The notes under the pieces are model-generated. The model did no database searches. It saw only the letters and a program-made list of their open reading frames with translations, and was not told the DNA's origin. A DNA stretch of 64,000 nucleotides from Kiloniellaceae bacterium (GTDB taxonomy: Bacteria; Pseudomonadota; Alphaproteobacteria; Kiloniellales; Kiloniellaceae). The position numbers were made by a program, and so were the translations under genes. The stretch covers positions 1 through 64,000 of the forward strand of contig JAJFGK010000164.1 of assembly GCA_021776195.1 (NCBI GenBank). The letters run 5' to 3'. Position 1 is the stretch's first letter; the number at the start of each line of letters is the position of its first letter. This document shows positions 1 to 64,000 of the stretch, in pieces.

Positions 1-260
1 CCAATGAGCGTGAATAGGAACCCATATGACCGCGAAGATTTTACCCGCTGGCAAGGCGCGTGGTGCGCCCTGGTGCTTGCGCACCACAAGCAGCGCGGAA
101 CGCAGCCAGCGGGTAAAATCTTCGCGGCCTCCGGTGGGGAAAATCAGTCCCAGGGGTGCGTTCCGGCGCTTGCCCGATGCGATGGCATCGCGCCGCACAC
201 CGCGCCTTCCCCTGGGACTGATTTTCTCCCATCCTATGGGTTCCTATTCACGCTCATTGG
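1..260. repeat. Cloverleaf-like nested inverted repeat, copy 1
   Basis: A perfect 26-bp outer inverted repeat (1-26 with 235-260) encloses two hairpin arms. Arm A has a 22-bp stem, 30-51 with 106-127, and an inner hairpin 60-68/79-87. Arm B has an 18-bp perfect stem, 139-156 with 209-226, continued by a G-T pair and two G-C pairs, plus an inner hairpin 175-180/185-190. The arm loops carry CTGGCAAGGCGCG and GGAACGC motifs that recur in the copy at 49431-49712, which lies in the opposite orientation. The element ends 2 bp from the stop codon of the gene at 263-925. It may extend left of the window. It has no transposase gene and no long reading frame that looks coding. Function is unknown; a structured RNA, a transcription-end structure or a non-autonomous mobile element are all possible. 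Confidence 0.88.
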
Positions 261-262
261 TA

Positions 263-925
263 TCAGTTGTCGGGCGCCGCCAGCGGTTGCGAGTCTTCCA
301 CGCGGCCGCCGCCGGCCAGCCAACCGTCGGTGCCCTCGGGATACCAGTAGACCTGGCGGTAACCGAGTTCGAGGGCCCGCTTGGCGGCATTCCACGACAT
401 CCAGCAATCGGTGAGACAGTAGATCAGCAAGGGCTTGCCGGGATCGCCGCCGGTCAGCGTTGCCAGGGACTGGCGGAAGTAGGCCTCGAGCTCGGGATTC
501 AAGGCGCCGAAGCCGACATTGGGCAGCCATGCGCTGCCCGGAATGTTATCGCGCGGCCGGTCGCGCCAGACCGTCCCCTCGGGCAGGTCCTTGGGCTTGG
601 GCGGACGCGGCAGGACATCGATAAAGAGCGTCTGCCCAGCGTCCCAGAGCGCCCGGGCAGCAGCCGTATCGACTGCCAGGGCGCCGCGCAGAGTGGCGGG
701 CGTGGGGGCCCGGTATTGCCCCATGCGATAGCCGTCCGGTTCCGCCGGGCTCTGCACGGGTATCGCCCAAGGATGGGTGCCAGCGCCCGGCGCAGCTATC
801 GGTGGCGGCATGGCCGATGCGGCCGTAACGAGACAGAAAGACGCAAGCGCGAGCCAAAGGCCGACCCCAAAAGCGACCCCACCGCGCCATGACGGTCTCG
901 GTAAGTTTTCCACCGCGCTGTGCAT
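263..925 (-). CDS. PQQ-dependent catabolism-associated CXXCW-motif protein (rhodanese-like)
   Basis: A 220-residue exported protein with an N-terminal hydrophobic segment (about residues 15-38). A rhodanese-like domain near the C-terminus contains C170-L-T-D-C174-W, the CXXCW signature of a family found beside PQQ-dependent alcohol dehydrogenases. Its exact role is not established; thiol or disulfide chemistry in the periplasm during dehydrogenase or cytochrome maturation is the usual inference. The ATG chosen (925-923) overlaps the stop codon of the upstream xoxJ-like gene as TGATG, implying translational coupling. The same frame is open further upstream but that part is antiphase to xoxJ. 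It is the last gene of the xoxFGJ unit, ending next to the cloverleaf repeat. Confidence 0.85.
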   Translation of the reverse strand: MHSAVENLPRPSWRGGVAFGVGLWLALASFCLVTAASAMPPPIAAPGAGTHPWAIPVQSPAEPDGYRMGQYRAPTPATLRGALAVDTAAARALWDAGQTLFIDVLPRPPKPKDLPEGTVWRDRPRDNIPGSAWLPNVGFGALNPELEAYFRQSLATLTGGDPGKPLLIYCLTDCWMSWNAAKRALELGYRQVYWYPEGTDGWLAGGGRVEDSQPLAAPDN

Positions 926-1806
926 CAATTGATCAATTTGTCGTTCTCGTCGAGCAAGGGGACACCGAAGTCGCGCAGGATGGCGTTGATCTCCTCCTGG
1001 CTCTCGGCAATGACGCTGTTCAGCTGATGCTTCCAGTCCGGCTCGCGCGGCCGAATCCCCAGGGTGATGCGGTAGACCATGCGGGGTCCTCTGCTCTCCC
1101 TGGTCAAGGGCACGATTGTCAGGGGAACGGGACTCTTCTTGCCGTAGAAGCCGGCAATCGGCCCCCAGAGTGCGCCGGCGTCCAGGGCCCCCGAGGCGAT
1201 CTCGCTGATCATCTCTTCGCCCGGCGAGGAAAAGCGCCGGTCGACCACGAGATGGAATGGCTTGGCCGTGGCGAGCAGTCCGTTCATGGCCATGACCGTT
1301 GCCGGCGGCGTGCCGGCGGTCACGCCGATCGTCTTGCCCTTCAGCCTGGCATCGTCGAGGCTTTCCACGCCCTCGAGGTCCGAGCCGGTGGGAAAAACCA
1401 GGACATAGGCCGAGCGGTAGTAGTGGTTGGTGTTCTGCACCAGTTCGTGGCCCTGCACGTAGCCCATCACGACATCGCATTTCTGGGCCCGCAGGGTATT
1501 GCGGATGAACCCGGTCGCCTGCGGGAACCAGGTATAGCTGGTGGCAACGCCCAGCTTGCGCGCGAAGAGTTCGGCCAGCTTGTTCTCGACACCGGCCTGG
1601 GTCTTATCGGAAAAGGGCAGGTTCGCCGGATCGGCGCAGACCCGAAAGCGGGTCCGGTCCACCAGGTCGGCGGTCTGTGCAAGGGACGGACTTGACACCC
1701 CGGCGCCGATCGCCAGCGCCAGGACACCGGCGAGGAGTATGCCCACCCCCCCGGGCCGCGGGATATCAGCCGTCGAGACAGGCGTTCTCGGATTCGCGGG
1801 TGGCAT
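925..1806 (-). CDS. xoxJ: Quinoprotein dehydrogenase-associated periplasmic binding protein (XoxJ/MoxJ-like)
   Basis: A 293-residue protein with an N-terminal signal sequence (about residues 20-43) followed by a solute-binding-protein fold starting at FRVCADPANLPFS, the opening typical of the quinoprotein dehydrogenase-associated substrate-binding family. XoxJ/MoxJ proteins are thought to help activate or assemble the dehydrogenase rather than to feed an ABC transporter; no permease or ATPase gene lies nearby, which fits. The ATG at 1806-1804 is preceded by AAGGAGG at a good distance and overlaps the end of the cytochrome gene by 41 bp. It is followed immediately by the CXXCW protein. Confidence 0.87.
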   Translation of the reverse strand: MPPANPRTPVSTADIPRPGGVGILLAGVLALAIGAGVSSPSLAQTADLVDRTRFRVCADPANLPFSDKTQAGVENKLAELFARKLGVATSYTWFPQATGFIRNTLRAQKCDVVMGYVQGHELVQNTNHYYRSAYVLVFPTGSDLEGVESLDDARLKGKTIGVTAGTPPATVMAMNGLLATAKPFHLVVDRRFSSPGEEMISEIASGALDAGALWGPIAGFYGKKSPVPLTIVPLTRESRGPRMVYRITLGIRPREPDWKHQLNSVIAESQEEINAILRDFGVPLLDENDKLIN

Positions 1807-2290
1807 CGGACTTGGCCTCCTTCTTGGCCGGACGGCCCCGCCCCAAGACCTCGTCCGAGCGGGCCAGGAGGTAAACATAGAGATCGTCCAGATAGCACAT
1901 GACGTTGGGGTTGAGGCCGAAGGGCGGCATTTTGCTCTGGGCGGAAGCCGAGACGTTCTCACGCCCGTTGACCACCACCTCGACGAATTCGTCGTAGGTC
2001 AGGGCCTGCAGCGAGTCGGCGAGGCCGGGCGCAAAGGAACTGCCCAGGGCGTCCGGGCCGTGGCAAACATGGCATTCGGCATGGTAACGGCGAAAGCCGC
2101 TGTAGGTGAACCAGTCGACGACGCCGTCCTCGTCGATGCGGTAGGTTGGATTCCCGTCGGCATCGAAGTACTTGCCGTCCTCGGAGGTCACGGCCTCTCC
2201 GGCCAGGCCGGCCATCGGCCACATCAGACCGCTCAGAACCAAAAGACAGGCTGCGAACAAGCCCGGTTTCAACGCTTTCATACTGCCCAT
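1766..2290 (-). CDS. xoxG: c-type cytochrome of the methanol oxidation system (XoxG-like)
   Basis: A 174-residue single-heme cytochrome c. A signal peptide occupies about residues 1-30, the heme site is C73-H-V-C76-H77, and M121 in KMPPFG is the likely sixth ligand. Two further cysteines (C132, C171) match the four-cysteine methanol-metabolism-related cytochrome family and could form a disulfide. It presumably takes electrons from the XoxF dehydrogenase in the periplasm. Either Met1 or Met4 (2281) could be the start; both leave an intact signal peptide. It lies downstream of xoxF on the same strand, separated by a hairpin terminator, and overlaps xoxJ by 41 bp. Confidence 0.87.
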   Translation of the reverse strand: MGSMKALKPGLFAACLLVLSGLMWPMAGLAGEAVTSEDGKYFDADGNPTYRIDEDGVVDWFTYSGFRRYHAECHVCHGPDALGSSFAPGLADSLQALTYDEFVEVVVNGRENVSASAQSKMPPFGLNPNVMCYLDDLYVYLLARSDEVLGRGRPAKKEAKSDATRESENACLDG

Positions 2291-2332
2291 CCCATGTCAT
2301 CCCGCTCCTCAAGCAACCAGTCAATCGTGACG

Positions 2333-2376
2333 AAAAAAGGGCCCGGTGCCATGCTTCGTAAAACATGACACCGGGC
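2333..2376 (-). terminator. Intrinsic terminator after xoxF
   Basis: Read leftward, the arms 2376-2364 and 2353-2341 form a 13-bp stem with one imperfect position (GCCCGGTG core) and a short loop, followed by CCC and six T residues (2338-2333). This is a textbook rho-independent terminator placed about 30 bp after the xoxF stop codon. It probably limits transcription into xoxG/xoxJ, so xoxF would be made in excess. Confidence 0.8.
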
Positions 2377-2404
2377 GAACAAGGAGAGTCGACAGAAGGT
2401 ATTC

Positions 2405-4195
2405 TTATGGGAGTGTAAAGACTGTCAGTTGGCCACCCAAAGCCGTGTAGTTGCTGAGCGCGGCATAGCCGCCAACAGCGCCCAGACCGGCGTTTGGATC
2501 TGTCAGGCCGGCCGCCAAGCCGATCCCCGCCCAACCGCCGACACCCGACAGCACGGCGATCTGTTGCTTGCCGCCCTGCATGTAGGTCGTGACGTTGCCG
2601 ATAATTCCCGAGGGGGTCTTGAACTTGAAAAGCTCCTGACCGGTTTCGGCGTCAACCGCCTTCAAGTAACCCTCGAGCGTTCCGTAGAAAACAATATCGC
2701 CCGCCGTGGCCAGGGCACCCGACCAGACCGAGAAGAGCTCGGGGTTGGACCACTTGATCTTGCCCTTGGTCGCATCCCAGGCAATGAAGTTACCCATGTG
2801 ATCGCCGCCCGGTGCCGGATACATGGCAAGGGTGGCGCCGACGTAGGGCTGGCCCGCCGTGTAGGACACACGGTAGGGCTCGTAGTCCATGCAGACGTGG
2901 TTCGTCGGCACGTAGTGCAGCCCGGTCTTGGGCGAATAGGCGGCAGGCTGCTGGTCTTTGGAGCCAAGCGCGGCCGGGCAGATCCCAACCGAGTTGACGT
3001 CTTCGCCGTTGTGCTCGGTGGAGTACTGCGGCACCACCTGCGGCCGACCGGTCTCCATGTCGACATGGGTCGCCCAGTTCACGGCGGGATCGAACTTCTC
3101 GGCAATCAGAAGCTCGCCGGTTTCGCGATCGACCGTGTAGCCGAAGCCGTTGCGGTCGAAATGGACCAGAAGCTTGCGCATCTTGCCGTCAATCTCCTGC
3201 TCCGAGAGGATCATCTCGTTGACGCCGTCGAAGTCCCATTCGTCGTGCGGCGTCATCTGGTAGATCCACTTGGCCATGCCGTCGTCCGGATCGCGCGCGA
3301 AGATCGCCATGGACCAGCGGTTGTCGCCGGGCCGTTGGCTCGGGTTCCAGGTGCTGGGGTTGCCGGTGCCGTAGTAGATCAGATCGAGGTCGGGGTCGTA
3401 GGAGTACCAGCCCCAGGTCGTTCCGCCGCCGATCTTCCACTGGTCGCCTTCCCAGGTGTTGATGCCGGAGTCCTTGCCGACCGCTTTGCCCAGGTGGGTT
3501 GTCTTGTCCGGGTCGATCAGCGTATCGCCGTCGGGGCCCATGGAGTAGGCGCGCCAGGCCTCCTTGCCGTCGGCGATGTTGTAGGCGGTCAAATGGCCGC
3601 GCACTCCGAATTCGCCGCCGGAGATGCCGACGATGACCTTGTCCTTGACGACCATCGGCGCGCTCGTTCCCGTCGCGCCGACCTTGGCATCGCCGTTGGA
3701 GACTTTCCACTCCACCTCGCCGCTGACCGCATTCAGGGCGACCAGCGTGGCGTCGGCCTGATAGAGAAAGATCTTCCCGTCGGCATAGGACACGCCGCGG
3801 TTGACCGTGTCGCAGCACATGACCGGGATCGTGTCCGGATTCTGCTTGGGCGTGTACTTCCATTTGATCGCGCCGTCGGCTTTCAGGTCCATGGCGTAAA
3901 CGATGTTGGGAAAGGGCGTGTGAACGTACATGGTGTCGCCGATGACCAGCGGACCGCCCTCATGACCGCGCAGAACGCCGGTCGAGAAGCTCCAGGCCAC
4001 TTTCAGATCGCCGACGTTGTCCCTGGTGATCTGTGCCAGCTCACTGTAACGGTGATTGGCATAGTTTCCTGTCTGCATCACCCAGTCGGCTGGGTTCTGC
4101 TGCATCGTTAGAAGCTCTTCGTTCGCTTGCGCCGATGGAACGGCGAAGAGCGAGACGGCCAGTGCCATGCTCGATAGCCTCATAACTCGATTCAT
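2405..4195 (-). CDS. xoxF: Lanthanide-type PQQ-dependent methanol dehydrogenase XoxF
   Basis: A 596-residue periplasmic quinoprotein alcohol dehydrogenase. It has a signal peptide ending near residue 24 (SAQA), the tryptophan-docking propeller fold, and the vicinal cysteine pair C127-C128. The catalytic loop reads [10 protein letters not shown]321 is the catalytic aspartate, and D323 two residues later is the extra aspartate that marks lanthanide-binding XoxF enzymes (calcium-type MxaF has Ala there). The reaction expected is methanol (or another primary alcohol) to aldehyde with electrons passed to cytochrome c. The ATG at 4195 follows GGGAGGAA. No mxaF, mxaI or pqq synthesis gene is in the window, so PQQ must come from elsewhere. 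Confidence 0.95.
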
Positions 4196-4684
4196 GTCGG
4201 TTCCTCCCAATTGTGCAATCGTTGCCGCAGCGGCGTCGTGAGTGATGCCAGCACAGACCCTACGGGCGCCGGTCCAATGCCACCGGACCTGCCAGCGAAT
4301 GTGACGGCGACAACTCGCCATCGACGATTCGGAATTTTCTGGGCCGAATGCTATGCCTCACTGTGGTCACCCGCCGGCCTTATCTGTTTTGTCTTTTCTA
4401 CTTAAGCGCTAGCACCGGATCATTGCATGACCTCATGCGTACCGCACCTTTGGCCGGTTGCGAACTATCCTAGATATCGGCCCCAGGTCAGACAATTGTA
4501 CCTTTGCACTAGGCCCAACCGCCCGGTTTTGCTGAGAAACAATGCCTGGGCACCGAGGGCGCAGTACTAAAGTGCGACACGCCATCGGCCGACTGCGACT
4601 CGGCTTTACCACCATCCGGCGCTAAAGTGCGAACCGCACTGGTCCTTGAGCCTCTGGACCGGATTGACGGGGAGACAACAGCTC
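4196..4684. promoter_or_regulatory. Divergent intergenic region between xoxF and the pentapeptide gene
   Basis: About 490 bp without a convincing gene. It must hold the leftward xoxF promoter and the rightward promoter of the pentapeptide-metallohydrolase-SoxYZ unit. The clearest structure is a direct repeat CTAAAGTGCGA at 4567-4577 and 4622-4632, 55 bp apart, close to the rightward start. I could not assign -35/-10 boxes with confidence. The repeated motif is a candidate activator site, for example for the response regulator at 8300, but this is inference. Confidence 0.45.
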
Positions 4685-5578
4685 GTGACAGGACTGCTGG
4701 AAGAGTCGGGACATCTTGCCGATCGCCACGAGACGACCCGCAACGCGGAGACCCCGTCGGCCTCGCCACGGGCCGTCTTTCTTTGCGTCTGCACGGTGCT
4801 TTTCGCGATGGCGCAAGGGATCGCCCTGCCCCCACCCGCGACGGCGGCGGAATTGACGGTCGACGAGGTTAAGGCTGTCCTCGACCGCGCCGCGGAATCG
4901 GGCCTGCCGCCCGATCTGTCGGGACGCGACCTTTCGGGGCTGCACCTGAGTGGGCTCGACTTTCTCAAGGGCAACTTGAGAGGGGCCGACCTGCGGGAGG
5001 TCGACTTTACCAACGCCGACCTGCGCGGTGTCGAGATGCAGGGCGCCAACCTGACCAAGGCGGACCTGTCCGGCGCCAATCTGGACGTCGCCATCCTGCG
5101 CGGAGCCAACCTCGCCGGCGCGAGCCTGCGCAACGTCAGCGCCTTTTCGACAGTCCTGGCGGAAACCGATCTCTCGAATGCGGACCTCCAGGGCGCGCGT
5201 CTGGTCTCCAACCTGAACCGCGCCAATCTGAGAGGCGCCAATCTGGCCAACGCGATCCTGGCCGCCGACATGAAGAACCAGCCGATGGGCCTGATGCGGG
5301 TGTCGCTGCTCAACGCGGACCTCACGGGCGCGAACCTGGAGAACGCCGACCTGGCCATGGGCTTGATGGAGTTTGCCGACTTCACCAACGCCAACCTGAG
5401 CGGCGCCAATCTGATGCAGGTCGAGGCCGCCGGCGCGCGTTTCGACAATGCCAAGCTTGCCGGCGCGGTCTTCCGCAAGGCCGACATCCAGGACGCCCAT
5501 TTCACCGGGGCCAGCGGCATCGACCAGATCATCGACCTCGACCTGGCCAAGAACCGTCACATTGCGATCTTCGACTAA
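4685..5578 (+). CDS. Exported pentapeptide-repeat protein in the xox cluster
   Basis: A 297-residue protein. After a charged N-terminus, a hydrophobic segment around residues 30-57 ending in ATAAE looks like a signal peptide or anchor. From about residue 75 to 290 the chain is made of A(D/N)LXX pentapeptide repeats (GADLREVDFTNADLRGVEM and so on), which fold into a right-handed quadrilateral beta-helix. The GTG at 4685 is preferred because GGGGAG lies about 10 bp upstream; a TTG at 4646 is also in frame. It is followed 13 bp later by a zinc hydrolase of the quinoprotein relay family, so a role in the periplasmic alcohol oxidation system is likely. The molecular function is unknown. Confidence 0.82.
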   Translation: MTGLLEESGHLADRHETTRNAETPSASPRAVFLCVCTVLFAMAQGIALPPPATAAELTVDEVKAVLDRAAESGLPPDLSGRDLSGLHLSGLDFLKGNLRGADLREVDFTNADLRGVEMQGANLTKADLSGANLDVAILRGANLAGASLRNVSAFSTVLAETDLSNADLQGARLVSNLNRANLRGANLANAILAADMKNQPMGLMRVSLLNADLTGANLENADLAMGLMEFADFTNANLSGANLMQVEAAGARFDNAKLAGAVFRKADIQDAHFTGASGIDQIIDLDLAKNRHIAIFD

Positions 5579-5591
5579 TCGGCGCACCGAC

Positions 5592-6527
5592 ATGCCCAGT
5601 GCTCCAGCCCTCGGTCTCGCGGCGCTGATCCTCGCGGGGTCGGCGGCGGGAGCCACTGCACAGGACGCGCGAGACCCGGCCCGGGTCGAGGAGGTCGCGT
5701 CCGGCCTGTTCGTTCGGCCGGGCGTCCACGCCTTGAGCAGCGAGACGAACGCCGGCGGCATCGCGAACATCGGCTTTATCATTGGGCGCGATGCCGTGGC
5801 CGTAATCGACAGCGGCGGCAGTCTGGCCGACGGCGAGGCTCTCCTGGCGGCGATCGAACATCGTACCGAACTGCCGGTTCGCTACGTCATCAACACCCAT
5901 GCGCATCCCGACCATGTACTCGGCAATGCGGCCTTTGTGGGCGGATCGACCGACTTTGTCGGGCACCGTCGCCTGGCGGCGGCCATGGCGGCGCGCGGCG
6001 TTTACTACCTCGAAGCCGCGGAGCGGCTCCTGGGCAACGCCTTCGAGGGCAGCGACATCATTCCCCCCACGCTTCAGGTGACCGACCGTCTCGAGCTCGA
6101 CCTGGGCGACCGGGTCCTGATCCTGACCGCCTGGCCGACGGCCCACACCGACAGCGACCTTACGGTGTTCGACCAGCGCAGCGGCGTTCTCTGGACCGGA
6201 GACCTGCTCTTCGTCGATCACCTCCCGGTCCTGGACGGCAACCTCAAGGGCTGGTTCGAGGTGATGACGCGGCTCTCCGCCCTGCCCGCCGCCAGGGTCG
6301 TGCCGGGCCACGGACCGGTCGCGATGGCCTGGCCGGAGGCGTTGGCGGCCCAGCGACGCTACCTGACCGTGTTGGCCCGTGATTTGCGCGCGATGATCGC
6401 CGCGGGCAATACCATTGGCCAGGCAGCCGGCGAGGCGGCGGCGTCGGAACGCGGCTTCTGGCAGCTTTTCGACCAGTTCAATCCGCGCAACGCGACCGCC
6501 GGATTCGCCGAGCTGGAGTGGGAATAG
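5592..6527 (+). CDS. Quinoprotein relay system zinc metallohydrolase (MBL fold)
   Basis: A 311-residue exported metallo-beta-lactamase-fold protein with a signal peptide (about residues 1-23). The metal motif is H103-A-H105-P-D107-H108, with later ligands in PTAHTDSD and VVPGHGPV. Families of this kind occur with PQQ dehydrogenases and a SoxYZ-like carrier, which is exactly the neighbourhood here; SoxH is the better-known relative. The substrate is unknown; a thioester or persulfide carried by the SoxYZ-like partner is a plausible inference. The ATG at 5592 lies 13 bp after the pentapeptide gene. Confidence 0.87.
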   Translation: MPSAPALGLAALILAGSAAGATAQDARDPARVEEVASGLFVRPGVHALSSETNAGGIANIGFIIGRDAVAVIDSGGSLADGEALLAAIEHRTELPVRYVINTHAHPDHVLGNAAFVGGSTDFVGHRRLAAAMAARGVYYLEAAERLLGNAFEGSDIIPPTLQVTDRLELDLGDRVLILTAWPTAHTDSDLTVFDQRSGVLWTGDLLFVDHLPVLDGNLKGWFEVMTRLSALPAARVVPGHGPVAMAWPEALAAQRRYLTVLARDLRAMIAAGNTIGQAAGEAAASERGFWQLFDQFNPRNATAGFAELEWE

Positions 6528-6606
6528 CGCCATGGTGCGCGCCGAGCCCTATGGAAAGGCGGCGACATCTGTTAGACTGCCGACCGTGAGAAAGGAAGCC
6601 AAACCG

Positions 6607-7470
6607 ATGAAGCTTCTCGGCCAAGACACAACCGATCGTCGCCTTGGGGTGGTAAGCGCTCTCCTTTGGCTGCTGGCACTGGTTGGCGGCCTTGCCCAGC
6701 CGGCCGCCGCGGAAGAGGAAATCTGGCTCGACCTGAAGGGCGATCTCTTCGGCGAGCGGACGATTCTCGATGGCTCGGACTGGCTGGCCCTGGAAGCGCC
6801 CAAGCGGGCCCACGATGCCGCCATCGTGCCCATCGAAATCGTCGCCCTCCAGCCCCAGGGCGAGACCTACATCCAATCCATCACCCTGGTGATCGACGCG
6901 AACCCGGCGCCGGTTGCCGCGGTCTTTCATCTCGGTCCCCAGAGCGGCTATGCCTCGATCGGGACCAGGGTTCGGGTCAACGCCTACAGTCATGTGCGCG
7001 CGATCGCCGAGACCAGCGACGGCAGGCTCTTTATGACCAGTCGCTTCGTGAAGGCCTCGGGCGGCTGTTCGGCCCCTGCCGGCAAGGACATGGACGAGGC
7101 GATGGCCAATCTGGGCAAGATGCGGCTGCGCCAGTTCGGCGCCGACCCCTTCGAGGGCGACCCGGCGAGCGACATCCGCCTTCACGAAGCGCAGCTCCAG
7201 ATCCGCCATCCCAACAACTCCGGTCTGCAGATGGATCAGATCACCCGCTACTACATTCCGGCGCACTTCGTGCGCGACATCGAGATTCTGCGGGACGGTG
7301 AGCCCCTCTTGACGGTGGAAGGGGCGATCTCCCTGAGCGAGGACCCGTCGCTGCGGTTTCGCTTTCTCGGCAAGCCCTCCGGGCGCCTGACCGCGCGGGT
7401 GACCGACACCGAGGACCAGACCTTCGTCAAGAGCTGGGAGATTCAGGCGGATACCGCTTCGGGCTCGTGA
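6607..7470 (+). CDS. Quinoprotein dehydrogenase-associated SoxYZ-like carrier protein
   Basis: A 287-residue exported protein with a signal peptide (about residues 14-35, ending PAAA). A SoxY-like domain runs to the SGGCSAP motif with C154, and a SoxZ-like domain forms the C-terminal half (about 175-280). In sulfur oxidation SoxY carries the substrate on a GGCGG cysteine and SoxZ is its partner; here both are fused and the cysteine sits between them. Fusions of this type are known as a family tied to PQQ dehydrogenases. ATG 6607 is preferred over the in-frame ATG at 6532 because it gives a clean signal peptide and has AAAGGA upstream. Confidence 0.87.
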   Translation: MKLLGQDTTDRRLGVVSALLWLLALVGGLAQPAAAEEEIWLDLKGDLFGERTILDGSDWLALEAPKRAHDAAIVPIEIVALQPQGETYIQSITLVIDANPAPVAAVFHLGPQSGYASIGTRVRVNAYSHVRAIAETSDGRLFMTSRFVKASGGCSAPAGKDMDEAMANLGKMRLRQFGADPFEGDPASDIRLHEAQLQIRHPNNSGLQMDQITRYYIPAHFVRDIEILRDGEPLLTVEGAISLSEDPSLRFRFLGKPSGRLTARVTDTEDQTFVKSWEIQADTASGS

Positions 7471-7479
7471 TCGCAATGG

Positions 7480-7863
7480 CTAGAAACAGCGGATCTCCGC
7501 TTCCGCCTGGGCCCGTTTGAGGTCCGCGAAGGCCTCCTTCATTTGCGCATTGGTCCGGAAGATCGAGCCCTTCTCGCCGCCCACGAGGCGCAAACGCATG
7601 ATGGTTTCCGCCTCGACATAGCGCGCGTAGGGCAGGATCGATGCGATGATGTCGATGCTGCAGGAACAGCGCTCCAGGGCCTGCTGGGACTGGCCGTTGC
7701 TCGCCATGCAGGCGAACACGTAGTCGGCCCGCGCGACGGTGGGGTAGTCGTTGGTCAGCGATGGCAGGGCGGCCGCCGTCGCCGCACCCGCCGTCGCCGC
7801 AACCGCCGTCGCCGCAACCGACAGCGCGGTGAATGTTGCGAGCCATGCCAGTAAGCGCATCAT
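7480..7863 (-). CDS. Small exported cysteine-containing protein of unknown function
   Basis: A 127-residue protein with a signal peptide rich in alanine (residues 1-34), partly encoded by a 15-bp tandem repeat. The mature part contains ACMASNGQ, then ERCSCSIDIIASILPY, then a C-terminal cysteine (RCF), so four cysteines that could form two disulfides. AAAGG precedes the start. It is convergent with the SoxYZ-like gene (9 bp apart). I do not recognise a named family; its position suggests a periplasmic accessory of the alcohol oxidation system. Confidence 0.72.
   Translation of the reverse strand: MMRLLAWLATFTALSVAATAVAATAGAATAAALPSLTNDYPTVARADYVFACMASNGQSQQALERCSCSIDIIASILPYARYVEAETIMRLRLVGGEKGSIFRTNAQMKEAFADLKRAQAEAEIRCF
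7775..7819. repeat. 15-bp tandem repeat inside a signal peptide
   Basis: Three copies of GCCGTCGCCGCAMCC at 7775-7789, 7790-7804 and 7805-7819. The unit is five codons long, so gain or loss of a copy keeps the frame and only changes the length of the alanine-rich leader of the small protein at 7480-7863. Confidence 0.85.
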
Positions 7864-8299
7864 CGCCGACCTTTCCTTCCTCCGCCCCCTCGGCGTCCAC
7901 CACCGCCTCGCGTGGCGCAGCGGTTGCCTGTCTTGCCTCGCGGACTATAGCGCGGTCGTCATCGGGTCCCTATAGGTCTTCATGCCAATGGGCCGCGATC
8001 CTGGCCGACAGACCCGCGGCACGCCCGGATAGAATCCCAATCCGCCCGTGCTCATACCAAAGTCTTATGCGGCATGGCCTGTCCCACTCTGTAGTATGGC
8101 TGGGTTGCCGCGCTTGGGATCGAAGGTCTTGAGCTGGCACTCGACCTCCACCCGGTAGCCGCCAAGATGGAGTGCCGTCGCGCCTTGATCGGCGGTTCGC
8201 GATTCAAGCAAGACAGAGCCCCGTGCAGGGCCTGCGATAATGAGATACCTGTCAGGCGACGCGGCACAAGAAGCGCAGCTATTGGAATAGAACCCGCCA
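7864..8299. promoter_or_regulatory. Divergent intergenic region upstream of the response regulator
   Basis: About 435 bp with no convincing gene on either strand. It must contain the leftward promoter for the small exported protein and the rightward promoter for the response regulator. I see no clear operator palindrome or sigma-54 box. Confidence 0.4.
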
Positions 8300-8965
8300 A
8301 TGCCAAAGATACTCATCGTTGACGACCACCCTCTCTTCCGCGAGGCGCTTGGCGGCTCTATCCAACAGGTGTTGGAGGATGCCTCGGTCGTCGAAGCCGA
8401 TTCGATCGGCGCGTCGATCGAGGCGATATCACAAAACAGCGATATCGATCTCGTGCTGTTGGATCTGAACCTGCCCGGGACTACCGGCTTCAACGGTCTG
8501 CTGACGCTGAGAACCCAGTACCCGAAGCTTCCTATCGCCGTGGTCTCGGGTACCGACGACGGACGCATTATCGCCGAGGCCCTGGGCTATGGCGTGGTCG
8601 GTTTCATTCCCAAGTCGGCGCCGACGGCCATGCTGAGGGAGGCCATTCAGGAAACCTTGGAGGGCGGCGTGTTCTTGCCCCCGGATTATCAGAACGAGGA
8701 TGGCACCGGAGAGCCAGGCGGATCGAACGACGGCGACCTTGCCAAGCGCATGGCCAGTCTGACGCCGCAGCAATTCCGGGTCCTTCAGCTGCTGAGCGAG
8801 GGCAAGCTCAACAAGCAGATTGCCTACGAACTCGACGTCGGCGAGACCACCGTGAAGGCCCACGTCTCGGCCATCCTGCGAAAGCTGAAGGTCTTCAGTC
8901 GCACCCAAGCGGTCATCGAGGCCCGCAAGACCGAGTTCCAGAGCATTCTCTCGAACAACTGCTGA
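8300..8965 (+). CDS. LuxR/NarL-family response regulator
   Basis: A 221-residue two-component regulator. The receiver domain has the acidic pair D8-D9, the phospho-acceptor D55 (LVLLD), the conserved S83 and K105. A linker of about 25 residues leads to a LuxR-type helix-turn-helix at about 150-212 (SLTPQQFRVLQLLSEGKLNKQIAYELDVGETTVKAHVSAILRKL). It is convergent with the hybrid histidine kinase (16 bp apart). In Pseudomonas, regulators of this type (ExaE/ErbR, AgmR) control PQQ alcohol oxidation, so xoxF and its partners are the first candidates for targets here. That link is inference. Confidence 0.9.
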   Translation: MPKILIVDDHPLFREALGGSIQQVLEDASVVEADSIGASIEAISQNSDIDLVLLDLNLPGTTGFNGLLTLRTQYPKLPIAVVSGTDDGRIIAEALGYGVVGFIPKSAPTAMLREAIQETLEGGVFLPPDYQNEDGTGEPGGSNDGDLAKRMASLTPQQFRVLQLLSEGKLNKQIAYELDVGETTVKAHVSAILRKLKVFSRTQAVIEARKTEFQSILSNNC

Positions 8966-8981
8966 CGGTCGCCGGTCTGGG

Positions 8982-11294
8982 TCAGGCCAGCACGTGGAAC
9001 ATCAAGGACCGGAGTTCGGCCGGCTTGATGGGCTTTTGCAGCAGTTCGTAACCTGCCCGCTTCACCGCCTCCTGAACCTGGGCGGTATGATCGGCGGTAA
9101 CGATCATACCGGGGATCGGCAGACCGCAGTGCCGGCGAACTTCATCGATGGCATCGAGACCGACCAGATCGCGGTCGAGGTGATAGTCGGCAATCACCAG
9201 GTCGGGGTCGAGGCCGCTCCCGTCGATTACCTCCAGCGCCTCCTGGCTGTCGTGGGCGCGCAGCACCTGGCAAGACCATTTGTTCAAGAGCGCGGTCATG
9301 GCTTCCAGATTGTCCTCGTCGTTTTCGATGAAAACGATGGTCGCCTTGCTGAGACCGAGATTTCGATAGAGCGGCGGCGCGATAGCGCCGGGTGCCAATT
9401 GCGATGCCTGGCCGTAGGGCACCTCGATTGAGAAGACCGATCCCCTGCCGACCTCGGAGGCCACGGACAGTTGGTTTCCCAGGATCAGCGCGGACCGCCG
9501 CGCAATCGCGAGGCCCAGCCCGAAGCCGCTGCCAGATCCCGTGCCGCGTTGATCGAGGCGGCGGAACTCTTCGAAAATGGTGTCGTAACTCTCGCTGGGG
9601 ATACCCGGGCCGGTATCCCAGACCTGAATGGAAAGACCATTCCGCCGGCGCCGGCAGCCCAGCAGGACCCGCCCGGACTCCGTGTAGCGGATGGCGTTGC
9701 TGATGACGTTCTGAAGGATTCGCCGCAACAGCAGTACATCGCTTCTGATAATGGCGCTGCTGGGTACGACCTCGAGAGTGAGCCCTTTCCTCTCCGCGAG
9801 AATACCGACCTCCTCCGCCAGGCCATTCAACAAGAGCCCGGCCGGGAAGGAGGTGAATTCGGGAATGATGACCCCCGTGTCGAGCTTCGAAATGTCGAAC
9901 AAGGCCTTCAAGAGCCCGTCGACCGATTCAAGAGCGGTTTCGACACGCTCGATCAAATGTCGCGCCTCCGCGGTCACGCCCCTGTCCGGCATGGCGGAGA
10001 GAAACAGCCGCGCCGCGCTCAGCGGCTGCAGCAGGTCGTGGCTGGCGGCAGCCAGGAACTTGGTTTTGCTCAGGTTGGCGCGGTCGGCCTCGGACTTGGC
10101 GGCAATCAGCTGTTCGTTCAACTCGGTCAGCTCCAGGGTCCGTTCGGCGACGCGGCGCTCCAGCGTCACCTTGGCTTCCTCCAGCACCTTGGCGGCGCGG
10201 CGTTGGTCCGTCACGTCGGTGTAGGTTGAAATGAAGCCGCCACCCGGCATGGCATTGCGCCGCACCTCCACGACCATGCCGTCGAAGCGGCGGTACTCGA
10301 CGCGAAAGGCGCCGGGACTGCGCTCCGCCGCGGACCAGTTGTTCACATCGGCGATGAGATCGGTGCTCGGGAAAGCGTCGCGCACCGCCTCTTGGCCCAT
10401 GATTTCGTCGAAGGACAGGCCCGCCCAGTTCGAGCCCGGATGCAGGCCCAAGAGCAACAGAAACCGCGTGTTCCAATAGGCCAGTTTCCGGTCGCGGTCG
10501 AACACGGAAACGCCCTGGACCAGGTTGTCCAGGGTCGCGGTCAGCTCGATGGATTTTTCCTCCAGCGCGCGCTCGCGCTGCCGCGCCTCGGACTTCTTTA
10601 TCTCGGTGACGTCGGTATAGATGCCAACGGTCCCGCCCCGTTTCGTCGGCCGCTCGTTGACCTGCAGCCAGCGTCCGTCGGACAGCGCCATGACCACCGG
10701 CGCTCCCGGTTCCCGGTGCCTGGCCAAGCGACGCGCGATCCAGGCCTCCCGGTCGTCCCCGGCGATCTTCACAATCCCGTTGACGACCGCCGCCTGGATG
10801 AAATCGGTGAATGAGATACCCGGAACGATGAGCGATCCGAGCCCAGAGAAGAAGGCCTTGTACTTGGAGTTGGAGAGCACCAGTCGGTCATTCCGGTCGA
10901 AGAGCGCAAAGCCCTCCGAGAGCGATTCAATGGCCTCGTAGAGCCGCTCCCAAGCGGTATCCGCCTCTTCCTTGGCGTGGCTGAGCTCGCGATTTGATTC
11001 CTCCAGTTTCCAAAGCGCCTGCTGGACCTCTTCGGTCCGATCCCGGACCTGATTCTCCAGCAGTATGGCGGTCTGGAACAGCGAGAAGGAATTGCCCTGA
11101 TGATCGGTGTTGAGCTCGACCCGGCGGATCAGGGAGTTGTTGATCCGCCGCAGCTTGGCGACTTCGGATTCCAGAGCCGCAATCCTGGAGTCCGCCTCGC
11201 CGGCGGCCTCGGACCCGATCGCGGGAGACGCGTCGGACTGACGGACCAATTCGGAGACCGGCTCGTTCCGGGTCCGGATGTCCGGCGCCGTCAT
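8982..11294 (-). CDS. Hybrid histidine kinase with PAS domains (NahK/ErcS'-like)
   Basis: A 770-residue cytosolic hybrid kinase without membrane spans. In order: an N-terminal coiled coil (about 35-125), PAS domains (about 125-250 and 260-380), a second coiled coil, HisKA with the H-box ASHDLLQPL (H419), HATPase_c with the N-box NVISNAIRYTESG, and a C-terminal receiver with D703 in VIADYHLD. The DLLQPL form of the H-box and the layout match NahK and ErcS'-type kinases. Its ATG overlaps the NosP-like gene by 4 bp, as in the Pseudomonas NosP/NahK pair, where a FIST protein controls the kinase. It may signal to the response regulator at 8300 or through a phosphorelay. Confidence 0.9.
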   Translation of the reverse strand: MTAPDIRTRNEPVSELVRQSDASPAIGSEAAGEADSRIAALESEVAKLRRINNSLIRRVELNTDHQGNSFSLFQTAILLENQVRDRTEEVQQALWKLEESNRELSHAKEEADTAWERLYEAIESLSEGFALFDRNDRLVLSNSKYKAFFSGLGSLIVPGISFTDFIQAAVVNGIVKIAGDDREAWIARRLARHREPGAPVVMALSDGRWLQVNERPTKRGGTVGIYTDVTEIKKSEARQRERALEEKSIELTATLDNLVQGVSVFDRDRKLAYWNTRFLLLLGLHPGSNWAGLSFDEIMGQEAVRDAFPSTDLIADVNNWSAAERSPGAFRVEYRRFDGMVVEVRRNAMPGGGFISTYTDVTDQRRAAKVLEEAKVTLERRVAERTLELTELNEQLIAAKSEADRANLSKTKFLAAASHDLLQPLSAARLFLSAMPDRGVTAEARHLIERVETALESVDGLLKALFDISKLDTGVIIPEFTSFPAGLLLNGLAEEVGILAERKGLTLEVVPSSAIIRSDVLLLRRILQNVISNAIRYTESGRVLLGCRRRRNGLSIQVWDTGPGIPSESYDTIFEEFRRLDQRGTGSGSGFGLGLAIARRSALILGNQLSVASEVGRGSVFSIEVPYGQASQLAPGAIAPPLYRNLGLSKATIVFIENDEDNLEAMTALLNKWSCQVLRAHDSQEALEVIDGSGLDPDLVIADYHLDRDLVGLDAIDEVRRHCGLPIPGMIVTADHTAQVQEAVKRAGYELLQKPIKPAELRSLMFHVLA

Positions 11295-12457
11295 GATCGA
11301 TCCAGCCGGCGCCGCCCGATGGCGACCCCGGTGAAGGTCTGATTCACATGCATCGAGTTGTACTGCTCGCCATAGGTGCTAAAGCCGATCACCTTGTTCT
11401 CGAGCAGAATTTTCGAGATCGCGTCCTTGACCTCCTTACGTTCGATTTCCAAGCGTCGAAGAATGCAGTCACAGCCGATGATGACCTGCAGTTCGCCCAG
11501 GGTGCCGCGCAGGTCGCAAAGAAACTTGTCGAACTCGCGCACAATGTCGCCGCTTTCGGCCAGCGTCAGGACGATCCCCTCGTCGATGGCGCAGAGGAAA
11601 CTGAGGCTGTCGTCCTCTTCGACCTGCTGGATCGAGCGCACATGATATTCGCCGCCGACCCGCACGACCAGGGGATGGGCGGCAAAGACAATGGGATTGA
11701 GGCCTTCCCGGGGCAGGCCGATCACCCGTGCATACTCCTGAGCGGCCGGCTCCGCGTTCAGTTCCCTGACCAGCCGCTTGTCGCTGTCCGCATCGGTGAC
11801 GACCATTTTCACGCCGGTGCTCTGAAAGTGTTCGGTCTTGAACAGGCGGAAGGGGTGGCGCGTGTGGACCAGCAGAAGTATCGCGCCACCTTCGCGGAAC
11901 CGGCCTTCACTAAAGACGAAGGTTCGCTCGAAGGAAAGGTCGTCTCCAGCCGAGCCACCGAGCAGGGGTATCTCCCCCAGGGAACTGTAAATCGCCGACA
12001 CGACCCGTTCTTCCTGCCGGGACATGCCGTCGATCATCAAGAAGGCAAAGGTCGAGCCTTCGGATCGGTTCGGTGCCCGCTGGTCCAGCCGCAACAGGGC
12101 CGCGCGAACCAGTTCGTGCCCGCTGGCGATGCTGAAGTTGCGGACATCCTCGACCGCCTCGGACACGGTGACGAAGTCCGGGCTGCCGAACCCGACACCC
12201 GTGATGCTGCCGTTGATATAGCCCTCGGGCGTGATCTCGCCGGCGGTCGTGCAGCCCACCAGGGGCGTGTCTTCGAAGAGGCGGCTAAGTTCCGCGCCCA
12301 ACTGATCCAGATTATACTGCGGTGAGCAGAAAAACAGCGCCGCGGAGAGGCCGGGCCGCCAAACCGACGCGTGGAACTCCCGGGCGGCCGCCACCGGATC
12401 CCGGTCGCGCGATACCCCCGTGGTTGTCGCTTCGCCATCCACGGTCAAGGCTTCCAA
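11291..12457 (-). CDS. FIST-domain sensor protein, NosP-like
   Basis: A 388-residue protein made of a FIST N domain (about 25-210: SAALFFCSPQYNLDQLGAEL, LVGCTTAGEITPEGY) and a FIST C domain (about 215-375). In Pseudomonas, NosP has this architecture, binds heme and nitric oxide and inhibits the neighbouring kinase NahK. Heme binding here is inferred from family and context. The TTG at 12457 is chosen because AAGGAAGG lies 6-7 bp upstream and it gives the normal family length; the frame is open another 80 codons but that stretch is low-complexity and unlike protein. It is translationally coupled to the kinase. Confidence 0.85.
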   Translation of the reverse strand: MEALTVDGEATTTGVSRDRDPVAAAREFHASVWRPGLSAALFFCSPQYNLDQLGAELSRLFEDTPLVGCTTAGEITPEGYINGSITGVGFGSPDFVTVSEAVEDVRNFSIASGHELVRAALLRLDQRAPNRSEGSTFAFLMIDGMSRQEERVVSAIYSSLGEIPLLGGSAGDDLSFERTFVFSEGRFREGGAILLLVHTRHPFRLFKTEHFQSTGVKMVVTDADSDKRLVRELNAEPAAQEYARVIGLPREGLNPIVFAAHPLVVRVGGEYHVRSIQQVEEDDSLSFLCAIDEGIVLTLAESGDIVREFDKFLCDLRGTLGELQVIIGCDCILRRLEIERKEVKDAISKILLENKVIGFSTYGEQYNSMHVNQTFTGVAIGRRRLDRS

Positions 12458-12615
12458 AGCCGGCCTTCCTTCCCATGAACCGCTCGCCAGGCCGCATCGG
12501 GGCGGCAAGGTGGCGGCCAAGGTCCCAAGCCTGCCCCGCGAACCCGAAGAAATAAAGGCCGGGGACGCGATTTCTTTGGCCCGCGTGCCGCGACCCCAAC
12601 GGTGACAGCCGGTGC

Positions 12616-12642
12616 GACCCAGCCCCGGCGGGACCGGGGGTC
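12616..12642 (-). terminator. GC-rich hairpin after the alginate operon (weak terminator candidate)
   Basis: CCCCGG (12623-12628) pairs with CCGGGG (12634-12639), extended by GAC/GTC ends, between the outer-membrane barrel gene and nosP. No T-run follows, so it is at best a pause or factor-dependent end. The rest of 12458-12693 holds no gene I can support. Confidence 0.3.
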
Positions 12643-12693
12643 TGGCTCGCGGATCCAAGCGAGGTCCGAATTCCTGGGCTGGTTCGGCGCCAT

Positions 12694-14034
12694 TCAATAG
12701 GGCAGTACCGCCCGGACGAAGACCGTGTTGGCCGAGAAATCAGAGGACGAGACGTCCGAATTCCGGTGCTGGAAGTTGTAGCCAAGTTCCAGGTCCAGTT
12801 CCGGCAGCAGATGGTAGGCGGCGGAGACCGTGACACTATGATTGAGGTCATCGCGGTCCGCGACGCCCGTGGCGCTGCTATCGATCTGGAAATCGTCGAA
12901 CCGAAAGCGGTACTTGCCGACAAGCGTTACCTCGGGAACCAGGTCCCAGCGCGCGCCCAGGCTAAAGCGCGTGGCCAATCGCGAGGAGGCGCCCGTCGTC
13001 GTCACCTCGTCGACCGTCCGGTGCAGGCCGGCTTCCAGGACAAGGCCGTCCATCGGGCGCCAAGCCGCGTCGACATCAAGCAGCAGGAAGTCGACATCTT
13101 CCAAGGCGCCGGCTTCGTAGTCCTGCCAGCCGAACCCGCTGGCCGCATTGAAGTAAAGCGGGTCGCGCCGCTGGCCGTGGCGAAACCCGAGCCAGGCCCG
13201 GCCGCCGGCTGAATCCCGGCCCATCACCGCGGTGCCATCGACCCGACGGTCGTAGCGCCGGATATCGGCCGCTCCCTTCGCATAGAGCAGGCCGCCCTCG
13301 GTCACATAGGTCCCCCCATCGACCGCGAAGAAGCCCTGCCAGCGATCCCGATCGTCGTTGTCGATCTCGGCGCCATTGACCCGGTCGCCATCGTCGAAGT
13401 CGTAGAGCTCGGTCTCAAGCGACAGCGAGGCGGCCCAATCGGTCATGTCGTCATAACCCCAGCCGCCATCGAAGGCGTAGATGCGAAAAATCGTCGGATC
13501 TTCGGCCTGCGCATCGTCGTCAACGGTGGCGCCGATGTCACTGTGCTCGAAGCGCGCCCGGGCGCCCAGGCCAAGGCTGGAATAGTCCGACAGGTCATAG
13601 CGTCCAAAAAGATGGAGATTGGCATCGAGGTAGTCGCTGTCGCCGTTCTCCAGATATTTGCCGCCTTCCAGGGCCGCCGACGCGCCGACCTGATGCCGGT
13701 CAAGATTACTGCGAAGCTCCAGCCCCGGCGTCGCCACGGCGACGATGTCGGTCTCCCGGTCGCTATCGCTGCGAAAGATGTTGTCTCTAAACTCCAGACC
13801 CGCGGCACCGCCGTAGGACCAGACCACGTAGCCTTCCGGCGAATAGACCTCATCGCGCTGCGGCGGCAGCCGGGGCACCGGCGCTTCGAGTTCCGGTTCT
13901 TGCGCTACGAGGACACCGGGCGGAAGGGCCACGGCAAAGGCCAGCAGAAAGGCACCCGCCCAGAGCGACGTCCAAGGCGTCGATAGCAGCCCGATTGAAC
14001 GCGCTGCGGCACGGCGATCCAAAAAGAAACTCAT
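12694..14034 (-). CDS. Outer-membrane beta-barrel protein, probable polysaccharide exporter (AlgE position)
   Basis: A 446-residue protein with a long signal peptide (about residues 1-44, ending LVAQ). The rest is alternating short amphipathic strands rich in aromatic residues and D/G turns (GLEFRDNIFRSDSD, LGLGARARFEHSD, LELGYNFQHRNSD), ending in a C-terminal aromatic (VRAVLPY), the usual signal for outer-membrane insertion. It resembles BBP2-type barrels found in polysaccharide loci. It is the last gene of the alginate-type operon, 2 bp after the lipoprotein Sel1 gene; in Pseudomonas the AlgK lipoprotein works with the AlgE porin, so this pair may be the counterpart. I do not see clear AlgE sequence motifs. 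Confidence 0.78.
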   Translation of the reverse strand: MSFFLDRRAAARSIGLLSTPWTSLWAGAFLLAFAVALPPGVLVAQEPELEAPVPRLPPQRDEVYSPEGYVVWSYGGAAGLEFRDNIFRSDSDRETDIVAVATPGLELRSNLDRHQVGASAALEGGKYLENGDSDYLDANLHLFGRYDLSDYSSLGLGARARFEHSDIGATVDDDAQAEDPTIFRIYAFDGGWGYDDMTDWAASLSLETELYDFDDGDRVNGAEIDNDDRDRWQGFFAVDGGTYVTEGGLLYAKGAADIRRYDRRVDGTAVMGRDSAGGRAWLGFRHGQRRDPLYFNAASGFGWQDYEAGALEDVDFLLLDVDAAWRPMDGLVLEAGLHRTVDEVTTTGASSRLATRFSLGARWDLVPEVTLVGKYRFRFDDFQIDSSATGVADRDDLNHSVTVSAAYHLLPELDLELGYNFQHRNSDVSSSDFSANTVFVRAVLPY

Positions 14035-14036
14035 TC

Positions 14037-17000
14037 CTACCCCCGCTCCAAGGCCAGGCTGTCACGCAGCTTGGCCGCCGCTTCATGGCCTTGGCTGGCC
14101 GCGGCATCCAACCAGTACAGGGCCCGGTCGCGATCCGGCTCCACGCCGACACCGGTCGCGTAGGCAATCCCCAGTTTGTACTGCGCTTCGGCCAATCCGG
14201 CCTCGGCGGCCCGCTCGACGAGATCGTGGGCCATCCCGCGATCGATTCCGACTCCCAGCCCCATGGCATAGACCGTGGCAAGTTCGAGCATCGCCTGCGG
14301 TTCGCCGCTATCCGACGCCTCCTGGAGCAGGGCCCGGCCAAGGTCCTGATCCTTTTCCACAAGATTGCCGCTCAAATGCATCAAGCCCAGTTGACGCGTC
14401 GCGCGCGGATCGCCGGCCTCGATGGCACGGCGGTACCACAGCACGGCCTCCGCGCGCTTCACGCCGGCCGGCAGGGAGCGTTCGCGCATGGACGCCAGTA
14501 GGAAGGCGCAGGCGCCGTCATCGCGCTGCCAAGCCAGAAGGCACAGGCGGTCCGCCTTTTGCGGATCGTGGAGTTCGCCGGCCTGAAGATAGCGCGAGGC
14601 GGCAGCCTCGGCGGCAAAGGGATCCTTGGCCAGGGCTTCCGTCAAAAGCCGCGCTGCCTTCGCCGGATCGGCCGCCCCCACCAGCCCCTGATCGTGGGCA
14701 AAGGCGACCTCGACCAGGCCACGAGCCTCCCCGGCATCGGCCAGACGTTTGTACCAGTCCAGGGCCGCGCCCGGATCGCGCTCGACGCCATCGCCGATCA
14801 TGTAGACCGTGGCCATCTTCTGCATCGCGGCGATCCCGCCGCGCTCCGCGGCTTGGCGGTACCAAGCCAGGGCCTTGGCCTTGTCCTGGGGGACGAACTC
14901 GCCCAGCCAATGAAGGTCCGCCAGGCTGTGCGCCGCCGAACTGCTGCCGGCCTCGGCGGCCCTCTCGAATAGATCCAGCGCGCCATCGGGGTCGCGCGTC
15001 ACCAGCGCCCCCTCCATCAAGCGCTCGGCAAGGTCGACGGTGGCGGCCACCGAGCCGGACGCGGCGGCGCGCCGCAGATAGTCGATCCCCTTCTTGGGGT
15101 CGTAGTGGGAGGCGCCGTCCTCCAGGTAGAGACCCGCCAGGGCCCGTACGGCGGCCGAGGAGCCGGCGGCAGCGGCCTTTTCATAGGCTTCGACGGCGCG
15201 CCGGCTGTCGGGCTGCCCGAGGTGTCCGCTGCGGTGGAGCCGCGCCATCTCGAAGTAACCGCCCGGCACTCCCTGAGCGGCTGCCCGATTGAACAGGTCG
15301 AAGGCGCGCTGGTAATCCTTCCGCTCGGCTTTGGGGTTGGCAAGGATGAGATTGCCGGAGTCCACCAGGGCTTCGGCCGAGCCCAGCGCCGCGGCCCGGT
15401 CGAACCAGAGCGCCGCTTCCTCGAGCCGGGCCGGTTGGGAGGCCAGGGCCAACCGGCCGCGCTCTCGCGCACCCGGCGCGAGGCCGGCACCCGCGGCCTG
15501 CTCGAAGTAGCGCGCGGCAACCGCCGGGTCCGGGTTGACCCCGAGCCCGTCACGGTAGAGGCCGCCGAGCTCCAGCCAGGCCCGAGGCTCGTCCCTGGCG
15601 GCCCCCTCCTTCAAGAGAGCCATCGCCGCGGGGAGATCGCGCGGCCCGCCGATGCCATCGCGCAGCAGCCGGGCAAGGTCGATGGTGGCCAGCGTCAGGC
15701 CCCGGTCGACGGCGCCGCGCAACAAGCCGCGGGCCCGCGTCGCCGACGCGCCCTGGCCGTCGGTCAGCAGATACCGCGCCAGATCCACCGCCGCCCGCGT
15801 TTCGCCGTCGGCGAGCGCGGACTCCAGCAGGCCCTCGGCGCGGGTCCGGTCGACCGGTGGCGCCGCGGGATCGAGCAGGAGCCGGGCCAGCTCGACCTTG
15901 GCCGTCGGCTCACCCAATTCCACCGCGGTTTCGTAGTGTGCCGCGGCCCGGCGCGGATCGGGCTGACCGGCCAGGCCGTCGCGATAGCCCCGCGCCAATT
16001 CGAGAAGCCCGCTGCGCTCGCCGGACTCCCAGGCCTTGGCGAAGAGCGTCAGCGGCGCCAGGTCGCCAGGGTCCGCGATCTGACCGTCCCGCACAGCGCG
16101 TCCCAGCAGGACCAGGGCCCGGGCCTCGCCCTGTCCGGCGGCGTCGCGCAACAGCGTCTCGGCGGTCGCGGCGTCCACCCGGCCCAACGCGCCCGACAGA
16201 TGGAGCGACGCTTCGGCGAGGCTGGCCGCCACCACGCCGGCGCTTGCCGCCGTTCGAAACAACGCCAGGGCGCGGGCCGCATCGGGCTCGACGCCGGTAC
16301 CATCCTGGTAGGCGCGTCCCATGGCCAGGAGACCGCCGGCAAGTCCGGTGTCTGCGGCACGTTGGAAATAGGCCAGCGCACGGGCAAAGTCCGGCGCGAC
16401 ACCGATCCCCTGGCGGTAGATCTCGCCAAGCTCGACCAGGGCCGAGTTGGCGCCCAGTCCGGCGGCGGTTTCGAAATGCCCACGCGCGGCGGAATGGTTC
16501 CGTTCGACCAATTCGCCTTCGGCCTTCAGCCGGCCCAAAAGCAAATGCGCGGACCCGCTGTCGCGGATCGCGGCGTCGCGCAGGTAGGCCACCGCGTCGG
16601 CACCTCGACTGGCGCGCAAGGGCGGATCGGCCAGGATCAAAAGCGCCGCACCGACCATGCCGCCCGGATCGCCGGCCTGGGCGGCGACTTCGAACCACTC
16701 CATCGCCAGACCCGGGTCGGCCGGCAGGTCGGCCGCGCCTTCCCGGTAGAGTCCACCCAGCAGCCGCGCCGCCCTGTAATCGCCTCGCCGGGCGCTCTGC
16801 GCCAACAGATCCGCGGCGTCATGACCGGCCCGCGCGCGGCGATCCGTCTCCAGCCAGAGCAGTGCCAGGGAAGTGGCCGAGGCGGTGTCTCCCAGGTCGA
16901 TAGCCTGCCGGTACCACCGCTCCGCCGCTTCTGGGTCCTCCCCGACGAGCAGCCCCTCATCGTACAGCAGGCCGAGTTCCCGCGCCGCGCCACGGTCGCC

Positions 17001-17552
17001 CCGCCTAACCGATCGCTGCAAGGCCTCGACCGCCTCCTGCGTCAACTGGCCCGCGTCGCCGCCCAGCGTGCCTTCCCGGATCATGCCGGCCAGCCGCAGC
17101 TTCGCGACCGGTGCTTCGGCGGCGGCCGTGCGATAGAGACCCGCCGCCTTCTCGGGATCCTGGGCGACGCCCTGACCGAGACGATAGGCATCCGCCAGAG
17201 ACAGGGTCATGGCGACATCGCCGGCTGCGGCGCCCTCTGCCAGAAGCGCCACCCGGCGCTCGGGGTCGGCGTCACCGCCCCGGCCGGCCCCATAGTCGCG
17301 GGCCAGCTCGCGAAGGACGCGATTGCGCAGGCGCCCACTGGAGATCGCGGCGGCCTGCTCAAGGCGAGCCCGCGCCGCGGCTCCCTCGCCTTCCGCCCGC
17401 AGCTCATAGGCTTCGCCGAGAGCGACGCTGCCGGGCTTTTCCAGCAGAACCGTCCGGCAAGAGATCAAGGCCGTCGCGCTCATGAGGACGCCCAAGGTCA
17501 GGGCCGTCCGCAACCCGCGTCCGGCGGCAGGGCGCTGCGGTGACTGGATCAA
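14037..17552 (-). CDS. Giant Sel1-repeat lipoprotein, AlgK-like
   Basis: A 1171-residue protein. The N-terminus has a hydrophobic stretch ending in a lipobox (LISC, around residue 32), so it should be a lipoprotein. The remainder is an unbroken array of Sel1/TPR-like repeats of about 35 residues (A...LG.LYR.G.GV..D...A...F..AA..G), forming a long alpha-solenoid. AlgK of Pseudomonas is a Sel1 lipoprotein of about 475 residues that helps place the exporter and scaffolds the periplasmic complex; this one is more than twice as long. The start overlaps the algL-like gene by 4 bp, and the stop is 2 bp before the barrel gene. Confidence 0.88.
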   Translation of the reverse strand: MIQSPQRPAAGRGLRTALTLGVLMSATALISCRTVLLEKPGSVALGEAYELRAEGEGAAARARLEQAAAISSGRLRNRVLRELARDYGAGRGGDADPERRVALLAEGAAAGDVAMTLSLADAYRLGQGVAQDPEKAAGLYRTAAAEAPVAKLRLAGMIREGTLGGDAGQLTQEAVEALQRSVRRGDRGAARELGLLYDEGLLVGEDPEAAERWYRQAIDLGDTASATSLALLWLETDRRARAGHDAADLLAQSARRGDYRAARLLGGLYREGAADLPADPGLAMEWFEVAAQAGDPGGMVGAALLILADPPLRASRGADAVAYLRDAAIRDSGSAHLLLGRLKAEGELVERNHSAARGHFETAAGLGANSALVELGEIYRQGIGVAPDFARALAYFQRAADTGLAGGLLAMGRAYQDGTGVEPDAARALALFRTAASAGVVAASLAEASLHLSGALGRVDAATAETLLRDAAGQGEARALVLLGRAVRDGQIADPGDLAPLTLFAKAWESGERSGLLELARGYRDGLAGQPDPRRAAAHYETAVELGEPTAKVELARLLLDPAAPPVDRTRAEGLLESALADGETRAAVDLARYLLTDGQGASATRARGLLRGAVDRGLTLATIDLARLLRDGIGGPRDLPAAMALLKEGAARDEPRAWLELGGLYRDGLGVNPDPAVAARYFEQAAGAGLAPGARERGRLALASQPARLEEAALWFDRAAALGSAEALVDSGNLILANPKAERKDYQRAFDLFNRAAAQGVPGGYFEMARLHRSGHLGQPDSRRAVEAYEKAAAAGSSAAVRALAGLYLEDGASHYDPKKGIDYLRRAAASGSVAATVDLAERLMEGALVTRDPDGALDLFERAAEAGSSSAAHSLADLHWLGEFVPQDKAKALAWYRQAAERGGIAAMQKMATVYMIGDGVERDPGAALDWYKRLADAGEARGLVEVAFAHDQGLVGAADPAKAARLLTEALAKDPFAAEAAASRYLQAGELHDPQKADRLCLLAWQRDDGACAFLLASMRERSLPAGVKRAEAVLWYRRAIEAGDPRATRQLGLMHLSGNLVEKDQDLGRALLQEASDSGEPQAMLELATVYAMGLGVGIDRGMAHDLVERAAEAGLAEAQYKLGIAYATGVGVEPDRDRALYWLDAAASQGHEAAAKLRDSLALERG

Positions 17553-18697
17553 TTCGACCTGCCAAAGAGCAGGGTCAGATCGCCGCCAAGGGACGAGTAG
17601 GCAACGGGGCGCTTGTTCTGAAGCACGATCCGGGCCTTGGGGTTGTATTCGAGGCTGAGGAAGGCCTCGAGAAAAGCGATGCGATGCCGCTGCACCAACC
17701 CGCCGGGGAACGGCACCTGGACCACCCCGGTCTTTTGCTCGAAGTGCGTCCCTTGACCCAGGTTCGCGATGACGCGTCTCAGCAGAATGCGCAGTGCATG
17801 TCGCTCGCCACTGGTCAGGTGAACACCATTGGCTTTACCCAGCACGGCGATCATTGTCAGAGGCGCGGCTGCGAAGATATGGTAGTCGCGCGCTCTCTTT
17901 CCCCGCGCCAGTTCATGGGGCAGGTAACCACCGGCGGTGACCTGACTCAGTCCCAGACGCGCGCTGTCGACACCCCACTCAAGAAGATCCATCCGACCGA
18001 GCGCAATGCCGGTCGCGGCGACCCCTAACCCACTCCAATAGCGGAGATTGTTGCGCGTCGAGGCACGCAGGGGGTCGCTGTTCATGTAGCTCATTGATCT
18101 GATGGCTAGAGCCTCGATCCAACGCCGCACGAAAAGGTGCTGCTTGCTTCCGAGACCCGGCAAGTCGGCAACCTGGATGTAGGCCAAGGCGGCCGCCGAC
18201 AGGGTTTGTCCCAAGCCCATGCGGGCTTGATCGGTCCGCAGGTCGGTCATTGCGCGGGCGCGGGCCCAGTGTTCCAACCAGGACCAAGCGCAGAGCCCCG
18301 CGTCCACGGAGTTAATCGGATCCCGCCAGTATTTGTTGGCAAAGCCTACGACGGTTTGACGAAAGGTGAGAACGGGCTTCATCTGCTGCGCGTAGGACGC
18401 CGAGGCGGATGCGTCGAGCGCCGACCGGGTGCTGTCGCCTGACTGGTACTTGCTGTGGGTCGAAACGATCACAACCGGCGTCGGCGGGGCCTCACAGATA
18501 ATACTTCTGGGAGGATTGGCGGGATCCGGGGACGCTGCCACAAAGGGATGGGCGAGCATGGGTTGATCGGTGCCAGCGCGAACCCGATCCTTGGAAATGA
18601 CAAACAGGATCGTCAGCGACAACAGTGCTATCCAGGCAGTCATGAGAAGAACGCTCCGCCTAAGCGCCGGTGGAGAAATTCTCGATCGGTTGTTCAT
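17549..18697 (-). CDS. AlgL-family (PL5-like) protein lacking the catalytic histidine
   Basis: A 382-residue protein with an N-terminal membrane segment (about 15-35) and an alginate-lyase fold. The core region RNNLRYWSGLGVAATGIALG and ELARGKRARDYHIFAAAPL aligns with AlgL NNHSYW and ELKRQQRALAYH. The general base histidine of NNH is L218 here, while the arginine (R268) and tyrosine (Y272) are present. It may therefore be a non-catalytic binding or structural protein. The second AlgL-like protein (30437-31570) keeps NNH. It overlaps both neighbouring Sel1 genes by 4 bp. Confidence 0.83.
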   Translation of the reverse strand: MNNRSRISPPALRRSVLLMTAWIALLSLTILFVISKDRVRAGTDQPMLAHPFVAASPDPANPPRSIICEAPPTPVVIVSTHSKYQSGDSTRSALDASASASYAQQMKPVLTFRQTVVGFANKYWRDPINSVDAGLCAWSWLEHWARARAMTDLRTDQARMGLGQTLSAAALAYIQVADLPGLGSKQHLFVRRWIEALAIRSMSYMNSDPLRASTRNNLRYWSGLGVAATGIALGRMDLLEWGVDSARLGLSQVTAGGYLPHELARGKRARDYHIFAAAPLTMIAVLGKANGVHLTSGERHALRILLRRVIANLGQGTHFEQKTGVVQVPFPGGLVQRHRIAFLEAFLSLEYNPKARIVLQNKRPVAYSSLGGDLTLLFGRSN

Positions 18698-21600
18698 TCA
18701 TTTGCCTCTTCTCGGAGTTTACCGGCCCGGTCCGGGTCGCGGTTGACGCCAAATCCGACGTCGTAAGCGGCGGCAAGACGTAACTTCGCCTTTCGATTCC
18801 CGGTATCCGCGGCCCGCCGGATCCAGCGCGCAGCGGCCTCTGCCCCGCCATCGCCCGCCTGACCCAATGCGATCATATCGGCAAGCCTCAGCATGGCCCT
18901 CGGCTCGCCCAGGTCAGCCGCCTTGCGCAGATACCGGAGGCCACGCACGGGGTCCCGCGCGACATGGTCGCCATCGAGATATGCCTTGGCCAAGTTCAAG
19001 ACTGAGCTGCGATGGCCCAGGTCCGCCGCCTGGCGGTAAAACTGAATGGCCCTGTCCAGATCGACCTCGACCCCGAGGCCTCGGGCATAGGCATCGCCGA
19101 GCCGGCCGATAGCGGTTGTGTCGCCGGCGTCGGCCGCCCTCTGGTACCAGCCGACAGCCGCGGCCCGGTCCTGCCCAACGCCCTGTCCGTCGCGCAGCAG
19201 ATCACCGTAGCGCCGCATTGCGCCGCGATGGCCAGCCTGCGCCGCGCCTCGGGACCAGCGCACGGCCTTCTCCAGGTCCGGGGGGCCCAAGAGGTCGGAG
19301 GCAAAGACCTCGCCCAGGGCAGCCATGGCGCTAGGCTTGTCAGCCGCGCTACTCTCCACCGCGGCCACCAGCCGACGCATGTCGTCCTTGCCGATGCGGT
19401 CATGCAGTTCATCGAGAAATCGCACCAGGATTCCTGCCGCATCGCTCTGTCCATCCGCCATCGCACGCAACAGCCAATCGATGGCTTGTCCCCGCTGCGC
19501 CTCGGTTGTCGCTCCGTCGAGGATCAGACGCCCCATTTCCACCTGGGCGGCCAACTGGCCCGCCGTCGCCGCGGCCAGCAAGCTGGCCCGATAGGCATCG
19601 TCCCCGGTCTCTCGGTAAAGCCGGCGCAGCAATCGAGCCTGGTCGGTCATCGAGGCGGTGTCCCCGCTATCGGCGCCCCGCGCGAACCAGGTCAACGCCC
19701 TGTCGAACTCACCCCGGTTGCGATAGTGACGCGCCAGTTCACGGGCTGCGCCGCGGTCGCCGCGATGGAACGCCTCGGCGGCCCATTGGACCGCTTTTTG
19801 CTCCAGCTGCGAATCCGCACCCGTCTTGGGTACGGTCCAGAAGTATTTGGCGAGCTCTCGTGCGTCTTTCGAGTTTCCCCAAAACAGGCGTTCGGCCTGG
19901 GCGATCCAAATGTCGGCGCGATCCCGATAGGCGCCCCCGGCTATTCCGCTCACCGCCAGCCGAGCCATACGGGCCAGCATCGAAGAATCGCAACTGTCTG
20001 CCTGGAGGAGCGCTTCAAACCAGTGCCCCGCCCGTTTGGCGGCATCGGGGCGGTCGGCCAGGACACCGCGGCTGTAGGCTTCGGCCAAAGACAACTGGGA
20101 GGCCGCGTCGCCCTTTTCTGCGAGAGCAAGGAGTTCTGTCAGTCCCTGCTCGGTACCACCTTGAACCAGCGCGCCCGTGGCTAGTTTTCGCCGGGCGTGA
20201 AGATTGCCCAGCTCAGCGGCTTCGCGGCGCAGCCTCTCGACTTCATGGTCCTTGCCGGGTTGATTCTCCTCGATCCAATCGGCATAGGCGGAAATGGCAT
20301 CGGGCATCCCGGATTTGGCCAGCGACTCGAGCAGGGCCGCAACATCACTGTCGCCGCCGCCACCGTTTTCGCTCAGCGCGACTTTCGCGAGCGCCAGGAG
20401 GGCTTCGTTCTGTTGCGGACCCGGCGCCACTGCGAGGTCACGCCATTTCCTGGCCCAACTCTCATCCCGCTCCACACCAAGTCCAATCTCGAAGTACCGG
20501 GACAGATAGGCCATCGCACGCTTGGTGCCACCTTTTGCCGCACGGCGAAGAAAGCGCACGAAGATTTCTAGGCGCACCTGGTCGTTGTCTCTTTGGGCCA
20601 GCCGAATTTGCGCCAGAATTTCACCAAGGACCTGGACCGCCATGGCACGTTCGACCCAGAGCTGTTCCTTTTCCAGGTCAGGATCACCGACAAAGCCACA
20701 GCGATGCCGCGCGATCATGGCCCGAATGGCATCACGATTGCCACGCAACGCGGCCTGGCGGTAGTAACGCTGTGCTCGGCCCGGGTCTGCCTCGACGAAC
20801 TCGCCCGCGCGATAATAGGCGCCGAGCTTCAGCAGCGCGTCGATGCTACCGGCTTTCGCCGCCGCTTGATAAGCCTCGAACGCCTTGCGAGGATCCCGCG
20901 CCGTCCCCTTGCCCCCCTCGAAAGCACGCGCCAGACGAATGAGCTGCATACTGCCACTGTCGGGGTGATGAGCCGACTTCTCCACCCAGGCGAAGGCTGC
21001 TTCAGGCTGCGGCATCTCGCCATCGATCCCGCCGTAGAGATCCACCAATCCCTCCATGGCCGGAAGCAGACCGGATCGGGCGCCGGCAAGGAGGTAGGTT
21101 TCCGCGCCCTCCAGATCGAGCCCGACCCGGTAGCCTGCGACCCGGGCCCGCCCCAAGGCGACGGCGGCATTGAGATAGCCCTGAGCGGCGGCCTCACGAA
21201 ACAGCGACCAGCCTTTTTCGGTATCGAGCGGTACGCCCTGCCCACGGCGATAGAAACGCCCCAACTGGAAAAGCGCGGCGGGAACCGCCCCTTCAGCGGC
21301 CGCCCGATACCAGCGGATCGCAATGGTGACGTCCGGTTCGAACGCCCGACCGGTCAGGTAGCTGTCCGCGACGATCTTGAGAATGGCGCAGTCGGCTTCG
21401 GCCACGGACTCAAAGATCGCCACACGAAGACTGTTGATTATGGTCTGCCGACCTTCGGCGAGGGTCGTCAATCCTTGGCGCTCCAGCCGTAGAAGGTCCA
21501 CCAACGCATTGGCATCGCCCCAGGCGGCGGCTTCACGCAGAAGCCGCGTCGCCATTGCCAGGTCGCGCTCGACCAGATCGCCGGCTTCATAGAGCTTGGC

Positions 21601-22050
21601 GAGGCGCGAAGCCGCCCCGGCAGCCCGCTCGCTCGCCGCCTTTCGGAGCAGATCGATCGCCCGTTCGGTATCGCGCTCGATTCCGTCACCGCTAAACAGC
21701 AACGTCGCCAATGCAACCCGCGCGGCGCTGGCGTGCTGGCCTCCCCTCTCGACCACATAGGCAAACAATGCCGCCGCCCGCACCGGGTCCCGAGCCAAGG
21801 CCGAACTGCCGGACAGCAGGGCCAGGGCGGTCGGGTAAACCTGGTCTGGGGCGAGCAGCGCCGGGTCACCCGACCAATCCGAAGCGGCAAGGCCGATCCC
21901 GCTCACCCGCTCTTCGCTCCGGCAGAGGGATGCGAAATCGAGGTTTGGGATCTCCAAGGCCTGAGCCGCCAGGCTCGCCGACGCAAAAAGCGTCAGCGCC
22001 AGTCCGGCGAGCGCCGTCGTCACCCCTCCTATGGCCACTAGTTTGTTCAT
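18694..22050 (-). CDS. Giant Sel1-repeat periplasmic protein
   Basis: A 1118-residue protein with a signal peptide (about residues 1-31, ending SLAA) and then Sel1-like repeats over almost its whole length, densest at both ends and more diverged in the middle (about 450-750). There is no lipobox cysteine, unlike the Sel1 protein at 14037. ATG 22050 is preferred to the TTG just before it. It lies after algF in the alginate-type operon and overlaps the next gene by 4 bp. It probably scaffolds the periplasmic synthesis-export complex, by analogy with AlgK; the substrate or partner cannot be read from sequence. Confidence 0.86.
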   Translation of the reverse strand: MNKLVAIGGVTTALAGLALTLFASASLAAQALEIPNLDFASLCRSEERVSGIGLAASDWSGDPALLAPDQVYPTALALLSGSSALARDPVRAAALFAYVVERGGQHASAARVALATLLFSGDGIERDTERAIDLLRKAASERAAGAASRLAKLYEAGDLVERDLAMATRLLREAAAWGDANALVDLLRLERQGLTTLAEGRQTIINSLRVAIFESVAEADCAILKIVADSYLTGRAFEPDVTIAIRWYRAAAEGAVPAALFQLGRFYRRGQGVPLDTEKGWSLFREAAAQGYLNAAVALGRARVAGYRVGLDLEGAETYLLAGARSGLLPAMEGLVDLYGGIDGEMPQPEAAFAWVEKSAHHPDSGSMQLIRLARAFEGGKGTARDPRKAFEAYQAAAKAGSIDALLKLGAYYRAGEFVEADPGRAQRYYRQAALRGNRDAIRAMIARHRCGFVGDPDLEKEQLWVERAMAVQVLGEILAQIRLAQRDNDQVRLEIFVRFLRRAAKGGTKRAMAYLSRYFEIGLGVERDESWARKWRDLAVAPGPQQNEALLALAKVALSENGGGGDSDVAALLESLAKSGMPDAISAYADWIEENQPGKDHEVERLRREAAELGNLHARRKLATGALVQGGTEQGLTELLALAEKGDAASQLSLAEAYSRGVLADRPDAAKRAGHWFEALLQADSCDSSMLARMARLAVSGIAGGAYRDRADIWIAQAERLFWGNSKDARELAKYFWTVPKTGADSQLEQKAVQWAAEAFHRGDRGAARELARHYRNRGEFDRALTWFARGADSGDTASMTDQARLLRRLYRETGDDAYRASLLAAATAGQLAAQVEMGRLILDGATTEAQRGQAIDWLLRAMADGQSDAAGILVRFLDELHDRIGKDDMRRLVAAVESSAADKPSAMAALGEVFASDLLGPPDLEKAVRWSRGAAQAGHRGAMRRYGDLLRDGQGVGQDRAAAVGWYQRAADAGDTTAIGRLGDAYARGLGVEVDLDRAIQFYRQAADLGHRSSVLNLAKAYLDGDHVARDPVRGLRYLRKAADLGEPRAMLRLADMIALGQAGDGGAEAAARWIRRAADTGNRKAKLRLAAAYDVGFGVNRDPDRAGKLREEANE

Positions 22051-22103
22051 CAAACTGTCTCAGGATCCTGCATTACCCTGCGCAGGGCCATTGTCCGGGC
22101 GCG

Positions 22104-22760
22104 TCATTTCGTGACCACCCGCGCCTGGGTTTGAAAGCCAACGACCTGACCGCCGACTTCCGCGACGATGAAGCCGATTTGGGCGCGGCGCTTCAGCAGC
22201 ACCGAGGCAAAGCGTGCGATCACCGAGCCGCCGGCGCGCGCCTCAAGGTCGATCTTGACCTCGTTGACCTCCCGGCTGCCGACCTTCCCCGGGTCGGTTG
22301 CCGCGACCACATCGACTTTGAACTTGGGCGCGTGGAGCGTCACCGCCTGCTGGTCGGTCAGATTGTAGAACTGGACGCCGGCCTTGCTCGGATTCTCGCT
22401 GATCTGGTCTTCGACCATGGATAGCACCGGCTCGGGCTGGCCAGCACCAACCACAACGGTGGTAAAACGCCCCGCCATCAAGGGGACGTCGAGGCTGGCA
22501 TCGCCCACGCGAACGGCCACGACTTCGCCCACGAGCGCATAGTAGGGCGTCACGCCATTATCGTCGCTCTCTACCGCGCCCAGGGCGGAGATATCGACCG
22601 GAGAAGACGGCTCTTGCCGCAGATCGATCACACGAACGAAAGCCGCGCCTGGCGGAGGCGGTGTATCGTAGAGCGACTCCTCGCCGGCCCAGGCCGTACC
22701 CGATAGAGCGAAAAGAACCGCAAGGACGAATAGAAGAGGTCGGAGATGAAAATTGAACAT
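22104..22760 (-). CDS. algF: Alginate O-acetylation adaptor AlgF
   Basis: A 218-residue periplasmic protein, close to the 216 residues of Pseudomonas AlgF. A signal peptide (1-25, TAWA) is followed by the typical LYDTPPPPGAAFVRVID opening and a beta-rich C-terminal half. AlgF acts with AlgI, AlgJ and AlgX to pass acetyl groups to alginate. AGGAAAA precedes the ATG, and the gene lies 18 bp after algX. Confidence 0.88.
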   Translation of the reverse strand: MFNFHLRPLLFVLAVLFALSGTAWAGEESLYDTPPPPGAAFVRVIDLRQEPSSPVDISALGAVESDDNGVTPYYALVGEVVAVRVGDASLDVPLMAGRFTTVVVGAGQPEPVLSMVEDQISENPSKAGVQFYNLTDQQAVTLHAPKFKVDVVAATDPGKVGSREVNEVKIDLEARAGGSVIARFASVLLKRRAQIGFIVAEVGGQVVGFQTQARVVTK

Positions 22761-22778
22761 GGGAGAGTTTTCCTGTCT

Positions 22779-24197
22779 TCAGTGACTTTCAGGACTTGCC
22801 TTTCGGCATAGACGGACGTTCGCCACCGCGTTGGTCTCGCCCGCGTACTCCAGGGAAACCCGTGCCAACGCGCCGTCGATCTCATCGGTGAGCTCAAGGA
22901 AAAAGCGGCCGTGGTTCACAAGACGGCCGGATCGGTCGACGGGCACCCATTCGCCATCGCCGCCATGGTAATCCAGCGCGAAGGTGAACTTCTTCACCAG
23001 GGGATCGTCGATCTCGGCAAAGAGATAGTAGTTGTGACCGGCGATCCGCAGATCGGCAGGGATATCGAGCCCGCCTGCCGCCCCGGACAGTCCCAACCGA
23101 TCTTCGAGGACGACGGCCGGCCCGGTACAGGCGCCTCGTGCGGCGGCGATCATCTGACGGAACACGACGCCGGTGTCGAGGTTGATGTCGTAGTAAGACG
23201 GCGTTTCCCAAAGCAAGATGCCCGGTGGGGCTTGATCGAAGGCCGCACTGTGGAGGTATGACAGAATCGAACCGAGGAACATGCCACCCGCGATGGCGTG
23301 ATTGGTAACGGAAACACCGGTCGCCTCTGCCAGGAAACCATCGAAATTGAACAGGTCGACGGAGCTGAAGCTGGTTCCCACCAGAATTATCGAATCGACC
23401 TCCGCGACGTCTCCGAAAAGGCTGTCGGCCGACATGACCGCTTCAAAGGTGCGGAACTCAATCGATTCCTCTGGCGGGATCGGATCGGCGCAGAGACGCG
23501 CAATCTCCTCCGGCATGCCGCCAAACCACAAGAACTCCCCGACCTCTTCGGTCTCGTAGGTCTTGGTCGCGAACTTGTCGAAGTCACCGGTCTCGCGGAG
23601 CTCCCGCGCGACCTCCTGCGCCGCTGCTCGTGCCCCCTGCGGGGTCCAATGGTGATCGCGCTTGAAATAGAACGGCACACCCGCTTCGACCTGGCGCTGC
23701 GCGACTTCGCGCAAGTTCGGCACCACCAGACCGAGATCACGCAGTTCTTCGATAAAGAGGTCGAACTCCCGCTCGGCCATGCTGGACGAGAAAACCGACG
23801 GGCTCCCCTCAGTCGTGTCGGCCGCGTCGAGATAAAGCAGGCCGCGGCTCGGCACCAAGGCAAGCGCCATTATGGTGCCACGCGCCTTCAACGCCTCGGC
23901 CAGGCGCCGCAGATAGGCCCTGGTATCGGTCATCAGAAAATAGCTGTCGACGAAAGCGCTGCGCTCGCGGAAGAACCAGCCGTCATAGCCCTGTACCATG
24001 GGCATCAAGGGCCGTTTCTCTGGGTTCTGCAGATCGGGACAGTCGAACTGCTTGATGCGGGCCGACGCCGGCGTGGCGTCGAGCCCGGCGACGACAACGA
24101 GGATCAGGACCGCGACTGGCAGAGCGCAGCGCAAAATGCGCCGGCACCAGGAGATGCCGGGCGCTGCAGGGCCGCTATTTACAAGGTGGGTGGGCAT
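22779..24197 (-). CDS. algX: Alginate O-acetyltransferase AlgX-like
   Basis: A 472-residue periplasmic protein, the same length class as AlgX (474). A signal or anchor segment (about 20-46) is followed by an SGNH-hydrolase-like domain with D181-H-H183 (FKRDHHWTPQGA) and S276 (ILVGTSFSS) as the catalytic set, then a C-terminal beta domain (about 375-472) corresponding to the carbohydrate-binding module of AlgX. It is expected to move acetyl groups onto mannuronate residues. The ATG at 24197 is 10 bp after algI. The C-terminal module separates it from AlgJ, which is encoded at 26825. Confidence 0.87.
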   Translation of the reverse strand: MPTHLVNSGPAAPGISWCRRILRCALPVAVLILVVVAGLDATPASARIKQFDCPDLQNPEKRPLMPMVQGYDGWFFRERSAFVDSYFLMTDTRAYLRRLAEALKARGTIMALALVPSRGLLYLDAADTTEGSPSVFSSSMAEREFDLFIEELRDLGLVVPNLREVAQRQVEAGVPFYFKRDHHWTPQGARAAAQEVARELRETGDFDKFATKTYETEEVGEFLWFGGMPEEIARLCADPIPPEESIEFRTFEAVMSADSLFGDVAEVDSIILVGTSFSSVDLFNFDGFLAEATGVSVTNHAIAGGMFLGSILSYLHSAAFDQAPPGILLWETPSYYDINLDTGVVFRQMIAAARGACTGPAVVLEDRLGLSGAAGGLDIPADLRIAGHNYYLFAEIDDPLVKKFTFALDYHGGDGEWVPVDRSGRLVNHGRFFLELTDEIDGALARVSLEYAGETNAVANVRLCRKASPESH

Positions 24198-24207
24198 TCC
24201 GTCGTCC

Positions 24208-25626
24208 CTAGAATTGGAAGTAGAGGAAGGGCGAGTAGCTCTGCGACACCATCTTGCTGACGCCCAGGACAAGCAGCGGGATCATGACGACTTGGGGTCC
24301 CAGGCCGACGGTCCTGGCCCAGCGTCCGGGCCGGTCGTCCAGGCGGTGTTTTTGATAGAGCGCCGAGCCGTAGATGAAGACATAGGCGATGACCAACATG
24401 GCGGCCTGCAGGGGCGTGACCGCCCAGGCCATATGGTCCGACAGGCCCCAGCCGTTGAAACCCAACATGCCCCGATAGATCGCCACTGCCCCGCCGACGC
24501 TCTCGGCCCGGAACATGACCCAGCCGACGATCACCAGCAGAAGGGTGATCGGCCCGGCCAACAGCCGCGGATAGGGGCTGCCGGCCTTGCCTCCGAGCAG
24601 GCGTTCCAGCGCCAGCAACAGGCCGTGCCAGGCGCCCCAGGCGACGAAGGTCCAGTTGGCGCCGTGCCACAGACCGCCCAGCAGCATGGTGACCATCAGA
24701 TTGACGTAGGTCCGCAAGCTGCCTTTGCGATTGCCCCCCAGGGGCACATAGAGGTAGTCGCGCAGCCAGGTCGAGAGGCTGATGTGCCAGCGCCGCCAGA
24801 ACTCGGTGATGCTTTGGCTGATGTAGGGGTGATTGAAGTTCTCGATGAACCGGAAACCCAGCATCAGACCGATCCCGATGGCCATGTCGCTGTAGCCGGA
24901 AAAGTCGAGATAGAGCTGCGCCGAGTAAGCCAGAGCCCCCAGCCAGGCATCGAGAAACGAGGGGTTGCTCTGGGCGAAGGCGAGGTCCGCGATCGGTGCG
25001 ATGGTGTCGGCCAGGACCACCTTCTTGCAGAAGCCGGAAGCGAATCGAAGGGCGCCCTCGTTGAACTTGTCGAGGGTATGGTCGCGCTGCCTGAATTGAC
25101 CGGCGAGATCCTTGTAGCGCAGAACCGGTCCGGCGATGAGCTGTGGAAAGAAGGCGATGAAGGCGGCGAAATCGAGAAAGCTCTCGGCGATCTCCGCGTC
25201 GCCGCGATAGACGTCGACCAGATAGCTGATGGCCTGAAAGATGTAAAAGGAGATGCCGATCGGCAGTATCACCGACCAGACTTCCCAGGGTGTCAGCCCC
25301 AGGCCGCCTGCCAGGGCCTGGAAACTCTCGATCCCGAAGTTGAAGTATTTGAAGTAGGCCAGGACCGAGAGGTTGCCAGCCACGCCCAAAATCAGAGCCT
25401 GCTTGCGGCGGCGGGCCGGCAGGGTGGACCGCAGCGCGAGCGACACGGCATAGCTGAACAGCGTGACGAAGACGAAGAGCAGCAGAAAGTCGACGCGCCA
25501 CCAGCCATAGAACAGATAGCTGCCGAGCAGAATGAACAGTGAGCGCCAGCGCGCCGGCGTCAGGTAGTAGCCCGCGAGAAACAGCGGCAGAAAGAGGCCG
25601 ACAAAGACCAGGGAGGAGAAAACCAT
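24208..25626 (-). CDS. algI: Membrane-bound O-acyltransferase AlgI
   Basis: A 472-residue multi-spanning MBOAT protein with very close similarity to Pseudomonas AlgI along its length (start MVFSS.VF..LFLP.FL, FYGWWRVDFLLLF, YISQSITEFWRRWHISLSTWLRDYLY). The invariant MBOAT histidine is H321 in GGLWHGAN, equivalent to H322 of Pseudomonas AlgI. It brings acetyl groups across the inner membrane for AlgJ/AlgX/AlgF. It follows the AGE-family gene by 35 bp. Confidence 0.95.
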   Translation of the reverse strand: MVFSSLVFVGLFLPLFLAGYYLTPARWRSLFILLGSYLFYGWWRVDFLLLFVFVTLFSYAVSLALRSTLPARRRKQALILGVAGNLSVLAYFKYFNFGIESFQALAGGLGLTPWEVWSVILPIGISFYIFQAISYLVDVYRGDAEIAESFLDFAAFIAFFPQLIAGPVLRYKDLAGQFRQRDHTLDKFNEGALRFASGFCKKVVLADTIAPIADLAFAQSNPSFLDAWLGALAYSAQLYLDFSGYSDMAIGIGLMLGFRFIENFNHPYISQSITEFWRRWHISLSTWLRDYLYVPLGGNRKGSLRTYVNLMVTMLLGGLWHGANWTFVAWGAWHGLLLALERLLGGKAGSPYPRLLAGPITLLLVIVGWVMFRAESVGGAVAIYRGMLGFNGWGLSDHMAWAVTPLQAAMLVIAYVFIYGSALYQKHRLDDRPGRWARTVGLGPQVVMIPLLVLGVSKMVSQSYSPFLYFQF

Positions 25627-25661
25627 GGCTCAACCCGTGCCGCCGCTATGGTAGCCGGCAG

Positions 25662-26822
25662 TCACGCCGCGGCCTGGCCGATGCCGCCGCTCAGCCGTTC
25701 CGCCAGATCGACATGCTCGAGGACCGAGACGATGACGTGATAGAGCGTCGAGGCCGGGGCAACCGTACCGACCGGCTTGTCGGTCTCGTCCAGACGGTCC
25801 CGCCAGGTGCCGTTGCCGACATCGAAGTAGTGCGCCGCCATCGTGCGGTAGACCTGGTCGGCGCGCTGCAGATAGACCGGATAGCCGCTGAAGCGCCCCA
25901 GGCTCACCAGGGCCTTGAGATGCTCGGTCTGCGGCCAGAGACGCTTGGTCGCCACGCGCACGGCGCCGCAGCGCGACACTTCATCCAGGGCCAGGCCGCT
26001 TTGGAATGACACCCCGTGACGGCCGGCGAAATCATAGAGGGCCATCTGAGCGGCAAAGACCTCCTCGCCGGTGAACTGGTGCAGACGTTCCAACAGCCAG
26101 ACCCACTCGAAATGATGCCCCGGTTCGACGGCCTGGCCCAGTTGGCCGGCGCAGGGCCGCAAGTCCGCATCGAAATACTCGCCAAGGGTCCCCGTCTCGG
26201 CATCGAACAGGTGCTCGCGAAACAACGACCAGAGCTTGAGGGCCCGGTCGAGGTGACGCTCGGCGCCGGTCGCCTCGAAAAGAGCCAGGCTGGCTTCCAG
26301 CAGGTGCATGTGCGGGTTCTGGCGCCGCGGCAGGCTGGCCGGCACGGCTTCGAGATAGCCGCCGGCGGCCCCGTCGCCAAGGCCGTCGAGGAAGGCCTCG
26401 GTACGCTCGATCCAGCTCAGGGCCTCGGGGTTCCGGCTGAGCTTGAAGTAGGCGGCGAAGGCCAAGAGGGCGAAGGCCGCCTCATAGACCTCGCGGCGGT
26501 CGTCGACCGGTCGCCCCTGGTCATCGACGGCAAAGACGAAGCCACCGTCCTCGTGCCAGTAGTGCTCGGTCAGGAAGCGAAACCCGTGGTGCGCGAGGGC
26601 CAGGGCCGGTCCGTCCCAACCATGGGACCGCGCGTAGCAAAAGGAAAAAATCTGCCGCGCTTGAACTCGCATCCGTTTGGGCACCCCCGCCACCGGCAGA
26701 CCGTCGTAGTCCAACAGCTCATGAAAGCCGCCGGCCTCATGGTCGACGCCCGCGGTGGACCAACGCGGCAGCACCTCCTCGAAGAGCCAGCTCCGCGCGG
26801 TGATTGCATCGTACATACCCAT
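25662..26822 (-). CDS. AGE-family isomerase, probable mannose-6-phosphate isomerase
   Basis: A 386-residue cytosolic (alpha/alpha)6-barrel protein of the N-acylglucosamine 2-epimerase superfamily (RMRVQARQIFSFCYA, NPHMHLLEASLALFEATG, EPGHHFEWVWLLER, RLWPQTEHLKA are the typical motifs with the active-site histidines and arginine). Members act as sugar epimerases or aldose-ketose isomerases; a rhizobial member is the mannose-6-phosphate isomerase Pmi. In this operon the same activity is needed to make mannose-6-phosphate for GDP-mannuronate, and the AlgA isomerase domain here appears dead. AAGGAGG precedes the ATG at 26822. It sits 2 bp after algJ. Confidence 0.86.
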   Translation of the reverse strand: MGMYDAITARSWLFEEVLPRWSTAGVDHEAGGFHELLDYDGLPVAGVPKRMRVQARQIFSFCYARSHGWDGPALALAHHGFRFLTEHYWHEDGGFVFAVDDQGRPVDDRREVYEAAFALLAFAAYFKLSRNPEALSWIERTEAFLDGLGDGAAGGYLEAVPASLPRRQNPHMHLLEASLALFEATGAERHLDRALKLWSLFREHLFDAETGTLGEYFDADLRPCAGQLGQAVEPGHHFEWVWLLERLHQFTGEEVFAAQMALYDFAGRHGVSFQSGLALDEVSRCGAVRVATKRLWPQTEHLKALVSLGRFSGYPVYLQRADQVYRTMAAHYFDVGNGTWRDRLDETDKPVGTVAPASTLYHVIVSVLEHVDLAERLSGGIGQAAA

Positions 26823-26824
26823 TC

Positions 26825-28063
26825 TCAGCCTCCTTGTTCGGTTGGTCGCGGCCCTATCGTTTCTTTTGGGGCAATTTGCGTTGCCCGACCCTTGGGGAGA
26901 CAGATCGAGGCCAATTGCGGCGGCGATCTGTCGAACAGACTCGTGGGGAATGACGTGTCGTAGGCGGTCCCGAGGAACCGTTCCGGGATTTCCCAAATCA
27001 CCAGCGCCGGTGCCGCGACGTCACCGGCTTCCAGATCCGTCAGAAAGGCGGCCATCGGGGCCAGCGGCCCGCCGCCCAAATCGGCAAGATTCAAGACGTC
27101 GGCCTGAAAAGCGAGGCGGAGTGCCTGGTCGAAGCCCCACTCCTCCATCGCGCTGTAGGAGGTCCCGACCAGCGCGATGGGAATGGCCAGCTCTCCGAAC
27201 AGTCCGGCCGAACCGCCCTCGGCGCCGGTCGCAAGCGCGCGGGCCTCGATGGCCTGAACGGTTTCGGCCGCCGGCCCGAGCCAGGCATTGAAGGGGCCGG
27301 TCGGCACGAATCGGGTCAAGTCGCCCTGGCGCGCGCGCTCTTCGGAAGGCACCGCCGCAAAGGGACGTCCGGCAATCTCCAAGCCGCCGCAGTCGGCGGC
27401 GACAGCCTGCGCCAGCCGATAGGCGACGCCCTGCGCGCCCTGGGGAGTCCAATGGGTATCGGTTTTGAGAAATGCCGCCCGCTTAGCCGACAAGTCCAAC
27501 AGCGGCTGGCGCAGATCCGGGACCAGGACCCCGGCGGCGGCCAGGTCTTTGCGCGCCCGATCATAGAGGCGAACCTTGGCCTCGGGCCAGGCCAAGCGCC
27601 CGAGTCGAGCCTTTTCGATCCGCGCCTTGGCGGGGATCAGGGCCACCACCAGGGCGCTGTCGCGGGCCGCGAGCCACAGCCGGACCCGCGCGATGAGGTC
27701 GATGGTCTGGGTGACCGTCGAGGCCTCCTGGTCGCTGGTTGCAAACTCCTCGGTGGTGAAGAGCCAGCCATCGCGGCCGAGCAGCACACCGTCCTTGCCG
27801 GTCTGGAAGATCCGAAAACTCACCGCCCCCCAAAGGCCGACGATCGAGTCCCGGATCGTCAACTCCCTCTGCAGGGCTGTCTCGAAACGGCTGGCAGCGG
27901 CGCCCTCGATCAGGTCTGGAAAGGCCGCCCCCTTCAAGACCGGCAGATCGCCGGAGCGCGCGACCAGGGTCCAGGCCGAGATCGCCAACAGGCCCCCCAG
28001 GACGCTCACCAGGACCAGGGCCGACAAGCAGCGCCCCGGTCGGATCTTGCCCGGTCTAGCCAT
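26825..28063 (-). CDS. algJ: Alginate O-acetyltransferase AlgJ-like
   Basis: A 412-residue protein anchored by one N-terminal membrane segment (about 12-35), with the SGNH-like domain in the periplasm. Family signatures include GRDGWLFTTEEF, D202-T-H204 (KTDTHWTPQGA) and S302 (LVGTSYSA). The length is close to Pseudomonas AlgJ (391), and there is no C-terminal carbohydrate module. It works with AlgI and AlgX in alginate acetylation. It overlaps the Sel1 gene upstream by 8 bp. Confidence 0.87.
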   Translation of the reverse strand: MARPGKIRPGRCLSALVLVSVLGGLLAISAWTLVARSGDLPVLKGAAFPDLIEGAAASRFETALQRELTIRDSIVGLWGAVSFRIFQTGKDGVLLGRDGWLFTTEEFATSDQEASTVTQTIDLIARVRLWLAARDSALVVALIPAKARIEKARLGRLAWPEAKVRLYDRARKDLAAAGVLVPDLRQPLLDLSAKRAAFLKTDTHWTPQGAQGVAYRLAQAVAADCGGLEIAGRPFAAVPSEERARQGDLTRFVPTGPFNAWLGPAAETVQAIEARALATGAEGGSAGLFGELAIPIALVGTSYSAMEEWGFDQALRLAFQADVLNLADLGGGPLAPMAAFLTDLEAGDVAAPALVIWEIPERFLGTAYDTSFPTSLFDRSPPQLASICLPKGRATQIAPKETIGPRPTEQGG

Positions 28064-30440
28064 GGGAATCGCTCGCGGCTTCCGCGCTGCCGGGCTCGCC
28101 GACCGGAGGGGGCTCCTGCTGGCTCTCGCGCTGCTGTCTTAGCGCCTGCGCCCGACTGCGCGGCAACGGAAACCCGCCCCGCGCGGAGCGCTCGTAGTAT
28201 TCGATGGCCAGGTCCAGGTCGGCCGCGACGTGGACACCCTTCTCGTACATGTTTCCAAGGATGAACTCCGCGTCGTGCGACCCGATCCGCGCGGCACGCA
28301 GCAGCAGATCGAAGGCGCGCGCGAAGTCCCGCTGGTCCGCCGGCCCGATCAGAAACAGGGTCGCGAGTTCGATCATGGAAAACACGTTGCCGCCCTCGGC
28401 GGCAATTCTCATGTAGCGAATGCCCTGGTCGAAATCCTGGGCAACTCCGAAGCCCCCCAGATAGGCCTGGCTAAGCCGCCGGGCACTCTTCAATTCGCCA
28501 TAGTCGAAACCGGTCTGGTAGTATTCGAAGGCTTTCTGGTGATCGATCGGAACGCCCCGGCCAGAGGCGTAGACCTCGCCCAGGACATGAAACGCAAAGG
28601 GTTCTCCGGCCTCGGCGGCGCGCTTGAACCAGGCGATCGCCGTTCTCGGCTCATAGGGCGTAGCCCCCAGGCCCCAGATGTAAAAGCGTCCGGTCTCGAC
28701 CATGGCCCAACGGTCACCCAGGGAGGCAGCCCGCTCGAACAGCTTGAAGGCCAGGCGAAGATTGCGAATCTGATCGGTCTTGCTGGCCTTCATCTCCTTG
28801 GCGACGGCGACCAAGGCGCGGACGTTCGTTGCGTCGCTCTCGGCCAGCAAGAAATCGAGTCTGGCCCGCGCGTCGTCGTCCAGTTCACCGCGCACGATCA
28901 GGATGATCTTGCTTTCGAGATCACCCAGGCCTGCCGCCCTTTGTCGCCAGCGGAGCGCTTCCGCCCGCGCCCAGGTGCGGATGTCGGTATCGCTGGCCAG
29001 CCCTGCGGCAGTTGCCGGCAGGTCCGCCGCGAACAGATCCGGCACATCGAGGGCGTCGGTTGCCTCGGCAAGGGACAGAGCTTCGAGATGACGGGCGAGG
29101 GCGCGGGCGGCCACGGCGTTGCCCGAATGGGCTGCGGCCCTCAAGCCGGCCAAAGCCAGTCTGGTGTCGGCCGAGGACATACCGAACCGCAACAGTGCCT
29201 GCGAAGCTTCCGACCGCAGGTCCGCGGACAGGCCCTCCAAGGTCGTGACGTCGCGGGTCATCGCCAGCGCCTGGTCCCGGTCGGGCCCCTCCGGCGTCCT
29301 ATTGAGGACCCGCAGAATGACATTGACGCCGTAGTCGGCGTTCGAGGCCGCAATCAGGTCCTGCGCCCAGGCCAGCGCCAATCCGAAGTCGCCCTTCGTG
29401 AGATAGAGCTGGGCCAGCGCGCTGAGGGCCGACTGGTCGCCGGCCCGCGCCGCGCGCTCCAGCCATTCCAGTGCCAGGTCGCGATCGACACTGAAGGGCA
29501 CCGCCCCGATTAAACTGCGACCGATGCTGACCGCGGCCTTCACCGACCCGCGCTCGGCCATCGCTATCATGATCTTCCCGGCCTCGACGCGATCGGCCTC
29601 CACACCCTCGCCGGCACCGATAATCTGGGCGAGTAGCAGGGCCGCCGCGTCGTTGCCGCCATCCGCCGCTTGCCTCAGCCAGGGAACCGCGGCGGATGGA
29701 TCCGCCGACACTCCAAGGCCGTGATAGAGACTCTGCCCAATGGTCGATGCAGCCGCGACCGCGCCGCTCCAAGCCCGTGCCTTGAGCAACGTCAGGCCAT
29801 AGAGGCCCAGATCCGCCGACGACATGGTCTGGTCGGATGCCGGCTCCACGCTATTCAGTTCGGCGAGATGGAGTGCTGCCTCGCCCTTGCCGGCCTCCAG
29901 CGCCCGCCACAGCCATTGCCGGGCAACTGCCTTTTCCGTTCCAGGTTCAATGCCCTCGATCTCGACGGCATCCGCCTCGAAATCCCAGCCGGCCAGCCGC
30001 TTTCCCAGATCGAGTGCGGCCATCACATCGCCGGCCTCGGCGGCCTCGCGCAGCAGGGACAGGCCATGGCCCGGGTCCGCCGGCAGCCCGGCACCGCCGT
30101 TGATCAACAAGAGGCCGAGGCGGCGCTTCGCGAGCGCCGCGGTCTCCGCAACCACCGTCCGCGCCATGGCGGCCCGATAGAGCCGCGCGGCATTCACCGA
30201 GTCGATCACGCGCAGGCCGACCGGCGTCGGACGGTGGCGCATCAGATCGCCCAAGGCAATCAGGCCCGAGGCCTCGCCTTCGGCGATATGGCGCGCCAGG
30301 GCCTCCTCGACTATGGCGGCCTCGCCGCCCCGCGCCGCGGCGGCGATGCTCTCGATGCCGGGCAGTTCCGCAGCTTCGGCCGACGACAGCAAGAGCAGCA
30401 GAATCGGCCCCAAAACCCACGGTGTGCGAGAGAAGGTCAT
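28056..30440 (-). CDS. Sel1-repeat periplasmic protein, AlgK-like
   Basis: A 794-residue protein with a signal peptide (1-23, SAEA) and Sel1/TPR-like repeats along the chain, strongest at about 245-350 and 560-770; the central part (about 350-530) is helical but diverged. The N-terminal cleavage site has no lipobox cysteine. It is the third Sel1 protein in this operon, after the algL-like gene and before algJ, where Pseudomonas has only one (AlgK). The C-terminal tail is polar and rich in E, P and S. GAGGATGACGG precedes the start. Confidence 0.85.
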   Translation of the reverse strand: MTFSRTPWVLGPILLLLLSSAEAAELPGIESIAAAARGGEAAIVEEALARHIAEGEASGLIALGDLMRHRPTPVGLRVIDSVNAARLYRAAMARTVVAETAALAKRRLGLLLINGGAGLPADPGHGLSLLREAAEAGDVMAALDLGKRLAGWDFEADAVEIEGIEPGTEKAVARQWLWRALEAGKGEAALHLAELNSVEPASDQTMSSADLGLYGLTLLKARAWSGAVAAASTIGQSLYHGLGVSADPSAAVPWLRQAADGGNDAAALLLAQIIGAGEGVEADRVEAGKIMIAMAERGSVKAAVSIGRSLIGAVPFSVDRDLALEWLERAARAGDQSALSALAQLYLTKGDFGLALAWAQDLIAASNADYGVNVILRVLNRTPEGPDRDQALAMTRDVTTLEGLSADLRSEASQALLRFGMSSADTRLALAGLRAAAHSGNAVAARALARHLEALSLAEATDALDVPDLFAADLPATAAGLASDTDIRTWARAEALRWRQRAAGLGDLESKIILIVRGELDDDARARLDFLLAESDATNVRALVAVAKEMKASKTDQIRNLRLAFKLFERAASLGDRWAMVETGRFYIWGLGATPYEPRTAIAWFKRAAEAGEPFAFHVLGEVYASGRGVPIDHQKAFEYYQTGFDYGELKSARRLSQAYLGGFGVAQDFDQGIRYMRIAAEGGNVFSMIELATLFLIGPADQRDFARAFDLLLRAARIGSHDAEFILGNMYEKGVHVAADLDLAIEYYERSARGGFPLPRSRAQALRQQRESQQEPPPVGEPGSAEAASDSHG

Positions 30441-31570
30441 GACCCGTCATCCTCGACCGCCGGCGGTTGCCACCAAAAGCAGGTCGCGTTGCCGCCGACG
30501 AACTCGTCGATCAGGGGCCTCTCGTCGTCGGCATGGCGCGCCATGAAGCCCTCGAACCGGCGCCGCGTGAGACCCTGCGGCAACTGCCCGCGCAGAATCT
30601 CGCCGAAGGCCAGATAGTGGCGGTCGTGGCCGCGCCGATCGAGGAACCCGAGGTCCTGCTCCCAGTAACGTTCGCTCGGCCCGGGGATGTAATTGATTGA
30701 AGTCTGGCGCATCACCGTGGTCGGCGCGGTGACGCCATTGAGAAGACCCGCGGACAGGGTCTCCAGGGAAACCCCGGAGGCCCGTACCGCGTAGGGGTCG
30801 GGCCGGCCCGCGGTCCTGAGCGCCTCGGCGATGACCACCAGACCGTCCAGGGCGAGCCGTTGGTACCACAGGGCGCGGCTTCCCCGGCGCAGTTCCAATG
30901 GCAAGGCGCCGCTGCGATCCGCACTTGCCAGGACCATCCGCAGGCGGGCATCGCCCCGGTCCAGCAAGGCGTCGTCTTCGATCAAGGCGCCCCAGGCCGA
31001 CAGCAACCCGTCGGCCAGAATGCGGTGATTGTTGTGATCGACTTCTCCGTCGAACCGCCGGTCGACACGCCGCACCAACCCATCGATCCACGCGCCGGTG
31101 CGCGCGGCCGCCTTCGCGTCGAGTGAGTCTCTGACGATCGAATAGGCCACCACCACCGGCAGAAAGCTTCGCTTCAGCGCGAAGTAGGCATCGTGTTGCT
31201 CTTCGGTCTCCTCGAATGCGCCGGCCTCGGCCCAGCGCACCAGAAGGTCGCCCAGCCGTTGGCCTGCTTCGCCGTCGCCGGCCAGGGCGCGCCCGGACAG
31301 GATCATGACCGCCCAATTGAAATCCCGGGCAGCACGGTCGGCGCCGTAGCCCTCGGTCGACTCGAAACCGTCGATCGGATCCAGGTCTTCGACCGTGGGT
31401 GCCTTCGGCGCAAGGCAAGCGGCCCTGGCCGATTCGAAGGCCTTGGCCTGTAGCTCCTCCCGGCGCTGCTGAACGTCAAACAGCGCACCGCCTGCGAGGG
31501 CCGGGCCAGCCACGGCAGCGAGGCCGGAAAGCAGGGCGCAAAGCGTTGCAAGGCGGGCGATAGAGATCAT
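30437..31570 (-). CDS. algL: Alginate lyase-like protein AlgL (PL5-type), catalytic residues intact
   Basis: A 377-residue protein with a signal peptide (1-26, PALA) and an (alpha/alpha) alginate-lyase fold. The active-site segment reads VDHNNHRILADG with N181-H182, followed by R232 and Y236 (LELRRGSRALWYQ), matching NNH...R...Y of the PL5 AlgL family. In alginate producers AlgL clears polymer that leaks into the periplasm. It is coupled by ATGA overlap to the algG-like gene before it and the Sel1 gene after it. Overall similarity to Pseudomonas AlgL is modest, so substrate specificity is less certain than the fold. Confidence 0.83.
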   Translation of the reverse strand: MISIARLATLCALLSGLAAVAGPALAGGALFDVQQRREELQAKAFESARAACLAPKAPTVEDLDPIDGFESTEGYGADRAARDFNWAVMILSGRALAGDGEAGQRLGDLLVRWAEAGAFEETEEQHDAYFALKRSFLPVVVAYSIVRDSLDAKAAARTGAWIDGLVRRVDRRFDGEVDHNNHRILADGLLSAWGALIEDDALLDRGDARLRMVLASADRSGALPLELRRGSRALWYQRLALDGLVVIAEALRTAGRPDPYAVRASGVSLETLSAGLLNGVTAPTTVMRQTSINYIPGPSERYWEQDLGFLDRRGHDRHYLAFGEILRGQLPQGLTRRRFEGFMARHADDERPLIDEFVGGNATCFWWQPPAVEDDGS

Positions 31571-34500
31571 TGTGCCTCCGCCTCTTCGATGTCGCCGGAC
31601 GGGGCCGGGCAGGCCTGGCGGCTGGGCAGTGCGTCGAGCAGCCCCTGACCGTCGCCGCCGAAATAGCCACCGTCCCGGAACCGGCAGGCGTGCGCTTCGA
31701 CCTCGCCGGTGATGCAGCGCGACGCGGTGACCACGCCGGCGACCTTGATGTCGTGGCGGCTGAAGAGATAAGGCAGGTATTGCGCAATGTTGCCCGCAAA
31801 GACGTTGGGCGACTGATCGACGAACTCGTTGCGCCGCAAGGCGAGCGCCGCCAGGTCTTCGGCCATGAAGCCGTACTTGTTGGCTTGGATGCGGTTGCCG
31901 ATCGCCGAAAGCGCCACCACCGTCGAATAGGGATCCAGCTCGACGTCCCGGTTTGCGTGCTTCTCCAGCTTCGCCAGATCGGAGGTATAGGCGTGCAGTC
32001 CTGCATGGCCATTTTGGGTCACATGATTGAAGAAGAGGCCGACGTCCCGGCTGTTGCGCACGGTGATGCCGGAGCGGCCGTTCTGCGTCAGCAGGTTCGC
32101 CGCAACGATCTGGCAGTCGCTCTCGAAAACCGTAAGCCCGTCCTGCTTGTTGCCGAAGGAGGTATTGGCATAGGTCATGGTCCCACGGCTTTCGCGGTCG
32201 ACCATGATCCCCGACCCCTTGTTGTCGAATGCGAGGTTGCCGATAAAGCTGGAGTTCGAAACCTCGCGCGAAATGATCAGGCCATGCTTTACCAGCGCGC
32301 CGTAGGCGGTGTTGAAAGCCATGGTCAGTCGCCGGGAGCGATCATGGGGATCGACGCCATAGATGATGTTGGCCCGGTACTCGTTGCCCACCAACACCAC
32401 ATCGTCGGCTTCATAGGAGTAGAAGCCGTAGTGCATGTTCTCGAAACTGTTATCGACAATCACCGCGACCGGCCGCGGAATATTATGAATCGAAAGGTCG
32501 ACCAGCTTGTCGGGACCAGAGGTCAGCGACAGGCCGTAGGCCTTGTCGTTGGCATAGCCCAGGCCAAAGATATAGCTGCCCGCTATGTAGGTCTTCGACC
32601 GGCTCCAAGCTGTCATGAAGGGGCGGAACTCAAGCTGCGTGCTGTAAGTGGCCCAGGCCAGTTCGTGGGCTTTCTCGCGCCAGGACACCACGCGTGTGCC
32701 GGTAATGTGGAGCTCTCCCGCATTGACGATATAGGCGCCGACCTCCTTCACCAGACGCAGCTCATCGACATCGGAGCCCGAGATCACCAAGGTTCCGCCG
32801 TCGCCGACGACCAACGGCCTGCGCAGGGTGTAGACCCGGCCGTCGCGCAGGATGTAGTCGTCCAGCCCCTTGGCTCGCAGACGATCGTAAAGGGTTGCCA
32901 AGTCGACCACGCCGAAACCGACGAAAATGAGGTCGGGTGCGGCCGTCTGCTGCATCTCGTGAAAGGCGGCGCGACTCGTGGCAAAGATGAACTTCTTGTT
33001 GAAGGTGTTGTAAATGCTGGTGTCCACGCTCAGACGATTGACCTGAGCCAGGACCGCGGGTGGCGTCCTGGCGACGACATCGGCTTCGCTCGCTGAGAGG
33101 CGCTCTAGATATCCCGGTGTCGGGATCTGAATACCGAGTGCGGTCTGTGGCATTGGCCGCATGACCGGCAGGTTGGCGGCCTCGCCGGTCGCGGCGGCAA
33201 CGATGCTCTCTTCGAGCAAAGCGCTTTGCGCGGCGGCCGGAAACGGCCGGGACAATTCATCCTCGCTCATGCCGGCCAGTAAGCTGCCGACCTCGAAGTG
33301 CTCCTGGCGCGGCGCGCCTTCCGCCAGCAGGCCATAGACATCGATCTGCCGGGCCTGAAGCTCCGCCAGGCGACGAAAGGCTTGGGTCCGTCGCTTCCAG
33401 TCTTCGATCTCTTGAACCGTCCTGGACGCCGTTATGATATCGCCGTGCCCCAGCAGGCGATCCGCGAGGGCCTGGCGCAGGGCGTCGCGCTGGTCGGGCT
33501 GGCTCAGAGCCGCGACATGGTCCAGGGCTTCATGCGGGGAGGTGTTGCCGCTGTCGATTTGCGCCAGTAGAGCTTGCGATCTGATCCGGTGCCGTGCCTG
33601 CTTTCCCGAGACCGATTGGGCCAGAATATCGGCCGTTTCAATCATCCGGCAGCCGTAGAAGGCCGCCGCCGCCGCCTCCAGGCTGCGCTGCGCCTGTTTG
33701 TCGCTTCCATCGACCTGCGCGAGGGTCGAGCCCACAAGCCTGGCCAACTCCGCAGTGGCGCCATCCGGCCAGATCAACGGTGGATCGCGGCAAATCGCTG
33801 TCAGGGATTGCAGGCGGGCGATGGGAGACTTCAGCCTATCCACCCACCTGAAAGCGGTCTGGGTGTCGCCCGTCCAGCCGAAGGCCACCGCGATGTCGCC
33901 GCTCAAGGCATCGTCATCGCGCTCCTTCGCGGTCAGTCGGTCATCGACCTCGTCGCCAGTGAGCCGGCCGGATCGGATCATCGCCCCCAGGAGCACCCGC
34001 CGGGTCTCGAGTCCCGTCTCCCGGTTCGACAGGTTCTCCAGCAGTTCGCGGGCGCGGTCTTCCGCCCCCGATGTGGCAAGCGCTTTGGCCACCGCCGCGG
34101 TGGTCTTGTCATAAGGTCCGGGGTTTTCGATCTGGCGGTAGACCCGATAGGCCCGTTCGCCGTCGCCGCTTTCTGCGAGGCTCTTCGCCACCGCGGCCAG
34201 GGCCTTGTCGCGCCGCGAGATGACGACGAGGGTGTCGGCGCGGGACAGCGCCTCGGCGATGGCCTTTTCAGCGCGCGCCGCGTAGCCATCTTCCCCATAG
34301 GCCCGTGCCACCCGGGCCCAGAGATAGGCGCTGTAGTAGCCGTCGTCGACAAAGGCCGCGAGGTAGGCCGCCCGGCTCACCTCCCCCGCGTCGACCAATG
34401 TCTTGCCAAGCTTGCGCAGCGCATTGCCAGCGTCGTTGGTATCGCCGCTCGCGCCCAGCGCGACCACCGCCTCGATAAAGCGGTCCTGTTCCATCGCGGC

Positions 34501-35304
34501 GTGATAGACCTTGGTCAGGACTTCTTTGCGCCGGTCCCGTCCTTCTTCCGAGATCATCAGGCCGGCAACCAGCGCACGATCGAGATCGGGGCGCTCGGGG
34601 TCCAAAAACCGCTCGACCATGTCCGCCAGGGTCTCGGCGCGCGACTCCGAGGGGTCCTGTTTCGCCGCCTCGAAAAATGCGGGGTCGTCCGACCGGCGAG
34701 ACCAAGCCGATGCGTAGGCCCGCCATGCCGCGAGGGTGGGCCGCTGCGATTGCATCTCGGCGATCAGGTCTCGGATATAGATCAGCGCCCGGGAAAAGTA
34801 GACCGGGTCTCCGTTTGGAGCCGACAGGGCCATCTCGGCCACGCCGGCCAGTACCCGGTCGGCCGCGGCAACATCGGTCAGCTCGAAACGCAGGTCGGAT
34901 GCCCCGCGCAGCAGCTCCAGGGCATCGAAGTCGAGGTCACTCTGCAACAGCCCGCCAGCCGCGCGGATCAGAGCCCAGGCCCGTACATAGGGATCGCTGA
35001 AAGCCCGCGCCGCCAGGTCCAACCGGGCAAAGACCTCCTCTGTCGGCGCGCGACGAAAGAGCTCGAGCCGAACTTCGAACAGTGCCCCCTGGGCAGTGCC
35101 AAGGTCGATGCCCTCGGGCCAGGTCGCCTGCGCCGCGGCCTCGATGACCCGCTGCCACAGGACCTCTGCCTGCTCCGGCGTCGGCGCGGCTTCGGCCTGC
35201 AGCACCAGATCTTCGACCTCGGCCAGCTCCGCCCTGGCGGCCTGGAAGCCAAGAGCCACGGCAAAGGCGAGGGCCGCCATGGGCCAATGGGCTCGTCTGA
35301 TCAT
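31567..35304 (-). CDS. algG: Giant mannuronan C5-epimerase AlgG with N-terminal helical-repeat region
   Basis: A 1245-residue exported protein (signal peptide 1-25). The C-terminal 500 residues or so (about 740-1240) form an AlgG-type right-handed beta-helix: NSFENMHYGFYSYEADDVVLVGNEY, then the catalytic DPHDRS (D985, H987), then KHGLIISREVSNSSFIGN. This converts mannuronate to guluronate in the polymer. The first 680 residues or so are tandem helical hairpins (ALAAVAKSLAESGDGERAYRVYRQI and similar), a TPR-like solenoid absent from Pseudomonas AlgG (543 residues). The solenoid may replace contacts normally made by AlgK. Both ends overlap neighbours by 4 bp. Confidence 0.9.
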   Translation of the reverse strand: MIRRAHWPMAALAFAVALGFQAARAELAEVEDLVLQAEAAPTPEQAEVLWQRVIEAAAQATWPEGIDLGTAQGALFEVRLELFRRAPTEEVFARLDLAARAFSDPYVRAWALIRAAGGLLQSDLDFDALELLRGASDLRFELTDVAAADRVLAGVAEMALSAPNGDPVYFSRALIYIRDLIAEMQSQRPTLAAWRAYASAWSRRSDDPAFFEAAKQDPSESRAETLADMVERFLDPERPDLDRALVAGLMISEEGRDRRKEVLTKVYHAAMEQDRFIEAVVALGASGDTNDAGNALRKLGKTLVDAGEVSRAAYLAAFVDDGYYSAYLWARVARAYGEDGYAARAEKAIAEALSRADTLVVISRRDKALAAVAKSLAESGDGERAYRVYRQIENPGPYDKTTAAVAKALATSGAEDRARELLENLSNRETGLETRRVLLGAMIRSGRLTGDEVDDRLTAKERDDDALSGDIAVAFGWTGDTQTAFRWVDRLKSPIARLQSLTAICRDPPLIWPDGATAELARLVGSTLAQVDGSDKQAQRSLEAAAAAFYGCRMIETADILAQSVSGKQARHRIRSQALLAQIDSGNTSPHEALDHVAALSQPDQRDALRQALADRLLGHGDIITASRTVQEIEDWKRRTQAFRRLAELQARQIDVYGLLAEGAPRQEHFEVGSLLAGMSEDELSRPFPAAAQSALLEESIVAAATGEAANLPVMRPMPQTALGIQIPTPGYLERLSASEADVVARTPPAVLAQVNRLSVDTSIYNTFNKKFIFATSRAAFHEMQQTAAPDLIFVGFGVVDLATLYDRLRAKGLDDYILRDGRVYTLRRPLVVGDGGTLVISGSDVDELRLVKEVGAYIVNAGELHITGTRVVSWREKAHELAWATYSTQLEFRPFMTAWSRSKTYIAGSYIFGLGYANDKAYGLSLTSGPDKLVDLSIHNIPRPVAVIVDNSFENMHYGFYSYEADDVVLVGNEYRANIIYGVDPHDRSRRLTMAFNTAYGALVKHGLIISREVSNSSFIGNLAFDNKGSGIMVDRESRGTMTYANTSFGNKQDGLTVFESDCQIVAANLLTQNGRSGITVRNSRDVGLFFNHVTQNGHAGLHAYTSDLAKLEKHANRDVELDPYSTVVALSAIGNRIQANKYGFMAEDLAALALRRNEFVDQSPNVFAGNIAQYLPYLFSRHDIKVAGVVTASRCITGEVEAHACRFRDGGYFGGDGQGLLDALPSRQACPAPSGDIEEAEAQ

Positions 35305-36770
35305 CGTGCCATGGTCCCGGCGACCGGTTCGGCCAGGGGTCCGTCCGACACCGTGTCGCGCTTCATCTGGGGTGCCTCAACGCCGGGAAAATCCGTCTGC
35401 CCGACGATGCGGGTCTCGGATAGAATCAAGGGCTCGGTGCCGCTGTTGAGAATGCTGTGGTTGGAACTGCCGGCCACGGCCACGACCGCGCCGCGCGAGA
35501 TATCGCGCCTGATCCCATCGCACAGGAGCATCCCGGTCCCAGAGACCACGATGTAAAGATTACAGGCCTCCGCCGGTACGCGCTGTCCGGTTTGCTGTCG
35601 GGACTGCACCGTCAGGGTGGTGACCTGGCAATTCGCCGCGACTTCGTGGGAGGCCGCGGTGCCCCAACCGTAGGACTGCCGATGGGACCGCTCGGCCTGG
35701 CTGTAGCCCAGCGACTGCGCACGCTGGAGTACGGCCTTGACCTGTTCCGCGTCCTCTCGCGGACAGACCATCACCGCGTCAGCGGTCTCGATCACGATCA
35801 AGTTCGAAAGATTGATCGCGGCCAACAGACGGTGCTCTGCCCGCAGGTAACAGCCGTCCGTCCCGATGGCGATGGCATCACCCAAAGCGACGGTCTCGTT
35901 GTTGCCGGGCGTCGCGATTTCCCAGAGAGCCTTCCAGGAACCGACGTCGCTCCAGAAGGTCGATAGAGGAACCATGGCGGCCCGCCGGGTCCGCTCCATG
36001 ACCGCATAGTCGATTGAAATGCTGGGCGAAGCCGCGAAGGACTTCTCGTCGGGCCGCAGGACGCCGTCTTCCCGGCTGGCCGCCGCGAAGGCAGCCTTGC
36101 AGGCTGCGAAAACCTCAGGCGCGAAGCAGAGCAGGTCGGCGAGGAATACATCCGCGCGCAACGCGAAGATTCCGCTGTTCCAAAAGTATCCACCGTACGC
36201 CAGGAACGCCTGGGCCCGCTCCCGGTCGGGTTTCTCCGTGAAGGCCCGGACTTCGAATGCGCCGGCGGGCGAAACCAGAGCCGAGCCCCGTTGAATGTAA
36301 CCGTAGCCGGTGTTGGGATCGGTCGGTGTCACCCCGAAGACGACGATCTTGCCCGCCCGGGCCGTCTCCAGGGCCAGAGCGACCGAGTCGCGCAGCGCCG
36401 CATCCGGCTGCATGAAATGATCGGCCGGCATGACCATCATCAGCGCCTCGGGATCGCGTTGTTGGAGTTCGAACGCGGCCAGTGCGATGGCCGGAGCGGT
36501 GTTGCGTGCGCAGGGCTCCAGAATGGTCGAGGCAATCACGGCGCCATAGCGCCGAACATCCGCCTCGAGCATCTCGCCCTGGCTGGCGCCGGCGACCAGC
36601 AGGACGTCGCCGAGACCGATTGTCTGGGTCAGTTCGACGGTGTTGGACAGCAAGGACTTGTCGCCGTAGAGGGCGAGAAACTGCTTGGGGCGGTCGGCAC
36701 GGGACAGGGGCCAGAGACGCGAGCCCGAGCCGCCGCATAAGATAACCGGATGAGCCGCCAAACCGGTCAA
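35301..36770 (-). CDS. algA: Mannose-1-phosphate guanylyltransferase AlgA, isomerase domain degenerate
   Basis: A 489-residue two-domain enzyme. The N-terminal nucleotidyltransferase (about 5-340) has the signature ILCGGSGSRLWPLSRADRPKQF and FTEKPD, and should make GDP-mannose. In bifunctional AlgA/ManC the C-terminal cupin carries Q.H...EHW metal ligands just before IVVSGT. Here that segment (394-409) reads GQRVPAEACNLY before IVVSGT, with no histidine, so mannose-6-phosphate isomerase activity is probably lost. The AGE-family gene at 25662 is the likely replacement. It overlaps algG and alg44 by 4 bp. Confidence 0.92.
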   Translation of the reverse strand: MTGLAAHPVILCGGSGSRLWPLSRADRPKQFLALYGDKSLLSNTVELTQTIGLGDVLLVAGASQGEMLEADVRRYGAVIASTILEPCARNTAPAIALAAFELQQRDPEALMMVMPADHFMQPDAALRDSVALALETARAGKIVVFGVTPTDPNTGYGYIQRGSALVSPAGAFEVRAFTEKPDRERAQAFLAYGGYFWNSGIFALRADVFLADLLCFAPEVFAACKAAFAAASREDGVLRPDEKSFAASPSISIDYAVMERTRRAAMVPLSTFWSDVGSWKALWEIATPGNNETVALGDAIAIGTDGCYLRAEHRLLAAINLSNLIVIETADAVMVCPREDAEQVKAVLQRAQSLGYSQAERSHRQSYGWGTAASHEVAANCQVTTLTVQSRQQTGQRVPAEACNLYIVVSGTGMLLCDGIRRDISRGAVVAVAGSSNHSILNSGTEPLILSETRIVGQTDFPGVEAPQMKRDTVSDGPLAEPVAGTMAR

Positions 36771-37930
36771 GGCTGCCTCCCCTGACCTTGTTGCTGAAGC
36801 GCCTCGCCGGTCTGCGCCGCTGCGTCTTTAAGCGGCTCGGCCTGCCACCAGGTTCGGTCCAGCCACTGGCGGGCCGTACCCAGACCAAGCGTGTCGATCC
36901 GTACCGCCAACGGGATTCCCGCCAGGCTTGCGGGTAGAGGCGTTCCAGGCTCGATCCGCACCCAGGCGCGCGGGTCGCCGTCGCCCAGCGCCCTGATCTC
37001 GACAACCCTGCCTTGGCGGTTTCCCCCACCCCAAGCCGGAGCGGCGATGAAGGCCATCTGCCCCGGTTGAAGGCGAAGCGCCTCTTGATAGCTGACCACG
37101 GCTTCGACCCGGAGCGGCTGCGATTGCGGGATCAGGTTCATGATCTTCTCGCCGGCACGGACCCACCTTTGGCCGGCAAGCCGGTCGCCTTCGAGCAGGC
37201 AGTCGCAGGGGCTGTCGATGGTGATGGTCTTGCCAAGGTCGGTCTTGATCGCGAACAGGGGTTCGCCGGATCTCACCTGCTCGGCGCGGGCCGAGGCGTT
37301 GACGAACAAGAGTCCGGCGCGGGGCGCCTCGATGACGATTGTGTCGCTTTTCGCAACCGCCGATTCAGCCGTGACGATGAAGACTCGCTCGAAGATCGAG
37401 GCGCCGATGTAGGCGATCAAGGCGACAGAGAGCAGCGCCAGCAGAGAGAAACCCAAGGCGCGCTTTTGCGCATGAATGGCCCGCTGTCGCCAGGACATTC
37501 CCTCGGTCTGGCTCGGCACCTTGCGCGCGGTCGTGAAGTTGTTGCGCGCCGCCACATCGATAATGTCGCCGACCTGAACCAGTTCGCCGGTCATGTAGGC
37601 GGAAACGAGATACTGCAGCGTCGCCAACTGGTGGCCCGACAGATTGATGAAACGGCAGCCGACGCGGCCTTCCTCGCGACTGATGTTGCGAATCTCGAAC
37701 TCGATATCGAGCGCGAGGGTAAAGCCCTCCGCGGGAAAGAGCAGTTGACCCTTGGCGGTCTTACCAATCCCGAGATCAAGAGAGAAACCGACGATGGCAA
37801 AACCCGCGTTCGACCAGTCACCCACGGCGTATTGCCGGGACCCAACCTGCACGTTCAAGGGTAACTTCAGCCGCACATGCTGCCGCTGTACCTCGGCTTC
37901 ATGGACGATCGCGGGCGCCGCTTCGTTCAT
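36767..37930 (-). CDS. alg44: Alginate copolymerase Alg44 (PilZ / membrane-fusion domain)
   Basis: A 387-residue inner-membrane protein. The N-terminal PilZ domain has R16-Q-H-V-R20 and D38-W-S-N-A-G43, the RxxxR and DxSxxG c-di-GMP ligands (R17/R21 and D44 in Pseudomonas Alg44). One membrane segment lies at about 160-182, followed by a periplasmic HlyD-like domain (about 190-350). Binding of c-di-GMP to Alg44 switches on polymerisation by Alg8, so this locus should be c-di-GMP controlled. The ATG overlaps the alg8 stop as ATGA, with GGGGA upstream. Confidence 0.94.
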   Translation of the reverse strand: MNEAAPAIVHEAEVQRQHVRLKLPLNVQVGSRQYAVGDWSNAGFAIVGFSLDLGIGKTAKGQLLFPAEGFTLALDIEFEIRNISREEGRVGCRFINLSGHQLATLQYLVSAYMTGELVQVGDIIDVAARNNFTTARKVPSQTEGMSWRQRAIHAQKRALGFSLLALLSVALIAYIGASIFERVFIVTAESAVAKSDTIVIEAPRAGLLFVNASARAEQVRSGEPLFAIKTDLGKTITIDSPCDCLLEGDRLAGQRWVRAGEKIMNLIPQSQPLRVEAVVSYQEALRLQPGQMAFIAAPAWGGGNRQGRVVEIRALGDGDPRAWVRIEPGTPLPASLAGIPLAVRIDTLGLGTARQWLDRTWWQAEPLKDAAAQTGEALQQQGQGRQP

Positions 37931-39444
37931 ACTTTCATCCCCAGAAGATAAGTCGACCAAAGACCGGGATCCGGAACGGGCAAGATGCCGGCCGCCGTCG
38001 CGATCGCTGTTGCGAAGAGAATCAATGCGCAAGCATGTGAGTAAAGAGACCCGTATTCGGCCATCTTATATTTGAGTCCTATCGGAGTATTACCGAGAGT
38101 TGTCTTTTGCCTTGTCCACTTTTGCTTATTCAGCCTGAATATGACGAAGATCTTTACAAAAGATCCGACGATCTGGTTGTAGTAGAGCAGGAAGGGATAG
38201 ACGGCGCTGACGCGGGGCCGCGCGGCCAGTAGGCTGAGCGTGAGCAGGTAGCGGGTGAAGGCAATCCAAATCAGGTAGTAGAAGAACGCAAAGGGATTGA
38301 CGACCAGGGTGCCCAGAAAGGCCGCGGTCAACCCGGCCAGCGAGGTCCACATGGACAGGCGCTGATCGACGATGCACCACCAGGTAAAGAGCCCCATGGA
38401 CCGCGGACCCAGGGCGGCGGCACGGGCATTGGTCCGGAGCATGTTGCCGAACCAGCGCCGCATGAGCTGAAGCGAACTCGAGATGAACGCCGGATCGGGC
38501 GGCGTTTCGACCGTCAGAACCTGGGCATCGGGGACATAGAGCATCTGCCAGCGATTACGCAGCAGATAGAACCAGGACGACTTGTCGTCTCCGGTCAGAA
38601 ATCGAATACGGCCGAGACGCCAGTGATCGATCCAATCGAGCTCGATCTGGTCGACGAAGTCCGGATGGGTGACGATGTCCGCCCGGAACATCGACATGCG
38701 GCCGGTCAGGGTCAGGACATGCCGAGACAGCCCGACGCTTCCCATCAGCACATGGCGCTGCGCGAAACGCATGTTGTACCATTCGCGAAAGACCCTCTTG
38801 CCCTCGACCACGCAGACCTCGTCCGTGGTCAGGGCGCCGACCTTCGGAAAGAGGGCGAAGATCGGACAGCAGCGCTCCAGCAGACCAGGCGCCAGCATGC
38901 TGTCGCCATCGATCACGGCGGCGATCGCGCCGGGCGGCCCGGCGGCCTTGGAGATGGCGCGGAACCCGCAGGCCAGGGCGTCGCGCTTGCCCGTGCCGGC
39001 GACCCGAACGAAGACCAGCTTCAGGTGCGCTGGCGGGTTCTGCGCGACAAAGAGCTGCTTGATGAAGGTCTGATCGCCGCGCTCCACGATCGAGGCGACG
39101 ATGGTCGCCGGGCTGCCATAGCGGATCGCCTCGCGAATGGCAGCGTCATAGACCCGGCGTGTCGTCTCGGCGTCGATTCGAAAGCTGGTGATCAGCAGGT
39201 ACAGATAACTGGGACGCCCGGACGGTCCCAACGCCTCGCAGCGCGCGCGCCAGCGCGGAAAAACGATGTGGCGGTAAATCAGGAAGCGCACCCAATGGGT
39301 GGCGCCCCAACTGTAGCGCCAGATGCCGATGATCCCGATCACGAAGACGAACTGCGCCTCCTCGGGCGACAATGCCTCGGCCGGCAACAGCAACACCAAG
39401 GCCGTCAGGGCCGCGAGGTAGACGAGGTGATTAAAAAGCAACAT
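37927..39444 (-). CDS. alg8: Mannuronan synthase Alg8 (GT2)
   Basis: A 505-residue inner-membrane family 2 glycosyltransferase. N-terminal membrane segments lie at about 1-60; the cytosolic catalytic domain has D179-G-D181, GDDKSSW (286-287) and the RRWFGNMLRTN motif around W331 (the QxxRW equivalent); a cluster of membrane segments follows from about 360. It polymerises GDP-mannuronate into polymannuronate together with Alg44. It lies about 70 bp after algD and overlaps alg44 by 4 bp. Confidence 0.95.
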   Translation of the reverse strand: MLLFNHLVYLAALTALVLLLPAEALSPEEAQFVFVIGIIGIWRYSWGATHWVRFLIYRHIVFPRWRARCEALGPSGRPSYLYLLITSFRIDAETTRRVYDAAIREAIRYGSPATIVASIVERGDQTFIKQLFVAQNPPAHLKLVFVRVAGTGKRDALACGFRAISKAAGPPGAIAAVIDGDSMLAPGLLERCCPIFALFPKVGALTTDEVCVVEGKRVFREWYNMRFAQRHVLMGSVGLSRHVLTLTGRMSMFRADIVTHPDFVDQIELDWIDHWRLGRIRFLTGDDKSSWFYLLRNRWQMLYVPDAQVLTVETPPDPAFISSSLQLMRRWFGNMLRTNARAAALGPRSMGLFTWWCIVDQRLSMWTSLAGLTAAFLGTLVVNPFAFFYYLIWIAFTRYLLTLSLLAARPRVSAVYPFLLYYNQIVGSFVKIFVIFRLNKQKWTRQKTTLGNTPIGLKYKMAEYGSLYSHACALILFATAIATAAGILPVPDPGLWSTYLLGMKV

Positions 39445-39513
39445 GCCGGACGAGCCCCCAGACCGAACGTTCCCGTGGAGATGGCTCCATCGACGAACGC
39501 AATCGCCGCCGCC

Positions 39514-40827
39514 CTACCAACAGATTCCGTGGTACTGCTCATCGGACACGCGCTGGGCGTCGACCCGCACGAGATCGATGAGCTTCTGGTCCGGCCGCAG
39601 CCTCGAGGGCACATCGCGAAAACCCGCGTCGCCGTTGCCGACGATGATCACGTCGGAACGATCGATGATCTCGTCGAGGTCGTCCTGCATCAGGCTCGAC
39701 AGGTGCTGAAGGCGCGACTGGACAAACTTTAGATTGCTGCCGATCAGCGCCGACACGTCGACATTCCGGTCGAAGATGCGCAGGTCGTAGCCCTTCCCCA
39801 GGAGCCGCTCCGCGAGCTCGACCAGCGGGCTTTCGCGCAGATCGTCGGTGCCCGCCTTGAAGCTGAGACCCAGCATGCCAACCTTGCGCAAGCCCTGGTG
39901 CGCGATCATGTCGAAGGCCCTGTCGACCTGCTGCTGATTGGCCAGTAGCGTCGCGCTCAGCAACGGCGTGCTGACGTCGTTTTGCTTCGCCAGGTATCGG
40001 ATCGCCCGCAGGTCCTTGGGCAGACAGGACCCGCCGAAGGCATAGCCAGGGCGCAGATAGGCCGGCGAGATATTGAGCCGGCGGTCCATACAGAGGATTT
40101 CCATCACCTTGTGCGAATCGACGTCCGCCGACTTGAAGACGTTGCCGACCTCGTTGGCGAAACTGATTTTCACCGCATGCCAGCAATTGCAGGCGTACTT
40201 CACGCCCTCGGCAATCTCGATCTCGGTGGCTATCTCCTTGGCCGAAACGGCACTGGTGAGCTCGCGCAGGCGGGTCAGGGTGATATCGTCGCGCACGCCG
40301 AAGACCGAAATCTCGGGGCGAAAGTAGTCTTCGATCGCGGTGCCTTCGCGCAGGAACTCGGGGTAGAAGGCGATGCCGAAGTCCGTCCCGGCGGCCTTGC
40401 CCGAGGCTTGCTCCAGGGTCGGAATGACCAGATCGCGCATGGTGTTTGGCAGAACCGTGCTGCGGATGACCACGGAGTGGAAATCGGACTTCCAGGCAAG
40501 CTGCTGGCCGATCTCCTCGCAGACCTTCTGGACGTACTGCGTATCGAGGCTGCCGTTGGCGCGGCTCGGCGTGCCGACGCAGACGAAGGAAAGATCGGAG
40601 TTGGCAATGGCCTCGCCGACATCGTGGCTGCCGCGCAGCGCGCCGCGCTGGTGCGCGTCGAGCAACAGCTCCTCGAGACCCTCCTCGACGATCGGCGAGC
40701 GGCCTTGGTTGACGATATTGATTTTTTCTTCGTTGGGATCGACGGCAATAACCTGATGTCCGGCACTTGCTAGACAGGCCGACGACACCACTCCGACATA
40801 GCCAGCACCGAAGATGCTAACCCTCAT
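39514..40827 (-). CDS. algD: GDP-mannose 6-dehydrogenase AlgD
   Basis: A 437-residue NAD-dependent dehydrogenase, one residue longer than Pseudomonas AlgD. It has the Rossmann motif IFGAGYVGVV, the catalytic C268 in GYAFGGSCLPKD at exactly the AlgD position, SFKAGTDDLRESPLVELAE, and the characteristic C-terminal GICW. It oxidises GDP-mannose to GDP-mannuronate, the committed step of alginate synthesis. The ATG at 40827 follows GGGGAGA; a GTG at 40884 is also in frame but would add an unrelated leader. It is the first gene of the 28-kb operon. Confidence 0.96.
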   Translation of the reverse strand: MRVSIFGAGYVGVVSSACLASAGHQVIAVDPNEEKINIVNQGRSPIVEEGLEELLLDAHQRGALRGSHDVGEAIANSDLSFVCVGTPSRANGSLDTQYVQKVCEEIGQQLAWKSDFHSVVIRSTVLPNTMRDLVIPTLEQASGKAAGTDFGIAFYPEFLREGTAIEDYFRPEISVFGVRDDITLTRLRELTSAVSAKEIATEIEIAEGVKYACNCWHAVKISFANEVGNVFKSADVDSHKVMEILCMDRRLNISPAYLRPGYAFGGSCLPKDLRAIRYLAKQNDVSTPLLSATLLANQQQVDRAFDMIAHQGLRKVGMLGLSFKAGTDDLRESPLVELAERLLGKGYDLRIFDRNVDVSALIGSNLKFVQSRLQHLSSLMQDDLDEIIDRSDVIIVGNGDAGFRDVPSRLRPDQKLIDLVRVDAQRVSDEQYHGICW

Positions 40828-41450
40828 ATTCAGTCTCCCCAAAAATGCCGCTCGAGCCTTTGAGCTGCGCACAGACTTCGCCACGTGACTTCCAGCAGTG
40901 CGGAGTCACCCCCTTCGACCAGTCTCTTTCGTCAAATATTCCCTGGTGCCTCGAGTTTCTCAGAGGACATCTTGTCCTTTTGTATAATCATTAAGACTAG
41001 TCGAATATACCGAGTCAGTCCAGCGAACAAATTTTTTTATTTTGGCAGACCAAAAGATCGCACAATCTTCCATAGAAATTACACATTTTTATTGAATAAA
41101 GATATGATTAGTGTCGCTAATCGCCCAATTATTGGTTAATTTTTGGAATATTTACAAAACTATATCGTCACATTATAACATTTGTATGATATTTTTTCTA
41201 GCCAAACTGGCGGCATAGAACATCTATTTCGTTTGTCGTGGAATTTATTCCATCCAAAAATAAATATATTTTTGTTTCGCGGACTCTCGCTGCCACATCG
41301 ATCCCAGCCTCACTACCTAACGTCCAAACGGACGACGACCGCGGGAACCGCGCGGGCCTGTGGTTTAGCCCCGTTTAGGAGGGCGCCGAGCGGGGCGGAC
41401 AGATGAGAGATTCAAGGGATCTCGGCGTCTGCACGGCGCTATCCGGCCAG
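40828..41450. promoter_or_regulatory. AT-rich control region upstream of algD
   Basis: About 620 bp between algD and proV (convergent with neither: algD is transcribed away from it, proV toward it). From about 40970 to 41300 the sequence turns strikingly AT-rich (A/T tracts, for example around 41028-41045, 41085-41100 and 41160-41200) in an otherwise GC-rich genome. Such tracts typify silencer-bound promoters (H-NS, or MucR in alphaproteobacteria). On the minus strand a TATAAT-like box occurs near 41172-41178, without a good -35. Two short reading frames here look non-coding. Confidence 0.55.
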
Positions 41451-42506
41451 CTATGCGCGCCCGGCAAGTAGCTCGAAGACGGTTCGCTGGCTCAGATGAC
41501 CGACAGGGCGCTTGTCGTCGTCGACAACCGTCGCTCCGGTTTCGCTGTCGAGCAGTTCCGCGGCGATATCCTCGATCTTGGCGCTGACAGAAACCGCCAA
41601 TGTCGCATTGGCGCGCGCCTCCAGGGGTGCCATGACGGCACCGACCGAGAGAACCTTGGCACGGGGGATCTCTTTGGTGAATTCCCGGACATAATCGGTG
41701 GCGGGGTTCAAGACGAGATCCTCTGGCGTATCGATCTGGACGATTTCGCCGTCGTTCATGATGGCGATTCTGTCGGCAATGCGAATGGCCTCGTCGAAAT
41801 CGTGCGTGATGAAGACGATGGTCTTGCGGAGCACGCTTTGCAGGCGAAGGAACTCGTCCTGCATCTCGCGTCGAATCAGCGGATCGAGGGCGGAGAAGGG
41901 CTCGTCCAGAAACCAGAGGTCGGGCTCACCAGCGAGAGACCGGGCGATGCCGACCCGTTGCTGCTGGCCACCGGAGAGTTCGCGCGGATAATAGTCTTCG
42001 CGCCCCTCGAGGCCGACCAGTTCGATCATCTCAAGGGCGCGGGCTTCCCGTGCCGAGCTGTCCATACCCTGGATCTCCAGGGGAAACTCCACGTTCCCGA
42101 GGACCGTCAGGTGGGGCAGAAGCGCGAAGTGCTGAAAAACCATGCCCATCTTGTGGCGGCGGATCGGCGTCAGGGCATCCCGCGACAGGGCTTGCAGATC
42201 CTGGCCCTCGAATATGACCTCACCGGCGGTTGCATCCAAGAGCCGCGACAGGCAGCGCACCAAGGTCGACTTGCCGGAACCCGACAGTCCCATAATGACG
42301 AAGATCTCGGCCTCCGCGACCTCGAAGGTGGCACCGCGCACGGCAGCGATATTGCCTGTGTCCGTGAGAACCGCCTGTGAAGGTGCAAAACCGTGCCGCT
42401 GCATGACATCGAGCGGCTTCGGGCCGAAGACTTTCCACAGATTCCGGCAGGAGATTTTCGCCTGGCCGATATCCGGTCCCACGGACTTTACTTCGAAACT
42501 GCTCAT
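41451..42506 (-). CDS. Betaine-type ABC transporter ATP-binding protein (ProV/OpuAA family)
   Basis: A 351-residue ATPase of the quaternary-amine transporter family. Walker A is GLSGSGKST, the signature is LSGGQQQR, Walker B is LWFLDEP, and the C-terminal 80 residues or so form a CBS-like region (VSAKIEDIAAELLDSETGATVVDDD). It should power the permease at 44568 and the binding protein at 43532. It lies 27 bp downstream of the DeoR regulator on the opposite strand to those genes. GCGAGGTGAG precedes the ATG. Confidence 0.9.
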   Translation of the reverse strand: MSSFEVKSVGPDIGQAKISCRNLWKVFGPKPLDVMQRHGFAPSQAVLTDTGNIAAVRGATFEVAEAEIFVIMGLSGSGKSTLVRCLSRLLDATAGEVIFEGQDLQALSRDALTPIRRHKMGMVFQHFALLPHLTVLGNVEFPLEIQGMDSSAREARALEMIELVGLEGREDYYPRELSGGQQQRVGIARSLAGEPDLWFLDEPFSALDPLIRREMQDEFLRLQSVLRKTIVFITHDFDEAIRIADRIAIMNDGEIVQIDTPEDLVLNPATDYVREFTKEIPRAKVLSVGAVMAPLEARANATLAVSVSAKIEDIAAELLDSETGATVVDDDKRPVGHLSQRTVFELLAGRA

Positions 42507-42533
42507 CTCACCTCGCTCGCACCGGTCACCTCG

Positions 42534-43358
42534 CTAGCCCCGGCCGGAAGCCGCCCCATTCTTGAGGGACGACGGACCCACTTCCGGTACCAGGACCGTG
42601 ATGCCGGCCGATGCGAAACCGCGCAATAGATCGGTATCGTTGCTGTCTGTAATCAGGAAATTCACCGCCGCCGCCGGTATCGCGGTGATGCGATCTCTTT
42701 GGCCGAGCTTCCGCGCCGTCGCCAGGACTGTCACTGTCGTTGCCTGCTCCTTCATCAAGCGGGCAATCTTCGCATCCGATTCATAGGAGTAGGTCAGGCC
42801 CTCGCGGAGAGAAAAGCCCTCGGCCGCGATGAAGGCGGTATCCGCATTGAAGGCCCGCAGCATCTGTTCGCCAAAGTCGCCCGAGGTACCCAGAATTCTG
42901 TGACGGACACGGCCGCCCAGCAAATAGGTCGCGATCCGGGGACTTTCCGAAAGACAGGTTGCGATGTTTACGCCCGGTGTCGCGACGGTCAGCGGCAAGC
43001 CCTCGGCCATCAATTCTCGCGCCAAGGCGAGGATGGTCGAGCCATCGTTCATGAACAGGGTTTGATCGGCCTGGACCAACTCCAGCGCCTTTTGGGCGAT
43101 GGCGCGCTTCGCGTCGGCGTCGACCCGTTCGCGCAGGGCAAAGTCCTGATCGGCTCCCCGCGCGGTTTGGGACACCGCACCGCCATGGGTCCGGCGCACC
43201 GCGCCCGCCTTGTCCAGGACCGTGAGGTCCCGCCTGATGGTCGCCACGGAGACAGCGAGCTCGCGGGAGAGGGTCTCCACGCTAACGGTCTCGTCATGAA
43301 GAAGCTGCCGCTGAATCGCGGCTCTTCGGGCGGCTGGGTTTCGAGTTTGGCTTGTCAT
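42534..43358 (-). CDS. DeoR/GlpR-family transcriptional regulator
   Basis: A 274-residue repressor. The N-terminal winged helix (about 12-65: VSVETLSRELAVSVATIRRDLTVLDKAGAVRRTHGGAV) is the DeoR signature, followed by a sugar-phosphate-isomerase-like sensor domain (about 85-250). Members sense phosphorylated sugars; GlpR senses glycerol-3-phosphate. It is divergent from the transporter-glp operon and shares a transcript with proV, so it most likely controls both. The effector is inferred to be glycerol-3-phosphate or a relative. Confidence 0.9.
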   Translation of the reverse strand: MTSQTRNPAARRAAIQRQLLHDETVSVETLSRELAVSVATIRRDLTVLDKAGAVRRTHGGAVSQTARGADQDFALRERVDADAKRAIAQKALELVQADQTLFMNDGSTILALARELMAEGLPLTVATPGVNIATCLSESPRIATYLLGGRVRHRILGTSGDFGEQMLRAFNADTAFIAAEGFSLREGLTYSYESDAKIARLMKEQATTVTVLATARKLGQRDRITAIPAAAVNFLITDSNDTDLLRGFASAGITVLVPEVGPSSLKNGAASGRG

Positions 43359-43531
43359 CGTCGGCCCCTATACCATGACACAAACAATCATTCTTCAAGA
43401 AAAATCGGTCATAAACGTGAATAATTGTGATTGTTATATGACAATTTCGGACATAACATCAATCCAACCGGACTCCATATGTCCGGGTTTGCTTCGCGTA
43501 TTCATCACAAGCACACTTGGGAGGTAGTGCA
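43359..43531. promoter_or_regulatory. Divergent promoter region with candidate DeoR operators
   Basis: An AT-rich 170-bp gap between deoR and proX. It contains ATTGT-N6-ACAAT at 43430-43445, and flanking related half-sites: ACAATCA near 43384, TGATTGT at 43428-43434, and ATAAC/GTTAT pairs across 43432-43459. These are reasonable operators for the adjacent DeoR protein. GGGAGG lies before the proX start. Confidence 0.5.
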
Positions 43532-44503
43532 ATGCTGAGACAGTTTCGATCCCTTGCGGTCGGCGCGGTGATTGCGGGACTAGCCGCCATGACCGGGCAG
43601 GCATCTGACGCCAGGGCCGGCGTCCCGGAATCCAAGGACCCCATCAAGGTCGTGATCATGGGTTACTCGGGCGACAACATCATCATGAACATCTATGCCA
43701 GGCTGATCGAGAAGCTGGGCTATAACGTGGAGCTGACCCCGGCGGACTACCTCGGGCAGTTCGCTGGAATCGAGGCTGGCGATCTGCACATCGGCTCGCC
43801 CGGCTGGGACACCACCGCCAAGGCCGCGCTCGCCGCGGCCTTTGAGTCCGGCAAGGTCTTGAACATGGGCCATATGGGAATCGCGGTGAACGAGGACTGG
43901 TGGTACCCGCTCTATGTTAAGGACCATTGCCCGGGCCTGCCGGATTGGAAAGCCTTGTTGGAACCCGATTGTGCCGCTGCGCTGTCGGTGGTCGAGACCT
44001 CCCCCAAGGGACGGTTCCTCAGCGGCCCCATCGAATGGGGTGGTCATGACGGCGAGCGCGTCGAGGCTCTCAATCTGCCCTTCGAGGTGATTCACGCCGG
44101 CAGTGACGGCGCCCTGACCGCCGAGTTCGTCGGTGCCATCAAGCGCAAGCAACCGATCGTCGGCTGGACCTGGGAGCCCTTCTGGCTGCCCGCGCTCTAT
44201 GAGGGCGAGTTCGTCAAATGGCCGGACTATGAAGATGCCTGTTATGAAGACCCGGCCTGGGGTCCCAACAAGGAGATGGCTTACGATTGCGGCCGCCCCA
44301 ACGGCTTCATGTGGAAGACCGCCTGGGCAGGCGGCGAGGCCAAGTGGCCCAAGGCCTATGATGTCTGGAGAAAACTCCAGCTCGACAGCAAGTCGATGGG
44401 CGAGATGGTCTACAAGAGCGATGTCGACGGGGTCGCCATCGAGGCCGTCGCCGACCAGTGGATCGCGGAGAACGAAGCCACCTGGAAGCCTTGGCTCCAG
44501 TAA
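43532..44503 (+). CDS. Betaine-type periplasmic substrate-binding protein (ProX/OpuAC family)
   Basis: A 323-residue exported binding protein (signal peptide about 1-29, ending ARA). The mature sequence has the OpuAC layout with many tryptophans (SPGWDTTA, EDWWYPLYV, GWTWEPFWLP), as in the aromatic boxes that hold quaternary amines. Its genetic link to glycerol-3-phosphate genes makes the actual ligand uncertain; a glycerol-containing zwitterion is possible. It is the first gene of the rightward operon, with GGGAGG about 10 bp before ATG 43532. Confidence 0.9.
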   Translation: MLRQFRSLAVGAVIAGLAAMTGQASDARAGVPESKDPIKVVIMGYSGDNIIMNIYARLIEKLGYNVELTPADYLGQFAGIEAGDLHIGSPGWDTTAKAALAAAFESGKVLNMGHMGIAVNEDWWYPLYVKDHCPGLPDWKALLEPDCAAALSVVETSPKGRFLSGPIEWGGHDGERVEALNLPFEVIHAGSDGALTAEFVGAIKRKQPIVGWTWEPFWLPALYEGEFVKWPDYEDACYEDPAWGPNKEMAYDCGRPNGFMWKTAWAGGEAKWPKAYDVWRKLQLDSKSMGEMVYKSDVDGVAIEAVADQWIAENEATWKPWLQ

Positions 44504-44567
44504 GCGGGGGTTCCACTCCACGAACCACTCTGGACCCATCCGGTAGTCATATCGGGATCGGAGGACC

Positions 44568-46640
44568 ATGCGGCGGCCAGCGAATGGGGGCTGGCCGTCG
44601 CTCACCGCTCCCTTTCGAACGGATCGCTGCGGTATGACAACGATCGCCATCGGGCACGCGGTGCGTCCAAGCCGGCTTCGGCCGGGCAACGTCGTGATTT
44701 TGCTGGCGCTGGCCCTAACGGCCTTCTTAATGGCAACGGGCGATTTTCTCCCCTGGGCCGTGACCTATCCCAAGACGTGGGTGGTCCCCGTCGCCCGGGA
44801 GATCACCCTGGCCATGAAATGGCTTTTGGGCGATGCGGATCTCGGATTCTTCACATTCAAAGAATTGACCCGCGGGTTCGGCACCCTTCTCGACGCGCCG
44901 ACACTGTTCCTGAAGGGGCTGCTGGCCACCGGCTTCAAATTCGAGTTCGAAGACGGAGAGACCCTCCGGATTCCGCCGCTCTCGTGGATCGCGATTACCG
45001 CGCTCTTCGTGTCCTTGGGGCTGGCCTTGAAGGACCGCCGGCTGGCCCTTTTCATCGCGCTGGTCTTTATCTATGTCGCATTCCTGGGGCTATGGGAAAG
45101 CACCATGCTGACCTTCGCCTCAATCATCGTCGCGGTCCTGATTGGCGTGGCGACAGGTGTTCTGCTTGGCATTGCCGCCTATCGCTGGAACGGCGTCGAC
45201 CGGATTCTGACCCCGATCTTCGATTTCATGCAGACCATGCCGGTCTTTGCCTATCTGGTTCCGGCGGTGATGCTGTTCGGCTATGGGCCGGCGGCGGCTC
45301 TCGTGGTCACGCTGATCTATGCCATGCCGCCAATGGCGCGTGTGACCCGTTCGGCGCTGTCGCAGGTCGGCAGCGAGATCGTCGAGTACGGCGAGATGGC
45401 CGGCTGCTCCCAGCGTCAACTCATCTGGCGGGTCATGTTGCCGTCGATCCGGCCGCGGCTCATGATCGGGGTCAATCAGGTCATCATGTTGAGCCTCAAC
45501 ATGGTGATCATTGCCTCGATGATCGGTGCGGGCGGTCTTGGCTTCGATGTCTGGCAGGCCTTGAAGGCCTTGCGGATCGGCCAGGGCGCCGAGGCCGGAA
45601 TCGCGATTACCCTGGTCGCCATCGTGCTCGACCGGGTGAGCCAGCGCTACGCGGCGCGGCGCCCGGTCCATGGGGAAGCGCGCGGGGGACCCAAAGCCCG
45701 CTACAAGGTGATGCTCCTCTGCGGCGTGATGGTGCTTGCCCTGACAGCGCTTGGGCACTGGTATCAACCGGCCGCGGCGATCCCCGATGCCTGGACGGTG
45801 ACCACGGGACGCTTTTGGGACAACATCATCGATTGGATCAACATCAACCTCCACGTCTACATAGGCGCGGTCCGCGACGCCTGTTTCATCTACCTCTTGA
45901 AACCGGCCAAGAGTTTCATGCTGGCTCTGCCCTGGCTTGGCGTGGTCGCCGTCGCCACCGCCTGCGGTCTCCGCCTGGGAGGCCCCCGCCTTGCCCTTCT
46001 CTGCGGTGCGCTGATCGCCTTTATCGCCGCGGTGGGCCTTTGGGAAAAGGCGATGATCTCGGTCTATCTGGTCGGTGTCTGCGTCTTTCTGGCGAGTGCC
46101 ATCGGTATTCCGATCGGTGTCCTGGCGGCATCGAACGACCGGGTCCACAGGGTCGTCCAAGTCGTCATCGACACGCTCCAAACCCTTCCGGCATTTGTCT
46201 ACCTGATTCCGGTCATTATGCTTTTCAGCATCGGTGATTTCTCGGCCATGGTCGCCATCGTGCTCTACGCCGTGGTCCCGGCGGTGCGCTATACTGACAA
46301 CGGGCTGCGCCAGGTCCCGGCTCAAGTCGTGGAGGCGGCGACCTCCGTCGGCTGCACGCGCCTGCAGATCCTGCGCCGCGTCTACCTGCCGCTCGCCCTG
46401 CCCGACATCATGCTGGGCATCAACCAGACCCTCATGATGGGCCTATCCATGCTGGTGATCACCGCCTTGGTCGGAACCCGCGATCTGGGCCAGGAAACCC
46501 TGATCGCGCTCTCGAAGGTCGATCCGGGCCGGGGCATCACCGCGGGTATCTGCGTCGCATTCATCGCCATCGTCGCCGACCGATTGATCGGCACCTGGGC
46601 GGCCGCGCGAAAAAAGGAGCTCGGGCTGAATGCCGGGTAG
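44568..46640 (+). CDS. Betaine-type ABC transporter permease with two fused permease domains
   Basis: A 690-residue membrane protein containing two complete binding-protein-dependent permease domains. Each ends in an EAA loop: EYGEMAGCSQRQLIWRVMLPSIRP (about 265-290) and VEAATSVGCTRLQILRRVYLPLALP (about 590-615). ProW-type transporters usually have one domain and work as dimers; tandem forms occur in alphaproteobacteria. ATG 44568 is kept because GGAGG lies just upstream; ATG 44634 is an alternative. The 3' end overlaps glpA by 11 bp. Confidence 0.9.
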   Translation: MRRPANGGWPSLTAPFRTDRCGMTTIAIGHAVRPSRLRPGNVVILLALALTAFLMATGDFLPWAVTYPKTWVVPVAREITLAMKWLLGDADLGFFTFKELTRGFGTLLDAPTLFLKGLLATGFKFEFEDGETLRIPPLSWIAITALFVSLGLALKDRRLALFIALVFIYVAFLGLWESTMLTFASIIVAVLIGVATGVLLGIAAYRWNGVDRILTPIFDFMQTMPVFAYLVPAVMLFGYGPAAALVVTLIYAMPPMARVTRSALSQVGSEIVEYGEMAGCSQRQLIWRVMLPSIRPRLMIGVNQVIMLSLNMVIIASMIGAGGLGFDVWQALKALRIGQGAEAGIAITLVAIVLDRVSQRYAARRPVHGEARGGPKARYKVMLLCGVMVLALTALGHWYQPAAAIPDAWTVTTGRFWDNIIDWININLHVYIGAVRDACFIYLLKPAKSFMLALPWLGVVAVATACGLRLGGPRLALLCGALIAFIAAVGLWEKAMISVYLVGVCVFLASAIGIPIGVLAASNDRVHRVVQVVIDTLQTLPAFVYLIPVIMLFSIGDFSAMVAIVLYAVVPAVRYTDNGLRQVPAQVVEAATSVGCTRLQILRRVYLPLALPDIMLGINQTLMMGLSMLVITALVGTRDLGQETLIALSKVDPGRGITAGICVAFIAIVADRLIGTWAAARKKELGLNAG

Positions 46641-48210
46641 CCGCGAATCTCAGCTCGACGAAAATGCCCCTCATGTGGTCGTGATCGGCGGTGGCGCGAC
46701 CGGCTGTGCCGTCGCCCGGGACCTGATCCTGCGCGGCTTTCGCACCACCCTCGTGGAATACGGCGATCTCGGGTCAGGCACCAGCAGCCGGTTCCATGGC
46801 ATGTTGCAAAGCGGGGCGCGCTACGCCGTCACCGACACGGACTACGCCGGCGAGTGCATGCGCGAACGCAATATCGTTGCCGACCTGGTTCCCGATGTGG
46901 TCGAGCCCCGTGGCGGTCTCTTCGTCGCCCTTCCGGAGGATCCGCCGGACTTCGCCGATCGGTTCCACCAGAGCTGCGAGGCGGCGGGAATCCCCGTGTC
47001 TGAACTGGATCCCGAAGCGGTGATGCGCGACGAGCCGCGGATCAGCCGTCGCGTCCGACGGGCCTTTACGGTCCCCGACGCCACGATCAATCCCTGGCTC
47101 TTGGTCAACGCCCTGGCGACCGATGTCCGGCTGCGCGGCGGCACGATTTTGACTCGTCACCAGGTCACGGAAATCACGGTCAGGGGCGCCGGTGGCGCCA
47201 CGGTTCGCGTGGCTGGCAGGGGAGAGGGGAAGACCCTGGAGGCTGACTGTGTGGTCAACGCGAGCGGCAGTTGGTCGGCGCGAATCGCATCGCTGGTCGG
47301 CCAACAGGTCGAGCTCCAGCTGACCAAGGGCTCGATTATCGTGCTGGCCCACCGGATGGTCCAATCCATTATCAATCGCTGCCGCCCCCCCACAAGCCAC
47401 GACATCATCGTGCCGACCGGCACCGTCAGCCTCTTCGGCACGACCTCGCGGGTCGTGGAGGACCCGGACACGACCCAGGTGACGCCTGAAGAGATTCAAG
47501 AGCTGCTGGAGGGCGCGGAACCCCTTGTCCCGTCCATCCGAGAGTACCGCGCCCTGCGCGCCTGGGCCGGGGTGCGGCCGTTGGTAAAGCCGCCATCATG
47601 GCCGGCGGGCGAGCCCCTGCCCCGACGTCACAAGGTCATCGATCACGGCGATCAGGGACTGGACCGATTCTTTACTGTGTGCGGCGGATCTCTGACCACG
47701 CACCGTGCCATGGCGGAGGATTTGGGCAACCATGTCTGCCGCGGCTTCGGTCTCAACAGACCCAGCGTCTCGGCGACCACGGCGCTTCTCGGTGGGCGGT
47801 CCCAGAAGCCATGGCGGCCGATCGAGCGCTATGAGGAGAGCGAGGCCGAGGTCGCAAGAGAACCAAAGGTCTGCGAATGCGAGCAGGTGTCGGTGGCGAC
47901 GCTCAAGTCCTTGATTGCCGATGAAGGGGTGCGAAATCTCCATGATCTACGGCGACGGTCCCGTCTCGGCTTCGGGCCCTGCCAAGGCACCTTTTGTGCC
48001 AGCCGCGCCGCGAGCCTGCTGGCCGAGGCCGGCGCCGGCAATGCGGCAAGCGACGATCTGGAGCGATTTTGGCTGGAACGGCTCAAGGGCATGGTGCCGA
48101 CGGCCTGGAGCGAACAGGCACGACAGGTGCTGCTGAGCGACTGGGTCGCCCGCGGCCTTCTTGGATTTCGCCCGACGCCTGGCGCGCTGCCCCACGAGGA
48201 CCGGCGATGA
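46630..48210 (+). CDS. glpA: Glycerol-3-phosphate dehydrogenase subunit A (GlpA-like)
   Basis: A 526-residue FAD enzyme. The N-terminal dinucleotide motif is VVVIGGGATGCAVARDL, followed by SSRFHGMLQSGARYAV typical of the GlpA/GlpD family. The C-terminal region holds a BFD-like iron-sulfur domain with CECEQ and GPCQGTFC cysteines, as in the anaerobic GlpA subunit. Together with GlpB and GlpC it would oxidise glycerol-3-phosphate to dihydroxyacetone phosphate and feed quinones. It overlaps the permease by 11 bp and glpB by 4 bp. Confidence 0.9.
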   Translation: MPGSRESQLDENAPHVVVIGGGATGCAVARDLILRGFRTTLVEYGDLGSGTSSRFHGMLQSGARYAVTDTDYAGECMRERNIVADLVPDVVEPRGGLFVALPEDPPDFADRFHQSCEAAGIPVSELDPEAVMRDEPRISRRVRRAFTVPDATINPWLLVNALATDVRLRGGTILTRHQVTEITVRGAGGATVRVAGRGEGKTLEADCVVNASGSWSARIASLVGQQVELQLTKGSIIVLAHRMVQSIINRCRPPTSHDIIVPTGTVSLFGTTSRVVEDPDTTQVTPEEIQELLEGAEPLVPSIREYRALRAWAGVRPLVKPPSWPAGEPLPRRHKVIDHGDQGLDRFFTVCGGSLTTHRAMAEDLGNHVCRGFGLNRPSVSATTALLGGRSQKPWRPIERYEESEAEVAREPKVCECEQVSVATLKSLIADEGVRNLHDLRRRSRLGFGPCQGTFCASRAASLLAEAGAGNAASDDLERFWLERLKGMVPTAWSEQARQVLLSDWVARGLLGFRPTPGALPHEDRR

Positions 48211-49433
48211 GGTCCGATGTGATCGTTGTCGGGGCCGAACTGGACGGCCTGATAGCCGCCGTGATCCTGGCGGAAGCGGGTCATCGGGTGCGCTTGATGG
48301 CCCGAGGCGCGGGCTCTCTCCACTATTCGACGGGCGGAATTCACCTGTTGGGTTACGCAGGCCGTTCCGCCGGGGAAGCCATAGCCGATCCGCTGGCTGC
48401 CATGGATGACCTCGACCAGCGGCATCCCTATCGGCGCATCGGCAGCCAATCGGTGCAACAGGCCCTGGACTGGTATCTGTCCGGCGCGAGCGATGACGGT
48501 CCGACCTATCGGACCAACGGCCACAACGCGCTCGCGGTCACACCGGCAGGGCTGGAAATGCCTTCCTTCGCCCGGTCGGCGCATCAAGCGCTGTTCGACG
48601 ACTTAAAGGGCAAACAAGTTTCGATCGTGGACTTCGCGGGCTATCAGGATCTCCCCGTGGGCCTGTTGCGGGCGGCGTTGACCCAAAGGAACATCGAAGC
48701 AGACATCATTTCCATTGAGGGACCTTCGGCCCGCTTCGAGAGCCTCGGGCTGGCGCGCGCGTTCGATGACCTGAGCGAGCCGGAGGCCTACTTCGGCCGG
48801 CTGAAAGGTCGACTGGCCCCCGCGAGCGAGGTCGTCCTCTTTCCGGCCGTTCTTGGTCTCGCGCGTCATCGCGATGTCCTGCGGGCGGCGGAGCAGGCGC
48901 TCGCTGTGCGCTGCCTCGAGGTCCCGACTCTGCCGCCCAGTGTCCCGGGACTCCGCCTGCATCGCCACCTCATGAGGATCTTGCGGCGCAAGGGCGTCGC
49001 TCTCCATCTCGGCGCCCGGCTGCGCGGCACGGCCAGTAGCGGGGCCCGAGTGGAGGCGGTCTATGACGAAGGCAACAGAGACTACCGGGCTGCGGCCTTC
49101 ATCCTGGCGAGCGGCGGCGTCCTGATGGGGGGACTGGAGGTCAGCCCCGCCGGCAGCGTCACCGAGCCCAATTTCGGTCTGGCGGTGCACCAGACCGGCC
49201 CCCTCGCTGTTGGCGCGGTCGAGCCGACGCTCGATGCCCTGCACGAGACGGGAGTCGAGACGGATCTCCAGCTGCGCCCACTGGCTGAGAACGAGCCTCG
49301 GTTCGAGAACCTCTTTGTCACCGGCACGACTCTGGCCCACTGGCATCCGACCCGCGAGGCATCGTCGGAGGGGGTCGCTATCGCCACCGGCTGGCGGGCG
49401 GCACAAGAGGTCCGCAAGGTGTTGGAGGTCTAG
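48207..49433 (+). CDS. glpB: Glycerol-3-phosphate dehydrogenase subunit B (GlpB-like)
   Basis: A 408-residue flavoprotein-like subunit starting MRSDVIVVGAELDGLIAAVILAEAGHRV; the dinucleotide motif is altered (GAELDG in place of GAGLAG), which is common in GlpB. The central part has PAVLGLARH and the end has FVTGTTLAHWHPTREASSEGVAIATGW, both typical. It should link GlpA to the membrane subunit GlpC. Its stop codon (TAG, 49431-49433) is the first three bases of the second cloverleaf repeat. Confidence 0.87.
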   Translation: MRSDVIVVGAELDGLIAAVILAEAGHRVRLMARGAGSLHYSTGGIHLLGYAGRSAGEAIADPLAAMDDLDQRHPYRRIGSQSVQQALDWYLSGASDDGPTYRTNGHNALAVTPAGLEMPSFARSAHQALFDDLKGKQVSIVDFAGYQDLPVGLLRAALTQRNIEADIISIEGPSARFESLGLARAFDDLSEPEAYFGRLKGRLAPASEVVLFPAVLGLARHRDVLRAAEQALAVRCLEVPTLPPSVPGLRLHRHLMRILRRKGVALHLGARLRGTASSGARVEAVYDEGNRDYRAAAFILASGGVLMGGLEVSPAGSVTEPNFGLAVHQTGPLAVGAVEPTLDALHETGVETDLQLRPLAENEPRFENLFVTGTTLAHWHPTREASSEGVAIATGWRAAQEVRKVLEV

Positions 49434-49712
49434 AGCACTTTCAATGAGTAAGGAGCCATTTGATGGGCCTTGGAAGCTCACTCGGGAAGGCGCGGTAAGC
49501 AGCGCGATGCTATCGCATCGGGCAAGTGCCGGAACGCACCCCCCGATGTCGAGACTGGGGAGCTTCCAAGGCCCACCGAAGGCCGGGTTCTTTTGCCCCC
49601 TGGCCGCGTTCCGCTCCTTGGCCGATGCTCACGCATCGCCCTGCAAAGCGCGCCTTGCCAGGGGGCAAAATAGTCCCGGTCAAATGACCCCTTACTCATT
49701 GAAAGTGCTCTA
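49431..49712. repeat. Cloverleaf-like nested inverted repeat, copy 2
   Basis: The outer stem is 33 bp (49431-49463 with 49680-49712) with two mismatched positions (49454/49689 and 49456/49687). Arm B has a 16-bp perfect stem, 49464-49479 with 49560-49575, and an inner hairpin 49505-49510/49515-49520. Arm A has a 14-bp stem, 49591-49604 with 49657-49670, prolonged by CCGGG 49583-49587 with 49675-49679, and an inner hairpin 49623-49628/49633-49638. On its minus strand it aligns with the plus strand of copy 1 (1-260): loops and linker are conserved, stem sequences differ but pair. It lies between glpB and the kinase gene, starting at the glpB stop codon and ending 4 bp before the kinase ATG. Confidence 0.9.
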
Positions 49713-49716
49713 GACC

Positions 49717-51213
49717 ATGGAAAGCGGTGTCTTTATCGGGATCGATCATGGCGGCACCACGACCACGGCGCTGGTTTATGATCCGGAAGGCCGGAGAAAG
49801 CGCGCCTCGGTTTCCGTTCCCATGCCCAAGCGGACGCCAGCAATCGGATGGGTCGAGCACGACCCCGAGGATTTCCTGACGTCCGGCAACCAAGCCGCCC
49901 GCCTGGCGCTCGCCAAGGCGGGGCTCGCCTGGCGCGACGTGGCCGCCATCGGGATTGCCAATCAAGGCGAGACCAGCATGGCCTGGTCCAGCCGAACAGG
50001 GGGACCGCTGGGACCGGCGATTTCCTGGGAGGACCGACGCACGGCGGACCTCTGTGCTTGCCTGGCGGACCAGGGCGTCGACCGGCTGATACGCGAGCGC
50101 ACCGGCATCCATCTCGATCCCTATTTCTCCGCCTCCAAGTTCAAGTGGTTGCTGGAGAACGATCCGATGGTCAAGACTACCCTCAACAAGGGCGGGGTCC
50201 GGCTGGGCGGCACCGACAGCTACGTCATCCACCGGCTGACCGGCGGTGCGGTCCATGCCACCAACGCGGCCACGGCCTCGCGGACCGCGCTGTTCAACCT
50301 GAAAGGCGTCCATTGGGACCGTGACCTCCTGGAGGCCTTTGCCCTGAGCCAGGATCAGATGCCGGAGATCCGTCCGACCACGGGAGACTTCGGACTGATC
50401 CGCCACCCAGCCGTCGACAGCCCTTCGGTCCGCATCACCGCGGATGCCGTGGACGCCCATGCCGCGCTCTTCGCGCAGGGCTGCTGGGATGCAACCACGG
50501 TCAAGGCGACCTATGGCACGGGCGCCTTTATCGAAGTCAACACCGGCCCCGATCCGGTCGTGCCTGATGGCAAGTTGCCGGTGTTTGTCGCCTGGGATCT
50601 GGGCGGCAGGCTCGACTACACGCTGGAGGGCGGTGTCTTTTCGGTCGGTGCGGCGATCGATTGGATGGTGCGCTCGGGACTGCTGCCATCGGCCCGGGAC
50701 ACGGCCGCCCTGGCCGAATCCGTGCCCGACAGCGGCGGCGTGGCGGTGGTGCCTTGTTTTACCGGGCTCTCGGCGCCTCATTGGCAATCGAGTGCCCGGG
50801 CGGCAATCCTCGGGCTTGGTCTGGACACCACGACCGGCCATATCGCGCGGGCATTGCTCGATGGCATCGCCTTTCGCTGCGCCGAGGTGATCGAGGCCTT
50901 GAGCGAAAGGCTCGGCGGTACAATCACGCTGGTGAAGGCCGACGGCGGGCCGACAGGCAATGGCTATCTCATGCAGCGACAGGCCGACCTCCTGGACATG
51001 CCGGTCGCGGTCTCCCAGGAAGCCGACATGACAGCCCTGGGTGCTGCCCTGCTCGCGGCAATCGGAGCCGGCAGCCTGACCCTCGATGACGTTCGGGCCC
51101 AGAAACAAGCCACCATCGTCTACGAGCCGCAACTGGGCGCCGACGAGCGGGCCTCGCTTTGGGCCTCGTGGCGGCGGTCCATGGCGCTGATCGCCGAGCA
51201 GGGTGCCCCATGA
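49717..51213 (+). CDS. glpK: FGGY-family kinase, glycerol kinase-like
   Basis: A 498-residue sugar kinase. The phosphate loop is FIGIDHGGTTTTALVYD, then IGIANQGETSMAW and SWEDRRTADLC (the WxDxR motif), GGTDSYVIHRLTGG, the ATYGTGAFIEVN adenosine region and LVKADGGPTGNGYLMQRQADLL. This set fits glycerol kinase and close relatives; the substrate is inferred from the glpABC neighbours. The ATG comes only 4 bp after the cloverleaf repeat, so there is no normal ribosome-binding site apart from the GAAAGTG at the end of the repeat. Confidence 0.86.
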   Translation: MESGVFIGIDHGGTTTTALVYDPEGRRKRASVSVPMPKRTPAIGWVEHDPEDFLTSGNQAARLALAKAGLAWRDVAAIGIANQGETSMAWSSRTGGPLGPAISWEDRRTADLCACLADQGVDRLIRERTGIHLDPYFSASKFKWLLENDPMVKTTLNKGGVRLGGTDSYVIHRLTGGAVHATNAATASRTALFNLKGVHWDRDLLEAFALSQDQMPEIRPTTGDFGLIRHPAVDSPSVRITADAVDAHAALFAQGCWDATTVKATYGTGAFIEVNTGPDPVVPDGKLPVFVAWDLGGRLDYTLEGGVFSVGAAIDWMVRSGLLPSARDTAALAESVPDSGGVAVVPCFTGLSAPHWQSSARAAILGLGLDTTTGHIARALLDGIAFRCAEVIEALSERLGGTITLVKADGGPTGNGYLMQRQADLLDMPVAVSQEADMTALGAALLAAIGAGSLTLDDVRAQKQATIVYEPQLGADERASLWASWRRSMALIAEQGAP

Positions 51214-52487
51214 ACTTGCAGCAGAGCCCTTCGTCGCAGTCAAAGGCGCCGCCACGCGGCCGCGACGCCGTGCTGCGTAGCATGGACCGCTGCACCAAGT
51301 GCGGGATCTGTCAGGCCCATTGCCCGGTCGCGGCCGTCACCGACCGGTTCCCCGGTCCCAAGTACACCGGGCCCCAGGCCGCGCGCTTCCGCGTCATCGA
51401 TCCGGTCCGAGAGCTTTCCCCGGATCTGTGCAGCGGTTGTGGAATCTGTACCTCGGTCTGCCCCAACGACGTGGCGATCACCGACATCATCACCCTGGCC
51501 AAGGCGCAGAAAGGGGCCACCTCCAAGCGCCTGCCGTTTCGCCAGAAACTGGTGAATCGGCCCGATTTTGCCGGTCGCCTTGGCGGCCTGGCGCCCTGGC
51601 TTGCCAATGCCATCTTGAGCAGTCGCCTGCTACGGATCCTCGCCGAAAAGGCGATCGGTGTTCACCGGAATGCGCCGCTGCCGCGGATCAGCGGCCCGGT
51701 TTTCCGCCGCTGGCTGATTCGCCGACAGCAGCCCGAAGGACCCCGCCTGACCTACTTTTCCGGCTGTGCGGTCGAAAACTACGACCCCCAGGTCGGCAAG
51801 GCCCTGGTCCGGACCCTCAATCATTTTGGCTACCGTGTCGACGCGCCGAGCGCCGCCTGCTGCGGACTCCCCCTGCTCTCGAGCGGTGAGACGGAGGGTG
51901 CTTTGGCACGCGCCGACGCTTTGGTCGCGGCATTGGCGCCCGTCGCGGGCCGCCCCATCGTCTCGACCTCGACCAGCTGCAGTCTGACATTGAAGTCGAA
52001 ATATGCGGCCTACCTGGACCTCGACGACGGGCCGGCCCGCGCGGTTGCCGGCGCGGTCTTCGATGTCGCCGAGTTTCTCCGCGATCGCCACTACGAGGAT
52101 CTGGCCCGAGACTTGCGCGCGGTCCCCAAGCGCGTGCTCTATCACGCGCCCTGCCAGTTGCGCGGTCATGGCATGGGGGTCCCCGCCGCCGAACTGCTTG
52201 GGCTGGTCCCAGATCTCGACCTGGTTGTCTCTGAGGCGGACTGCTGCGGCGTCGGCGGCACCTACGGCTATGACCGGGACAAGTACGGCATCGCCAAGGC
52301 GGTGGGACGGACGTTGGCCGAGCAGGTCGCGTTGGAGAAGCCCGACCTCCTGCTCTGCGACAGCGAGACCTGCCGCTGGCACATCGCCGCAATGACAGGG
52401 CTCCCCTGCCTCCACCCCATCGAACTCATCGCCGCGTCTCTCGCCGGCGAGGTTGGTGGCCAGCTCGGCGGACTCAAACGGGGCTGA
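51210..52487 (+). CDS. glpC: Glycerol-3-phosphate dehydrogenase iron-sulfur subunit C (GlpC-like)
   Basis: A 425-residue iron-sulfur protein. Two 4Fe-4S clusters are bound by CTKCGICQAHCPV (about 28-40) and CSGCGICTSVCPN (about 75-87); two CCG domains follow (YFSGCAVENYDP...CCGLP and YHAPCQLRGHG...CCGVGGTYGY). It should anchor GlpAB and pass electrons to the quinone pool. The ATG overlaps the kinase stop codon as ATGA. It is the last gene of the rightward operon and converges on dmfA2, with 22 bp between. Confidence 0.9.
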   Translation: MNLQQSPSSQSKAPPRGRDAVLRSMDRCTKCGICQAHCPVAAVTDRFPGPKYTGPQAARFRVIDPVRELSPDLCSGCGICTSVCPNDVAITDIITLAKAQKGATSKRLPFRQKLVNRPDFAGRLGGLAPWLANAILSSRLLRILAEKAIGVHRNAPLPRISGPVFRRWLIRRQQPEGPRLTYFSGCAVENYDPQVGKALVRTLNHFGYRVDAPSAACCGLPLLSSGETEGALARADALVAALAPVAGRPIVSTSTSCSLTLKSKYAAYLDLDDGPARAVAGAVFDVAEFLRDRHYEDLARDLRAVPKRVLYHAPCQLRGHGMGVPAAELLGLVPDLDLVVSEADCCGVGGTYGYDRDKYGIAKAVGRTLAEQVALEKPDLLLCDSETCRWHIAAMTGLPCLHPIELIAASLAGEVGGQLGGLKRG

Positions 52488-52509
52488 CGACAGGCTTTCG
52501 AACCCGGCC

Positions 52510-54807
52510 CTATTTCCAGTGCTTCTCTTCGCCGTGGAACTCGCCGCCCGGCAAGGGTCCAGGCTTGGCGAAGGCGTCCAGGACGTTGCCCATCACCGTC
52601 GAGACATTGTTGTCGCCGTCGTTCCAAGGCAAGGCCTGACCCCAGGCAATGGAACTCGGCGACCAGACGGCGCCGTTGGCCGGCGTCGTAAAGTAGGTCA
52701 TGTCGGCGCGGATGTGATAGTGCTGCGTGCCGCCCTGGCCCGGGAAATTGAACGCGATCTCCTCGGCCACCCTGGGATAGTTGTCGGAGTGCCCCTCGGA
52801 CGAGGCCAGGAGCCGGGTGTGCGGCGGGGTGCCCAGCGAGAGGTCGTAGCGGTCGATTTCAATGCCGGCGGCGCCGCCGGCGGCGAGACCGAAGTCGCCG
52901 ATGACCTCCTCCTCGACGCCCTCGAAGATCCAGGCGACGCTCTTGTGATAGCTGTCGGGCATGCGCCGGTAGGGTTTGCTTTCGTCCATGCCCTCCGAGG
53001 TAAAGCCGGTGCCGATGATTTTCTGGGGCGGCCGCCCGCGATTGCGCCAGATGCCCGAGCGCTCGCCGTTGCTTGCCATGTAGTGCTCGCCGGGCAAGGC
53101 CTGCCAGGCGCGCGAGCCCGAATCGAGCTTGCGCACCTCCATGCACCCCGGGTCATCGTCGCGAAACGAGACCACCCAGTAGTAGCCGTTGCCGGACAGG
53201 TACATGACCCTGCCGCCGGCGGCCAGGTAGTCTTCCGTGGCATCCATCATCCGGGCCGAATAGTACTCCGCGTGGGTGCCGTTGATGACCACCTGGTAGG
53301 GGCTGAGACAGGCGACCCCCTCCTGGTGCAGATCCTCGTCGGTGATGATGTCGTAGTCATAACCCTTCTTTTCGAGCCAGAAGATGACCGACAGATCGGC
53401 GGGAAACTGCCAGGCCACCGCGGTGCCCGCCATGCGATGCTTGGGGCGGAGATTGAAGATCGGCCGCCGCCGGCTCGAATAGCAAACGCCGCCGCCATCG
53501 CTGTGACTGTCATAGGTCGAGGAGGCATATTCCGGGTGCTTGGAAAGCTCGATGTCCCATTTATGAAACACCGGCACATGGGCGGACACGACCTGCGAGG
53601 TCGGAAAGTCCAATCCCAGGCGGTCGTTAGCATAAGCAAGGTAGCTATTGGTCGGCATCAGCATCGCGATGGCCGAGCTCGGCTCCTTCGGCCGTAGAAA
53701 GAACGGCAGGTGGTCCTCCACCCCGCCGGCCCGCAGCCGGGCCGCATAGACCCCGCTCTTGAGCTCCGGCACCGTCATCGAAAAGGTCGTCTGCCACTGG
53801 CAGTCGGTCATTGCATCGTCGTGAAACCAAACCCCGCCGAACTGCTCCGGCGCTAGCCGGAAGCAGTCGTCCTTGCCGTTCCAGTTATAGCCGGTGGCGG
53901 CGCGAACCGGCCTGTTCTGGCCTTCCGCGTGCAGGCCCTGGGGCCCAATGTCGATCAGCTTGTCGCCGATGCCGTTGGCCGAATAGCCCAGGCTGGTGTC
54001 CCAGCAGGCGACGCTCTGGGCCGGCGGCGCGTCGAGGTCGAGCAGCCCGTCGAACTCGCCGCGGCTCATCGCGCGGGCGATGACGCCGCAGCGGTCGATC
54101 TTGCCGTTATAGAGTTGGCTGACGAAATCGCCGCGCTCCGCGTTGTGGTCGTTGGCGCCGGCCCAGAGAAAGCCCCTGCCCGCGTCGCCGGGTGCGACCC
54201 GAAGAGTCTCCGTCACGTGGGAGTTCATGTCGAGCGGCACGACCTTGGACAAGAGATTGCCGTAACGATTCTCGATGGGTCGCTGGTAGAGGACGGCCTG
54301 CCCGCTGGCGCGTTGGTAACTCGCGCCGACCAGATACCACTGCCGCGGGTTGAGGGCGACCTCGGCCTGTATGGCATCGACCTTCTTGCCGTCGCCGACC
54401 CAGAATTCGAGCGACCCGCTATCGTTGATGCCCAGCGCGTAACCCAGATCCTTCTCGATCGACCAGCGGGTGAGGATGCCCTGGCGGCCCTTGTGCGGGG
54501 TCGTCGGCCACACCACGGCCCAAAGCGAGAAATCGCCATCGAGGGCGAAGCGGTTGCCGGGGTCTTCCACCCGGGCGAAGTTGCCCGCCTGGGTGAACTG
54601 CTGGCGCACGCCATGACGCCCATCGATCGGGCCGGCGACCTCCTTTTCGATGAAGCCGGGACCGCCGGGGGTCTCGTCGCCATGGATCAACTGCACGAGC
54701 TGGACATCCGCGCTTTCGGTGCCCTCGGCGCTGACCATGAACTCGATCTCTTCACCCGGCTTGACGCTGAAACGGTTGGCGTAGCCTGTCAGTGTAATCT
54801 CGGCCAT
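52510..54807 (-). CDS. dmfA2: N,N-dimethylformamidase large subunit-like amidohydrolase
   Basis: A 765-residue protein, matching the 762 residues of the DMFase large subunit. A LamG-like beta domain covers about residues 85-260 (DFSLWAVVWPTTPHKGRQGILTR). The catalytic part has candidates for the mononuclear iron ligands at the spacing known for DMFase: Y392, Y432 and E514, with H512 in NGTHAEYYS. DMFase hydrolyses dimethylformamide to dimethylamine and formate. The genomic context (amino-acid-type transporter, diaminopropionate lyase) suggests the natural substrate could be another amide. It starts 3 bp after the small-subunit gene. Confidence 0.86.
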   Translation of the reverse strand: MAEITLTGYANRFSVKPGEEIEFMVSAEGTESADVQLVQLIHGDETPGGPGFIEKEVAGPIDGRHGVRQQFTQAGNFARVEDPGNRFALDGDFSLWAVVWPTTPHKGRQGILTRWSIEKDLGYALGINDSGSLEFWVGDGKKVDAIQAEVALNPRQWYLVGASYQRASGQAVLYQRPIENRYGNLLSKVVPLDMNSHVTETLRVAPGDAGRGFLWAGANDHNAERGDFVSQLYNGKIDRCGVIARAMSRGEFDGLLDLDAPPAQSVACWDTSLGYSANGIGDKLIDIGPQGLHAEGQNRPVRAATGYNWNGKDDCFRLAPEQFGGVWFHDDAMTDCQWQTTFSMTVPELKSGVYAARLRAGGVEDHLPFFLRPKEPSSAIAMLMPTNSYLAYANDRLGLDFPTSQVVSAHVPVFHKWDIELSKHPEYASSTYDSHSDGGGVCYSSRRRPIFNLRPKHRMAGTAVAWQFPADLSVIFWLEKKGYDYDIITDEDLHQEGVACLSPYQVVINGTHAEYYSARMMDATEDYLAAGGRVMYLSGNGYYWVVSFRDDDPGCMEVRKLDSGSRAWQALPGEHYMASNGERSGIWRNRGRPPQKIIGTGFTSEGMDESKPYRRMPDSYHKSVAWIFEGVEEEVIGDFGLAAGGAAGIEIDRYDLSLGTPPHTRLLASSEGHSDNYPRVAEEIAFNFPGQGGTQHYHIRADMTYFTTPANGAVWSPSSIAWGQALPWNDGDNNVSTVMGNVLDAFAKPGPLPGGEFHGEEKHWK

Positions 54808-54810
54808 GGC

Positions 54811-55173
54811 TCAAGAATCCATCAGATCTTGGACACGCCGGAGAAAGACCGCGTGCAGGGCATCGTTCTTGTTGGTGTGTACGACATCGTCCACGTCGCG
54901 CGGCGGCGTCCCCTTGACGCCGGTGGTGGCGATGATCTTGTAGGCGGTGCCGGCTTGCATTTCATAGAGCACATACTTGTTCTCGCCGCCGGCCATGCGG
55001 AAGTAGTTCAGCACCCGTTCGAGCGCATCGCTGTGCTGCCCGAGCGGTTTCAGCCGGTGTTCCTCGATCAATTCAGGCGAGATCAGGGTCTTCAGATGAT
55101 CGCGCAGGCGTTTGTCGAAGCGCCTGAAATAGAGCTTGTCCTTGTCGTGTATTTCAGTGGCCTCTTCCGGCAT
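54811..55173 (-). CDS. dmfA1: N,N-dimethylformamidase small subunit-like protein
   Basis: A 120-residue basic, helical protein. The segment LERVLNYFRMAGGENKYVLYE...NDALHAVFLRRVQDLM matches the DMFase small subunit (about 132 residues; NYFRM and EAMHAVFLRR are the recognisable parts). The ATG at 55173 is preceded by GGGAGGCGAAGCG, a strong ribosome-binding site. There is no stop codon between it and livM upstream, so the same frame also reads as a C-terminal extension of livM. I favour internal initiation. Confidence 0.82.
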   Translation of the reverse strand: MPEEATEIHDKDKLYFRRFDKRLRDHLKTLISPELIEEHRLKPLGQHSDALERVLNYFRMAGGENKYVLYEMQAGTAYKIIATTGVKGTPPRDVDDVVHTNKNDALHAVFLRRVQDLMDS

Positions 55174-56370
55174 CGCTTCGCCTCCCTTCTCGGTTCTCTC
55201 CGCCCGCCTTTCGCTTTTCTTCTTGTTGCGGAACTCGATGAACTGGGCTCGTATTCCCACCAGCCCGTTTTGCGCATAGAGCGTCACGCCGAGCATGATG
55301 AGACCGATCGCCACCAGTCTGATCGGGCCGAATTCGGCAAACATCTTGTCGATCAATACGACCACCGCGGTCCCGATCACCGCGCCCTCGGCACGGCCGA
55401 GCCCGCCGATCACGATCATGGCGAAGAGCAGCATCACCATGTCGATCGAAAAGAGCGACGGCGACGCCCCTTTGAAGTAGGCGGCATAGAACCCGCCGAT
55501 CAGTCCCAGGGCGGCCGAAGAGATCAAGAAGACCGTGAAGCGGGCGAGATGGTAGTTGATGCCCATGGCCTCCGCCGTCGCCTCGGACTCGCGCGCGGTC
55601 GCCAGCAGCAGCCCGAGGCGCTGGCTGTTGACCAGCCGGTAGATCCACAGCATCAAGAGCATCAGGGCGAAGGCGGCGGCGTAACCCAGGATCAGTCCGG
55701 GCGTTCGCAGTTCCCATTCGGCGGGGATGAAGGTATCGGCGCCGAAGAGACCGCCCTGGGCCGAACCGAAGGTCTTGGACTGCACCACGAAGACCCGGCA
55801 GAGCTCGACCATGCCCATGGTGAGCAGGGCGAAGTAGAGCCCATCGATCCGCAGCGCCGGCAGCCCGATGATGGCGCCAAATACCAGCCCGACCAGGGTG
55901 CCCAGCAAGAGCATGGTGGGCCAGGTGATGCCGAACTCGATCGACAGCCAAGCCGTTACATAGGCGGCCGCGCCGACCACCGCCAGCGTCGCAAGGGAGA
56001 AGATTCCCGCCGTGCCGATGACCAGCATCCACATGAGATTGATCGCCGAGAAGAGCGCGAAGGTCGTGGCTGCCGTCAGCATGAGATTGGTGCCGACCAG
56101 GATCGGCGCGACCAGGGCGATGAGGAGCCCGACGGCCCAGAACCAGGGCCGCTTGTCCTCGAGCTTGTACTCCCGGGTCAGATCGCGGGGATTGACCTCG
56201 GCGTGGCCGCGGAACCAGGTGGTCCGGGTGAAGGGGATGCGGCGGCGGCGCAGCGCCCGCTCGCCCGAGAGGCTCAGACGCGGAAACCAGTTGCGCCGGC
56301 CGACCAGGGACTTGGCCAGCGATTTCGCAGCGCCGTTGGCCTCGGCCTCTTTGGACAGATCCATCGTCAT
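54811..56370 (-). CDS. livM: Branched-chain amino acid-type ABC permease LivM, reading through into dmfA1
   Basis: The LivM part covers residues 1 to about 399 (56370 to about 55174). A 60-residue cytosolic lead is followed by membrane segments from about 65 to 370, with the LivM signatures GLPALRIDGLYFALLTMGMVELCR and GGLGRAEGAVIGTAVVVLIDKMF. The tail NKKKSERRAERTEKGGEA then runs without a stop into the DmfA1 sequence, giving an open frame of 519 residues. Either LivM is made as a fusion, or translation terminates in DmfA1 and the small subunit is also made from its own strong start. The ATG overlaps livH as ATGA. Confidence 0.82.
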   Translation of the reverse strand: MTMDLSKEAEANGAAKSLAKSLVGRRNWFPRLSLSGERALRRRRIPFTRTTWFRGHAEVNPRDLTREYKLEDKRPWFWAVGLLIALVAPILVGTNLMLTAATTFALFSAINLMWMLVIGTAGIFSLATLAVVGAAAYVTAWLSIEFGITWPTMLLLGTLVGLVFGAIIGLPALRIDGLYFALLTMGMVELCRVFVVQSKTFGSAQGGLFGADTFIPAEWELRTPGLILGYAAAFALMLLMLWIYRLVNSQRLGLLLATARESEATAEAMGINYHLARFTVFLISSAALGLIGGFYAAYFKGASPSLFSIDMVMLLFAMIVIGGLGRAEGAVIGTAVVVLIDKMFAEFGPIRLVAIGLIMLGVTLYAQNGLVGIRAQFIEFRNKKKSERRAERTEKGGEAMPEEATEIHDKDKLYFRRFDKRLRDHLKTLISPELIEEHRLKPLGQHSDALERVLNYFRMAGGENKYVLYEMQAGTAYKIIATTGVKGTPPRDVDDVVHTNKNDALHAVFLRRVQDLMDS

Positions 56371-57245
56371 TCTTCCCGGGCCTCGTCCAGCAGCCCCGCG
56401 ATGCCGCGCGGACGGAACAAGAGGATGACGATGATCAAGCCGAACTGGGCCATCAGAACGTACTGGCCGCCCAGGTAAGCCGCCGTGAAGGCTTCGGTGA
56501 AGCCGATGATGACGGCGCCGATCATGGCGCCGCCGATGCTGCCGAGGCCGCCCAGCAGGGCCACGATCAGGCCCTTGATGAGGGGCTGCAGACCGGCATA
56601 GGGATTGACGTAAAAGGTCTGGGACAGCAGCACCGCGGCAAGGCCCGCCAAGGCGCCGCAGAGCAGCATGACCCAAAGGGCGGTGGTTCTCAATGAGATG
56701 CCGACCAGCGCGGCGCCCTCGGGATTTTGCATCATCGCGCGGATCTCGAGCCCGCGCCGGCTGGTCGCCAGCCAGGTGAGCAGAATGCCCAGCACGCAGA
56801 CCGACGACACGACGGTGCCGACCTGGCCGTAGGTCATGACGACGTCGCCGAACCTGACGGCGCCGGAGCCGAAGACCTTCGGCAGGGGCTTCATGCGCGG
56901 CCCGAACATCCACATCAGGGTCTGCACGCCGATCATGTTGATCGCCATGGTCGCGATGAGGGCGCGCACCTGATAGTTGGGCTTGTCGTGGATATAGAGA
57001 AAGGCCACGAAATAGATCAGAAGCCCGACCAACGCCCCGGTCGATATGCCGGCGGCAAAGACCACGAAGGCGCTCTTGCCAAAGGTCGTCGCCGCCCACC
57101 AGGCGCCATAGCCCGAGGCCGCGAAGGTGAACCCGTGGGCCAGATTGAGCATCCCCAGGCTGGACCAGATGATGGAGACGCCGATGGCGAGAATGCCGTA
57201 GATGCAGGTGAGCTGCAGGCCGGACATCAAGGTGTAGAGGTCCAT
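56367..57245 (-). CDS. livH: Branched-chain amino acid-type ABC permease LivH
   Basis: A 292-residue inner-membrane permease with the LivH pattern: YGILAIGVSIIWSSLGMLNLAHGFTFAASGYGAWW at the start, a degenerate GISLRTTALWVMLLCGALAG loop, and GGLGSIGGAMIGAVIIGFTEAF near the end. It pairs with LivM to import the substrate recognised by the binding protein at 58734. It lies 3 bp after livF and overlaps livM by 4 bp. Confidence 0.9.
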   Translation of the reverse strand: MDLYTLMSGLQLTCIYGILAIGVSIIWSSLGMLNLAHGFTFAASGYGAWWAATTFGKSAFVVFAAGISTGALVGLLIYFVAFLYIHDKPNYQVRALIATMAINMIGVQTLMWMFGPRMKPLPKVFGSGAVRFGDVVMTYGQVGTVVSSVCVLGILLTWLATSRRGLEIRAMMQNPEGAALVGISLRTTALWVMLLCGALAGLAAVLLSQTFYVNPYAGLQPLIKGLIVALLGGLGSIGGAMIGAVIIGFTEAFTAAYLGGQYVLMAQFGLIIVILLFRPRGIAGLLDEAREE

Positions 57246-57248
57246 GGC

Positions 57249-57959
57249 TCAGCCGTCCCGTGAGTGAACGGCGAGCGAGTCGACGTCGCCTTTGATCTCG
57301 CCGGCGTGCATGCCGACCATCCGGTCCACGCAGCCTTCCAGCAGCTGCAGGTTCTGCTCCGCCACCACCATCGCGCCCTCGGCCAGATCGACCTTGGTCA
57401 AGGCGTCGACGACCGCGCGCGAAATCTTCGGCGCCAGGCCAAGCGATGGCTCGTCGACGAGGTAAAGCTTGATGTCGCCCATGAGGCCGCGCCCCAGGGT
57501 CACCATGCGGCGTTCGCCGCCGGAGAGCTTGCCGACCGGCTGGCCCAGGATCTCGCGCAGGGGCGGGAAGATCTCGAGAATCCGCTCGCGGCGTTCGGCG
57601 CGCTCGCGCCAGGCCTTGCGCGTGAAGGCGCCGGAATCGAGATGTTGGCGGACCGTCAGGCCAATGAACATGGCATCGCCCTGCGGCATCAAGGCGACCC
57701 CCTGGCGGGCGATCCGATGCGTGTTGCGGCCCGGACCATGGGTTCGTCGCCCGCCGATCTCGACTCCGTTCAGCAGGATCGAACCGTTTTGCCAGTCGAC
57801 CAGACCGGTGATGGCGCGAAACAGCGTGGACTTGCCGTGACCGTTGAGCCCCACCAGGCCGATCCGTTCGCCGCGGCGGACCGAAAAGTCGATGTCATGG
57901 AGCACCCGCAAGGGTCCGTAGCCGGCCGAGAGGCCCTTGATCCGGAGCACATCATCCAT
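57249..57959 (-). CDS. livF: ABC transporter ATP-binding protein LivF
   Basis: A 236-residue ATPase with Walker A GLNGHGKST (the middle residue is H rather than A), signature LSGGERRMV and Walker B LYLVDEPSLGLAP, which is typical of LivF. It overlaps livG by 8 bp. It energises the LivHM permease. Confidence 0.9.
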   Translation of the reverse strand: MDDVLRIKGLSAGYGPLRVLHDIDFSVRRGERIGLVGLNGHGKSTLFRAITGLVDWQNGSILLNGVEIGGRRTHGPGRNTHRIARQGVALMPQGDAMFIGLTVRQHLDSGAFTRKAWRERAERRERILEIFPPLREILGQPVGKLSGGERRMVTLGRGLMGDIKLYLVDEPSLGLAPKISRAVVDALTKVDLAEGAMVVAEQNLQLLEGCVDRMVGMHAGEIKGDVDSLAVHSRDG

Positions 57960-58743
57960 GGGCCGCCCCCTCGAAGTAAGCCGCGCGAACCTCGGGGTGA
58001 TCGAATACCTCGTCCGGCGGACCGCTGGCGATCCGCCGGCCCAGATCGAGCACCATCACCTCGTCGGCAATGGCGGCGAGCAACTCCAATCGATGCTCGA
58101 CGACCAGAAGCGAAATCTTCAACTCGCGGGCCAGCATCCGCAGGACCTGGTCGAGCTCTTCCAGCTCCGCGTGGATCAGTCCCGATGCCGGCTCGTCGAG
58201 CAGCAGCACCTTGGGCCGGCGCATCAGCAGGCAGGCCATCAGGAGCTTGCGCCGCTGCAGGGTGTCGAGCGACCCGGCCCGCACCCGGCCCGGCACCCTC
58301 AGCCCGACCAGATTTGCCGCCCACTCCGCCTGGTGCGATGTCAGGCTGGGAGAAAAGGCCTTGCGGGCAGCCTTCAGAACCTCCGCCACAGACAGTTCGT
58401 TCGGCACCACCGGGCTCTGGTAGGTCCGCCCGATGCCGACGCGGACGCGCTGCTGAATGGTCAGGCGGCTGACGTCGCGGCCCTCCAGGGTCACCTGGCC
58501 TTGCTGCACGGGGATCCGTCCGCTCAAGACCTCGAAAAGCGTGGTCTTGCCGGCACCGTTCGGACCGATGACGCCGAGGATCCGCCCGCGGTAGGCGTCA
58601 AGGCCGACATCTTCGAGAATCGGCCGCCCGCCGAGTGTCAGATGAATGCCCCGACACCCGAAAAGCGGCCCCTTCTCGGAAAGCGGCCCCTTCTCGGAAA
58701 GCGGCTCCGTCTCGGTTTGTCCCGCCGCGCCCGCTACATCCAT
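57952..58743 (-). CDS. livG: ABC transporter ATP-binding protein LivG, diverged signature
   Basis: A 263-residue ATPase with Walker A GPNGAGKTT and Walker B VLLLDEPASGL. The ABC signature position reads LDTLQRRKL instead of LSYGQQRRL, so it is diverged. The first 28 residues are a hydrophilic tail containing the repeated hexapeptide EKGPLS, encoded by an 18-bp tandem DNA repeat; the ATPase core starts at LFGCRGIHLTLGG. It overlaps the binding-protein gene by 10 bp and livF by 8 bp. Confidence 0.88.
   Translation of the reverse strand: MDVAGAAGQTETEPLSEKGPLSEKGPLFGCRGIHLTLGGRPILEDVGLDAYRGRILGVIGPNGAGKTTLFEVLSGRIPVQQGQVTLEGRDVSRLTIQQRVRVGIGRTYQSPVVPNELSVAEVLKAARKAFSPSLTSHQAEWAANLVGLRVPGRVRAGSLDTLQRRKLLMACLLMRRPKVLLLDEPASGLIHAELEELDQVLRMLARELKISLLVVEHRLELLAAIADEVMVLDLGRRIASGPPDEVFDHPEVRAAYFEGAAHG
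58663..58715. repeat. 18-bp tandem repeat at the start of livG
   Basis: AAGCGGCCCCTTCTCGGA occurs perfectly at 58663-58680 and 58681-58698, with a diverged third copy at 58699-58715. The unit is six codons, so copy number can change without breaking livG. Confidence 0.85.
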
Positions 58744-59996
58744 GGCGCCGGACGGAACTCCGCTTCGGTCAGCGGGTCCGGCGCGATGATCTTGTGCTCG
58801 CCGTCTTGCACCTGGAAGAACAGATGGCCCATGCCCTTGTCGATGCTATCGACCTCATCGGGATAGGACGGCGAGCATTGGCAGTCGTTGTTCAGGATGT
58901 ACCAGCCGACGACGCCGCGGTAGTTGTTGGCGCGGATATGATCGTTGACCGCCTTGAAGTCGTTGGGATCGCCAACCGCTTCCCAGGCATTCTTCAGCAT
59001 GTAGGTGACGTCATAGGCCATGCCGGTATAGGCGAGGCCCATGATACCGGGGAAACGTTCCTTGTACTTGGCCCGGAACGCGGCACCCTGTTCGTCGTTG
59101 TAGACGCCCAGCACGGTGCTCCAGATGTAGCCCTCGGCCGCGTCGCCCGCGAGCTCGAGAAACTCCGGCTGGGACGGCCCGTACTGCATGTAGATCAAGC
59201 TGCCCTTGAGCTGGTTCACCTGGTACTGGTCGGTGAAGGCCGCATAGGCCGCCGCCACCCAGTGATTCAGCATGATGACGCCCGGCTCGTACTTGTGGAT
59301 GTCCCGGATCGTCGGGCCCCAGTCCTGGACCGGCGACTGAATGTCCGAAACCCCTGCCAGCTCCCACTTGCCGTTGCTGTCCTTGATGGCCTGTATGGTC
59401 GCTTCCGAGATTCGTTGGTTGTAGCCGATCTGACCCTGGACAAGATGGATCTTGTGGTTGATGGGCTTCCACTTTCCCGAGGCCTCCAGGGCGTCGAGGA
59501 AGGGAATGAAGCCAACGCCGTAGTTCACCTCCGGCGGATCGATATGGAAGAAGTTGGAGTACTTCTCGGGATTTGATTTGAAGTAGTTGATGGCGTCGAT
59601 CTTGGTGTCGCCGCTCAGGTGCGGGGCGCCATAGGCAGCGGTTACATCCATGGCCGGGTTGGTCGCCAAAACAAAGGGAGACGAGAAGGCGTGGACTTTC
59701 TCGTCGACCAGCTTCTGAAAGCCGGCCTGGGTGCCTTCCGGGGTCAAAAGATCGGTGTCGACCACCTTGTACTCCAATTGGCGCCCCAGCACACCGCCGG
59801 CGGCGTTGATTTCCTCGATCGCCAGGATGGTACCGTTCAGGTGATCCTGATGGTCGGCAACGCCAACCGGGCCGGTCTGGTTGAGCGGCAGACCGATGAC
59901 GATGGGATCGGCCGACAAGGCCACGCCAGACAAGGCACAGAATTGCAGCGCCGCGATCGCGGTCAGAAATTGTTTCAAGACTTTTCGTTTTTGCAT
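58734..59996 (-). CDS. Branched-chain amino acid/amide-type periplasmic binding protein
   Basis: A 420-residue exported binding protein of the LivJ/UrtA superfamily. The signal peptide (about 1-28, ending ALSA) is followed by DPIVIGLPLNQTGPVGVADHQDHLNGTILAIEEINAAGGVLGRQLEY. A cysteine pair (DCQC, near 377-380) lies toward the end. It probably delivers the amide substrate of the DMFase-like enzyme. GGGAGGGAAC precedes ATG 59996. It is the first gene of the transporter-dmf unit; the 137 bp before it contain a short GC hairpin (60023-60043) but no clear promoter. Confidence 0.9.
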   Translation of the reverse strand: MQKRKVLKQFLTAIAALQFCALSGVALSADPIVIGLPLNQTGPVGVADHQDHLNGTILAIEEINAAGGVLGRQLEYKVVDTDLLTPEGTQAGFQKLVDEKVHAFSSPFVLATNPAMDVTAAYGAPHLSGDTKIDAINYFKSNPEKYSNFFHIDPPEVNYGVGFIPFLDALEASGKWKPINHKIHLVQGQIGYNQRISEATIQAIKDSNGKWELAGVSDIQSPVQDWGPTIRDIHKYEPGVIMLNHWVAAAYAAFTDQYQVNQLKGSLIYMQYGPSQPEFLELAGDAAEGYIWSTVLGVYNDEQGAAFRAKYKERFPGIMGLAYTGMAYDVTYMLKNAWEAVGDPNDFKAVNDHIRANNYRGVVGWYILNNDCQCSPSYPDEVDSIDKGMGHLFFQVQDGEHKIIAPDPLTEAEFRPAPWM

Positions 59997-60133
59997 CTTT
60001 GTTCCCTCCCCGAAGCAAATGAGGCCGCGCTTGCCGCGCGGCATGTGCGAGCGATGCTATCAGGCGGGGCAGCTTTGTCATATAGAGATTTGGTTCTTGG
60101 CAGGCGGGCCGTCGTGCCGGGGACTCGACTGGG

Positions 60134-61602
<1,469 letters not shown>

Positions 61603-61606
<4 letters not shown>

Positions 61607-61866
61607 GCGTCGTCCCCTCCGCCCTTCACGGCACCCTTGGTCGCCGCGATCAGGCCATAGCTGTCTGGCTCGCGATGGAGCGCAAGATTAAACACATTGT
61701 CCTGGATCTCGCGGCATCGGTCGAGGTCGCATTTATGGATACAGTGGACCCGCTGGGCGGGTCGGTCATGCCGCGACCTCTTGCCAGGACCGGCCGACCA
61801 CGCGCCGGTAGAGCTCCGCGTCGGTGGCGCCCTCGCTCCCGAAAACCACGACCCGCGAGGTGTCAT
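61603..61866 (-). CDS. Possible small cysteine-containing protein (uncertain)
   Basis: The 160-bp gap between dpaL and the PLP enzyme is open in one frame that ends exactly in an ATGA overlap with the PLP gene. Its translation includes [10 protein letters not shown] and [20 protein letters not shown], which look protein-like. No start codon exists within the gap; the nearest ATG (61866) would overlap dpaL by about 100 bp, so this may instead be the remnant of a frameshifted gene. Treat as unproven. Confidence 0.3.
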
Positions 61867-62992
61867 GGAGACCGAGAGTGCGCCGCGCCGCGGCATCGCG
61901 AGCAGCGGTGATCAAGCCCGCGAGCCCGGCCACGCCGGACTCGCCGCCGACCAGCGGCGGGTCCGCGCCGACACCGGTCGCGAGCAGGCGCATGGTCGCT
62001 TCGGCGGCCGGGTCCTCGAGGATCATGGCCGCGTGGGCGCCCGGTTCGAGGATCTCCCACGCCAGCGTCGAGACCTCGCCGCAGGCCAGCCCGCTCATGA
62101 AGGAATCGATGTCGCCGGTCACCGCCGTGGGGCGGCCGTTGGCGAGGCTGGCGAACCAGCAGGCGGCCTGCTTGGGTTCGATCAGGGCCGTGACAGGCCG
62201 GTCCGGTCCAAAGGCCCGCCAGAACTCGGCGCAGACGGCGGCCGCCATGCCGCCCACCCCGGCCTGAATGAAAAGGTGGGTCGGCGGGTCTTTGCCCGCA
62301 AGCTGTTCGATCGCCTCCGCCGCCATCACGGCATAGCCCTGGGTGACATCGCGTGGCGCGGTGACGGTCTCGCCGTCGCTAGTGTCGGGAATGACGTGCC
62401 AGCCCTCGCGGCGGGCCACGGCGAAAGCCTCGTGCACCGCGTCGTCGAAGCTGCCGGGATGGCGGCGAACCTCGGCGCCATAGGCGGCGATCGCCTCCTC
62501 GCGCGCCGGCGTCACCGCCTCGTTGATGTAGATCACGCAGCGACAGCCGAACATCCGCGCGCCCCAGGCGACCGAGCGCCCGTGATTGCCGTCGGTGGCG
62601 GCGGTCACGGTAACCCCGGATAGGATCGCCGCGTGGTCGCCCTCGAGAAATTCCCGCGGGTCGATGGCGTCTCGCCCGCTGCGCGCCGCGACTTCGCGCA
62701 TCAAGCAGCGCTGCACGGCATAGGCGCCGCCGAGCGGCTTGAAGGAGTGAAGCCCGAAGCGCTCATCTTCCTGCTTGTAGAACAGGCGGCCGATCCCGAG
62801 CTCGGCCGCCAGTCCCGTCAGCTCGACCAGGGGTGTCGGCGCGTAGCCCGGCCAGGCGGCAATGCAGCGCCGCGCCTCGGCCAGGCCCGCGGCGTCGAGC
62901 ACGGCGGCCTGCCGGTCGCCGTAGCCGGCCTCTGGCGTCGCCCCCGGATTGAGCGCCAGACGGAAGGGCGAGGAAGGAAAGGAAATCGGCAT
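61766..62992 (-). CDS. dpaL: Diaminopropionate ammonia-lyase (DpaL/YgeX-like)
   Basis: A 408-residue fold-type II PLP enzyme, the normal length for the family. The PLP lysine is in RFGLHSFKPLGGAYAV, followed by TATDGNHGRSVAWGARMFG, GYAVMAAE and the late GGESGVAGLAG motif. It cleaves 2,3-diaminopropionate to pyruvate and ammonia. In this context it may process an amino acid released from an amide by the DMFase-like enzyme; this is inference. The ribosome-binding site before ATG 62992 is weak. Confidence 0.9.
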   Translation of the reverse strand: MPISFPSSPFRLALNPGATPEAGYGDRQAAVLDAAGLAEARRCIAAWPGYAPTPLVELTGLAAELGIGRLFYKQEDERFGLHSFKPLGGAYAVQRCLMREVAARSGRDAIDPREFLEGDHAAILSGVTVTAATDGNHGRSVAWGARMFGCRCVIYINEAVTPAREEAIAAYGAEVRRHPGSFDDAVHEAFAVARREGWHVIPDTSDGETVTAPRDVTQGYAVMAAEAIEQLAGKDPPTHLFIQAGVGGMAAAVCAEFWRAFGPDRPVTALIEPKQAACWFASLANGRPTAVTGDIDSFMSGLACGEVSTLAWEILEPGAHAAMILEDPAAEATMRLLATGVGADPPLVGGESGVAGLAGLITAARDAAARRTLGLHDTSRVVVFGSEGATDAELYRRVVGRSWQEVAA

Positions 62993-63061
62993 GCCACGGC
63001 GATTGTGTCACAGGGAGATTCTATCTGGCAAACGGCAGTCGTCTTTGCCCGCACCCCACCC

Positions 63062-64000
63062 TCAACGCACCTGCCCGCCTGTGGCGTGGGGTCGATAGGC
63101 CATGGCATTGAGCAGATGCGCGCGCAGCCTTTCCGAGGCCAGCATCCGGTCTCCCGATTCCACCGCGTCCAGGATCTCGAGGTGTTCCCGGCACCACAGG
63201 AGCACCCGTGCCTGGTTGTTGTAGTCGCGATACTCGAGCAGCTGACGCAACCTGTTCTGCTGCACGATCGCGGCATGAAAAAACTGGTTACGGGAGGCCT
63301 CCGCCAGCATCTCGTGAAACTCCGCGTCCAGGCGGTAGGCCAGCCTGTTGGTGCGGCGCTCTGGGTCCATCTCGAGAAACTGCAGATGCTCGCCGCGGCA
63401 TCGTCGGATCGCATCGGGAGAGGGCGAGAAGCCATTGAGCAAGGGAATTTGAGGTTCCAAAGAGAGGCGAAACGCGTAGCTTTCGTCGCTGGATTGGACC
63501 GTGTTCAGGGTTTTGCTGAAGCGGTAGTTACCGGGCGGCGCGTTGACGATGACGTTCTCGTCGCGAAGCTCCGCGAGCACACGTTTGGTCATGCGGCGGC
63601 TGACGCTGTACCGTCGCACGATCTCCTCTTCCGAGAAGATATCGGGGAGATCGCCGTTCAGCCTATCCAGCGCGATGCGATCGAACAGCTGTCGGTCATC
63701 GGTGACCGGCAGCTCCACGGCCGCGGAAATCAGTTCGCTGGCCGGAGACCGCAGGACAAAACCACGGTGCCGACGGGCTTCCACCACGCCGGCTTCGGCC
63801 AAGAACGCCAGCGACTTGCGTATCGGCGTGCGTGAAACGCCCATGGCGTCGGCCAGGTCCTGTTCTTTCAGATGGGCCCCTTGGGGAAGATTCAGTTCCT
63901 TCAAATAGCGCAGCAGGCGGACCTGGAGCGGCTCCGCGAAGGGCTCCGCCCGAGAAGCGGATCCGGGGCCCCCCTCGACCTGATTTGCCGGATTGCTTGA
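63062..64000 (-). CDS. GntR-family regulator, truncated by the window edge
   Basis: The gene starts beyond base 64000: the frame stays open to the edge and codes for EPFAEPLQVRLLRYLKELNLPQGAHL, a natural lead-in to the GntR winged helix (LKEQDLADAMGVSRTPIRKSLAFLAEAGVVEARRHRGFVL). A second winged-helix-like segment follows (LPDIFSEEEIVRRYSVSRRMTKRVLAELRDENVI), then an FCD-type helical effector domain (YRLDAEFHEMLAEASRNQFF). It probably regulates dpaL and perhaps the whole island. Within the visible part the sequence is intact. Confidence 0.85.
   Translation of the reverse strand, partial: SSNPANQVEGGPGSASRAEPFAEPLQVRLLRYLKELNLPQGAHLKEQDLADAMGVSRTPIRKSLAFLAEAGVVEARRHRGFVLRSPASELISAAVELPVTDDRQLFDRIALDRLNGDLPDIFSEEEIVRRYSVSRRMTKRVLAELRDENVIVNAPPGNYRFSKTLNTVQSSDESYAFRLSLEPQIPLLNGFSPSPDAIRRCRGEHLQFLEMDPERRTNRLAYRLDAEFHEMLAEASRNQFFHAAIVQQNRLRQLLEYRDYNNQARVLLWCREHLEILDAVESGDRMLASERLRAHLLNAMAYRPHATGGQVR

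Follow-up and report, generated by a model that had tools for sequence, protein, structure and literature searches.

The window analysed here, that is, the whole stretch of 64,000 nucleotides from a Kiloniellaceae bacterium, holds two copies of a cloverleaf-like DNA element, which raises the question of what this element is and why its fold is kept. We find that the copies belong to a family with a covarying three-stem fold that inserts with duplication of its target. The element is very probably MITE-like, about 260 bp long and mobile, with a fold-bearing inside under constraint and ends that have been exchanged, and it occurs in many proteobacterial genomes. Its two terminal inverted repeats would pair as an outer stem around two inverted copies of one hairpin unit.

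The two copies in the window

Copy 1 lies on the forward strand and ends at position 262. It has class I ends (..CCAA to TTGGTA), and its first two bases, inferred to be TA, precede the window, so that the element is slightly larger at both sides than the bounds 1-260 given by the sequence-only reading. The 5' side of the outer stem, which is the terminal inverted repeat, spans 1-29 and is 97% complementary to the 3' side at 232-260. Arm A follows with a stem at 30-52, 100% complementary to 105-127, around a core of 51 bases at 53-103 that carries the AAGGCGCG/CGGAACGC pair in the forward direction. The inter-arm linker GGCCTCCGGTGGG is found at 126-138. The stem of arm B at 136-156 is 95% complementary to 209-229, and its core of 51 bases at 158-208 is the arm A unit reversed, with the AAGGCGCG/CGGAACGC pair on the reverse strand. 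Copy 1 is followed by a TCA of the TNA type at 263-265, which is also the stop codon of a minus-strand ORF (263-1480) touched by the copy; the left flank lies outside the window.

Copy 2 is an element of 278 bp on the reverse strand at 49433-49710 with class II ends (GAGC..GCTC). It sits between two TA dinucleotides (49431-49432 and 49711-49712) of the target duplication type, and these flanks had been counted as part of the element when it was placed at 49431-49712. Its outer stem (49433-49463 with 49680-49710) lies inside a 37-nt pair at 49427-49463 and 49680-49716 with 95% complementarity. The arm A core is on the reverse strand at 49606-49656, with a 100% complementary stem (49591-49604 and 49657-49670), and the arm B core on the forward strand at 49487-49537, with a 90% complementary stem (49459-49479 and 49560-49580). 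The linker GGCCTTCGGTGGG lies on the reverse strand at 49572-49584. Copy 2 overlaps the end of an ORF at 47994-49433, whose TAG stop is 49431-49433.

Folded as single-stranded DNA, copy 1 reaches -113.7 kcal/mol (z -15.97) and copy 2 reaches -105.6 kcal/mol (z -13.37), energies that none of 200 shuffles attained for either copy. Together with the complementarity of 90-100%, this confirms the outer stem and two arms that had been proposed for both copies. The motifs CTGGCAAGGCGCG, GGTGCGTTCCGGC and CTTGCCCGATGCGAT as well as the linker GGCCTYCGGTGGG each occur exactly once per window strand, which means once per copy, as expected from the claim that loop motifs and linker are common to both. 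The short motif CGGAACGC is not confined to the copies and occurs eight times in the whole window.

The two arms are one and the same unit, AAGGCGCG - hairpin - CGGAACGC, inverted in one arm relative to the other and 51 bases long in all four cases. Read on the opposite strand, the loop motifs of arm B largely match those of arm A, and arm B of copy 1 is 92% identical to that of copy 2 across 59 bases. An exact AAGGCGCG/CGGAACGC pair within 15-70 bases is found nowhere in the window outside the four units. When an arm-B covariance model was searched against the window with filters off, the top four matches were the four arms with E-values of 2.3e-12 or lower, followed by a match with an E-value of 0.017.

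Other features of the window were recorded alongside. At 44568-51213 Pfam annotates a transporter, two FAD-dependent oxidoreductases and an FGGY kinase, all in one direction, which looks like a cluster for glycerol or sugar utilisation; copy 2 sits between the final oxidoreductase and the FGGY kinase. Degenerate repeats with a period of 15 bases at 4967-5413 possibly belong to a gene for a pentapeptide-repeat protein, and a short tandem repeat with a 15-base unit (CCGCCGTCGCCGCAA) is present at 7773-7827.

Spread, insertion and ends of the family

The sequence-only reading had described a family of two members, and the family turned out to be widespread, with many genomes carrying many copies. 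At least 120 loci were returned when genome contigs were scanned with a pattern, and their titles name Alphaproteobacteria or unspecified proteobacteria except for one metagenome-assembled genome labelled Bacteroidetes. Among the matches listed, an outer stem was definable in 91 candidates, of which 79 were kept as different and oriented elements; the others were dropped for a weak orientation score, for their length or as identical copies. The arm-B covariance model, built from 42 sequences (43 reduced to 42 for alignment A1), finds 2-120 matches per genome in all 16 source genomes, with 150 candidates scored per genome. As arm A is hit by the model as well, these are counts of matches and not of elements.

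In the wider searches a match was present in at least 27 of the 289 genomes taken from the class and at least 20 of the 299 taken from the phylum, the genome of the query (G006) being included in both; the stricter filters used make these numbers lower bounds. The class search also gave weaker matches, and of 20 loci taken from these, 16 have an outer stem that encloses 263-279 bp, L197 and L201 have a shorter outer stem, and L191 and L192 have none. Among 20 loci of the phylum search, the outer stem bounds 249-287 bp in 18 and is missing in L246 and L257, and two or more inner stems are listed in 13 of the 18. The 16S sequence could be matched in four of the 20 genomes, with Cupriavidus (92.1%) and Niveibacterium (92.7%) as best plasmid-record matches of G464 and G511. 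We take both genera to be Betaproteobacteria, which would place these two genomes near that class.

Plasmid records were searched by blast with copy 1, which gave no match, and with copy 2, which matched four records. Two of these were inspected; one holds a full-size relative on a plasmid of Agrobacterium sp. MA01 and the match on a Novosphingobium plasmid was taken as chance. With the Agrobacterium copy as query, 12 plasmid records were matched, and one of three further loci fetched from these is a shortened class I form (L018). Viral sequences were scanned with two patterns; the first gave five stretches judged by eye as chance matches in coding DNA and the second gave ten, two of which are real elements (L008 and L015). 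A variable-gap pattern matched in none of nine genomes, but its gap of 18-24 is longer than the gap in the elements, so that this result carries no information. Elements of Nitratireductor, Hoeflea and Roseibium (L044, L099, L101, L119 and L129) form a longer subtype of about 300 bp, in which the inter-arm linker is enlarged. Contigs often end inside or at an element, as the window does (other examples are L034, L036, L050, L066, L071, L117 and L126). Since these repeats seem to break assemblies in this way, copy numbers counted in draft genomes are probably too low.

The transposable nature of the elements, with their terminal inverted repeats and target duplications, was overlooked in the earlier description. 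The insertion site on the MA01 plasmid is empty in plasmids of strain RAC06 (97.4% identical apart from the element) and R. rosettiformans (91.2% identical), and the junctions show TACCAA...TTGGTA inserted with a duplicated TGA of 3 bp. This exact empty site is one locus, seen in two relatives, and a second empty site in Rhizobium is too diverged for reading the duplication. Recent spread is indicated by another genome of the genus to which Rhizobium sp. NFR03 belongs, where three copies share 95-96% identity with the NFR03 copy.

The ends fall into two main classes, and neither end-class search fits four of the 79 elements. The 43 class I elements (TACCAA..TTGGTA) have TNA on both flanks in 33 cases, and in 24 cases the flanking triplets are identical, all of them TNA, compared with a random expectation of about 0.7. 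The 32 class II elements (GAGC..GCTC) have TA on both sides in 23 cases, with C or T before the TA in 30 and G or A after it in 29. Some of the flanks that miss these patterns are due to misplaced anchors (e.g. L028, L077 and L093). The features of MITEs that we looked for are thus present: terminal inverted repeats, target-site duplication, empty sites, multiple copies and a length too short for a transposase gene. The target duplications argue for a DDE transposase rather than for an attC site.

Besides the usual spacing of about 261 bp, class I ends are found closer together. Among the fetched loci there are ten cases with ends 42-52 bp apart, which consist of the outer palindrome alone, and three loci, one of them counted twice, with ends 158 bp apart and a single arm. 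We infer that these short-spaced forms are what deletions left behind, since short direct repeats are visible by eye at the borders of the missing part. The palindromes of 42-52 bp (L163-L171, L173 and L176) are mostly flanked by TNA and lie at separate sites in rhizobial genomes.

Transposases with corresponding ends were searched in the same genomes. The IS630 transposase domain (Pfam: PF13358) was found at eight loci in four of five genomes, and at four of these the match is enclosed by (Y)TAGAGC ends with a spacing of about 1.05-1.1 kb (L203 and L207 at about 971-2028, L205 at 1369-2467 and L204 at 1-1056). At the other four loci no pair of ends was found, some being cut by a contig end. 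The genome G005 has 29 model matches, yet no PF13358 match at an E-value of 1e-8. Since PF13358 matches lie between (Y)TAGAGC ends in the same genomes, class II elements probably borrow IS630 transposases, and there is fair support from this likeness of ends for a putative movement in trans by resident members of that family. The marks of an IS630-mobilised MITE, shared ends and TA duplication, are found for class II only (at the four of eight loci) and not for class I.

For class I, no transposase with TACCAA ends was found among the loci of PF01609 (14), PF13586 (14), PF13359 (2) and PF13340 (28), and no long-spaced pair of class I ends encloses a transposase in 1.14 Mb of loci. Movement of class I by a putative TNA-duplicating transposase also has fair support. 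One end of a phylum-search element (L250), TAGGGTCCGTACTCACTA, agrees by eye in 16 of 18 with TAGGGTCCGGACTCATTA, which is one end of an inverted repeat enclosing a DUF4096 (Pfam: PF13340) transposase match in another genome (L280). This likeness is a hint of a possible third kind of end. Cloverleaf elements with further ends, e.g. TAGTGTCCTG or CTAATACC, were also seen (L242-L245, L254 and L255), in genomes of about 1.9-2.5 Mb.

Both end classes are present in the window, class I in copy 1 and class II in copy 2. We built a tree from the insides only, using alignment columns 36-264 of 53 labelled elements; L008 was omitted for want of an end label and copy 1 was labelled by hand. End class must change at least seven times on this tree (6-7 in bootstraps) compared with a mean of 17.2 after shuffling, and at least three changes are forced by well-supported branches. 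Transposon ends have therefore been exchanged repeatedly around a kept inside, and the cargo outlives its ends. The exchange could proceed by stepwise change of the ends or by recombination between elements in one cell. As the ends are exchanged and the folded inside is kept, the fold seems to be what is preserved.

Constraint on the fold and its possible role

The 79 elements were restricted to 67 by orientation and a length of 255-275, which excludes the subtype of about 300 bp, and 54 of these form alignment A2; the remaining 13 were left out by eye as near-copies or edge cases. In the 54 elements 93.3% of the cells of 93 pairs are paired, compared with 70.1% in shuffles, and in 77 of the 93 pairs at least one sequence has both partners changed. 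Covariation scores 0.604, compared with 0.177 for shuffled and at most 0.116 for slid alignments. Shuffles and covariation together rule out a chance origin of the fold.

Because the structure was derived from the same sequences, we additionally ran a phylogeny-aware null as a substitute for R-scape, in which the parsimony substitutions of each column are thrown again on the tree in 20 simulated alignments. At an E-value of 0.05, 42 column pairs covary above this null; 36 of them belong to the fold, and the number rises to 40 if a shift of one column is allowed. The 40 are divided into 19 in the outer stem, 11 in arm A and 10 in arm B, which leaves two pairs outside the fold, at columns 198-229 and 76-96. 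A transposon end makes up part of the outer stem, and this part would be complementary for that reason alone. Across 94 representative units the consensus of the core is about AAGGCGCG nnn CGC [hairpin] ... CGCAACG. The sequence-only reading had seen conserved cores and pair-preserving stem change as the mark of constraint on a folded nucleic acid, and the covariation bears this out; the model, wider search and covariation check it had proposed were all passed, the last with our home-made substitute for R-scape.

The inside may, weakly, have been kept through its action as a folded single strand. With the two units inverted, either strand shows one forward unit, so that such an action would be independent of the orientation of insertion. 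We tentatively favour two ways in which a factor recognising the core AAGGCGCG...CGCAACG might act on the unit, either in read-through transcripts or in folded single-stranded DNA during transposition or replication; neither of them reaches the level of a probable explanation.

That the fold serves transposition itself is plausible and is likewise held tentatively. The arms, folded in single-stranded or supercoiled DNA, would bring the ends into contact or be bound by a host factor, and elements that fold would move more. The steady length fits this, as 42 of the 43 class I elements measure 257-264 bp (the exception, L028 with 272 bp, has a misplaced anchor) and 18 of the 20 phylum-search loci stay within the range given above despite differing stems and ends. 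The inverted arrangement of the units and the persistence of the fold while ends change fit as well. Against this, ordinary MITEs are not known to need more than their terminal repeats for movement, the subtype of about 300 bp exists, and we know of no factor that binds the folded arms.

A structured RNA, cis-acting or small, is possible but somewhat doubtful. Here the fold of a transcript would be selected, for example in mRNA processing or protection, and transposases would only spread it. Conserved cores with pair-preserving stems agree with this, and so do the mismatches in the arms, which in the frame of the unit comprise 46 G.T and 20 A.C (19 to 9 in arm A and 27 to 11 in arm B); this count is post-hoc and made on related sequences, and it is a hint only, as fixed mismatches beside the core distort strand counts. 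The G.T excess is a lead and, if real, would fit a folded single strand whose forward unit is what counts, the inverted pair supplying one such unit on each strand. The outer stem has no such wobble preference (26 G.T and 33 A.C), which does not suggest selection of that stem as RNA. Rfam gave no match for the window at the gathering score nor for four related loci up to an E-value of 1, in line with the statement that no named family has this layout, and searches for promoters and terminators gave no promoter match and no noteworthy terminator match.

The positions of the elements speak against the RNA reading too. Relative to co-directional genes their orientation is unbiased (12 of 30), and 30 of 55 elements lie between co-directional genes, which is not above the background of 126 of 207 gaps. 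Convergent gaps hold 19 of the 55 elements and make up 54 of the 207 background gaps. Placement, called with crude ORFs on the 79 elements after 24 were set aside (13 at an edge and 11 inside an ORF), is not clearly different from that of all gaps in the same stretches. Stop codons are overlapped by 10 of 21 class I elements, compared with 4.2 expected from the available sites (for 20 elements, one having no countable site), and by 9 of 15 class II elements, compared with 9.6 expected. In this count 20 of 61 elements, including copy 2 of the window, were set aside for lying inside a crude ORF call, and five class I elements without a facing gene end were omitted. The excess of class I at stop codons is modest at most.

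It is unlikely that pairing is kept by mutation alone, with template switching in replication correcting quasi-palindromes and only the cores being selected. In arm B, where 19 of 32 predicted pairs have changed on both sides, both partners have changed in 238 cells and a single partner in 18, as template switching would lead us to expect, although cells count sequences and not events. The missing wobble preference of the outer stem points the same way. Against this, single changes make up nearly all of what separates close pairs (2-12 differences), and both-sided changes accumulate with divergence; we use only this trend, as some pairs were counted twice through one-base trimming and the fold permits G.T and not A.C. 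Template switching also leaves three stems of steady length unexplained.

Beyond the MITE-like element itself, we see as a real possibility, though short of a probable one, a phylum-wide selfish structured nucleic acid, in which the three-way fold is inherited and takes the ends of active transposons (IS630-type, TNA-type and possibly IS5-type). If true, this would reverse the usual picture of a MITE as the decayed relic of one transposon.

Comparison with known repeats

The usual view of bacterial MITEs is that of shrunken transposons with a meaningless inside. In this family it is the inside that is conserved, with covariation like that which defines structured RNAs, and the ends can be exchanged. 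This offers a direct way of testing whether small repeats carry selected structure. The natural stems are unusually varied, many positions showing each of the four Watson-Crick pair types. As the elements resemble a structured RNA family of many copies, they could mislead RNA-discovery pipelines, besides the practical effect that they seem to have on assemblies.

A full-text search for six motif sequences across 5.39 million papers gave three whose titles are unrelated, and the literature on bacterial MITEs, on palindromic or branched repeats and on rhizobial repeats did not lead us to recognise the family; in both searches subscription papers were mostly outside the scope. The family shows the testable features of MITEs. 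The RIME and ABC mosaic repeats of rhizobia are similar in being palindromic and intergenic.

REP and CGTC-tagged palindromes are also hairpins, often in dimers, and occur in proteobacteria and other phyla; by description they differ in having units of 20-40 bp and, for CGTC, stems of 8-9 bp (PMC3733652). The CIR repeats of Caulobacter and Brucella share with our elements the alphaproteobacterial hosts, the intergenic position and two hairpin arms with a linker, whereas they are described there as about 110 bp long, without terminal repeats and defined by GANTC (PMC2229807), a motif that is missing from 37 of the 67 elements. Judged by this description, it is very improbable that the elements are CIR (Chen and Shapiro) or some other alphaproteobacterial repeat already on record.

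Correia/NEMIS of Neisseria and ERIC of enterobacteria are MITE-like as well, with TA termini and transcripts that form long stem-loops, but as described in the same source their stem-loop is built from the two ends and has no arms (PMC2229807). RUP of Streptococcus pneumoniae, a repeat of 107 bp with TA ends, is proposed to use the transposase of IS630-Spn1 (PMC2229807). It resembles our elements as a small non-coding repeat with TA at its ends, which resemble those of a resident IS630 element. As far as this source describes it, RUP is a single repeat family of 107 bp, while the elements reported here measure about 257-306 bp and combine three stems, conserved inverted units and several types of ends on a common inside.
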